Made by a program: the position numbers and the translations under genes. A model generated the notes under the pieces. It saw nothing but the letters and a program-made list of their open reading frames with translations. It did not search any database and was not told the origin of the DNA. From Terriglobia bacterium (lineage in GTDB: Bacteria; Acidobacteriota; Terriglobia; Terriglobales; Acidobacteriaceae): 38,479 nucleotides of DNA. Shown here piece after piece: positions 1 to 38,479 of the stretch; the stretch's first letter is position 1, and every line of letters begins with the position of its first letter. Where the stretch lies: the NCBI GenBank assembly GCA_020073185.1, contig JAIQFT010000037.1, positions 1 through 38,479 on the forward strand. Direction: 5' to 3'.

Positions 1-39
1 TTTTCCCAAAGTGCTGAGGGTGTGGTAGCTTCGCTTCAA

Positions 40-105
40 GGCGGTTCTCCTTTCGTTGAGAAAGTTTCCAACCCGACTCTATCAAGAGCCGGGTCGAGAA
101 CCGCC
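40..105. repeat. Nested inverted repeat downstream of the truncated porin
   Basis: The outer arms ggcggttct (40-48) and agaaccgcc (97-105) are perfect 9-bp complements. Inside them acccgactc (71-79) and gagccgggt (86-94) pair with one G-T wobble. The structure lies just after the porin stop codon. No T-run follows in the porin direction, so it is not a canonical terminator and may belong to a dispersed intergenic repeat. Nothing else is seen in 1-114. Confidence 0.45.
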
Positions 106-114
106 CCTCAACCT

Positions 115-1122
115 TCAACTATGGATGGGACACCCTCCAAAACCGGGATTCAGGGCCGGAACAAGGTCGCGTTGTTCCCTGCCGACGTGATAAATCACAT
201 TCCACTGCACGGTCTTGCTGGGCTTCACAACGACTTGGACAACATGCGATTTAAAGCCATTGAAGTCTTCTGTCTGCTGCACGCCGTTGATCAGCCAGTA
301 GCCAAGACTTAGGTGGTCATTGACCGTAAGGGTGTTCCGGAAGCCCATGTGATAAAAGGGCAGGAAATTGAAGAAATAGGCTCGCGAGTAATTGAACTGG
401 TCCTTGCTGTAGTTGCCTTCGTAGCCCATCGCGCTGGCGAATTTCCCAAAGTCGATTGTGAGACCTTGCAGAAGGGGAGCCACATACGTCCCGTAAGCCT
501 GGAAGATGGGCCGGTATGCTTGCGGCCGGAGTTCGTTGGCCGGGTTTCCCTGGAGGGTTTCCGTCGCCTGTCCATATTGAAGGTCCAGGCGCGCGCCAAA
601 GCGCCGGCCGGCGGCAATGTCGGGCGCCCGCTCCAGGACGACGGTCGCCTGGTTGAGGCTGAAGCTGTTGCTGCTCACGTCGTAGGCGCGCAGTAGGTTG
701 ATCCGCCCGATTGGATGGTTGAAGTTATATCCATAGTAACCGTCCAAGGTAAGATTGATGGTGGTCCCCTTTAGGTAATCGAGGATTGCCCGATCGTCAT
801 TGGTCAGCCGCGCCGGTGTGACTTGCGCCGGCGCCGGGGCTAATGTCTCAAGAGCTGCCGTGCTGGCCGGTTTGGAGGCCAGCGATGTCTGCTGCTGAGC
901 TCTAGCTTCCAGTTCGGCAACGCGCTTCTGCAACTCTTCCACCAACCGTCGCAACTGGGCCGCATCGTCGGGTGCGCCCGGTGTCGGAGGGACTACCTGC
1001 GCCCTGGCCGCGGGAACGCCTGCCAGCAACCAGCCAATCATCATGACTGAAATGGCGTGCTGGCGGTACCGACTCAGCCGCGCTGAGACGAATCGCACGA
1101 TAATTGTGACAACCAAAATCAT
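115..1122 (-). CDS. BBP2-type outer-membrane beta-barrel porin, C-terminally truncated
   Basis: This is an outer-membrane channel of the type often found with acidobacterial Kdp systems. A 335-residue product is seen, with a long hydrophobic leader ending AARAQ near residue 42. A Pro-rich linker and a coiled coil (about residues 52-76) follow, then barrel strands such as LDGYYGYNFN and FFNFLPFYHMGFRN. Known relatives usually continue for about 100 more residues and end in an aromatic residue. Here the reading ends in GFGGCPIHS, translated from sequence that looks intergenic, so the last strands are missing. The ATG overlaps the stop of the upstream small gene (ATGA), which suggests translational coupling. 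The truncation may make it non-functional. Family assignment is fairly sure, function is inferred. Confidence 0.75.
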   Translation of the reverse strand: MILVVTIIVRFVSARLSRYRQHAISVMMIGWLLAGVPAARAQVVPPTPGAPDDAAQLRRLVEELQKRVAELEARAQQQTSLASKPASTAALETLAPAPAQVTPARLTNDDRAILDYLKGTTINLTLDGYYGYNFNHPIGRINLLRAYDVSSNSFSLNQATVVLERAPDIAAGRRFGARLDLQYGQATETLQGNPANELRPQAYRPIFQAYGTYVAPLLQGLTIDFGKFASAMGYEGNYSKDQFNYSRAYFFNFLPFYHMGFRNTLTVNDHLSLGYWLINGVQQTEDFNGFKSHVVQVVVKPSKTVQWNVIYHVGREQRDLVPALNPGFGGCPIHS

Positions 1123-1475
1123 CGAATACTCTTTCCGGCTTTGTTTGTCCGACCTTGAGTCGGTGAATTCATTCTCTGCACCACATTAAGTCCACGGGTC
1201 CCGCCACTATCGTGCCGGCTCAACGGTTTAGCCGCAAATGCGGGAGCCATCCTCCGGTGCGGCATATATTGGTTGACGCCGTCAACCGCGATGTCGGGGT
1301 CCGTCTCAATTCCTCCGTGCTCAATTCCTCCGTGCCCGTCGTGTTCTGGCCATGCCCGCAACACATGTACCACGTGGTTTCCCCTGCCGTCCTTACCGCA
1401 GATCGCCACCAGGAACCGAAGCAGGAACATCACTCCGGTGGTACATGCGACGGTAAGAATTGCGATTGCAGCCAT
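1119..1475 (-). CDS. Small single-pass membrane protein upstream of the porin
   Basis: A 118-residue product, not assigned to a family. The start is ATG at 1475, because GAGGGGG stands directly before it. A longer frame is open to 1541, but its extra residues precede the hydrophobic stretch and have no ribosome site. Residues 2-27 form a membrane segment (AAIAILTVACTTGVMFLLRF) and the rest is polar. An exact 15-bp tandem duplication (1306-1320 and 1321-1335) doubles the unit HGGIE. The stop codon overlaps the porin ATG, so the two are probably co-translated and co-regulated by the KdpE-like site at 1561-1593. It could be a spurious frame, but the ribosome site, membrane segment and coupling favour a real gene. 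Confidence 0.5.
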   Translation of the reverse strand: MAAIAILTVACTTGVMFLLRFLVAICGKDGRGNHVVHVLRAWPEHDGHGGIEHGGIETDPDIAVDGVNQYMPHRRMAPAFAAKPLSRHDSGGTRGLNVVQRMNSPTQGRTNKAGKSIR

Positions 1476-1560
1476 TACCCCCTCGAACCATTCTCGTCGG
1501 CAGTTGCGAACGTCCCCACGCTTCAGGCCCGTTCTGCTCACACCTGCATTGGATATGGGC

Positions 1561-1665
1561 GCGCATAAAATTTGTCTAAAGAGTGCATAAAAAGTTCGTA
1601 ATCGAGCGACAGCCGATGCTCGCTTTATGAATTTTTTATGGAGTCTTTATTCGAGCTTTACGGGG
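1561..1665. promoter_or_regulatory. Inverted pair of 33-bp KdpE-like operator sites
   Basis: The minus strand of 1561-1593 and the plus strand of 1633-1665 match at 23 of 33 positions. Both begin TTTTTATG and both contain TCTTTA and TTTA at the same spacing. The T-rich TTTTTAT core resembles the known E. coli KdpE target. The arms point outward, one towards the small membrane gene and porin (minus), the other towards the 52-codon peptide (plus). The match was read by eye, and regulation by the neighbouring KdpE is inferred. Confidence 0.55.
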
Positions 1666-1731
1666 TCGGCGATCAAATAGGGGAAGCTGGACTCCATCCT
1701 TCAAGCCAGCTTATGTAGCGAGAGAGGAAAA

Positions 1732-1890
1732 ATGACTTCTACCGTGGCCGTGCTCGGCTTCTTTTTGTTGGTTGCCATGCTGCTGGCAAGGTCCTGGATT
1801 CTTGACCTGCGGTCTCTCCCGCGGCGCCCATCGCGCCGCCCTGAGGGAAAAACGGCAGCCTCACTGCAGGCTACTCATCTCCCGCATTGA
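1732..1890 (+). CDS. Putative 52-residue membrane peptide, possibly KdpF-like
   Basis: ATG at 1732 follows a strong ribosome site (AGAGAGG, 5 nt spacing). It begins MTSTVAVLGFFLLVAML, a single membrane helix, then a basic Arg/Pro-rich tail. It lies downstream of the plus-oriented KdpE-like site at 1633-1665. Its 3' end overlaps the 3' end of kdpE on the other strand by 20 bp. KdpF, the small subunit of the KdpFABC potassium pump, has the same size and topology and would be the first gene after such an operator. The usual KdpF ending (Pro-Glu-x-Phe) is absent and no kdpA follows. It may be a relic, an unrelated small protein or a chance frame. Confidence 0.35.
   Translation: MTSTVAVLGFFLLVAMLLARSWILDLRSLPRRPSRRPEGKTAASLQATHLPH
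1821..1839. other. GC-rich hairpin just beyond the kdpE stop
   Basis: GCGGCGC (1821-1827) and GCGCCGC (1833-1839) form a perfect 7-bp stem with a 5-nt loop. It lies 30 bp past the end of kdpE and inside the small plus-strand peptide gene. No T-run follows in the kdpE direction, so termination is only a possibility. Confidence 0.35.
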
Positions 1891-2584
1891 AGCGGTACCC
1901 GATCCAGGGCTCCGTGATGATGTAGCGTGGGGAGGCTTCATCGGGTTCAAGTTTCTTTCGCAGGTGGCCAATCACAACCCGCAGGTATTCGGGCTGCTCT
2001 GTGCTGGTGTCACCCCAGACCGAGGCGAGGAGTCCGCGGTGGGTGACAACCTTCCCGGGATGTCGCGCCAGATATGCCAGGACATCAAATTCCTTCGGTG
2101 TCAGCTTCACTTCCTGGTTGCGGACATGAACGCAGTGGGCTTGCAGGTCAATGCGGAAATCTCCGAGCTCGATGACCTGGGAATCCGGCTGTTGCGGGGT
2201 CGTGGCGCGCCGGAGGGCGGCGCGAACCCGGGCCAGGAGTTCATTGGTGCTGAAGGGCTTGGTGATGTAATCGTCGGCGCCGGCGTCCAGCGCCTCAACC
2301 TTAGTGCGCTCTTCGCCTCGTACCGACAAGACAATGATCGGGATTTGCGACTTCGTGCGAACGTGCCGGCAGAGTTCCAGGCCGTTCATGTTGGGCATGC
2401 GCAGGTCGGTAATGAGCAGGTCCGGCGACCACTGCTTGATCACTTGCAGCGCATCATCGCCATCCGAGGCAGTGCGCGTCGAATAGCCCCGGCTCGACAA
2501 GGTCGTTTTCAGTACCCTCGCGATCTGCGGCTCATCATCGACGATCAAAATTCTGTGTTTCTCCTCGGCCATGGTTCCGCTCAC
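1871..2584 (-). CDS. kdpE: OmpR-family response regulator, KdpE type
   Basis: A 237-residue DNA-binding response regulator, the partner of KdpD in potassium or turgor control. The receiver domain (about 10-125) has the acidic pair D16/D17, phospho-acceptor D60 in LLITDLRMPNMNG and K109 in DYITKPF. The C-terminal winged helix (about 140-235) contains LTPKEFDVLAYLARHPGKVV and ends WIGYRFNAGDE. The start is GTG at 2584: AGGAG precedes it by 5 nt, and it overlaps the stop of the upstream kdpD-N gene (GTGA). ATG at 2572 is an alternative. Likely targets are the TTTTTATG repeats downstream at 1561-1665. The kdpABC targets themselves are not in view. Confidence 0.9.
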   Translation of the reverse strand: MSGTMAEEKHRILIVDDEPQIARVLKTTLSSRGYSTRTASDGDDALQVIKQWSPDLLITDLRMPNMNGLELCRHVRTKSQIPIIVLSVRGEERTKVEALDAGADDYITKPFSTNELLARVRAALRRATTPQQPDSQVIELGDFRIDLQAHCVHVRNQEVKLTPKEFDVLAYLARHPGKVVTHRGLLASVWGDTSTEQPEYLRVVIGHLRKKLEPDEASPRYIITEPWIGYRFNAGDE

Positions 2585-3702
2585 TTCATCTCCTGGGTCA
2601 CGATGTGAACGTCTACCGGTGGAGCATCGCGCAGGAACTTGTGAATGGCCGACAGGTACAGGTACTTGCGCCAGCCCTTCTGAGCCGAGCGTCCGAACAC
2701 CACTTGCGTGATGTGCTTCTCGCGGACGAATTTCGCAACCACCTCGGCTACGCTCTTGCCCTCGGTTCGAATCACCTGTGCACCCAGATTTTCCGCAAAG
2801 CGAATATTCTGAGCCAAGGTGCGCTGGTTCTCGGCGCTTTCATCGACTCCGATGTCGATGTAGATAACCAGCAGGTCCGCGTCCATGCGTTGCGCCATGC
2901 GCGCCGCCCGCGCGATCAGGTACTGCGCCGCGGGATTAGAGCTGATGCACACGCCAATGCGCTCACGTACACCAACGCTGAGCTGTGTCCCTTCCTTGGC
3001 GAGGTAGGACTCCAGGCTCCGATCCACGGCCCGGGCCACTTGCTGCAGGGCGAGCTCACGCAGCGCAATCAGATTGCCGGGACGGAAAAAGTGGCCTAAG
3101 GCCCGCTCGGCGCGGTCTACCGGATAAATGTCCCCGCGCTTCATGCGCGTCTGCAGCGCCTCCGGCGTCAGATCGGCCATCACGATCTCATCCACCCGCT
3201 GCATGACCCAGTCGGGAACGGTTTCCCTGACCTGTACCCCGGTGATGCTCTGAACCATCGGGTTCAGGCTCTCGATATGCTGCACATTCATCGTCGAGAG
3301 CACATCGATCTTCGCGTCCAGCAACTCGATGACGTCTTCGTGGCGCTTCCGGTGTTTGCTGCCTTCGATATTGGTGTGGGCCAATTCATCCACCAGCGCC
3401 ACCTGCGGCTGACGGGCCAGGATGGCGTCCACATCCATCTCTTCGAATGCCGCGCCTTTGTACGCGATCTGGCGTCGCGGCACGGTGTCGAGCATGCTGG
3501 CAAGTTCGGCGATCGCCTTGCGCCCATGCGTTTCGACGACGCCAATCACCACGTCCTCGCCGCGGCTCCGGCGGCGAGCGCCTTCGCTCAGCATGTTGTA
3601 GGTTTTGCCCACACCCGGTGCGTAACCCAAGATGAGCTTGAATATGCCCTGTCTCTTTTGTGGGGACGCTTCTTCCAACCATTGCTCAGGCGTCTTCGGC
3701 AT
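2581..3702 (-). CDS. KdpD N-terminal (KdpD + Usp) domain protein, separate from its kinase half
   Basis: A 373-residue cytoplasmic protein equal to the N-terminal half of classical KdpD. The KdpD domain carries Walker A GYAPGVGKT (26-34) and Walker B ALVDELAHTN (D105). A universal-stress-protein domain occupies about 235-370 (VCISSNPAAQ ... VVFGRSAQKGW). In E. coli one polypeptide carries this half and the sensor kinase, while here the kinase half is the divergent gene at 3733. ATG at 3702 (MPKTPEQWLEE) is chosen, because the frame upstream of it would run into the divergent kinase gene. It is translationally coupled to kdpE. A stand-alone KdpD-N is known in several phyla and is thought to modulate the kinase. 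Confidence 0.88.
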   Translation of the reverse strand: MPKTPEQWLEEASPQKRQGIFKLILGYAPGVGKTYNMLSEGARRRSRGEDVVIGVVETHGRKAIAELASMLDTVPRRQIAYKGAAFEEMDVDAILARQPQVALVDELAHTNIEGSKHRKRHEDVIELLDAKIDVLSTMNVQHIESLNPMVQSITGVQVRETVPDWVMQRVDEIVMADLTPEALQTRMKRGDIYPVDRAERALGHFFRPGNLIALRELALQQVARAVDRSLESYLAKEGTQLSVGVRERIGVCISSNPAAQYLIARAARMAQRMDADLLVIYIDIGVDESAENQRTLAQNIRFAENLGAQVIRTEGKSVAEVVAKFVREKHITQVVFGRSAQKGWRKYLYLSAIHKFLRDAPPVDVHIVTQEMK

Positions 3703-3712
3703 CGCGGCTATT

Positions 3713-3726
3713 CTCGTTGAAACGAG
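3713..3726. promoter_or_regulatory. Palindrome in the 30-bp gap between the two kdpD halves
   Basis: ctcgtt-ga-aacgag forms perfect 6-bp arms in the only DNA separating the divergent starts at 3702 and 3733. The gap is too short for two full promoters, so the -35 and -10 elements must overlap the genes. The palindrome could be a shared operator. The gagg of the plus-strand ribosome site lies at its right edge. Confidence 0.35.
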
Positions 3727-3732
3727 GACCTT

Positions 3733-5196
3733 GTGTCGATGGATTACAATGCCCGCGTGACCCGACCGGCGCAATGGATCCTACGCTTCCTGGCCGCGGC
3801 GGCGATTGATTTCGTAATCGGCTGGATTTATTTCCGTATGATCCACCTGAATCCCACTACCGTGGGATTTACCTTTTTACTCGCGATCCTTGTTGTTTCC
3901 GCCTTTTGGGGCCTGCGCGTAGCCATCTTCATGGCAGTATTGGCGACGCTGGGTTATAACTTTTTTTTCCTTCCGCCATTGCTGAAATTCTCGATTGCCG
4001 ACCCGCAGAACTGGGTTTCTCTATTCGCGTTCCTGATCACCGCCATCATCGGCAGCCACCTGTCGGAGCGCGCCCGCCGTGTGGCCCGGGAATCGAACCA
4101 GCGCCGCCGCGAGGTGGAGCGACTGTACGCCTTCAGCCAGCAGCTTCTCGTCTCGGAGAACGTCTTTGGTCTTCTGAATAACGTGCCGTCGCATATCGTC
4201 GATTCCTTCGGCGTGACCGGGGCCGCCATCTTTCTTGACCACAAGCAGAAGACGTACTTCTCCGACATCAGCGTGCAATCGCTGATCCCCATCGACGAGT
4301 TGAAAGCGGTCAGCGGTCGTGGAGAGCCTGTCCTGAACCGGGAACGTGGGACCTGCTTCATGCCCCTCCGCATGGGAGTTCGCTGCATCGGGAGCCTGGG
4401 CATCGTCGGGTCAAACATATCCCGGGAAACCCTGGAGGCGATCGGAAGCCTGGTGGCCATCGCCATCGAGCGCGCCGCCACCATGGAAAAGCTGACCAAG
4501 ACAGAGGCGGCACGTGAAAGCGACCGTATCCGCTCCTTGTTGCTGGATGCGGTGACGCACGACTTTCGCACGCCGCTTACGGCGATCAAAGCTTCAGCCG
4601 AAACGCTCTTGTCCGAGGTCGAGTTGGACCAACCTCAATTGAAGGAGTTGGCAACGGTCATCAATGAAGAGAGCGACCGGCTTGACCGCATGGTAGGCGA
4701 AGCCGCGGAAGTTGCCCAACTCGATGCGCAACAGATCGAGCTCCGCTTCGAACCACATCACATCCGCGAAGCGGTCGACCTGGCGCTGCGGGAGGCCAAG
4801 CACGCGCTGGAGCGGCACACGGTTCAAGTGGTGGTTCCGGAACAGCTACCGCCGTTGCGCATGGACTTGAAACGGATAACGGAAGTTCTTGCGCAACTGC
4901 TCGACAACGCCGGCAAGTATTCGCCGTCGGGGACGCCCATCCATATCACCGCGGAGCTACGCGATCGGCAACTGATCACGTCGGTCGCCGATCACGGCCC
5001 TGGCATCGACGATGTTGAGCAGGGCATGATCTTCGAAAAGTTTTATCGTGGGCGGAACCAGAGAGTCTCCATGCAGGGCACCGGCATGGGACTGGCGATC
5101 GCCAAAGCCATCGTCGAGTTGCACGGCGGAACGATTACCGTTACCAGCCAATCGGGGCACGGGTCGGTGTTCTCGTTCACGCTGCCGACTGGGTGA
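3733..5196 (+). CDS. KdpD C-terminal half: DUF4118-GAF sensor histidine kinase
   Basis: A 487-residue membrane histidine kinase. Four membrane segments lie at about 13-110 (DUF4118 type). A GAF-like region spans about 140-255. The dimerisation helix has phospho-accepting H276 in VTHDFRTPLTAIKAS. The ATPase domain has the N-box LLDNAGKYSP, G1 DHGPGI and G2 GTGMGLAIA. This is the second half of KdpD encoded alone, on the strand opposite to the KdpD-N/Usp half. GTG at 3733 has GAGG 5 nt upstream, and ATG at 3739 is the alternative. The probable partner is KdpE (1871-2584). Splitting and divergence mean the two halves are not made from one transcript. Confidence 0.9.
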   Translation: MSMDYNARVTRPAQWILRFLAAAAIDFVIGWIYFRMIHLNPTTVGFTFLLAILVVSAFWGLRVAIFMAVLATLGYNFFFLPPLLKFSIADPQNWVSLFAFLITAIIGSHLSERARRVARESNQRRREVERLYAFSQQLLVSENVFGLLNNVPSHIVDSFGVTGAAIFLDHKQKTYFSDISVQSLIPIDELKAVSGRGEPVLNRERGTCFMPLRMGVRCIGSLGIVGSNISRETLEAIGSLVAIAIERAATMEKLTKTEAARESDRIRSLLLDAVTHDFRTPLTAIKASAETLLSEVELDQPQLKELATVINEESDRLDRMVGEAAEVAQLDAQQIELRFEPHHIREAVDLALREAKHALERHTVQVVVPEQLPPLRMDLKRITEVLAQLLDNAGKYSPSGTPIHITAELRDRQLITSVADHGPGIDDVEQGMIFEKFYRGRNQRVSMQGTGMGLAIAKAIVELHGGTITVTSQSGHGSVFSFTLPTG

Positions 5197-5353
5197 TGGC
5201 GCAGGTTTTGAATTCGTGTGGCTGCGAAACCGCGATCGGTATGACCACCTCTGCACCGCCCTCTTCCTGTTTCAAAACGGGATAAGCGTTTGCCACGCGG
5301 CGCATATTTCCTTTGTCTGGAAACGAACTAGAGGGATATTGGTTAACTAGTTT

Positions 5354-6316
5354 ATGGCAGCGCAAGCACTCTGGCCGGAGCGGCGCCTTTTTCAAGCGTC
5401 GTACCTCGATCTGTGGGAGAGCGGTGAACTGCGCGATCGCGTCGAACGCGCCGTCGCCTTGCTCGCCGATTGCAAATTGTGCCCGCGAGAATGCGGGGTG
5501 GACCGGCTCGATGACGAAGCCTCCGTTTGCCGGACCGGACGATGGGCGCGGGTCGGCAGCTACGGTCCGCATTTCGGTGAAGAGGCTTGTCTCAGCGGCA
5601 GCCGCGGCTCGGGAACGGTTTTCTTCGCGCAATGCAATCTGCGCTGCGTGTTCTGTCAAAACCACCAGCTCAGTTGGCTAGGCGAAGGCCGAACCACTTC
5701 CGCCCCGGAGCTGGCCGCAATGTTTCTGCATCTGCAGGCAGCCGGTTGCCACAACATCAACCTGGTGACTCCGTCGCACGTAGTCCCGCAAATCCTGGAA
5801 GCGCTGCTGCTGGCAGTGGAGGCGGGCCTGCATCTTCCGCTGGTGTACAACACGAGCGGCTACGACTCGCTGACCGCGCTGGCCCTGCTGGACGGCGTGG
5901 TGGACATCTACATGCCCGACTGCAAGTACTGGGACGCCGATGCCGCCGCCTGTTGTTCCCACGCCGCCGACTACAGGGAGTTCGCCTGTGCCGCGATCAA
6001 GGAAATGCATCGCCAGGTCGGTCCGCTGGTCTTCGACGAAAGCGGCCTTGCCTCACGCGGAATCTTGCTGCGCCACCTGGTCATGCCGGACGGGGTGGCG
6101 GGTACGCCGCGCGTGTTGCGCTGGATTGCCCGGGAACTCGGCCCCGACACCTACGTTAACCTGATGTCGCAGTACCATCCCGCCGGCTGCGTTGACCACG
6201 ATCATTACGCCAGGATCGCACGCCACGTCACGCCCGAGGAGATGGAGGATGCCTTTAACTGCGCCGCCGCTTGTGGCCTCCGCCGGGTTGAAGGCCGTCG
6301 TCAGCATCCGCTCTGA
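5354..6316 (+). CDS. Radical SAM protein, PflX/PflA-like
   Basis: A 320-residue cytoplasmic iron-sulfur enzyme of the group related to pyruvate-formate-lyase activating enzymes (PflX). The radical SAM motif CNLRCVFC has C94, C98 and C101, the three ligands of the 4Fe-4S cluster that cleaves S-adenosylmethionine. An N-terminal cysteine group (CKLCPRECGV ... CRTG) is typical of PflX. Other marks are NLVTPSH, YNTSGYDS, VDIYMPDCKYWD and LMSQYHPAG. No glycyl-radical enzyme is adjacent, so the substrate is unknown. It stands 157 bp after the kinase gene with no clear ribosome site. The long leader suggests its own promoter, though none was recognised. Confidence 0.85.
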   Translation: MAAQALWPERRLFQASYLDLWESGELRDRVERAVALLADCKLCPRECGVDRLDDEASVCRTGRWARVGSYGPHFGEEACLSGSRGSGTVFFAQCNLRCVFCQNHQLSWLGEGRTTSAPELAAMFLHLQAAGCHNINLVTPSHVVPQILEALLLAVEAGLHLPLVYNTSGYDSLTALALLDGVVDIYMPDCKYWDADAAACCSHAADYREFACAAIKEMHRQVGPLVFDESGLASRGILLRHLVMPDGVAGTPRVLRWIARELGPDTYVNLMSQYHPAGCVDHDHYARIARHVTPEEMEDAFNCAAACGLRRVEGRRQHPL

Positions 6317-6381
6317 CAACTGCACCGGGACCCAAGCTGGGGATTCGCGGCCCCCCTCTTCTGTGCATCGTTCTGACCTGC

Positions 6382-6489
6382 TCCACTCCGAAATCAGCGG
6401 CCAACGATTGCGGTCATTGACAGACGAACCGTGCGCCCGGAAGCCTATTTCGGGAAGCCATGGGAAGGCAGAGTGGAAAAAACCGCTGA
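6382..6489 (+). ncRNA. Candidate structured RNA with interleaved (pseudoknot) pairing
   Basis: The 241-bp gap between the radical SAM gene and acpS contains two interleaved 7-bp complementary pairs. TCCACTC (6382-6388) pairs with GAGTGGA (6471-6477), and TCAGCGG (6394-6400) pairs with CCGCTGA (6483-6489). Together they would form an H-type pseudoknot. A smaller hairpin (cccg/cggg near 6437-6454) lies in the interior. It could be a riboswitch-like leader of acpS or a small RNA. No known RNA family was recognised, and chance pairing in G+C-rich DNA is possible. Confidence 0.3.
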
Positions 6490-6557
6490 GCCTCGAGCGC
6501 AGAGGTAGATCATCAAGCCAGCAGGCGAGGTTCTCGCATCCGGCACCGATCCTCGCA

Positions 6558-6935
6558 ATGGTCATGATCGTTGGCTTAGGGATCGATCTCGTCGCCAACA
6601 CCCGAGTGCAGCAGGAGCTGGCGCGAGGTGAATGGCGGTTGGGCGATGGCATCTTCACCAGCCGCGAGATCAGCCGATGCAGCCGGGATAGGAGACCGGC
6701 TCTTTGTTATGCCGCGTGCTTCGCAGCCAAGGAAGCCACTCTCAAGGCGTTGGGAGTCGCGGTCACCGATCTGAGCATGCTGCGCGAGGTGGAGGTCGAA
6801 CTGGGCGACCGAAACGCCATCGTGCTTCACGAGCGAATGAAGTTGGAGTCCAAGCGCTTGGGAGTGCGGCACGTCCGGCTCGCCATCGCTCCCGGCAAAC
6901 GACAAACCGGCGCCATGGTCATTTTGGAATCGTGA
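6558..6935 (+). CDS. acpS: Holo-[acyl-carrier-protein] synthase
   Basis: A 125-residue phosphopantetheinyl transferase that moves 4'-phosphopantetheine from CoA to a serine of acyl carrier proteins. The N-terminus IVGLGIDLV supplies the metal-binding Asp (D10 from ATG 6558). FAAKEATLKALG is the second conserved motif, with its Glu and Lys. The length is normal for AcpS. The frame is open far upstream, but only the segment from 6558 (or ATG 6564) matches the family, so the longer frame is rejected. It lies 30 bp before the acyl-adenylate ligase, with the ACP gene 1.8 kb downstream, so it may activate that ACP as well as the fatty-acid ACP. Confidence 0.85.
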   Translation: MVMIVGLGIDLVANTRVQQELARGEWRLGDGIFTSREISRCSRDRRPALCYAACFAAKEATLKALGVAVTDLSMLREVEVELGDRNAIVLHERMKLESKRLGVRHVRLAIAPGKRQTGAMVILES

Positions 6936-6965
6936 CCAGTATCGCGCGCCGAGATCGGACAGGTT

Positions 6966-8663
6966 ATGGCTCCGCCTTCTTACGAGGAACTCGTTTCCGG
7001 ATTCAGTTGGTCGCTAGCCGAGCGTGAACTGGGCTATCAGACGGGAGAGCCGCTCAATATCGGATGGATGTGCAGCGACCGCATCTGCCGTCTCGGCCAG
7101 GCGGACAAGCTCGCGCTGATCTGGGAAGATTATCTCGGCAACGAGAAGCGGTTCACGTTTGATCGCCTGCGCGTTCTCTCCAACACCATCGCCTCGTTCC
7201 TGGTCGGACTCGGCGTCCACCCCGGTGAACGCGTGTGCCTGTTCCTGGACCGCGTTCCCGAACTGTATATCGGCTTCCTCGGCATCCTAAAGACAGGGGC
7301 GGTGGCGCAGCCTCTTTTTTCCGCATTCGGTGACGAGTCGCTGTTCGTGCGTCTCGCCGACGCTAGAACTTCGGCCATCATCACCCAGAAAAAACACGTT
7401 CACAAGGTGCGGAAGATTCGCGAAGAACTGCCGGAACTGCGCCACATCATCGTGGTGGACGCCGGCGACACGCCACTGCAGGCACGAGAGGTAGCGTTCC
7501 GGATGGAGCAGGCGCCCCCGGTCGAGACTTTTGCGGTATATCCGACCACCGCCGAGTCGCCGTCCGTTCTGCATTACACCTCGGGCACGACCGGCCAGCC
7601 CAAGGGAGCGCAACACGTCCACTACTCCATCGTCGCGCAGTACCTCACGGCCAAAATCGTGCTCGACCTGCGGCCGGACGATACGTACTGGTGCAACGCC
7701 GACCCGGGATGGGTGACCGGCACGTCGTACGGCATTGTCGGCCCCTGGTCGAACGGGATCACGCAGGTGGTGCTTGATAGCGGCTTCAACGCGCAGCGGT
7801 GGTATGAGTTCATTGCCCAGCGCCGCGTGACGGTTTGGTATTCAGCGCCCACGGCCATCCGGCTCTTGATGAAAGAGGGCACCGAGCTTCCTCGCAAGCA
7901 TGACGTGTCGAGCCTGCGTTATCTGGCGAGCGTGGGCGAGCCGCTCAATGGCGAGGCGGTAATCTGGTCGGAAGAAGCGTTTGGCAGGCCATTTCACGAC
8001 ACGTTCTGGCAGACCGAAACCGGCTGCATCGTGATCACCAACTTCCCCGGTATGCGGATCAAACCCGGTTCGATGGGCAAGCCGTTTCCGGGCATCACCG
8101 CGACCGTGCTGAACCCGAAGACCTATGAGCCGGTCAACCAGCCGGGTGTTGCCGGACTGATCGCGCTGCGTCCCGGCTGGCCGTCGCAGTTCCGCGCTTA
8201 CTGGCGCAACCAGGCGGGCTTCCAGGCGAAGTTCAAGAACGGATGGTATCTGTGCGGCGACCGCGCTTCGGTGGATGCGGATGGCTATTTCTGGTTCATG
8301 GGTCGTGACGACGACGTCATCAATACCGGCGGCCACCTAGTCGGGCCGTTCGAGATAGAGTCGGCGCTGCTGGAGCATCCCGCGGTGCACGAGTCGGCGG
8401 CGGTGGCCAAACCCGACCCGGTCAACATGGAAGTCGTGAAGGCGTACGTGACGCTGAAGCGGGGCTACGAACCATCGGCGGACTTGGAACTGGAAATCAT
8501 GAACCGGATTCGCAAGCGGCTCTCTCCGCTGGCGATGCCGCAGGAAATCGAGTTTGTGGATTCCCTGCCCAAGACCCGCAGCGGCAAGATCGTACGCCGG
8601 ATTTTGCGCTGCAAGGAGTTCCACGAGCCGGTGGGCGATCTTTCCACCGTGATGAACGAGTGA
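6966..8663 (+). CDS. AMP-forming acyl-CoA/acyl-ACP synthetase, AcsA-like
   Basis: A 565-residue adenylate-forming enzyme that activates a carboxylic acid with ATP and passes the acyl group to a pantetheine thiol. The phosphate loop YTSGTTGQPKG starts at Y204. Further motifs are YWCNADPGWVTGTSYG, WQTETGCIV, the hinge region GYFWFMGRDDDVINTGG and the catalytic C-terminal lysine in PKTRSGKIVRR (K541). The overall pattern is closest to Bacillus-type AcsA, so acetate or a short acyl substrate is plausible. The next gene, 36 bp on, is an acyl carrier protein, which suggests the acyl group is loaded on ACP. Substrate is inferred, enzyme class is firm. Confidence 0.87.
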   Translation: MAPPSYEELVSGFSWSLAERELGYQTGEPLNIGWMCSDRICRLGQADKLALIWEDYLGNEKRFTFDRLRVLSNTIASFLVGLGVHPGERVCLFLDRVPELYIGFLGILKTGAVAQPLFSAFGDESLFVRLADARTSAIITQKKHVHKVRKIREELPELRHIIVVDAGDTPLQAREVAFRMEQAPPVETFAVYPTTAESPSVLHYTSGTTGQPKGAQHVHYSIVAQYLTAKIVLDLRPDDTYWCNADPGWVTGTSYGIVGPWSNGITQVVLDSGFNAQRWYEFIAQRRVTVWYSAPTAIRLLMKEGTELPRKHDVSSLRYLASVGEPLNGEAVIWSEEAFGRPFHDTFWQTETGCIVITNFPGMRIKPGSMGKPFPGITATVLNPKTYEPVNQPGVAGLIALRPGWPSQFRAYWRNQAGFQAKFKNGWYLCGDRASVDADGYFWFMGRDDDVINTGGHLVGPFEIESALLEHPAVHESAAVAKPDPVNMEVVKAYVTLKRGYEPSADLELEIMNRIRKRLSPLAMPQEIEFVDSLPKTRSGKIVRRILRCKEFHEPVGDLSTVMNE

Positions 8664-8699
8664 CCAGCGCGGCGGTGGAGCGAACAGGAGAACAAGGCA

Positions 8700-8957
8700 A
8701 TGGACGAACTCACCAACATGGTGCGCGATTACGTGATCAAGGAGTACCTGGAGGAAGGAGATGAGCGGGAGATTACCGAAACGACGCCGCTGATCTCGGG
8801 CGGCATCGTCGATTCCTTCTCCATGGTTTCTCTCAAGCGTTTTCTGGAAAGGAAATTCTCGATCAAGATTCCCGACGATGATGCCACGCCCCAGGCCTTT
8901 GACACCGTGCAAAGCATCGTGGCGCTGGTGCGACGTTTTCAGCAAGTCCCGGTGTAA
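8700..8957 (+). CDS. Acyl carrier protein
   Basis: An 85-residue phosphopantetheine carrier. The modified serine is S39 in GGIVDSFSMVSLKRF, a DSF variant of the usual DSL motif. The acidic four-helix pattern and the length are typical of ACP. It is not beside fatty-acid synthesis genes, so it is probably a dedicated carrier for the adjacent ligase and alpha-oxoamine synthase. AGGAG lies about 10 nt before the ATG. The 3' end carries a hairpin (8946-8966) over the stop codon. Confidence 0.88.
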   Translation: MDELTNMVRDYVIKEYLEEGDEREITETTPLISGGIVDSFSMVSLKRFLERKFSIKIPDDDATPQAFDTVQSIVALVRRFQQVPV

Positions 8958-8966
8958 CCCCGGGAC
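8946..8966 (+). other. Intercistronic hairpin over the ACP stop codon
   Basis: GTCCCGG (8946-8952) and CCGGGAC (8960-8966) form a perfect 7-bp stem with a 7-nt loop containing the ACP stop codon. No T-run follows, so processing or differential mRNA stability between ACP and the synthase is more likely than termination. Confidence 0.45.
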
Positions 8967-8999
8967 TTCGGATTCATAACTTCATCATGAGGAACAGCC

Positions 9000-10247
9000 A
9001 TGGCCTTTAACGATGCAGTCCGCAATTCCTACCAGGCCGGCATCCAGGCGATCAAAGCCGCCGGCCTGTTCAAAGAAGAGCGTTACATTCATTCGCCGCA
9101 GCATTCGGACATCGAAGTGGAATTTCCTCTCGGAAGCGGGATCAGGAAGTGCATCAACGTTTGCGCCAACAACTACCTGGGTCTTTCCAGCCATCCCGAC
9201 GTGATCGCCGCCGCGCACGCCGGCCTGGACAGCCGTGGCTACGGCATGTCGTCGGTGCGCTTCATCTGCGGCACGCAGGATATCCATCGCGAGCTGGAGC
9301 ATCGGCTAACCGCATTTCTCGGCACCGAAGATACCCTTCTGTTTCCTTCCTGCATGGACGCAAACGCCGGCTTTTTCGAGGCGTGCCTCAATGAGCAGGA
9401 CGTGATGATCGCCGACCGGTTGGTCCACGCCTCCATTATTGACGGCATGCGCCTGTGCAAGGCCATGCAGGACACCTTCAAACATTCCGACATGGAACAC
9501 CTGGAAGAAAAGCTGATCGAGCACCAGGACAAGCGCCTTCGCATGATCATCACCGACGGCGTGTTCTCCATGGACGGCGACACGGCCAAGCTTGATCGCA
9601 TCGTGAACCTGGCCGAGAAGTACAACGCCATGGTGTTCCTCGACGACTCGCATGCCACCGGTTTCATCGGGCGCACCGGCCGCGGGACACACGAGCATTG
9701 TGGGGTCCTCGGCAAGATCGACGTGATCACGACCACCTTGGGCAAGGCGCTGGGCGGCGCTTCCGGAGGCTGCGTCAGCGGGCGCCGCGAGCTGGTGGAA
9801 ATGTGCCGGCAGCGGGCGCGTCCGTATCTTTTCTCCAACGCGGTGGCGCCGGTGATCGTGGCGGGCGCGCTGAAGGTCATGGACCTGATCACAGCCAGCA
9901 CCGATCGACGCGACAAGCTGGAATGGAACGCCAGGTATTGGCGCGGCTTGCTGAAGGATGCGGGCTTCGACATCAAGGAAGGCGACAGCCCGATTGTGCC
10001 GGTCATGCTCTATGACGCCAAGCTGGCGCAGGACTTCGCTCGCGACCTGTTTGACGAAGGTGTGTACGCGGTCGGTTTCTTCTTCCCGGTGGTGCCCAAG
10101 GGTCAGGCGCGCATTCGCACGCAAATGTCGGCCGCTCACGAAAAGCATCACCTGGATGCGGCGATTGCCGCTTTCAAGAAAGCCGGCCAGAAACACCGCA
10201 TCCTGGGATTGAGCAAGAAGGAACTCATCGCCATGTGCGTGGCGTAA
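9000..10247 (+). CDS. kbl: KBL-type alpha-oxoamine synthase (glycine C-acetyltransferase-like)
   Basis: A 415-residue PLP enzyme that condenses an amino acid with an acyl thioester. It closely matches 2-amino-3-ketobutyrate CoA ligase: CANNYLGLSSHPD, SSVRFICGTQD, DDSHATGFIG, PLP lysine K249 in TTLGKALGGASGG and FFPVVPKGQARIRTQMSAAH. The usual KBL partner, threonine dehydrogenase, is absent. The neighbours are an acyl-adenylate ligase and an ACP, as in bacterial serine-palmitoyltransferase clusters. The acyl donor may therefore be acyl-ACP and the product an alpha-aminoketone. A C-terminal extension of about 20 residues (LGLSKKELIAMCVA) goes beyond E. coli Kbl. The name reflects similarity, the reaction in this cell is open. 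Confidence 0.85.
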   Translation: MAFNDAVRNSYQAGIQAIKAAGLFKEERYIHSPQHSDIEVEFPLGSGIRKCINVCANNYLGLSSHPDVIAAAHAGLDSRGYGMSSVRFICGTQDIHRELEHRLTAFLGTEDTLLFPSCMDANAGFFEACLNEQDVMIADRLVHASIIDGMRLCKAMQDTFKHSDMEHLEEKLIEHQDKRLRMIITDGVFSMDGDTAKLDRIVNLAEKYNAMVFLDDSHATGFIGRTGRGTHEHCGVLGKIDVITTTLGKALGGASGGCVSGRRELVEMCRQRARPYLFSNAVAPVIVAGALKVMDLITASTDRRDKLEWNARYWRGLLKDAGFDIKEGDSPIVPVMLYDAKLAQDFARDLFDEGVYAVGFFFPVVPKGQARIRTQMSAAHEKHHLDAAIAAFKKAGQKHRILGLSKKELIAMCVA

Positions 10248-10273
10248 TCCTCGGCGTGGAAATGGAGGTCGAG

Positions 10274-10468
10274 ATGCTGTGCGCAGAACTGGAGCGCCTC
10301 GAATCAGAGTTTGACGACATTGTCGCCGCCCTGGAAGATCGCAGCTTGCCGGAACAGCGCCGGAAAGAACTGGAGGAAGCCTACGTCCGTATCGCGCGCG
10401 AGATCAGCCATCATCAGGCGGACGGGCATGAGGGCCGGCCCTGCTTTGAACTCATCGAGAGGTATTAG
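10274..10468 (+). CDS. Small coiled-coil protein at the end of the ACP/KBL cluster
   Basis: A 64-residue, highly charged helical protein (MLCAELERLESEFDDIVAAL) of unknown function. ATG at 10274 is chosen because GGAGG stands 5 nt upstream. The frame is open back to 10235, inside the kbl gene. It begins 26 bp after the kbl stop and is probably the last gene of that operon. Heptad-like leucines suggest self-association or docking to a partner. Confidence 0.6.
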   Translation: MLCAELERLESEFDDIVAALEDRSLPEQRRKELEEAYVRIAREISHHQADGHEGRPCFELIERY

Positions 10469-10603
10469 ACGAAGAACGGGAGCCGCGTTTCCGGTACGTA
10501 ATCGCAACCGCTCAAACCATTTACGCAACAGCGGCAGACACCACCGAAACAGCCGTTGAAGGAAACCGGCTGTGTTTCGCTCATGCGAAGAAAGGGGGGA
10601 AGA

Positions 10604-10774
10604 ATGGGAAGGCTGACTTTGGTCTTGGCAGCTTTTGTTTTGGCGTGCCCCACCCTGTTTGCCGATCAGATCACATTGAAAAATGGCAGAGCGTGCTTGG
10701 CTCGGAGCAAGTGTAGACAATCACGGGTCAGGCTGGTATTACTCCCGAGGCTGCGAGTTACGGGCTTGGCTTAA
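10604..10774 (+). pseudogene. Truncated duplicate of the DUF481 gene 5' end
   Basis: The first about 30 codons are a diverged copy of the start of the DUF481 gene at 11919. Both read M-(G/K)-RLTLVLA signal peptides followed by a shared DQITLKNG. Similarity also covers about 60 bp upstream, including the ccaccaccgaaa stretch. After about 10692 the sequence is unrelated and the frame ends at 10774 without any barrel domain. It looks like the stump of a partial duplication or of a deleted paralogue. It could still direct a short exported peptide, but a functional product is unlikely. Confidence 0.65.
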
Positions 10775-10927
10775 CTGCTAGAGCAACTCGTCGATAACCT
10801 GACGCCCAGCAGCATAGTGCCGCAAGGCGACTTGATTCGAAGGGTTGAAAGAGGAGTTCAGATGGAACGGTGTGTGCGCCCCCCCCGCAAGATTACGTCC
10901 AGAACACCGAGATTTAGCCTCGCGATG

Positions 10928-10943
10928 TGGTCAATTTTGACCA
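10928..10943. repeat. Palindrome with 7-bp arms before the Tyr/Gly-repeat gene
   Basis: TGGTCAA-TT-TTGACCA has perfect 7-bp arms, 71 bp before the ATG at 11014. It may be an operator for the repeat-protein gene or a relic of a mobile-element end. No transposase or target-site duplication was found. Confidence 0.35.
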
Positions 10944-11013
10944 GCCATTTAGGGCGCGAGAGTGAAAATTGAGTTGTGTGGCCCTGAAGAAACATTAGGA
11001 TTGGAGCCTTAAA

Positions 11014-11604
11014 ATGAAACTAAATCTGCGTCACGCGATGTGGGCTGTAGCCCTGGCATTCACCGTGGCTGTGTTAAGTGCGCCGAAATTCGCCGCTGCG
11101 TATCAATCGGAACAAGGACTTGAGCACAGCCGCGGGCACGACAAGAACAAAAACAACGCCAATCAGGATAACCCAAACTACCAGCGGGGCTGGCAGCACG
11201 GGCAGGAAGACCGCATCAACAAACACGCCCGCGCATATCGTGTGCATCCCGACAACGACGCGGACCGCCGCGCCTATGAGGCGGGCTACGACCAGGGTTA
11301 CACCGGCCGGTACGGTCAGAATAGTCAATATGGAAGGCCGTATCGCATCGGACCCGGCCATCGCCCGTTCGGCGACAATATCCAGAACGGGGCCTACAAC
11401 AATGGTTTCCAGGAGGGTTTAGGGTACGGACAAGCGGACCGCAACAACGGCCACAGCAATCGTCCTACGTACAGCAGCACTTACCAGAAAGGAACCAACG
11501 GCTACAACTCCTCCTACGGCAGTCAGACGGCGTACAAGAACGCCTTCCGGGAGGGTTACAAGGCCGGTTACGCTCAGGGATACAACGAGGGCTATCGCAG
11601 GTAG
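11014..11604 (+). CDS. Secreted Tyr/Gly/Asn/Gln-rich repeat protein
   Basis: A 196-residue exported protein of unknown function. A signal peptide (about 1-29, ending AKFAAAY-like: KFAAAYQSE) is followed by low-complexity sequence built from a repeated theme of aromatic-x-x-Gly-aromatic-x-x-Gly. Examples are YQRGWQHGQEDR, YEAGYDQGYTG, YNNGFQEGLGYGQADR and, at the C-terminus, FREGYKAGYAQGYNEGYRR. Spacings of 3-4 residues would put the aromatics on one helix face. There are no cysteines in the mature part. It resembles envelope or stress-associated repeat proteins but no family is assigned. It has its own 239-bp upstream region with a palindrome at 10928. Confidence 0.75.
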   Translation: MKLNLRHAMWAVALAFTVAVLSAPKFAAAYQSEQGLEHSRGHDKNKNNANQDNPNYQRGWQHGQEDRINKHARAYRVHPDNDADRRAYEAGYDQGYTGRYGQNSQYGRPYRIGPGHRPFGDNIQNGAYNNGFQEGLGYGQADRNNGHSNRPTYSSTYQKGTNGYNSSYGSQTAYKNAFREGYKAGYAQGYNEGYRR

Positions 11605-11918
11605 TTTCTCCCGAATCGTTCCAGTCAATCGCGAGCCGCGAGAGTTCTCGCCGCCCACGGTTGACTTCAATCCACGCCCGCAGATTGGCCGGAGCCCAAA
11701 TCGTAGAGATTCCTACTGACAAGCGAGGCAGGGTCAGCTCAGCCGTGGCTCAGGAAGCAGAAATCGCAACAACAAGAACACGAAGAGAAAGACCCCGCAG
11801 CCCAAACCACGTCGCTGCTGAAGCAGGTGTTCGGCAAGGCCCGCTAGGCTGCCCGCCACCACCGAAATAGCAGCCGAATGAAAACGGTCTTGTTTCGGCA
11901 GTCGAAGAAAGGGAAAAA
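11605..11918. other. Intergenic region before the DUF481 gene
   Basis: A 314-bp gap. Frames in it are short and show no recognisable domain or ribosome site. Its last 60 bp resemble the region before the truncated copy at 10604. They contain a weak stem (ccgaaa near 11868, tttcgg near 11894), so this part was duplicated with the gene start. A promoter was not recognised. Confidence 0.5.
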
Positions 11919-12989
11919 ATGAAAAGACTGACTTTGGTTTTGGCACTTATGGTTCTGGCGTGTCTCACCGTAGTCGCCGATCAGATCACTTTGAAAAATG
12001 GGGATCGACTAACTGGAGACATCATAAAGTCGAACGACAAAGCTCTCGTCATCAAGACGGAATTTGCCGGGGAAGTGACCGTCCAGTGGGGAGCGGTGGA
12101 TACGATCAGTTCGACGCAAACGCTTCACGTCGCCCTCAAAGATGGGCAGACCATTGTCGGAACGGCAACGCCCCATGATGGCAAAGTGCAGTTGCAGACT
12201 CGGGACGCCGGTCCGGTCTTCACTACCAAGGATGCAATCGTAGGCATCCGTTCCGATAAGGAGCAAGCCGTCTACGACGCGGAAGCGGAACGATTGCGGC
12301 ATCCTCACCTCACCGACTATTGGGGTGGGTTCTTCGATACCGGCCTGAGCACTACGAAAGGCAACTCAGATACGCTGAGCTTCGTGCTTGGTGCTAAGGC
12401 GGTGCGAGCAGCGCCGAGTGACAAGATTACCGTCTATGCCAACTCCATCTTCGCCAAGAACAGCTCTACAGGCACATCTGTCACCACAGCGCACGCGATC
12501 ACAGGCGGGATTCGTGGGGACTTGAACTTGAGCCCTCGGGTGTTTGTGTTTGGTTTCACCGATTTCGAATTTGACCAATTCCAAAAGCTTGACTTGCGGA
12601 ACGTCCTCGGAGGCGGGATTGGCTACCATGTTGTGAAAACCCAACACACGGTTTTCGACGTGTTCGGTGGAGGCGCGTACGATCAGGCATATTACTCGAC
12701 AGGCGTCAATCTGAAGGGCGCCGAAGTGGTCGTTGGTGAGGAGTTGTCCTATAAGACCTCAAACCGGTCGAGTCTATCGGAACGATTCCAGTTCTTCCCG
12801 AGCCTGAGCAACACGGGGCAATACCGCACTACATTCGATTCGACCGTGACGACCAGAATCAGCAACTGGCTCAACTGGCAAGCCTCTTTCGGAGATCGAT
12901 ACGTAAGCAACCCTATAGCGGGAATCAAGAAAAACGATCTGCTGCTGACGACAGGTATCCGCTTGACGTTTGGGAAAGGCGGCTTTTAG
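11919..12989 (+). CDS. DUF481-family outer-membrane protein
   Basis: A 356-residue exported protein. The signal peptide (MKRLTLVLALMVLACLTVVA) is followed by an N-terminal part (about 20-115) with SH3/Sm-like repeats (LKNGDRLTGDII, LKDGQTIVGTATPHDG). A DUF481 beta-barrel (about 130-356) contains GNSDTLSF and GGGIGYHVV and ends FGKGGF with the C-terminal Phe typical of outer-membrane insertion. DUF481 proteins (YdiY-like) are often induced by acid or salt stress, but the ligand is unknown. The 5' end exists as a truncated duplicate 1.3 kb upstream. The ribosome site is a purine-rich AAAGGGAAAAA. Confidence 0.82.
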   Translation: MKRLTLVLALMVLACLTVVADQITLKNGDRLTGDIIKSNDKALVIKTEFAGEVTVQWGAVDTISSTQTLHVALKDGQTIVGTATPHDGKVQLQTRDAGPVFTTKDAIVGIRSDKEQAVYDAEAERLRHPHLTDYWGGFFDTGLSTTKGNSDTLSFVLGAKAVRAAPSDKITVYANSIFAKNSSTGTSVTTAHAITGGIRGDLNLSPRVFVFGFTDFEFDQFQKLDLRNVLGGGIGYHVVKTQHTVFDVFGGGAYDQAYYSTGVNLKGAEVVVGEELSYKTSNRSSLSERFQFFPSLSNTGQYRTTFDSTVTTRISNWLNWQASFGDRYVSNPIAGIKKNDLLLTTGIRLTFGKGGF

Positions 12990-13000
12990 GGAACTTGGGA

Positions 13001-13318
13001 TTATCTCGGCCGTGATCCGTTTGCCAAGTCGTTTCGCAGCCGGCGTCCTCGGTGGGCGCGAGCCTTTTTCTGTCCTGCGCTCGTTTCCTCCAGAAGCAGT
13101 ATTAACACCTCTTGCAGGCTGCGACTCTTGTCACAAAGGCGATTGCCCCAACTCACCAGCCGGGCCGCTTCCCGGAGCGTCAATTGCACTTGTCGCCGAG
13201 TATTCCTCGAACGGTCAAGAGGTTCTCCGTCCATATACCGTTGAATCATAACCGCCAAAGGAAAATTGCGATGATGCCAAGTTGAGTCAACCGAGTATGA
13301 CCCAAATCGCTGTTTCAT
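13001..13318 (-). CDS. Hypothetical small protein, convergent with the DUF481 gene
   Basis: A possible 105-residue protein of unknown function. It is helical and basic, with VQLTLREAARLVSWGNRLC and LQEVLILLLEETS, and a basic tail. It ends 11 bp from the DUF481 stop. There is no clear ribosome site. Amino-acid composition looks protein-like, but the opposite strand is also partly open, so this is tentative. Confidence 0.35.
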   Translation of the reverse strand: MKQRFGSYSVDSTWHHRNFPLAVMIQRYMDGEPLDRSRNTRRQVQLTLREAARLVSWGNRLCDKSRSLQEVLILLLEETSAGQKKARAHRGRRLRNDLANGSRPR

Positions 13319-13386
13319 CTTGGCATCGTGCCATATAGGGCCTGCGCATCCGCGCTTCGGCGAACCAGTTCTCGATTGTTACAGGC

Positions 13387-13671
13387 ATGTTAAAAGTTGC
13401 GGCGCAGATTCCCTGCGAGCTGGAATCGGTGGATAATGGTAAGTTTGAAGTTCTCCGTGGGGAGGATTCTGTGACCGCCAATCCCGAGCAACGGATCTGG
13501 TTTCATCCGCCGAAATTCTGGGCAGCCACAAATCATATGCGCAAAGAAGAGGCCGACGAACTCCTGAACCGCGTTCTCCGGATGGCGGAAAATTCAGAAT
13601 TGGACCGCCTCCGGCAGTACACGTTTATCTCTGTGGGCTGGCCCACGACCATCAGAAAGAACCCATCGTAA
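13387..13671 (+). CDS. Hypothetical small protein upstream of gltB
   Basis: A possible 94-residue soluble protein of unknown family. The first half looks like a beta-sheet with Trp/Phe (RIWFHPPKFWAAT), the second half an amphipathic helix (EEADELLNRVLRMAENSELD). Codon use in the helical part resembles the surrounding genes. No strong ribosome site precedes the ATG. It stands alone in the 934-bp gap between the DUF481 gene and gltB. Confidence 0.45.
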   Translation: MLKVAAQIPCELESVDNGKFEVLRGEDSVTANPEQRIWFHPPKFWAATNHMRKEEADELLNRVLRMAENSELDRLRQYTFISVGWPTTIRKNPS

Positions 13672-13923
13672 TAGCCCACCGCCCCCCGATGGTGGTCCCA
13701 AGCTCGGCGGCGGGGTGTCTTCGCCGATCACTGCCGCGGAGTTTTCACACTCCAGTAATCTTCGCTTGACGGCCGTTGTCGCTATTCAACGCAATCATAT
13801 TTCTCAATCCGCCGCAACGAAATTCTGCGTTGTACTTCCCGCCGGCAATCGGCGAACTTAATTCTTGGAGACTCTCGCCGTCCGCCCCGTGCGAGTGCCA
13901 GGTCACCTCGGGAAACCTAGAAG
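13672..13923. other. Upstream region of gltB
   Basis: About 250 bp before the gltB ATG. A TTGACG (13766-13771) is present but no -10 box lies at proper spacing, so no promoter is called. No riboswitch or leader peptide was recognised. The ribosome site directly before ATG 13924 is weak (tagaag). Confidence 0.4.
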
Positions 13924-19918
<5,995 letters not shown>

Positions 19919-19944
19919 TCAACCGCTTTCCCATTCATCAAAGT

Positions 19945-19950
19945 TATAAT
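19945..19950 (+). promoter_or_regulatory. Probable -10 box of the lysR gene
   Basis: A perfect TATAAT stands 38 bp before the lysR ATG, in the 69-bp gap after gltD. The -35 region at standard spacing is poor. It suggests the regulator can be transcribed separately from gltBD. Confidence 0.4.
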
Positions 19951-19987
19951 CTGCAGCGCCTTTATAAGCATTGCGGGCAGGATAGCG

Positions 19988-20899
19988 ATGGATTTCGATC
20001 AGCTGATCACCTTCATGGAAGTGGCCAAGCTCGGCAATTTCTCGCGCGCAGGGCAGAAGGTGTTCCGCTCGCAGTCGGCGGTCAGCGCGCAGATCCGTCA
20101 ACTGGAGATCGAATACGGCGAGAAGCTGCTGGATCGCGCCGGCAAGTCGGTCCGCCTCACCCCCGCCGGAAGCGTCCTGTTCGACTACGCCAAGCAGATG
20201 CTGGTCCTGCGTGACGAATCCTTGCGCGCCGTTGCCGACCAAGGCGCGACTCCGCGCGGCATCCTCGCCATCGGCGCCAACGAGGCCACCTGCCTCTACG
20301 TGCTGCCCGATGTCTTCGCCGAGTACTCGCGCCTGTACCCCTCGGTGCAGATCAATATCTATCGCAACTTCAGCCGCAAGATTTTGGAGCGCGTGGAAGA
20401 AGGCTCGCTGGATGTCGGCATCGTCACGCTGCCGGTGAAATCGCCCAGCCTCAAGGTGCAACTGATCTACCGCGATCGCCTCATGCTGATGGTCAGTGTG
20501 AACAGTCCGCTGGCGAAGCTCGACTCGGTTCCCATCTGCAAGCTCGCCGAGCAGGCTCTCATCTTCCCCAAGACCGGCTACACGCGCCAGGTGCTCGACA
20601 AGATTTTCCGCCCCTACCAGGCCACCATGCGCGTGGTGATGGAACTGCCCAGCGTGGGCATGATCAAGGGATTCGTCGCCACCGGGCTTGGCGTCTCCAT
20701 CATCAGCGCCAGCTTCGCCGCTCCGGAAGTGCGCTCCGGCGAAGTCAAGCTGCTCGAACTGGAGGACGTCGACCTGTGGCGCGAACTCGGGCTCGTCTAC
20801 CGCGCCGATCGCACCCTGCCGCGCGCCGCCACCGCCTTCGTTGAGCTCATCCAGAGCCGCACCCGCTTGCGCAGTAAAACCAAAGCCGTGCATGGCTGA
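19988..20899 (+). CDS. LysR-type transcriptional regulator
   Basis: A 303-residue DNA-binding regulator. The N-terminal winged helix-turn-helix (about 1-60) contains FSRAGQKVFRSQSAVSAQIRQLE, and the ligand-binding domain (about 90-295) resembles CysB/CbbR-type folds (ILAIGANEATCLYVLPDVF). It sits between gltBD and the ilv genes in the same orientation. A palindrome of LysR-box type and two direct GCTTATA repeats follow 42-79 bp after its stop, before the ilvD leader. It may therefore regulate ilv, gltBD or itself. The effector is unknown. Confidence 0.9.
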   Translation: MDFDQLITFMEVAKLGNFSRAGQKVFRSQSAVSAQIRQLEIEYGEKLLDRAGKSVRLTPAGSVLFDYAKQMLVLRDESLRAVADQGATPRGILAIGANEATCLYVLPDVFAEYSRLYPSVQINIYRNFSRKILERVEEGSLDVGIVTLPVKSPSLKVQLIYRDRLMLMVSVNSPLAKLDSVPICKLAEQALIFPKTGYTRQVLDKIFRPYQATMRVVMELPSVGMIKGFVATGLGVSIISASFAAPEVRSGEVKLLELEDVDLWRELGLVYRADRTLPRAATAFVELIQSRTRLRSKTKAVHG

Positions 20900-20940
20900 G
20901 CGCGCACCGCCCGCAAGCAAAAATATCGATAATAACAATC

Positions 20941-20978
20941 GCTTATATTAATAAGAGAATTTCAAGGATTGGCTTATA
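20941..20978 (+). promoter_or_regulatory. LysR-type box and direct repeats upstream of the ilv leader
   Basis: CTTAT-ATTA-ATAAG (20942-20955) is a palindrome of the T-N11-A type bound by LysR proteins. GCTTATA occurs at 20941-20947 and again at 20972-20978, 31 bp apart, about three helical turns on the same face. TATTAT at 20988-20993 could be a -10 box. The region is A+T-rich against a G+C-rich background, as expected for a regulated promoter. Confidence 0.45.
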
Positions 20979-21021
20979 CTTTCCCGGTATTATTTGGCCC
21001 TCGTTTCTTGGGAACCCAGGC

Positions 21022-21150
21022 ATGAGTTGCGCAAGAGATTCAAGCCCGCTGGCGTCGGTTGTGACCACAACATCCCGGGTCGCGACCGCCGGGGTACATC
21101 TGCTCCTCGTTAGAGTGCTCCTCCTTGTGGGGAGCGTACGGGGCGGATGA
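21022..21150 (+). CDS. Branched-chain amino-acid attenuator leader peptide
   Basis: A 42-codon reading frame (ATG 21022, TGA 21148) ahead of ilvD. It contains 7 Leu and 8 Val codons. Codons 27-36 read LLLVRVLLLV, nine of ten being Leu or Val. There is no Ile, but a VVTTT run occurs at codons 13-17. The stop codon lies inside GGATGATG (21145-21152), which is complementary to the 5' arm of the terminator at 21182-21189. This is the arrangement of a ribosome-mediated attenuator. A small pause hairpin (GCTCC 21117-21121, GGAGC 21131-21135) covers the control codons. The peptide itself needs no function. Confidence 0.8.
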   Translation: MSCARDSSPLASVVTTTSRVATAGVHLLLVRVLLLVGSVRGG

Positions 21151-21178
21151 TGTAGCCAGCGCGATTTTCGAGCAGCGC

Positions 21179-21217
21179 GGCCATCATCCGAAAGGGATGA
21201 TGGCCTTCTTGGTTTTA
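21179..21217 (+). terminator. Attenuator terminator hairpin of the ilv genes
   Basis: GGCCATCATCC (21179-21189) and GGATGATGGCC (21195-21205) form a perfect 11-bp stem with loop GAAAG, followed by the T-rich TTCTTGGTTTTA. Its 5' arm can instead pair with GGATGATG at 21145-21152 at the end of the leader peptide. Ribosomes stalled at the Leu/Val codons leave that segment free and block the terminator. Ribosomes reaching the stop codon cover it and allow termination. Confidence 0.8.
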
Positions 21218-21244
21218 TCGACATTGTTGCGAGGCGCACGGCAA

Positions 21245-22957
21245 GTGAAAAACGAACCTCCCGGAAACGGGCACAGCGCGGCCAATCTCGACGCGGTGCT
21301 CAAACGGCACAGTTGGGCGATCACCGACGGACCCAGCCGCGCGCCGGCCCGCGCCATGCTGAAGGCGGTCGGCTTTGATGACGACAAGCTGCGCCGCCCG
21401 ATCATCGGCGTGGCCAACACCTGGATCGAGGTCGGCCCTTGCAACTTCCACCTGCGCCATCTCGCGGCACAAGTCAAGGCCGGTATCTACGCCGCCGGCG
21501 GCACCCCCATGGAGTTCAACACCGTCTCCATATCGGACGGAATCACCATGGGCACGGAAGGCATGCGCGCCTCGCTAGTCAGCCGCGAAGTGATCGCCGA
21601 CTCCATCGAGTTGGTCGCGCGCGGCAATCTTTTCGACGGGCTGGTGGTGCTCGTCGGCTGCGACAAGACCATCCCCGCCGCTGTGATGGCCCTGCTGCGC
21701 GTCGATGTCCCCGGGCTGGTGCTCTACGGCGGTTCCATCAGTCCCGGGAGTTTTCACGGCCACGATGTGACCATCCAGGACGTTTTCGAAGCGGTGGGTG
21801 CGCATGCTCGCGGCGCAATGAGCGAATCGGAGCTCTGTGCCCTGGAGAACAGCGCCTGTCCGGGCGCGGGCGCCTGCGGCGGCCAGTTCACCGCCAACAC
21901 CATGGCGCTGGTCATCGAGATGCTCGGCATCGCTCCCATGGGCGAGTCCAGCGTCCCCGCCGGCCATCCCGACAAAGACGTGTCGGCGCATCATGCCGGC
22001 GAACTCGTCATGCAACTGGTTCGGCAGGACCTCAAGCCCAGCCAGATCATCACCCGCGCAGCATTGGAAGACGCGATTGCCAGCGTGGCGGCCAGCGGCG
22101 GATCCACCAACGCCGTTCTGCATCTGCTCGCGATTGCGCAGGAAGCCGGGGTCGCGCTCGACATCGACGATTTCGACCGCATCAGCGCGCGTGTGCCGCT
22201 GCTCGCCGACCTGAAACCGGGCGGCCGTTTTGTCGCCACCGATCTCTACGAAGCCGGCGGTGTGCGCCTGCTCGCCAGCCGCCTGCGCGAAGTCGGGGTG
22301 CTTCATTGCGATCGCCCCACGGTTAGCGGCAGAAGCGTCGAGGAAGAAGCTGCCCAGGCGAAGGAGCAGCTTGGACAAGAGGTCGTGCGGCCCGCCTCCA
22401 ACCCGCTGCGCGCAAGTGGCGGGCTAGTCATCCTAAAGGGAAACCTGGCTCCGGAAGGCTGCGTGGTCAAAACCGCCGGTCATGAAACGAAATCCTATCG
22501 CGGCCCGGCGCAGGTCTTCGACAGCGAAGAGGCCGCCTTCTCCGCCGTGCAGCAGGGGCGGATCAAGGCGGGCGACGTGGTGGTCATCCGCTACGAAGGA
22601 CCGCGCGGCGGCCCCGGCATGCGTGAGATGCTCGCTGTCACCGCTGCGCTGGTCGGCGCGGGGCTCGGCGAATCGGTGGCGCTGCTCACCGACGGACGTT
22701 TCTCCGGCGCGACCCACGGATTGATGGCGGGACACGTCGCGCCCGAAGCCGCTTGTGGCGGACCGATCGGCGCGCTTCGTACCGGCGACATCGTGGAATT
22801 CGATATTCCTACGCGGCGCCTCGCGGTGGATCTCAGCGACGAGGAAATCAAGCAACGACTGGCAGCGTGGACTCCTCCTCCGCCGCGCTTCACCCGCGGC
22901 GTCATGGCAAAGTACGCCCGCCAGGTCTCTTCCGCCGCCGTCGGAGCAGTAACGTAG
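21245..22957 (+). CDS. ilvD: Dihydroxy-acid dehydratase
   Basis: A 570-residue iron-sulfur dehydratase, third step of Ile/Val synthesis, converting dihydroxy acids to 2-oxo acids. Family marks are DGPSRAPARAMLKAVGF, WIEVGPCNFHLR, C139 in GCDKTIP, C211 in GACGGQFTANTM, GGSTNAVLHLLAIA and the C-terminal GRFSGATHG. GTG at 21245 is chosen, because the frame upstream runs through the attenuator terminator and part of the leader. GTG gives the normal N-terminal length, with GAGG about 10 nt before. Control is by the attenuator just upstream and possibly by the LysR-type sites. It is the first gene of ilvD-ilvB-ilvN-ilvC. Confidence 0.94.
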   Translation: MKNEPPGNGHSAANLDAVLKRHSWAITDGPSRAPARAMLKAVGFDDDKLRRPIIGVANTWIEVGPCNFHLRHLAAQVKAGIYAAGGTPMEFNTVSISDGITMGTEGMRASLVSREVIADSIELVARGNLFDGLVVLVGCDKTIPAAVMALLRVDVPGLVLYGGSISPGSFHGHDVTIQDVFEAVGAHARGAMSESELCALENSACPGAGACGGQFTANTMALVIEMLGIAPMGESSVPAGHPDKDVSAHHAGELVMQLVRQDLKPSQIITRAALEDAIASVAASGGSTNAVLHLLAIAQEAGVALDIDDFDRISARVPLLADLKPGGRFVATDLYEAGGVRLLASRLREVGVLHCDRPTVSGRSVEEEAAQAKEQLGQEVVRPASNPLRASGGLVILKGNLAPEGCVVKTAGHETKSYRGPAQVFDSEEAAFSAVQQGRIKAGDVVVIRYEGPRGGPGMREMLAVTAALVGAGLGESVALLTDGRFSGATHGLMAGHVAPEAACGGPIGALRTGDIVEFDIPTRRLAVDLSDEEIKQRLAAWTPPPPRFTRGVMAKYARQVSSAAVGAVT

Positions 22958-23091
22958 CGACATAAGTGGACATGGCATGCCGAGCGCAGCGAGGAATCCG
23001 CTTTGGGCCAACGACTAATGGCCAACGACGTTTCGAGGCTCTGGGCCATCGACCAACGACTATCGACGATCGACGACTTCGAGATTGACCT

Positions 23092-24804
23092 ATGAAAAAG
23101 ACTGGTGCAGAAATTCTTTGGGAGTGCGTGAACCGCGAAGGCGTGACTCACGTCTTCGGCTATCCCGGCGGCGCCATCCTGCCCGCCTACGACGCGCTCG
23201 GCAAATTCCCCGGCATTCGCCACATCCTGGTGCGCCACGAGCAGGGCGCGACCCACATGGCCGACGGTTACGCACGCGCCAGCGGCCGGGTTGGCGTCGC
23301 CGTCGCCACCTCCGGCCCCGGCGCCACCAACATGGTCACCGGCATCGCCACCGCCATGTTGGATTCCTCTCCCATCGTCTGCATTACCGGACAGGTGGGC
23401 AGCCGGCTGATCGGCTCCGACGCCTTCCAGGAAATTGACATCACCGGCATCACCCTGCCCATCACCAAGCACAATTACCTCGTCACGCGTGCGGATGAAG
23501 TGGCCGGCGTGGTGGCCGAGGCGTTCCTGATCGCCCGCTCCGGCCGGCCGGGCCCGGTGCTGATTGACATCACCAAGGATGCGCAGCAATCCAGTTGCGA
23601 ATTCGATTGGGACGCCATTGCGCCGCCCGCGCATCCGGCGCGCCCCGACCGCCGCGCCGCGCCCGTGGAATACCGCCGTGCGCTCGAGCTCATCAACTCC
23701 GCGCAGCGCCCGCTGATCCTCGCCGGCCACGGCATTCTTCTCTCCGGGTCCTTTCCCCAGGTTCGCGAGCTGGTGGAGAAGGCAAGCATTCCGGTTGCCA
23801 TGACGCTGCTCGGCATCGGCGCCTTACCAGCTTCCCATCCGCTCAACCTCGGCATGATGGGCATGCACGGCGAGTCTTGGGTGAACACCGCCATCCAGGA
23901 AGCCGACCTGCTGATCGCGCTTGGCATGCGCTTCGACGACCGCGTTACCGGCAATCTGAAGACGTACGCGCCCACTGCCAAGAAGATTCACGTCGAGATC
24001 GATCCCGCCGAGGTCAACAAGAACGTCACGGTTGACGTGGCGCTGATCGGAGACCTGCGACCGGTCCTGCAGGAGTTGCTCCCGGAAGTCGCCGTGGGCG
24101 ATCGCGCCGAGTGGCTCGCGCACATTGCCGAACTCAAGGGCGAAGTCGCCGTCCGCGACATCCAGAACCTTCCCGACAACGGTCATCTGTACGCGGCGCA
24201 CGTGATTTCCGATCTCTGGCGCGAAACCCAAGGCACGGCGATCGTCGTCACCGACGTCGGCCAGCACCAGATGTGGGAGGCGCAGTACTACAAGCATGAT
24301 GAGCCGCATTCGCTGATCACCTCGGGCGGACTGGGCACCATGGGCTTCGCGCTGCCCGCCGCAATCGGCGCCAAGTTTGCGCGCCCCGAGGAAGAGGTGT
24401 GGGTCGTGGCCGGCGACGGCGGCTTCCAGATGACCATGTCCGAGCTCGCCACCGTCGCTCAGGAGGGTCTGGAACTCAAGGTGGCCATCATCAACAACGG
24501 CTACCTCGGCATGGTGCGCCAGTGGCAGGAGTTCTTTTACGACCGCCGCTACCACGCTACGCCACTGGTGAATCCCGATTTCGAAAAGCTCGCGCAGGCG
24601 TACGGCCTGCACGCCATGACCGTCAACCGTCGCTCGGAGGTGATTCCCGCGGTGCAGGCCGCGCGCTCGCACCGCGGGACCGCGGTCATCAACTTCTGCG
24701 TGGAGCAGGAAGACTCCGTTTTCCCCATGGTTCCCGCAGGCGCTTCGTTGGACCAGATGATCAGACGCCCCAGCCCCCTGGTTGAGGCTGCCACGGATGC
24801 CTAA
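23092..24804 (+). CDS. ilvB: Acetolactate synthase, large (catalytic) subunit
   Basis: A 570-residue thiamine-diphosphate enzyme, first common step of Val/Leu/Ile synthesis. Catalytic E50 lies in VRHEQGATHMADGYAR. The FAD/central domain has GMMGMHGESWVNTA. The TDP/Mg motif starts at about residue 441 (GDGGFQMTMSELATVAQ) and ends NNGYLGMVRQWQ. Complete length. A 134-bp gap after ilvD carries CAACGACTA-like repeats, and TCGACCAACGACTAT (23049-23063) recurs before ilvC. The ribosome site is weak. The ilvN gene overlaps its end. Confidence 0.95.
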   Translation: MKKTGAEILWECVNREGVTHVFGYPGGAILPAYDALGKFPGIRHILVRHEQGATHMADGYARASGRVGVAVATSGPGATNMVTGIATAMLDSSPIVCITGQVGSRLIGSDAFQEIDITGITLPITKHNYLVTRADEVAGVVAEAFLIARSGRPGPVLIDITKDAQQSSCEFDWDAIAPPAHPARPDRRAAPVEYRRALELINSAQRPLILAGHGILLSGSFPQVRELVEKASIPVAMTLLGIGALPASHPLNLGMMGMHGESWVNTAIQEADLLIALGMRFDDRVTGNLKTYAPTAKKIHVEIDPAEVNKNVTVDVALIGDLRPVLQELLPEVAVGDRAEWLAHIAELKGEVAVRDIQNLPDNGHLYAAHVISDLWRETQGTAIVVTDVGQHQMWEAQYYKHDEPHSLITSGGLGTMGFALPAAIGAKFARPEEEVWVVAGDGGFQMTMSELATVAQEGLELKVAIINNGYLGMVRQWQEFFYDRRYHATPLVNPDFEKLAQAYGLHAMTVNRRSEVIPAVQAARSHRGTAVINFCVEQEDSVFPMVPAGASLDQMIRRPSPLVEAATDA

Positions 24805-25357
24805 CATGATGAATACCTTTGTTGTCTACGTCGAAAATAAGCCTGGGGTGCTCAACCGGGTTGCCTCGCTGTTCCGCCGCCGCGGCTTCAACATCGAGTC
24901 GCTCACCGTCGGCCATACTGAGAAGAGCGGCATTTCGCGCATGACCATCGTGACCGACACGGATGCGGCGGGCACCTACCGCGTCGAGACCAACCTCTAC
25001 AAGCTGGCCAACGTGATCAGCGTGGAAAACATCACGGCCGCCCCCTCGGTCTGTCGTGAGTTGGCCATGATCAAGGTCGCCGCCGCCGGTGAGACCCGCA
25101 CCCAACTGATGCAGTTGGCCGGCGTCTTCCGCGCCCGCGTGGTGGACGTTGCGACCGCATCGCTCACCATCGAGATCACCGGCACGGAAGACAAGATCGA
25201 CGGCCTGCTGGAGGTGCTCCGCCATTACGGGATCATCGAGATGGTGCGCACCGGCCGCGTTGCCATGGCGCGCGGCGGCGGCAACGGCGCCAGCGTGGCG
25301 CTTCCGCCTCCCGCCAACCTGGAATCCGACGACGGCATGGTGGCCTTCTCGGTGTGA
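24797..25357 (+). CDS. ilvN: Acetolactate synthase, small (regulatory) subunit
   Basis: A 186-residue regulatory subunit that activates IlvB and gives feedback inhibition by valine. The N-terminal ACT domain (FVVYVENKPGVLNRVASLFRR, about 6-80) is followed by a C-terminal ACT-like half (LAMIKVAAAGETRTQLMQLA) and RTGRVAMARG. It is of the usual IlvH/IlvN size with a short Pro-rich tail. ATG at 24797 overlaps the ilvB stop by 8 nt (ATGCCTAA), the same overlap design as gltB-gltD. TTGAGG lies about 10 nt upstream. An earlier in-frame ATG at 24782 is less likely. Confidence 0.93.
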   Translation: MPNMMNTFVVYVENKPGVLNRVASLFRRRGFNIESLTVGHTEKSGISRMTIVTDTDAAGTYRVETNLYKLANVISVENITAAPSVCRELAMIKVAAAGETRTQLMQLAGVFRARVVDVATASLTIEITGTEDKIDGLLEVLRHYGIIEMVRTGRVAMARGGGNGASVALPPPANLESDDGMVAFSV

Positions 25358-25441
25358 GTTGGCTGCGCCCGAAATCGAGAGCTGCATGAGCGCCTTTTGG
25401 GTCTGATTGGGTTTATGCGAGGCCCGCAGAGGCGCGCGCTG

Positions 25442-25501
25442 GTAGCCCAGGACGAAGTCCTGGGAACAGGAACGAATCGATCAACCGAGTCCCGTAGGGA
25501 C
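25442..25501. repeat. Dispersed intergenic hairpin repeat, copy 1
   Basis: CCCAGGAC-GAA-GTCCTGGG (25446-25464) is a perfect 8-bp hairpin. GTCCC-GTA-GGGAC (25489-25501) is a second one. The same order of modules, gtagcccag then gagtcccgtaggg about 45 bp later, occurs at 36726-36786. Such elements are common between acidobacterial genes. It lies between ilvN and ilvC and could affect transcript stability. Confidence 0.6.
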
Positions 25502-25601
25502 GACGCGAAGAACTCGGGACTTGGCGCTTTAACCGCCGATGGGCGTTCGCGAACCGTTGCGACCAACGACCCTCGACCAACGACTATTTAGGAGAGACCA
25601 A

Positions 25602-26666
25602 ATGGCAAAGATCTACTACGACAACTCCGCCGACCTTTCTGCCATATGCAGAAGGAGGGTTGCAATCATCGGCTACGGTTCGCAAGGCCACGCCCACGCC
25701 TTAAACCTGCGCGACAGCGGAGTCGCGGTGCAGGTCGGCCTTCACCAGGGCAGCCGCTCGCGCGTCAAGGCGGAGCAGCACGATTTCAGGGTTCTCACCC
25801 CCGACCGCGTCGCCGACTGGGCCGACGTCATCATGATCGTCACTCCCGACACCGGCCAGCCTGCGCTCTATGCCTCTGCCATCGCACCCCATCTCTGCCG
25901 CGGCAAGATGCTGATGTTTGCTCACGGCTTCAATATCCACTTCAAGACCATTCAGCCGCCCGGCGACGTTGACGTCACTATGGTCGCCCCCAAAGCGCCC
26001 GGACACCGCGTCCGCGAGGTCTTCGTCGAAGGCGGCGGCACACCGGCATTGATGGCCGTCCATCAGGACGTTTCCGGCCAAGCGACCGCGCTCACCCTGT
26101 CCTACGCCAAGGCGCTCGGCTGCACCCGCGCCGGCGTGCTGGAGACCACCTTCGCCGAAGAAACCGAAACCGACCTCTTTGGCGAGCAGACGGTGTTGTG
26201 CGGAGGCGTCAGCGCGCTCATCAAGGCAGGCTTCGAAACTCTGGTGCAAGCCGGCTATCAGCCCGAGATCGCCTACTTCGAGTGCATGCACGAGCTGAAG
26301 CTGATTGTCGATCTCATCTATCGCGGCGGGCTTTCCTACATGCGCTACTCCGTCAGCGACACCGCTGAGCACGGTGACTACACCGGCGGTCCGCGCATCA
26401 TCACCGAGCAGACGCGGGCGGAAATGCGCCGCATCCTCGCCGAAATCCAGGACGGCACCTACGCCAACAAGTGGATCGCCGAAAACCAAGCGGGACGCCC
26501 GTGGTTCAACGCCACTCGCCGCCGCGAGCAGGACCAGTTGATCGAGCAGGTCGGCGCCAAACTGCGCAGCCTCATGCCCTTCCTCGACCCGATTGATGTG
26601 CGCGCGGAAACGCGGCAGGAGGAGTCCGTGCCCGCGCCACCGGCGGGAGTCACTGCCGCCGACTGA
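25602..26666 (+). CDS. ilvC: Ketol-acid reductoisomerase
   Basis: A 354-residue NAD(P)H-dependent enzyme, second step of Ile/Val synthesis (class I, short form). The Rossmann motif [19 protein letters not shown] starts near residue 19. The helical domain has [34 protein letters not shown] and [13 protein letters not shown] with the Mg-binding acids. ATG 25602 has GGAGAG 5 nt upstream, so a longer frame from 25539 is not used. The C-terminal tail after RSLMPF is about 25 residues, Pro/Ala-rich. A 244-bp gap with repeats separates it from ilvN, so it may have its own promoter. Confidence 0.95.
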
Positions 26667-26712
26667 GCGTGCCGCTAATGGTGCCCCACGTCCGCCGGCC
26701 TTATGTAGATGT

Positions 26713-26732
26713 GGGTGTTTTACCGAACACCC
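26713..26732. other. Hairpin between ilvC and the cupin gene
   Basis: GGGTGTT (26713-26719) and AACACCC (26726-26732) form a perfect 7-bp stem with a 6-nt loop. No T-run follows, so it is only a weak candidate end of the ilvC transcript. Confidence 0.35.
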
Positions 26733-26764
26733 GATGATAACGGCTGAACCGAACAGGAGAAGGT

Positions 26765-27139
26765 ATGAAGTTCCACGATTGGGACCAGATCAAGGCCGAC
26801 CAGCTCACCGCCCTGTACAGCCGCAAGGTTGCCATCGGCCACAACGTCACCGTCGCCAGGCTGGAAGCGAAGGCGGGAGCGGCCACGCGGATGCACTCTC
26901 ACCTTAACGAGGAAGTCATCGTGGTGCTCAAGGGCAAGTGGCGCTTTTTTCTTGCTTCCGGTGATGTGACGCTCCAAGCCGACCAGATGCTGACCATTCC
27001 GGCCGGCGTCGAGCACGGATCGGAGGTGCTGGAGGACGCCGTCGCCATTGACGTCTGTTCGCCGGCGCGGCTGGACTGGATCAACGGCGAAGACCGCGTC
27101 CTCCATTACGATCCCGAACAGTACCTGTGGGCGGTATGA
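26765..27139 (+). CDS. Cupin-domain protein
   Basis: A 124-residue single-domain cupin. Metal-binding motif 1 is HSHLNEEVIVVLKGKWRF (two His and a Glu) and motif 2 is IPAGVEHG, with the third His. The beta-barrel covers most of the chain. A strong ribosome site (AGGAGAAGG) precedes the ATG. The enzyme or sensor role is unknown. It lies convergent to the ECF sigma gene with an 18-bp gap. Cupins of ChrR type act as anti-sigma factors, but this protein lacks the N-terminal zinc domain of ChrR, so that role is speculative. Confidence 0.78.
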   Translation: MKFHDWDQIKADQLTALYSRKVAIGHNVTVARLEAKAGAATRMHSHLNEEVIVVLKGKWRFFLASGDVTLQADQMLTIPAGVEHGSEVLEDAVAIDVCSPARLDWINGEDRVLHYDPEQYLWAV

Positions 27140-27157
27140 GCGGCGGGGCGCGTCGTG

Positions 27158-27850
27158 CTATTGTGTCGCGGACTCAGCAGCAAGCCCCACCGCGTCGGCC
27201 AAGCCAATCTGCGGCGTGATGGCGCGCTCCCACTCCCGGCGCAGCATGGCACGCGCGCGGTGGAGCCGCACCTTGACGTTCGTTTCCGTGATCTTCAGCG
27301 TACGCGCGGCAGTTTCCGTATTCACCTCGTGGATGTCCCGCATGACCAGAACACGGCGGTAGGTTTCCGGCAGGGCTTGAATCGCGGTTCCCAGCAGGGA
27401 AGCGGTTTCGCTGGCCGACAAGCTCTGCTCGGGCGTAGGACCGCGATAGACCAACCAGCTCGGTTCCTCGCCCTGCTCGTTGTCCAGCCGCACCTCTCGC
27501 AACCGTGAACTAGCCCGCGCCAGCGCCTTGTACAGCGCGATCCTCGTCAGCCAGGTAGTGAATTTCGCGCGCCCTGCAAACTGGCGGAGGTGCTGATACG
27601 CGCTGACCAGCGTGTCCTGCACCACCTCTTCCGCGTCGTAATCGTTGCGCAGCACGGAAACGGCGACGCGCAGCAATCGCGGTGTGTGCCTGCGCACGAT
27701 CACTTCAAACAGATGAACCTCGCCCGCCAGAATTTGCGAGACGATTTCCTCGTCAGTTGCAGAATCGAATGCCACGCACCAAGTTGCACTGCCGACCACG
27801 TTCTCCTCCTCGCAGTCCCCGGAAAGCACCGGTAACGACTGTGAGGCCAA
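27158..27850 (-). CDS. ECF-family RNA polymerase sigma factor
   Basis: A 230-residue alternative sigma factor. Region 2 spans about 50-115 (DAEEVVQDTLVSAYQHL, FTTWLTRIALYKALA) and region 4 about 155-205 (LPETYRRVLVMRDIHEVNTETAARTL, VKVRLHRARAMLRR). An N-terminal extension of about 25 residues is unusual. No anti-sigma gene follows, as the next gene downstream is the convergent cupin. Upstream on the same strand are a cupredoxin and a porin, which may be part of its regulon. The signal is unknown. Confidence 0.9.
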   Translation of the reverse strand: MASQSLPVLSGDCEEENVVGSATWCVAFDSATDEEIVSQILAGEVHLFEVIVRRHTPRLLRVAVSVLRNDYDAEEVVQDTLVSAYQHLRQFAGRAKFTTWLTRIALYKALARASSRLREVRLDNEQGEEPSWLVYRGPTPEQSLSASETASLLGTAIQALPETYRRVLVMRDIHEVNTETAARTLKITETNVKVRLHRARAMLRREWERAITPQIGLADAVGLAAESATQ

Positions 27851-27950
27851 CGTTAATTCTCGGTAGGCACGCCATTTGTCACGGAAATGTAAAGAGATTG
27901 CAAATTCCCCGTGTCACGGAGATCCGGTGACGGAACGGCCGAACCCTAAC

Positions 27951-27981
27951 GCCTGAAGCCAGAAGCCCGCGGCCTGAAGCC
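27951..27981. repeat. Direct repeat GCCTGAAGCC
   Basis: The 10-bp unit occurs at 27951-27960 and 27972-27981, 21 bp apart, just beyond the cupredoxin stop. It is short and its role is unknown. Confidence 0.4.
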
Positions 27982-27983
27982 GG

Positions 27984-28715
27984 TTACGGCTGCGGGTACA
28001 CGGGATTTGCCGGCTGCGGATCTTCGTAGTCACGGCCGTACTTGTTTTTGTGCGCGACGGGTATCTCGTCTTCCGCAATGCGCAGCGCGCCCAGCGCCGT
28101 GTCGCCCTCACCGATGACCACCTCCCGCCGCAGCGCATTCAGGACTTTGGGGGACGACCCTTCACGCCACACCTGCAGGATGTATCGGCCCGGCGGAACG
28201 CTGGAAATGGCGATAGTGCCGCTGCGATGGGAGACGGCGTAGTAGGGCGTGTCGAGCGCGATCACGATCGCGCTCATCTGCGGATGGATGTTGCAGAAGA
28301 TGTAGCTGATGCCGGGCCGGTCGAAGCGGACGCTCCGCGTGCTGCCGGCTTCGTACAACCCCAGATCGAACCGCTTTCCATCAAACAGCGAAAACACGTT
28401 GTGAAAGAAGGGATCCTGGTTGGGGAATTGGACAACCGATCCCGTGCGCACCACCAGCAGGTGGGGCTCGAAGGTCTTGTCTCTCTGCACCAGGCGCACG
28501 CTCTGCGGCGAGGTCTCGCCAAAACTATACGGTTCCGGCTGCAGCGGCGACAGCCACACCACCGCTTCAGAGTTCTGGTGCTTGCTGCCAGTGGTTTGCA
28601 CCACGACCACTTGCGCGGTCACCGTAGCCGCTTGCGCGTAACCGGCAGAGCCGCCGGCGGCGACCAGGGCAATCGCGATCGACAGCCACAGAATTCCTGC
28701 CCGTGTGCGGTTCAA
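27984..28715 (-). CDS. Exported type-1 copper (cupredoxin-like) protein
   Basis: A 243-residue exported protein. A signal peptide (about 1-29, ending AGYAQA) is followed by a cupredoxin domain (about 75-155). Type-1 copper ligands are visible: H105 in FFHN and C141, H144, M147 in CNIHPQM. The C-terminal part (about 160-220) looks like a carboxypeptidase-regulatory beta-sandwich (TIAISSVPPGRYILQVW). The likely role is periplasmic electron transfer or copper handling. The start is TTG at 28715, overlapping the porin stop (TTGA), with a G-rich ribosome site (GGGGG) 7 nt upstream. The tight coupling implies joint function with the porin. Confidence 0.82.
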   Translation of the reverse strand: MNRTRAGILWLSIAIALVAAGGSAGYAQAATVTAQVVVVQTTGSKHQNSEAVVWLSPLQPEPYSFGETSPQSVRLVQRDKTFEPHLLVVRTGSVVQFPNQDPFFHNVFSLFDGKRFDLGLYEAGSTRSVRFDRPGISYIFCNIHPQMSAIVIALDTPYYAVSHRSGTIAISSVPPGRYILQVWREGSSPKVLNALRREVVIGEGDTALGALRIAEDEIPVAHKNKYGRDYEDPQPANPVYPQP

Positions 28716-30268
28716 AACAACACCCCCATCACCAGATTGATCTGGTCCGCATCGCGGTTTGGCAGGACCAGCTTGTAGCTCTCGATGCGGCGATACTCCA
28801 TCGACAGCAGCAAGTCCGATCGCGGGTGATAGATCACGTTGGTCAGCAGGCTGCGATTGCGGACCGTATCGGGGTAGTAGGGACTGCCGGCGACCGAGCC
28901 GCTCCGCAGTTGGCTGGCGAAGGGATTGTCCTGCCCGGCGGCGACATTGAATTCCAATCGCGGCGAAGCGCGCATCTTCATTTGTGCCCAGCCGCCCACC
29001 ACGTCGAGACCCTTCACCTTCGCCTTGTAAATTGGCGACGAGCCGTCATACAGGGCGGTATCGCCCAACCCGCCTCCCAGGCCGCCGATGGCGCGACCTC
29101 GATACATCTCGCCGGTCAGACTGAACCACCTTGAAATCGGTATCGACGCGTCCGCCGTCACCGCCCATCCATCCACCATCCGCCCGAAGCCCCAGTTCTG
29201 ACGACTGTAATATCCTCCAACGCCGAACGACCTTGGCCTGCTTTCGTCCGCCGATGTCCAGGCAAAGCGGGTTGCGTAAGCCGGCTGCCGCGATGCTTCT
29301 CCCGCCTGCGGCAGGCGGTAAAACGAATCGGTGGGCGCTTCGCCCGTGAGTGGATCAAGAATGCCGGCCTGCACCGTAAAGTTCGAGCCTCCTGCCACCC
29401 CCATGCGATGTTCAACCCGAAGCTGCGGTATCCAGTTCCACAAGTTCCCTGAATACGCGAGCGCCGGTTGCGCCAGCGAGGCCAGCGAAGTCGGCGACAG
29501 CGGCGAAAAGAACGGCGCATCCTGTCCCCCGATAACCGAGGTGGTGGGCCAATCCAGGCGCAGCACCGCGGTGCGCAGCCTCACCACGCCCATGGCAACG
29601 CCGTTCTCTGTCCCGGGAAAACCGCCGCCAAAATCGAACTGGAGATTGCTCTTGACCCGCGCTCCGCGCCATGTAGGACCAAACACCTCCAGCCCGACCT
29701 GCGACTGCCGCAAAGTTCCTCCGAAACTTCCATTCGTACGGTAGACGGGCGAGACCGCGATAGCCGGCACATCCTGGTTGTCAACCGAGCCGTGGTTCTC
29801 GAACAGGTTGAGCAACACGATCCCGGAAAGCCGGACGCGATACTTGGATGCGCTTTCCACCTTCGTCTGATATTGTTCGTCCACCTTGCCGCTGAGCAGA
29901 TCGTACTGTTCCTGAAGCTTGGCGATTCCGTCTTCCACCGTGGTTGCGGCGGCTGCGTCCGGGCGCACCGGCGCCGCTTCGGCCGGCGGCGCCGCCACCG
30001 ACGCCCGCGGCTGCGCCAGGGCGGCCTTGAGTTCGGCCCGCAGCTCTTGCGTTTCGGCGTGGTAACGGCTGGTCTCGTCGCGCAGGTCGCGGATGGTGGA
30101 TTGCAGCTCGGCAACCTGATCCTTGAGTTCGCGCAGGACCTGCGCTGTGGTCGCTTCGGCGGCGCCTCCGTCCCGCTGCTGAGCCCGCGCGGCGCCGGGC
30201 ACAGCTACCGCGATCAGACCGGCAGCGCACAGTCCGCGAACCAACTCCCACCATTTCGCCGTTGTCAT
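28712..30268 (-). CDS. Outer-membrane porin with N-terminal coiled coil
   Basis: A 518-residue outer-membrane barrel. ATG at 30268 has a strong ribosome site (GGAGGTGAAG), so the longer frame from 30310 is not used. A signal peptide ends near AARAQ, and a coiled coil (about 35-80, LRELKDQVAELQSTIRDL) and an Ala/Pro linker follow. The barrel starts near RVRLSGIVLLNLF and ends INLVMGVLF with C-terminal Phe. The coiled coil is like those that anchor porins to the cell wall or form trimers. It is co-transcribed with the cupredoxin gene, so metal or small-molecule passage is plausible. The substrate is not known. Confidence 0.8.
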   Translation of the reverse strand: MTTAKWWELVRGLCAAGLIAVAVPGAARAQQRDGGAAEATTAQVLRELKDQVAELQSTIRDLRDETSRYHAETQELRAELKAALAQPRASVAAPPAEAAPVRPDAAAATTVEDGIAKLQEQYDLLSGKVDEQYQTKVESASKYRVRLSGIVLLNLFENHGSVDNQDVPAIAVSPVYRTNGSFGGTLRQSQVGLEVFGPTWRGARVKSNLQFDFGGGFPGTENGVAMGVVRLRTAVLRLDWPTTSVIGGQDAPFFSPLSPTSLASLAQPALAYSGNLWNWIPQLRVEHRMGVAGGSNFTVQAGILDPLTGEAPTDSFYRLPQAGEASRQPAYATRFAWTSADESRPRSFGVGGYYSRQNWGFGRMVDGWAVTADASIPISRWFSLTGEMYRGRAIGGLGGGLGDTALYDGSSPIYKAKVKGLDVVGGWAQMKMRASPRLEFNVAAGQDNPFASQLRSGSVAGSPYYPDTVRNRSLLTNVIYHPRSDLLLSMEYRRIESYKLVLPNRDADQINLVMGVLF

Positions 30269-30328
30269 CTTCACCTCCCCAAAAGCCGCTGCTAGAGTGC
30301 GGCCCTTCAAGCCCGCGAATTCGGCGCG

Positions 30329-30358
30329 TTTACAATGGGGGCTTTAGCCCCGCGCCAA
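30329..30358 (-). promoter_or_regulatory. Possible promoter of the porin-cupredoxin genes
   Basis: On the minus strand TTGGCG (30353-30358) and TGTAAA (30329-30334) are separated by 18 bp. The spacer is filled by the hairpin GGGGCT-TT-AGCCCC (30337-30350). A palindrome in the spacer is typical of MerR-type control, but the gggctaaagccc motif is also a common intergenic sequence in such genomes. Confidence 0.35.
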
Positions 30359-30445
30359 CCCGCGAGCATTCATGATAGCTTCCAGCCGCCAAACTCTCGG
30401 AAGTTTGCACCTAGGGATTGTTCGGGCTCTCCTTGCCGGAGATTC

Positions 30446-32197
30446 CTACTCCGAGCCGTCGGTGCGCACCAGCGCGGCATTGGCCGCCGGAGCCTGCATT
30501 GGCTGCGGAGGTGAAAGCAACAAAGGGAGCGACACCAACAGCGTGGTTCCGCCGGGAGATGTCTCCTGCACCTTTACCTCGCCACTGTGGTCGACAACAA
30601 TCTTGTGGACCACCGTCAGCCCTAGCCCGGTACCGTTCTCTTTGCCGTAGCTGACGAAGGGCTCGAAGATGTGGTCGCGCAGGTGATCGGGAATGCCGCG
30701 CCCGTTGTCCTGCACCGCAATTTCCACCGTCCTGCCCCTCCGACGCATGTCGAACGTGACCTTGCCATGATTGCGCTCTGTCGCCTCGCATGCGTTGATG
30801 ATCAGGTTTTGAAATGCGCGTTGCAGCTTGTTGCCGTCGAACCAGCCGTCAATCGCGTCCCCGCGCACGTTGATCTCGATCTCGCGGAATTCCGGCCTGG
30901 CCCGCACGGTTTGCATCGCCCGCTCCAGGACCTCATTCATGCGCACCCACCCTAGCCTTAACGATTCGCGGGGACGCGAAAACTCTAATAACGAATCAAT
31001 CAGGTCAGTCATCTGGAACACCGCCGCACGCAGCTCCTGGTAGAGTTCGACGCGCTCCGCTTCGCTGCGCCGTTCGCTCAGGAATTCCGCATTCGCCAGG
31101 ATGGCGGCGAGTTGATGCCGCAGATCGTGGGAAATCGAACTCGCCATGCGCCCGATGGTCGCCAGCCGCTCTCCCTCCAGCAGTTCTCGCTGGCTCTGCT
31201 GCAAGCTGGTGCGCATGCGCGCGAAGGCCGAGGTCAGCTCCGCCGCTTCACCATGGCCATGAACGGGAAGCGGATAGTTGTACTCGCCTCGTTCCAGCGC
31301 CCGCACCCCGGCGACGAGATTGTCGAGGGGACGGGTAAAGGTGCGCGAGATGACAAAAACCATCGCCGTGCCGGCGAGTACGGCGATCAGCCCGAGGCCC
31401 AGCATGAGCTGGTCAAGCTGGTGGATGAGCGCGTTGGCCTCGGCCAACGATTTCAACACCATCAGCCGCACGGCGGGCGTGCTCCCCGGCGCCAGATCCA
31501 CCGAACTGACCCAGTATGACTCCGGGCCAAGGCGCATCTCGATCGGCTCGATCCCGAGCGGGTGTCGCGCCACGCCCGGTTGCTTCTGCAGCTCTTTTTC
31601 CTGGTCAGGACGCAAGGTGCTTCGTACCAACGCCGAGCCATACCAAAACGCCACTTGGCTGGCCGCCACCTGGCTGAGCTCGCGCGCGACGCGGTCATCC
31701 ATCTCGTAGCCGACTGCCAAAAACCCGAGCACGCGGTTTTCCGCGGGGGGACCGAAGTAGATTGGTTCAATGGCGACTTCGTACACGTGATTGCCCGCCA
31801 TCCACCAGTATTCGGTTTGCTCCCGGGCGAGCGACTGGCGCAGCGATTGCTGTGCCACGCGGCGGTCCACTACCGGCGCCGTGCTGTGCATTCCCATGAT
31901 TTCGCCGGTGCGGTCGGAAAGCACCAGCAGGTCGGTACCTCCCGTCGTCCACAGTTCGCGCGAGACATCCTGGATGGTGGCGGCGTGCCCGGTCGTCATC
32001 AGCGCGCGTGAAATCGGCAGGTTCGCCAGCAACTCAGCCGAGTGCCTTAAAGTCAGTACGCGCAGCCGCTGCACATTCTGAAACGTCGCGACCGAATTGC
32101 GGACGTCCTGCAGAATCTGCCCGCGCAACTGCTGTTCGACGCGGCGGCGCACCAGCAACAGGCTGGCCGAGGTCAGCGCCGCAAGGATCAGCAGCAT
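30446..32197 (-). CDS. Membrane sensor histidine kinase
   Basis: A 583-residue kinase counted from ATG 32197. It has an N-terminal membrane helix, an extracytoplasmic sensor region (about 20-260), a second helix (LGLGLIAVLAGTAMVFVI) and HAMP (RPLDNLVAGVRALERG). H357 lies in SISHDLRHQLAAILANAEFL. The ATPase domain has N-box NLIINACEATE, DNGRGIPDH and GTGLGLTVVHK. The frame is open upstream to the response-regulator stop at 32260 and encodes RLRLRTKFLLS, typical of a kinase N-terminus. No ATG, GTG or TTG is in frame there, although GGAGAAGAG stands at the right place. The true start may be a rare codon near 32231-32239. It pairs with the regulator directly upstream. Confidence 0.85.
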   Translation of the reverse strand: MLLILAALTSASLLLVRRRVEQQLRGQILQDVRNSVATFQNVQRLRVLTLRHSAELLANLPISRALMTTGHAATIQDVSRELWTTGGTDLLVLSDRTGEIMGMHSTAPVVDRRVAQQSLRQSLAREQTEYWWMAGNHVYEVAIEPIYFGPPAENRVLGFLAVGYEMDDRVARELSQVAASQVAFWYGSALVRSTLRPDQEKELQKQPGVARHPLGIEPIEMRLGPESYWVSSVDLAPGSTPAVRLMVLKSLAEANALIHQLDQLMLGLGLIAVLAGTAMVFVISRTFTRPLDNLVAGVRALERGEYNYPLPVHGHGEAAELTSAFARMRTSLQQSQRELLEGERLATIGRMASSISHDLRHQLAAILANAEFLSERRSEAERVELYQELRAAVFQMTDLIDSLLEFSRPRESLRLGWVRMNEVLERAMQTVRARPEFREIEINVRGDAIDGWFDGNKLQRAFQNLIINACEATERNHGKVTFDMRRRGRTVEIAVQDNGRGIPDHLRDHIFEPFVSYGKENGTGLGLTVVHKIVVDHSGEVKVQETSPGGTTLLVSLPLLLSPPQPMQAPAANAALVRTDGSE

Positions 32198-32259
32198 GGA
32201 CAGCAGGAATTTCGTCCGTAATCGTAAGCGTATCGCGATAGCTGCTCTTCTCCGGGGTG

Positions 32260-32988
32260 CTAAGGCACAAACTTGTAGCCGGCGCCGTGCACGGTGCGGA
32301 AATGCACCGGGTTGGCGGGATCCGCTTCCAGCTTCTGGCGGAGCTTCAGCATGTGGTTGTCCACGGTTCGCGTCGTTGGATAACTCTGGTAGCCCCACAC
32401 ACTGTTCAGCAGTTCTTCGCGCGGGATCACCCGTTCCGGATTTTGCACCATGAAGCGGAGCATCTTGAACTCCTGCGCCGTCAGCGCAACCAGCTCGCCG
32501 CCGAGCGTGACCTGCATCTTCGCGAAGTCCACCACCGCGTCGCCGAACTTGTAGATTTCGCCCGGCGCGGTGCGCGCCGATCGCCGGATGATGGCCCGCA
32601 CACGCGCCAGCAGTTCCCGCGGGCTGAACGGCTTGGTGACATAATCGTCGGCGCCGATTTCCAGCAGCGATACTTTGTCGATGATGTCGGAGGCAGCGCT
32701 GACGATGATGACCGGAATATTCGGCACCGCCTGCTTGATCTCGCGGCACACGTCGCGCCCCGACATCACCGGCAGCCGCAGGTCCAACACCACAGCCGAC
32801 GGCGGCGCCGCCAGCGCTGCCTTTACTCCCGACGCGCCGTCGAAGGTGGCCTCGATCGCATAGCCTTCCGGTTCGAACAGCCGGCGCAACGCTCGGTGCA
32901 TGCGCTCGTCGTCTTCGACGATCAGTATCCGCTCCGTGGAGTCCTGCACTCCTACCCACCCGTGGTGTCGCGTTTGCTTTCTCGCCAT
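32260..32988 (-). CDS. OmpR-family response regulator
   Basis: A 242-residue DNA-binding response regulator. The receiver domain (about 20-135) has acidic residues in LIVEDDERM, phospho-acceptor D69 in VVLDLRLPVMSG and the KPFSPRELLARV motif. The winged helix (about 150-240) has LTAQEFKMLRFMVQNPERVI and ends GAGYKFVP. It is the first gene of a regulator-kinase pair. The porin-cupredoxin genes follow on the same strand and may be its target. The residues before VQDSTERILIV may be leader, so a later start is possible. Confidence 0.9.
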   Translation of the reverse strand: MARKQTRHHGWVGVQDSTERILIVEDDERMHRALRRLFEPEGYAIEATFDGASGVKAALAAPPSAVVLDLRLPVMSGRDVCREIKQAVPNIPVIIVSAASDIIDKVSLLEIGADDYVTKPFSPRELLARVRAIIRRSARTAPGEIYKFGDAVVDFAKMQVTLGGELVALTAQEFKMLRFMVQNPERVIPREELLNSVWGYQSYPTTRTVDNHMLKLRQKLEADPANPVHFRTVHGAGYKFVP

Positions 32989-33182
32989 TAGTGTTCGGGA
33001 TCCGTCCCCAGTTACAGGAAAATTACCGCCCAGACATCAGGCGTATGGATAAGAAACTGACTGGCCAGAAACATCGGACTTGCCGCTCTGGCTGCGTGCC
33101 ATTAGAGATGCGGTGGCAGGGCCTTGAAATTCAGAATTTGCACTGGGTGTTGTGCCCGGCGCCTCGCGCCTTTGGCGGCGGC

Positions 33183-33188
33183 TATAAT
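33183..33188 (+). promoter_or_regulatory. TATAAT box 6 nt before an ATG (leaderless start)
   Basis: A perfect -10 box ends 6 nt before ATG 33195 of the DUF2007 gene. Transcription would begin at or next to the A of the start codon. There is no ribosome site. The -35 region is weak. Confidence 0.55.
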
Positions 33189-33194
33189 CAACCC

Positions 33195-33635
33195 ATGATC
33201 CTGGACGACCCGCAGCGCGAGCGGCAGCGGCTGTCGCAGCTCTACGCCGCCATGAGCGACGCCGAGTTGCTGCGCGTCGCCGAAGATCCCGCCGCCCTCA
33301 CCGACCCTGCCCTCGACGCCCTGGAGGACGAAGCCGACCGCCGGGGCCTGGCGATTGATTTTGAAAAAACCACGCTCGCGCCCGCCTTCAGCGAGCTTGC
33401 CGTGGTGCGCAAGTTCCGCGACCTGCCCGAGGCCTGGCTGGCCAAGGGCGCACTCGACGCCGCCGGCATCGAATCTCACCTGCTCGACCAAAACCTGGTC
33501 CGCCTCGACTGGTTCTATTCCAACGCCATCGGAGGCATCCGCCTCTGCGTGCGCGTGGACGACGCCCGCCGGGCTTTCCAAGTCCTCAACCAGCCGCCCC
33601 CGGACTTGGCTGGGCTAGAAGACAGCAATCGCTGA
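33195..33635 (+). CDS. DUF2007-like signal-transducing protein
   Basis: A 146-residue cytoplasmic protein. An acidic helical N-terminal part (AMSDAELLRVAEDPAALT) is followed by a DUF2007-type domain (about 70-135: ELAVVRKFRDLPEAWLAKGALDAAGIESHLLD ... GGIRLCVRVDDARRAF, here split). DUF2007 is related to PII-like small folds and its role is unknown. ATG 33195 is preferred over the long open frame to 32991, because TATAAT at 33183-33188 places the transcript start at this codon. The gene is therefore probably translated from a leaderless mRNA. Confidence 0.72.
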   Translation: MILDDPQRERQRLSQLYAAMSDAELLRVAEDPAALTDPALDALEDEADRRGLAIDFEKTTLAPAFSELAVVRKFRDLPEAWLAKGALDAAGIESHLLDQNLVRLDWFYSNAIGGIRLCVRVDDARRAFQVLNQPPPDLAGLEDSNR

Positions 33636-33683
33636 ATGTCACTTTCCTATCGAGCGGCAAGCGCCAGCGTGTACACTCTTCCG

Positions 33684-33746
33684 ATGTCGAAGAATCGTCC
33701 AAAAAAACACAAGCGCCGCCCCAAGAAGAAAACCAGAACCGAGTAA
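33684..33746 (+). CDS. Putative 20-residue strongly basic peptide
   Basis: ATG 33684 to TAA 33744 encodes a peptide starting MSKNRPKKHKRRPKKK, with 11 Lys/Arg in 20 residues and no hydrophobic core. A possible -10 box, TACACT (33672-33677), ends 6 nt before the ATG, the same leaderless layout as the gene upstream. It could bind RNA, DNA or ribosomes. The stop is 5 bp from the convergent rhodanese stop. It is too short to prove by coding statistics, so it is a candidate only. Confidence 0.4.
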   Translation: MSKNRPKKHKRRPKKKTRTE

Positions 33747-33751
33747 TCCGG

Positions 33752-34135
33752 CTACTTGGCCGGCTCCACCGGGCCGCCGGCCTCCTTCCACGCCTTGAAT
33801 CCACCGCCCAGGTGCGCCACGTTTTCCAGACCCATCATCTGCGCGGTGGAGGCGGCCAGGGCCGAGCGCCCGCCGCCGGCGCAATAGAACACGATCCTCT
33901 TCCCCGAGGAAAACACCGGGTTGTGATAGGGCGTGGTCGGATCCAGCGCGAATTCCAGCATGCCGCGGTTGACGTGCACCGCGCCCGGAAGTTTTCCCTC
34001 GAGCTGCAATTCCGCGCTGTCGCGCAGGTCCACGAACGCCACGGCGGGATCCTGCAGCAAGGCCTTCGCCTCCCTTGGCTGCAAGGTCTTCACGCGGCTG
34101 TTGGCATCGGCAACCAGTTCTTTGACACTCTTCAT
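33752..34135 (-). CDS. Rhodanese-domain protein
   Basis: A 127-residue single-domain sulfurtransferase-like protein. The active-site loop is YCAGGGRSALA with catalytic C85, and AVAFVDLRDSAELQLEGKLPG and the C-terminal LGGGFKAWKEAGGPV are typical. The loop size fits sulfur transfer (six residues), here Gly-rich. It is probably cytoplasmic, since no signal peptide is seen. It stands alone on its strand, so the sulfur donor and acceptor are unknown. Confidence 0.88.
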   Translation of the reverse strand: MKSVKELVADANSRVKTLQPREAKALLQDPAVAFVDLRDSAELQLEGKLPGAVHVNRGMLEFALDPTTPYHNPVFSSGKRIVFYCAGGGRSALAASTAQMMGLENVAHLGGGFKAWKEAGGPVEPAK

Positions 34136-34272
34136 GGCTTCTCACCCCAAGTTGAACGTCCTGCAAGAATTCTAGCGCGTTCGCCGCCGCAGGTGTTAAA
34201 CGCGGCTAGAAACCCGCGCCGGATTCTTCCTACCCGTTTATGCCGGAACATTGGTTGCCGGAGGGCCGCCCC

Positions 34273-34974
34273 TCATGCCTTTCTCCAAGCGTCGTGTTCC
34301 CGTTGCAAGGCGATCGCTTTGCCGGTGATATGGGTAATGCGGGTGACTTCCTTCTGTGCCTTGCCAACCAACTCCTTGACGTCGGGATCGGCAGCGGAGC
34401 GTTGCTCAAGTTGCAAGAGCAACCTTGCCAGCTTGTCCAGCACGTTTTCGATCTCGCGCGCCATGTTGGTCGCCAGTTCGCCAGTCGCTCCCAGGCGTTC
34501 GGCCCGGCGCAGGGCTTGTCCGAGCTCCGCATTGAGGTTCTTGATCTGCTCCTCGGCGTGCTTGCGCTCGGAGATGTCGCGAACCGCGCTGGTAACGAAA
34601 AGCCCTTGAGGAGTGCGCAACGGGCTGAGACTGATTTCAACGGGAAATTCCGCCCCATTCTTGCGTTTGGCGAACAGCTCCAGCCCAGCGCCCATGGGAC
34701 GAACGTGCGGATCGGCGACAAACGATGCACGATGCTTTGCGTGCAAGTCGTCAAAGCGTGGCGGGATGAGGGCCTCGACAGGCTGGCCGATTAACTCCTG
34801 CCGGCTATAACCGAACAGAATCTCGGTCTGCGAATTGACGACAACGATCTTGCCCTCGGCGTTGACGATTACCATGGCGTCGGGCGCCGACTCCAGCAGG
34901 TCAGCAACGTCGGGCTGCACCCACTCGGGGTGCTGGCTGGTGATGTAGGCAGCGAGTCGGCGGAGGAGACCCAC
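34273..34974 (-). CDS. PAS-domain protein with a degenerate kinase dimerisation helix
   Basis: A 233-residue cytoplasmic protein. A PAS domain (about 22-135: [22 protein letters not shown], in two parts; [17 protein letters not shown]) is followed by a coiled linker and a helix pair like a histidine-kinase DHp region. The motif that should read AHEI reads MAREIENVL, so R173 replaces the phospho-accepting His. There is no ATPase domain and the protein ends about 60 residues later. It may sense a small ligand or redox state and act by binding a partner. The start is GTG at 34974, with GGGGGG upstream. Confidence 0.75.
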
Positions 34975-35073
34975 GATTCCCCCCTAGCCGGGATTTCCTT
35001 CTTGGACTCCCAAGCGGGCGGCATTGTATACCCAGTTGCCTCCGCTTGCGTCAATCGGGCGCTGATTCCCGGG

Positions 35074-35541
35074 TCACCGCAGGCCCGTCATCGAGCAGTT
35101 CGTCGGACTGTCGGCTTCGGCGTTGGAGGGGAACCGCTCTTTGTCTTCTTTGTCTTCTTCAGGGCATTGCAATTGTTCGAGCATCGCCTTCAGCATTGAT
35201 TTCTGGTAGGCGAGGTCGTCGGTGGCGGTGGTCTCCTGAGTTTCCTGGTGCAGGCGCTTGAGGTTGGAGGCGGCGATCTGCAAGGCGTAGAGCTTGAGGG
35301 CGGCACGCTTGGGATCGAGGGCGTGGTCGTCGAGCGCGCGCATGACCTGGAAGAGGCCGAGTTGGAGGCTCATGGCGTCCTCGACGAGGTGAACGGCGTA
35401 GTCGGGGCGCTTGGCGTGGGCGGCCTCGTGGAAGACGCAGTACTTGCGGGCGCGGCGGGCAGGAGCGGCGCAGGGCGAGCCGTCGAGCTTGGTGTGCTGG
35501 CAGCGAGGAGCGAGGTTGGCGTTAGTAGTACGGTTTGTCAT
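35074..35541 (-). CDS. Small Cys/His-motif protein of an acidobacterial family
   Basis: A 155-residue protein of unknown function. The N-terminal pattern C14-QH-x7-C24-x10-C35-x2-H38 (CQHTKLDGSPC ... YCVFH) looks like a zinc site. A helical middle part (HLVEDAMSLQLGLFQVMRAL) and an acidic tail (CPEEDKEDKE) follow. Similar CQH-LDG-C proteins are recalled from Acidobacteria, usually several per genome. ATG 35541 follows GAGGGGTAT. Two palindromic ACGGT-ACCGT sites lie 45-76 bp upstream, so it is probably repressor-controlled. Confidence 0.65.
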   Translation of the reverse strand: MTNRTTNANLAPRCQHTKLDGSPCAAPARRARKYCVFHEAAHAKRPDYAVHLVEDAMSLQLGLFQVMRALDDHALDPKRAALKLYALQIAASNLKRLHQETQETTATDDLAYQKSMLKAMLEQLQCPEEDKEDKERFPSNAEADSPTNCSMTGLR

Positions 35542-35585
35542 ATACCCCTCTGGGGTGTGTGAGTAGTGGAATCAATGAGTTACGT

Positions 35586-35617
35586 ACGGTATACCGTGGA
35601 TTTCTGACGGTAACCGT
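35586..35617. promoter_or_regulatory. Paired palindromes ACGGT-N(1-2)-ACCGT
   Basis: ACGGTATACCGT (35586-35597) is a perfect 12-bp palindrome. ACGGT-A-ACCGT (35607-35617) is a second one. On the minus strand both are preceded by CC. Their centres are about 20.5 bp apart, two helical turns, so two repressor dimers could bind one face. They lie directly upstream of the gene starting at 35541. Confidence 0.6.
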
Positions 35618-35907
35618 GGGGAGGAATTGCGGAATCTGGTAACTGCATCGGAATTGAAAATTGAGGTCGATCACGCGTGTAAGGCGGCCGGTGGACAGCG
35701 GTGAAGGTGGGAGCGACCGGCGAGCAAGCGGCGTTATGGAAGAGTCGACCACAATGGTCCCTATTTTCAGAGTAGCAAACTGGAGGGGGTAAACCCGCCA
35801 CATACGGCGGCGATATATCTGGTGGATTCTCAGCGGGTTAGGGGGAAAGTTCGGGTTTTGGGGGCTTGACAATAGGGGCGGCCGGATCAGAGGAGTCGCC
35901 GCAAATT
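35618..35907. other. Gene-free stretch
   Basis: This part of the 470-bp gap has no supported gene. A 116-codon minus-strand frame crosses it and the palindromes (35522-35872), but its Pro/Ser/Arg-rich composition and lack of a ribosome site argue against it. The phrase cttgacaatagggg near 35863 resembles cttgacatcccctt near 36912, so both may belong to one repeat family. Confidence 0.5.
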
Positions 35908-35947
35908 CCCACCCTGTCGCTCGAAACCCGCGAGCGACAAGGGTGGG
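35908..35947. repeat. Dispersed hairpin repeat cccaccctgtcgctcg, copy 1
   Basis: The left arm cccaccctgtcgctcg (35908-35923) pairs with cgagcgacaagggtggg (35931-35947), with one bulged base. The same element recurs at 36812-36851, so the two copies bracket the broken NTF2-like gene. Confidence 0.7.
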
Positions 35948-36013
35948 GAGACCTCATGTTTAGCGGCAATGGGTGGATCCGTCCGCGCTCGCCTATCGAC
36001 GGGCGTACTCGGG

Positions 36014-36452
36014 TCACGCCGTCAGCGAAGCGATCGGCAGGTCGGTGTTAAAGCAGTGGCCGCAGACTCGCCACTCCTCTCCCACGCGCCGCAGTGTAAC
36101 CATCCATTTCCCGACATCATCCAGCCGGCGGCCGCTGGGCAGCAGCATATTCATCTTGAAGGTACCGATTGAAGGTACCGAAGCTGTAGGCGATGTCGCC
36201 CCCGGTCTCGATATGCGTGGTGACCACGGTCAGATTGCGGGTGTCGTGTTCCTTGAACAACTGCTCCATCAGGATGCGCATGGCCTTGGGGCCTTCCGCC
36301 AGCGGCTGGTTGGGCACGCACATGCGGACATCGTTGGTGACCAGCGTCAGCAGCTTGTCAATGTTGCGCTCATTGTGGTGCTTGACCCACTCCTGGGCGA
36401 TCGCGCGGATCGTCGTCTCCGCATCGATCGCGGGCTTGGCAACGGCTGCCAT
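36014..36452 (-). pseudogene. SnoaL/NTF2-like protein gene, frameshifted by a 13-bp tandem duplication
   Basis: The ATG at 36452 has a strong ribosome site (GAGGAGG). The product begins MAAVAKPAIDAETTIRAIAQ and continues with NTF2-like motifs (EQLFKEHDTRNLTVVTTHIE). At 36156-36181 the 13-bp unit ttgaaggtaccga is present twice in tandem. The extra copy shifts the frame, so the protein ends after 111 residues at 36117. Removing one copy restores a 141-residue protein that reads on through LPSGRRLDDVGKWMVTLRRV to a stop at 36014, the expected family C-terminus. It is either a real recent mutation, a reversible switch or a sequence error. Function is unknown. Confidence 0.8.
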
Positions 36453-36725
36453 AGTGTCCTCCTCGCGAGAATTAGGCCGCCCCAAGAACTGGGGCTGAGA
36501 AGGTTGATATTCGGCTGAAGAAGTTGCCGTTGAAAGGGGATACCGCGAAGAAGTGTACGCCCGCGGTGGAGCGTTGAGGGGGCTGGCGCGCGCCTGCAGC
36601 CGCGATTTGACGCAATTTGGCGATTGCTTATTGGGGCGGTCCCAAAAGCGGAGAGGGACATAGCGACACTCTTCGCCTGCCATGACCGAGGGGCGAAGTG
36701 CGAAGTTCCGGAGGGACGAACGCTA

Positions 36726-36786
36726 GTAGCCCAGTACTTCAGTCGTGGGAAAGTTCACCCCTAAATTCCTTCGGAGTCCCGTAGGG
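36726..36786. repeat. Dispersed intergenic hairpin repeat, copy 2
   Basis: It carries gtagcccag (36726-36734) and gagtcccgtaggg (36774-36786), in the same order and at nearly the same spacing as the copy between ilvN and ilvC (25442-25501). The middle part has diverged. Confidence 0.6.
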
Positions 36787-36811
36787 GGGCGGCACCAAAG
36801 GGCCGAACACG

Positions 36812-36851
36812 CCCACCCTGTCGCTCGAAACCCGGGAGCGACAAGGGTGGG
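36812..36851. repeat. Dispersed hairpin repeat cccaccctgtcgctcg, copy 2
   Basis: The left arm is identical to copy 1 at 35908. The right arm differs at one base next to the loop (ggagcg for cgagcg). It lies 113 bp from the end of the KTSC gene and may mark the edge of an inserted segment. Confidence 0.65.
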
Positions 36852-36964
36852 GCAACCTCAAGGTCTGATTTGGCGGAAAGGGGGGCCAGCCCCCAAGGCA
36901 GAAAATTGTTTCTTGACATCCCCTTTTATAGAACGCGCCAGCCGAATTTCGCCTCCTTACAACC

Positions 36965-37174
36965 TCAGAGCTTTATGTGCGTAAAGGTCTCTCTTACGTA
37001 GGAATTAAAAAAGCGGCCGATCGAAGGCGCCGCGAGCAGCCGGGCGGCAACGTCGGGTGGCACGTTGAAGTACTGGTACACCTTCCCGTTGGTGAACTCG
37101 ACTTCAAGAGTGCCTGAATCGGAATCGTAGCCAATCGACGCAATGTTACTCGACGAAACCGCCGTCCTATCCAT
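36965..37174 (-). CDS. KTSC-domain protein
   Basis: A 69-residue protein made almost only of a KTSC domain, a small fold also found at the C-terminus of some lysyl-tRNA synthetases and in phage and mobile-element proteins. Motifs are IASIGYDSDSGTLEVEFTNG, VYQYFNVPPDV and IGRFFNSYVRE. Its biochemical role is not established, nucleic-acid binding has been suggested. GGAAG stands 5 nt before ATG 37174. It begins 20 bp after the OLD-nuclease stop on the same strand, so the two are very probably one operon. Confidence 0.82.
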   Translation of the reverse strand: MDRTAVSSSNIASIGYDSDSGTLEVEFTNGKVYQYFNVPPDVAARLLAAPSIGRFFNSYVRETFTHIKL

Positions 37175-37194
37175 GATAGCTTCCAGAGCGCCTA

Positions 37195-38479
37195 CTACCC
37201 AGCAACCTTTTTTGCGAGTCGTTGTGATCGAGCAAAATTGAGAATCACGTCACACAATATGTCTAGTGTGGGAAATTTTATGCCGGCATTCCATGCGGAG
37301 GCAAGCAGTTCTCCGATGAAGATAACGTTCTTGTGCAAGTCTGCAACATCGATGATTTGTAGTTCTTTCTTGACCCTATTGTGCAGATTTTCCCATTCAG
37401 CTTTGCCGATATCTGCGGCAAGCGCAGAACCGATATCTTCCATCCACATGACTAGCGAGTGCTTCCAGACGTTGGCATTTGGCAATGGAGCTTCCGCTGG
37501 ATAACCAGCTATCTTCAGGAGTGCTGCGTTATCGGACTCGTGTTTGACGCGATGCTCTGGTTTGTTGATCTTGTCTGTATCGCCATCGAACAGGGTAAAC
37601 GTTGGAATCTCTAACAGATTGGCAATCGCAAGTGTTTGGATCATGCTGTGTTTTCCACTCGCGAGCACGATGTGACAACCAAGGCGCCGATACTCCTCCC
37701 AGCGATCCGTCAGTGCTAAATAGCTTGCAATATAGCCAGCGTCTTCCAAACCCTCAACCAGAACCAGTACTGATGTGAAGAACATCTCATTGAGAGTCGG
37801 TTGCAGGGCCTGCGCCACTTTCATTGCAGCACCTTGCTTCGGTGATGGTCGGTTTCCTGTCGCATCCGCGACTATCTTGGCAACGTCGTCGAACTTTACG
37901 CTATGTACTTTTGCCGCTTGCGTCTTGGAGTCTCGGCAAATCAGTCGGACGTCTTCAAATCCTTCGCCGTGTACGAACAATGGGCTGTGTGTACAGACGA
38001 GGATTTGTGCCCCGGTTTGCGCGAGACGTTGAAACACACTAGCCACGTGCCGCACCTGGGGAGGATGCTGGTAAAGTTCGGGTTCCTCGCAGCCGAGCAC
38101 CAGGACTGGTGCATTCGTAGCATCGCCCGTCGCGAGTTCCTGCAGGAGTGCAAGGATGAACGAGCGCTGTAAGCCATGGCCGAACCGCGCCAACTGTCCC
38201 TCGAATATGCCTTCACGTGTAATCACCTCGGCAAGTGGATCAGCAAGCTTGACGGCTGAATCGATGTCGCTGTGCCAGCGGAGCCTAACCTTAGCGTCCG
38301 GGTGTGCCCAGTCTTGAAAGCGATTTGTGAGGGAGGCTGATAGCAGCCCGTGGTGTAAGTAGCTGAATTTCGGCACGGGCAGCGGCGTACTCGGTTGCGT
38401 GAGTTCGCCAAGTTTTTCGCGCGGGACATCGAGATTCCACTTCTGCACGGCCGATTCCGATCTTCCCGGCGCGGGAGTA
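37195..38479 (-). CDS. OLD-family nuclease (ATPase + TOPRIM), 5' end outside the window
   Basis: The C-terminal about 427 residues of an ATP-dependent nuclease, with the frame open to the window edge. Counting from the in-frame GTG at 38448: the ABC-type signature-like FGHGLQRS (89-96), Walker B GCEEPELYQHP (119-129) and H-loop THSPLFVH (153-160). A TOPRIM nuclease domain follows with VEGLEDA (231-237), SGKHS (264-268) and DGDTDK (288-293), which supply the metal-binding acids. The Walker A part must lie beyond 38479. OLD nucleases act in anti-phage defence, for example phage P2 Old and GajA of Gabija. The G+C content is visibly lower than in the metabolic genes, suggesting acquisition. The partner here is a KTSC gene. 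No GajB-like helicase follows. Confidence 0.85.
   Translation of the reverse strand, partial: TPAPGRSESAVQKWNLDVPREKLGELTQPSTPLPVPKFSYLHHGLLSASLTNRFQDWAHPDAKVRLRWHSDIDSAVKLADPLAEVITREGIFEGQLARFGHGLQRSFILALLQELATGDATNAPVLVLGCEEPELYQHPPQVRHVASVFQRLAQTGAQILVCTHSPLFVHGEGFEDVRLICRDSKTQAAKVHSVKFDDVAKIVADATGNRPSPKQGAAMKVAQALQPTLNEMFFTSVLVLVEGLEDAGYIASYLALTDRWEEYRRLGCHIVLASGKHSMIQTLAIANLLEIPTFTLFDGDTDKINKPEHRVKHESDNAALLKIAGYPAEAPLPNANVWKHSLVMWMEDIGSALAADIGKAEWENLHNRVKKELQIIDVADLHKNVIFIGELLASAWNAGIKFPTLDILCDVILNFARSQRLAKKVAG

Follow-up and report, generated by a model that had tools for sequence, protein, structure and literature searches.

A putative ribosome-mediated attenuator before ilvD in a Terriglobia bacterium and related leaders across the Acidobacteriota

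The window (the whole stretch of 38,479 nucleotides that was analysed, from a Terriglobia bacterium of the Acidobacteriaceae) carries four genes for the synthesis of branched-chain amino acids (BCAA) on the forward strand: ilvD (dihydroxy-acid dehydratase, GTG start; 21245-22957; TIGR00110, 683.8 bits, cut-off 618.15), ilvB (acetolactate synthase large subunit; 23092-24804; TIGR00118, 722 bits, cut-off 538.35), ilvN (acetolactate synthase small subunit, listed from TTG, a provisional start; 24782-25357; TIGR00119, 179.6 bits, cut-off 56.9) and ilvC (ketol-acid reductoisomerase; 25539-26666; TIGR00465, 423.5 bits, cut-off 226.15). A LysR-type regulator gene (19988-20899) lies directly upstream in the same direction. 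The GTG start of ilvD, already proposed by an earlier sequence-only reading, is supported by comparison with relatives. The alternative, an in-frame ATG inside the terminator described below, was rejected because a 1-nt difference puts it out of frame in a congener (G001), and most matches in the family set in only at residues 14-22 of the protein as read from GTG.

Between the LysR gene and ilvD, also on the forward strand, is a leader peptide ORF of 42 codons (MSCARDSSPLASVVTTTSRVATAGVHLLLVRVLLLVGSVRGG; 21022-21150), with ATG at 21022 and a TGA stop at 21148-21150. Codons 27-36 (21100-21129; CTG CTC CTC GTT AGA GTG CTC CTC CTT GTG) translate as the putative control run LLLVRVLLLV, and six codons separate codon 36 from the stop; letters and coordinates of this frame, as first reported, were exact on rechecking. 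No other of the 484 short ORFs in the window (12-80 codons, both strands) has Ile, Leu or Val at 8 or more of 10 residues.

The leader stop lies in arm 2 (CGGATGATG..GCC.GCGC; 21144-21162), the 5′ side of an antiterminator predicted to pair with 21175-21190. The UGA falls within GGATGATGTAGCC, complementary to arm 3 (GGCCATCATCC; 21179-21189), and GGATGATG (21145-21152, including the stop) is complementary to CATCATCC (21182-21189). Arm 3 may serve either as the 3′ side of the antiterminator or as the 5′ side of a terminator hairpin (21179-21205), in which it forms 11 perfect pairs, around a GAAAG loop, with arm 4 (GGATGATGGCC; 21195-21205), nearly the same sequence as arm 2. A T-rich run (TTCTTGGTTTTAT; 21206-21218), interrupted by GG, follows directly 3′ of the stem. 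The sequence-only reading had described the stop within the arm that pairs with the 5′ side of the terminator, the perfect 11-bp stem and the T-rich run, all correct to the letter; the alternative pairing exists as it claimed, but its extent had been understated, as we find 16 pairs (9+3+4) between 21144-21162 and 21175-21190. Nowhere else in the window does a perfect stem reach 10 bp (loop 3-8) and have six or more T among the 13 bases that follow. A laxer terminator scan gave one site in the window against a shuffle mean of 1.0, no better than chance; what counts is therefore how long and how perfectly paired the stem is.

The LysR gene ends 279 nt before the hairpin and is co-directional with it, and the hairpin could thus be the ordinary terminator of that gene, with the BCAA-rich ORF a by-product of composition. 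Yet in 3000 dinucleotide shuffles of 20950-21245 a BCAA-dense ORF arose in two, the hairpin in none and both together in none, and the fold of the leader region is more stable than its own shuffles (z -3.23). Moreover, ilv, leu and aspartokinase/homoserine genes elsewhere are preceded by a core that matches this one, while the LysR neighbour was found upstream of ilvD in three congeners only among the examined ilvD loci with at least 300 nt of upstream sequence (at most 1.5 kb for many of them), and relatives, too, have a leader frame dense in BCAA codons. We regard termination of the LysR gene as a hardly credible explanation of the hairpin and, as this gene was seen in that place in the three congeners only, have left it out of the element. 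The upstream LysR-type regulator may control the ilv promoter. The AT-rich stretch between the LysR gene and the leader contains a palindrome (CTTATATTAATAAG; 20942-20955), and a block at 20958-20983 is conserved in the three congeners; just behind it, the window has a 4-nt gap with respect to both others. Scanning 20800-21400 for sigma-70-like promoters returned no site.

At the level of sequence, the locus combines a leader run, a terminator before the first structural gene, a mutually exclusive antiterminator and a stop within arm 2, and stands before the synthesis genes of the very amino acids that it would sense, all on the same strand. We consider it very probable, on anatomy, on conservation in relatives and on covariation of the helices in 75 relatives, that a ribosome-mediated transcription attenuator controls ilvD-ilvB-ilvN-ilvC, as the sequence-only reading had proposed. 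The leader would be translated by a ribosome while RNA polymerase transcribes it. A ribosome at the stop would, by its footprint, cover arm 2, and one stalled at the control codons would leave it uncovered. A shortage of charged Leu-tRNA or Val-tRNA would stall the ribosome at codons 27-36, and arm 2 would be free to pair with arm 3 as this emerges, so that no terminator forms and polymerase enters ilvD. With ample Leu and Val, the ribosome would reach the UGA and cover arm 2; arms 3 and 4 would pair and polymerase would stop near 21215. Without translation, the folded leader would also leave the terminator formed. We infer that the four genes form a single operon with its own start site, and that termination takes place in the cell and responds to Leu and Val.

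Folding predictions, in which the ribosome edges were our choice, gave -25.5 kcal/mol for the antiterminator in 21142-21192 (arm 4 absent), whereas the terminator hairpin by itself has -21.2. When the whole of 21142-21218 is folded at equilibrium the terminator wins (-33.0), even with arm 2 free, and the antiterminator would therefore have to form first and be kinetically trapped, as happens in attenuators already described. In the absence of a ribosome, arm 2 is predicted, for the window sequence only, to pair upstream (~21095-21101), and the terminator forms.

The same layout could in principle act by other means, either with hairpins that gate the access of ribosomes to ilvD or with Rho acting on an untranslated leader. 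For gating, the distance is unfavourable: 39 nt lie between the end of the hairpin and the GTG, so that the usual ribosome-binding distance is left uncovered. The T-rich run is imperfect, as might suit these alternatives, and Rho has been suggested for mycobacterial cys leaders with no visible terminator hairpin (PMC1262725); here, however, a stem with a T-rich tail recurs among the relatives' matches displayed. Control by translation or Rho instead of intrinsic termination thus seems very unlikely.

Attenuation at the intrinsic terminator is further supported by conservation before ilvD. Two congeners, G001 (86% identical DNA) and G002, keep the C-terminal half of the leader peptide, the stop within the arm, similar spacing and a hairpin before ilvD, although arm 2 of G002 is weaker (GGATGACCGGCC). 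Their leaders end in PLLLIRALLLAGSVRSG and PLLLITALLLTRSVDSG, respectively, and the equivalents of codons 27-36 read LLLIRALLLA in G001 and LLLITALLLT in G002. A Leu/Val run or an alternative pairing that relatives do not conserve had been named as grounds for rejecting the attenuator; the comparison with relatives gave no such refutation. The leader had also been described as free of Ile codons, which is true of the window but not of either congener, where ATT (Ile) aligns with codon 30; absence of Ile is therefore not genus-wide. In more distant Acidobacteria the parts follow one another in like manner: a BCAA-rich leader, GGATGA or GGGTGA, 30-40 nt, a hairpin and a T-rich tail. Distribution of the core is patchy: in the family search, 7 of the 30 ilvD loci with the best scores carry it, as do 5 of 80 named ilvD contigs (L035, L036, L037, L039 and L040, all labelled as acidobacterial); the ilvD loci L023 and L024 are without the core. 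L007, in which a BCAA-rich leader (VGVLLLIGVSVVLLITPVL) precedes a different hairpin, was treated as an analogue and excluded from the count. Outside the phylum, the verrucomicrobial loci L085, L087 and L113 have another attenuator-like layout before ilvD, with BCAA-rich ORFs (e.g. IVLITVVLAIL in L085), a GCCGCCC hairpin and a T-rich tail; a search of openly licensed papers found no literature on attenuators of Verrucomicrobia. In L109 (Deltaproteobacteria) a short ORF with LLVVVVVLIALIAL lies upstream of ilvD.

In an alignment of 13 ilvD leaders, 95.8% and 92.1% of cells are paired in the two helices. The terminator has three double-change cells (shuffles 0.5 +/- 0.6), the antiterminator has no double change, and invariant columns fall in the arms. 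A larger alignment of 75 full model matches, fitted to the terminator and not to the antiterminator, gave 96.4% of cells paired and 38 double-change cells in the terminator (shuffles 9.4 +/- 2.3), and 89.7% and 14 in the antiterminator (shuffles 3.8 +/- 1.7), kinship being ignored in both comparisons. The counts of pairs with a double change and of additional pair types were within the range of the shuffles, both for the terminator (145/500 and 295/500) and for the antiterminator (82/500 and 46/500). At two positions arms 2, 3 and 4 have changed in concert (AUA to GCG in 7/75, UAU to CGC in 4/75). Covariation across relatives, the check suggested at the outset, is thus seen for both helices in the set of 75, but not for the antiterminator in the 13 ilvD leaders.

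A covariance model (R1) built solely from the 13 ilvD leaders had matches with E<=0.01, some of them weak, in 73 of 300 family genomes and 71 of 396 phylum genomes. With a second model (R2) and a threshold of E<=1e-4, matches were found in 57 of the 396 phylum genomes, and in none of 30 genomes of other phyla, hand-picked from 80 ilvD loci; three of the 30 matched at 0.01 (best 0.002). In 72 of the 75 aligned loci a leader ORF of at least 12 codons ends in the arm-2 region, and 62 have the same UGA. The element is therefore one of a phylum-wide set, which lay out of view of the sequence-only reading.

From one operon to another the arms resemble each other in sequence beyond what base-pairing requires, as might be expected if the conserved core were an RNA that binds a ligand or protein (a riboswitch, ppGpp aptamer or T-box) and the ORF were incidental. 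However, no Rfam family matched the window or 15 related loci at gathering score, and a search of 20900-21300 with E values as high as 5 found nothing relevant (attenuator leaders, riboswitches, T-box). Invariant columns in the 13 ilvD leaders, as noted, lie within the pairing arms, and the sensor codons vary with the downstream gene. We consider a binding RNA highly implausible.

The genes behind the core were tabulated for 119 loci from 90 genomes and named from clusters of similar downstream ORFs: ilvD (19, three of them with pheA), ilvB (16), ilvB with ilvN (8), ilvN (2), leuA or cimA (16), ilvA (7), aspartokinase/homoserine dehydrogenase (15), pheA (3), LysR (3) and gltB (2), with 28 unclassified. 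One representative each of ilvB, leuA, cimA, aspartokinase, homoserine dehydrogenase, ilvA and cysG scored above the curated cut-off, the prephenate dehydratase representative was below model cut-offs, and ilvD, ilvN, LysR and gltB were assigned by blastx to genes of the window. Inspection by eye found no recognisable leader or amino-acid gene at 15 or more of these 119 loci.

Leader codons appear often to match the product of the downstream genes. Over 68 ilv/leu/cim loci, Ile, Leu and Val together reach a density of 0.358 in the leader frame, compared with 0.157 and 0.102 in the other two. The leader frame is strictly best in 60 of the 68 when the best ten residues are compared (p = 3e-8), a measure that is biased because stops often shorten the other frames, density being the fairer one. 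Leaders of leuA (nine) are rich in Leu (0.252, against 0.057 in cimA; p = 0.0004) and those of cimA (seven) in Ile (0.195, against 0.052 in leuA; p = 0.0004), with leuA told from cimA by protein starts and kinship ignored in both tests. Thr is higher in aspartokinase/homoserine leaders than in the BCAA class (p = 0.024), and Thr-rich leaders are clear in several of these loci, e.g. METMTTTTTTIGVDGRCG in L202; in this class the leader frame is not significantly above the other frames (8/15, p = 0.24). A comparison of Cys enrichment was dropped as evidence, being circular for loci picked for Cys.

Several small groups of loci carry the core in other settings. Cys-rich leaders were observed in a small class consisting of L178 (before cysG), L191, L217 and L220; in L217 the genes behind the leader encode a desampylase-like protein (below the model cut-off) and a shell protein of the family 2A encapsulins, and the first protein of L220 resembles, by eye, that of L217. 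A weak core match in L235 (G021) precedes a cysD-like ORF (sulphate adenylyltransferase subunit 2, by eye), and the Cys codons there are outside the UGA frame. The single Phe/Tyr-rich case, L225 (G576), has an FNNFSFYFYF leader followed by a prephenate dehydratase-like gene and a DAHP synthase-like ORF (by eye). In L148, L150, L182 and L206 a Leu-rich leader and core precede a short uncharacterised ORF (~70-95 residues), behind which ilvC (by eye) lies on the opposite strand. L151 and L186 have the core before glutamate synthase (gltB), with leader codons that do not indicate glutamate, and in L147, L156 and L166 a BCAA-rich leader and core stand before a LysR-type regulator gene.

The window genome itself contains a second strong core match (G000:C52:10734-10821) before ilvA, the downstream gene scoring as threonine ammonia-lyase, and the leader there ends in AMPIVARIISPPPSG, with Ile and Val codons. 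The Ile branch in this genome may thus have a switch of its own, and sensing may be shared out between the two leaders, one with Leu/Val codons for the common ilv genes and one containing Ile for the step specific to Ile.

The ilvB, ilvG and leu attenuators of Enterobacteria have the same mechanism and gene set in another phylum, a likeness of description and not of compared sequences. The mechanism is classical, and what would surprise a specialist is a shared core with exchangeable sensor codons. Placement before ilvD, which the sequence-only reading had taken to be distinctive here, is already known: a leucine-rich attenuator precedes ilvD in Staphylococcus aureus (PMC5794164), as does Rli60, with a 13-aa leader, in Listeria (PMC5864092), and both were examined with mutants and reporters. 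As far as these descriptions go, both resemble the window locus in having a BCAA-rich leader peptide and a choice between terminator and antiterminator before ilvD of an ilv operon, but they belong to Firmicutes and add control by CodY, the comparison being by description and not by sequence; the Rli60 leader of 13 aa also contrasts with a leader of 42 codons whose stop is inside the antiterminator arm. The ilvB-II motif/ilvBNC leader of Corynebacterium likewise has a BCAA-rich uORF before ilv genes and terminator and antiterminator stems, but its uORF has 15-17 residues and precedes ilvB, with 103 representatives in one genus (PMC10272879), whereas the acidobacterial cores are similar across the phylum and serve several amino acids. 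A conserved complementary triple corresponding to arms 2, 3 and 4 is reported for one amino acid in trp attenuators of Actinobacteria and Proteobacteria (PMC1262725), whereas here a similar triple accompanies leaders rich in Leu, Ile, Val, Thr or Cys, and one rich in Phe/Tyr.

One core common to sensors for different amino acids looks new. In the openly licensed literature, most subscription papers being outside this scope, we found no description of an acidobacterial leader-peptide attenuator, and Naville and Gautheret had an associated function for nearly none of the predicted acidobacterial attenuators (PMC2965389). The present analysis proposes a putative function for a set of predicted attenuators in this phylum and provides a searchable model. 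It is quite possible, although we lean slightly against it, that the acidobacterial leaders are one homologous attenuator family with the core GGAUGAUGG (stop)/GGCCAUCAUCC/GGAUGAUGGCC, copied between operons with only the leader codons changed (Leu, Val, Ile, Thr, Cys, Phe/Tyr), and that released leader RNA could pair with the nascent leaders of other operons and so couple pathways; such pairing in trans is conceivable, since leaders that occur together in a cell have arms that resemble and complement each other. With different sensor codons on similar cores, these loci offer a natural series for the evolution of attenuators, in which reuse of a working switch by recoding of its peptide may be set against building it anew for each operon.
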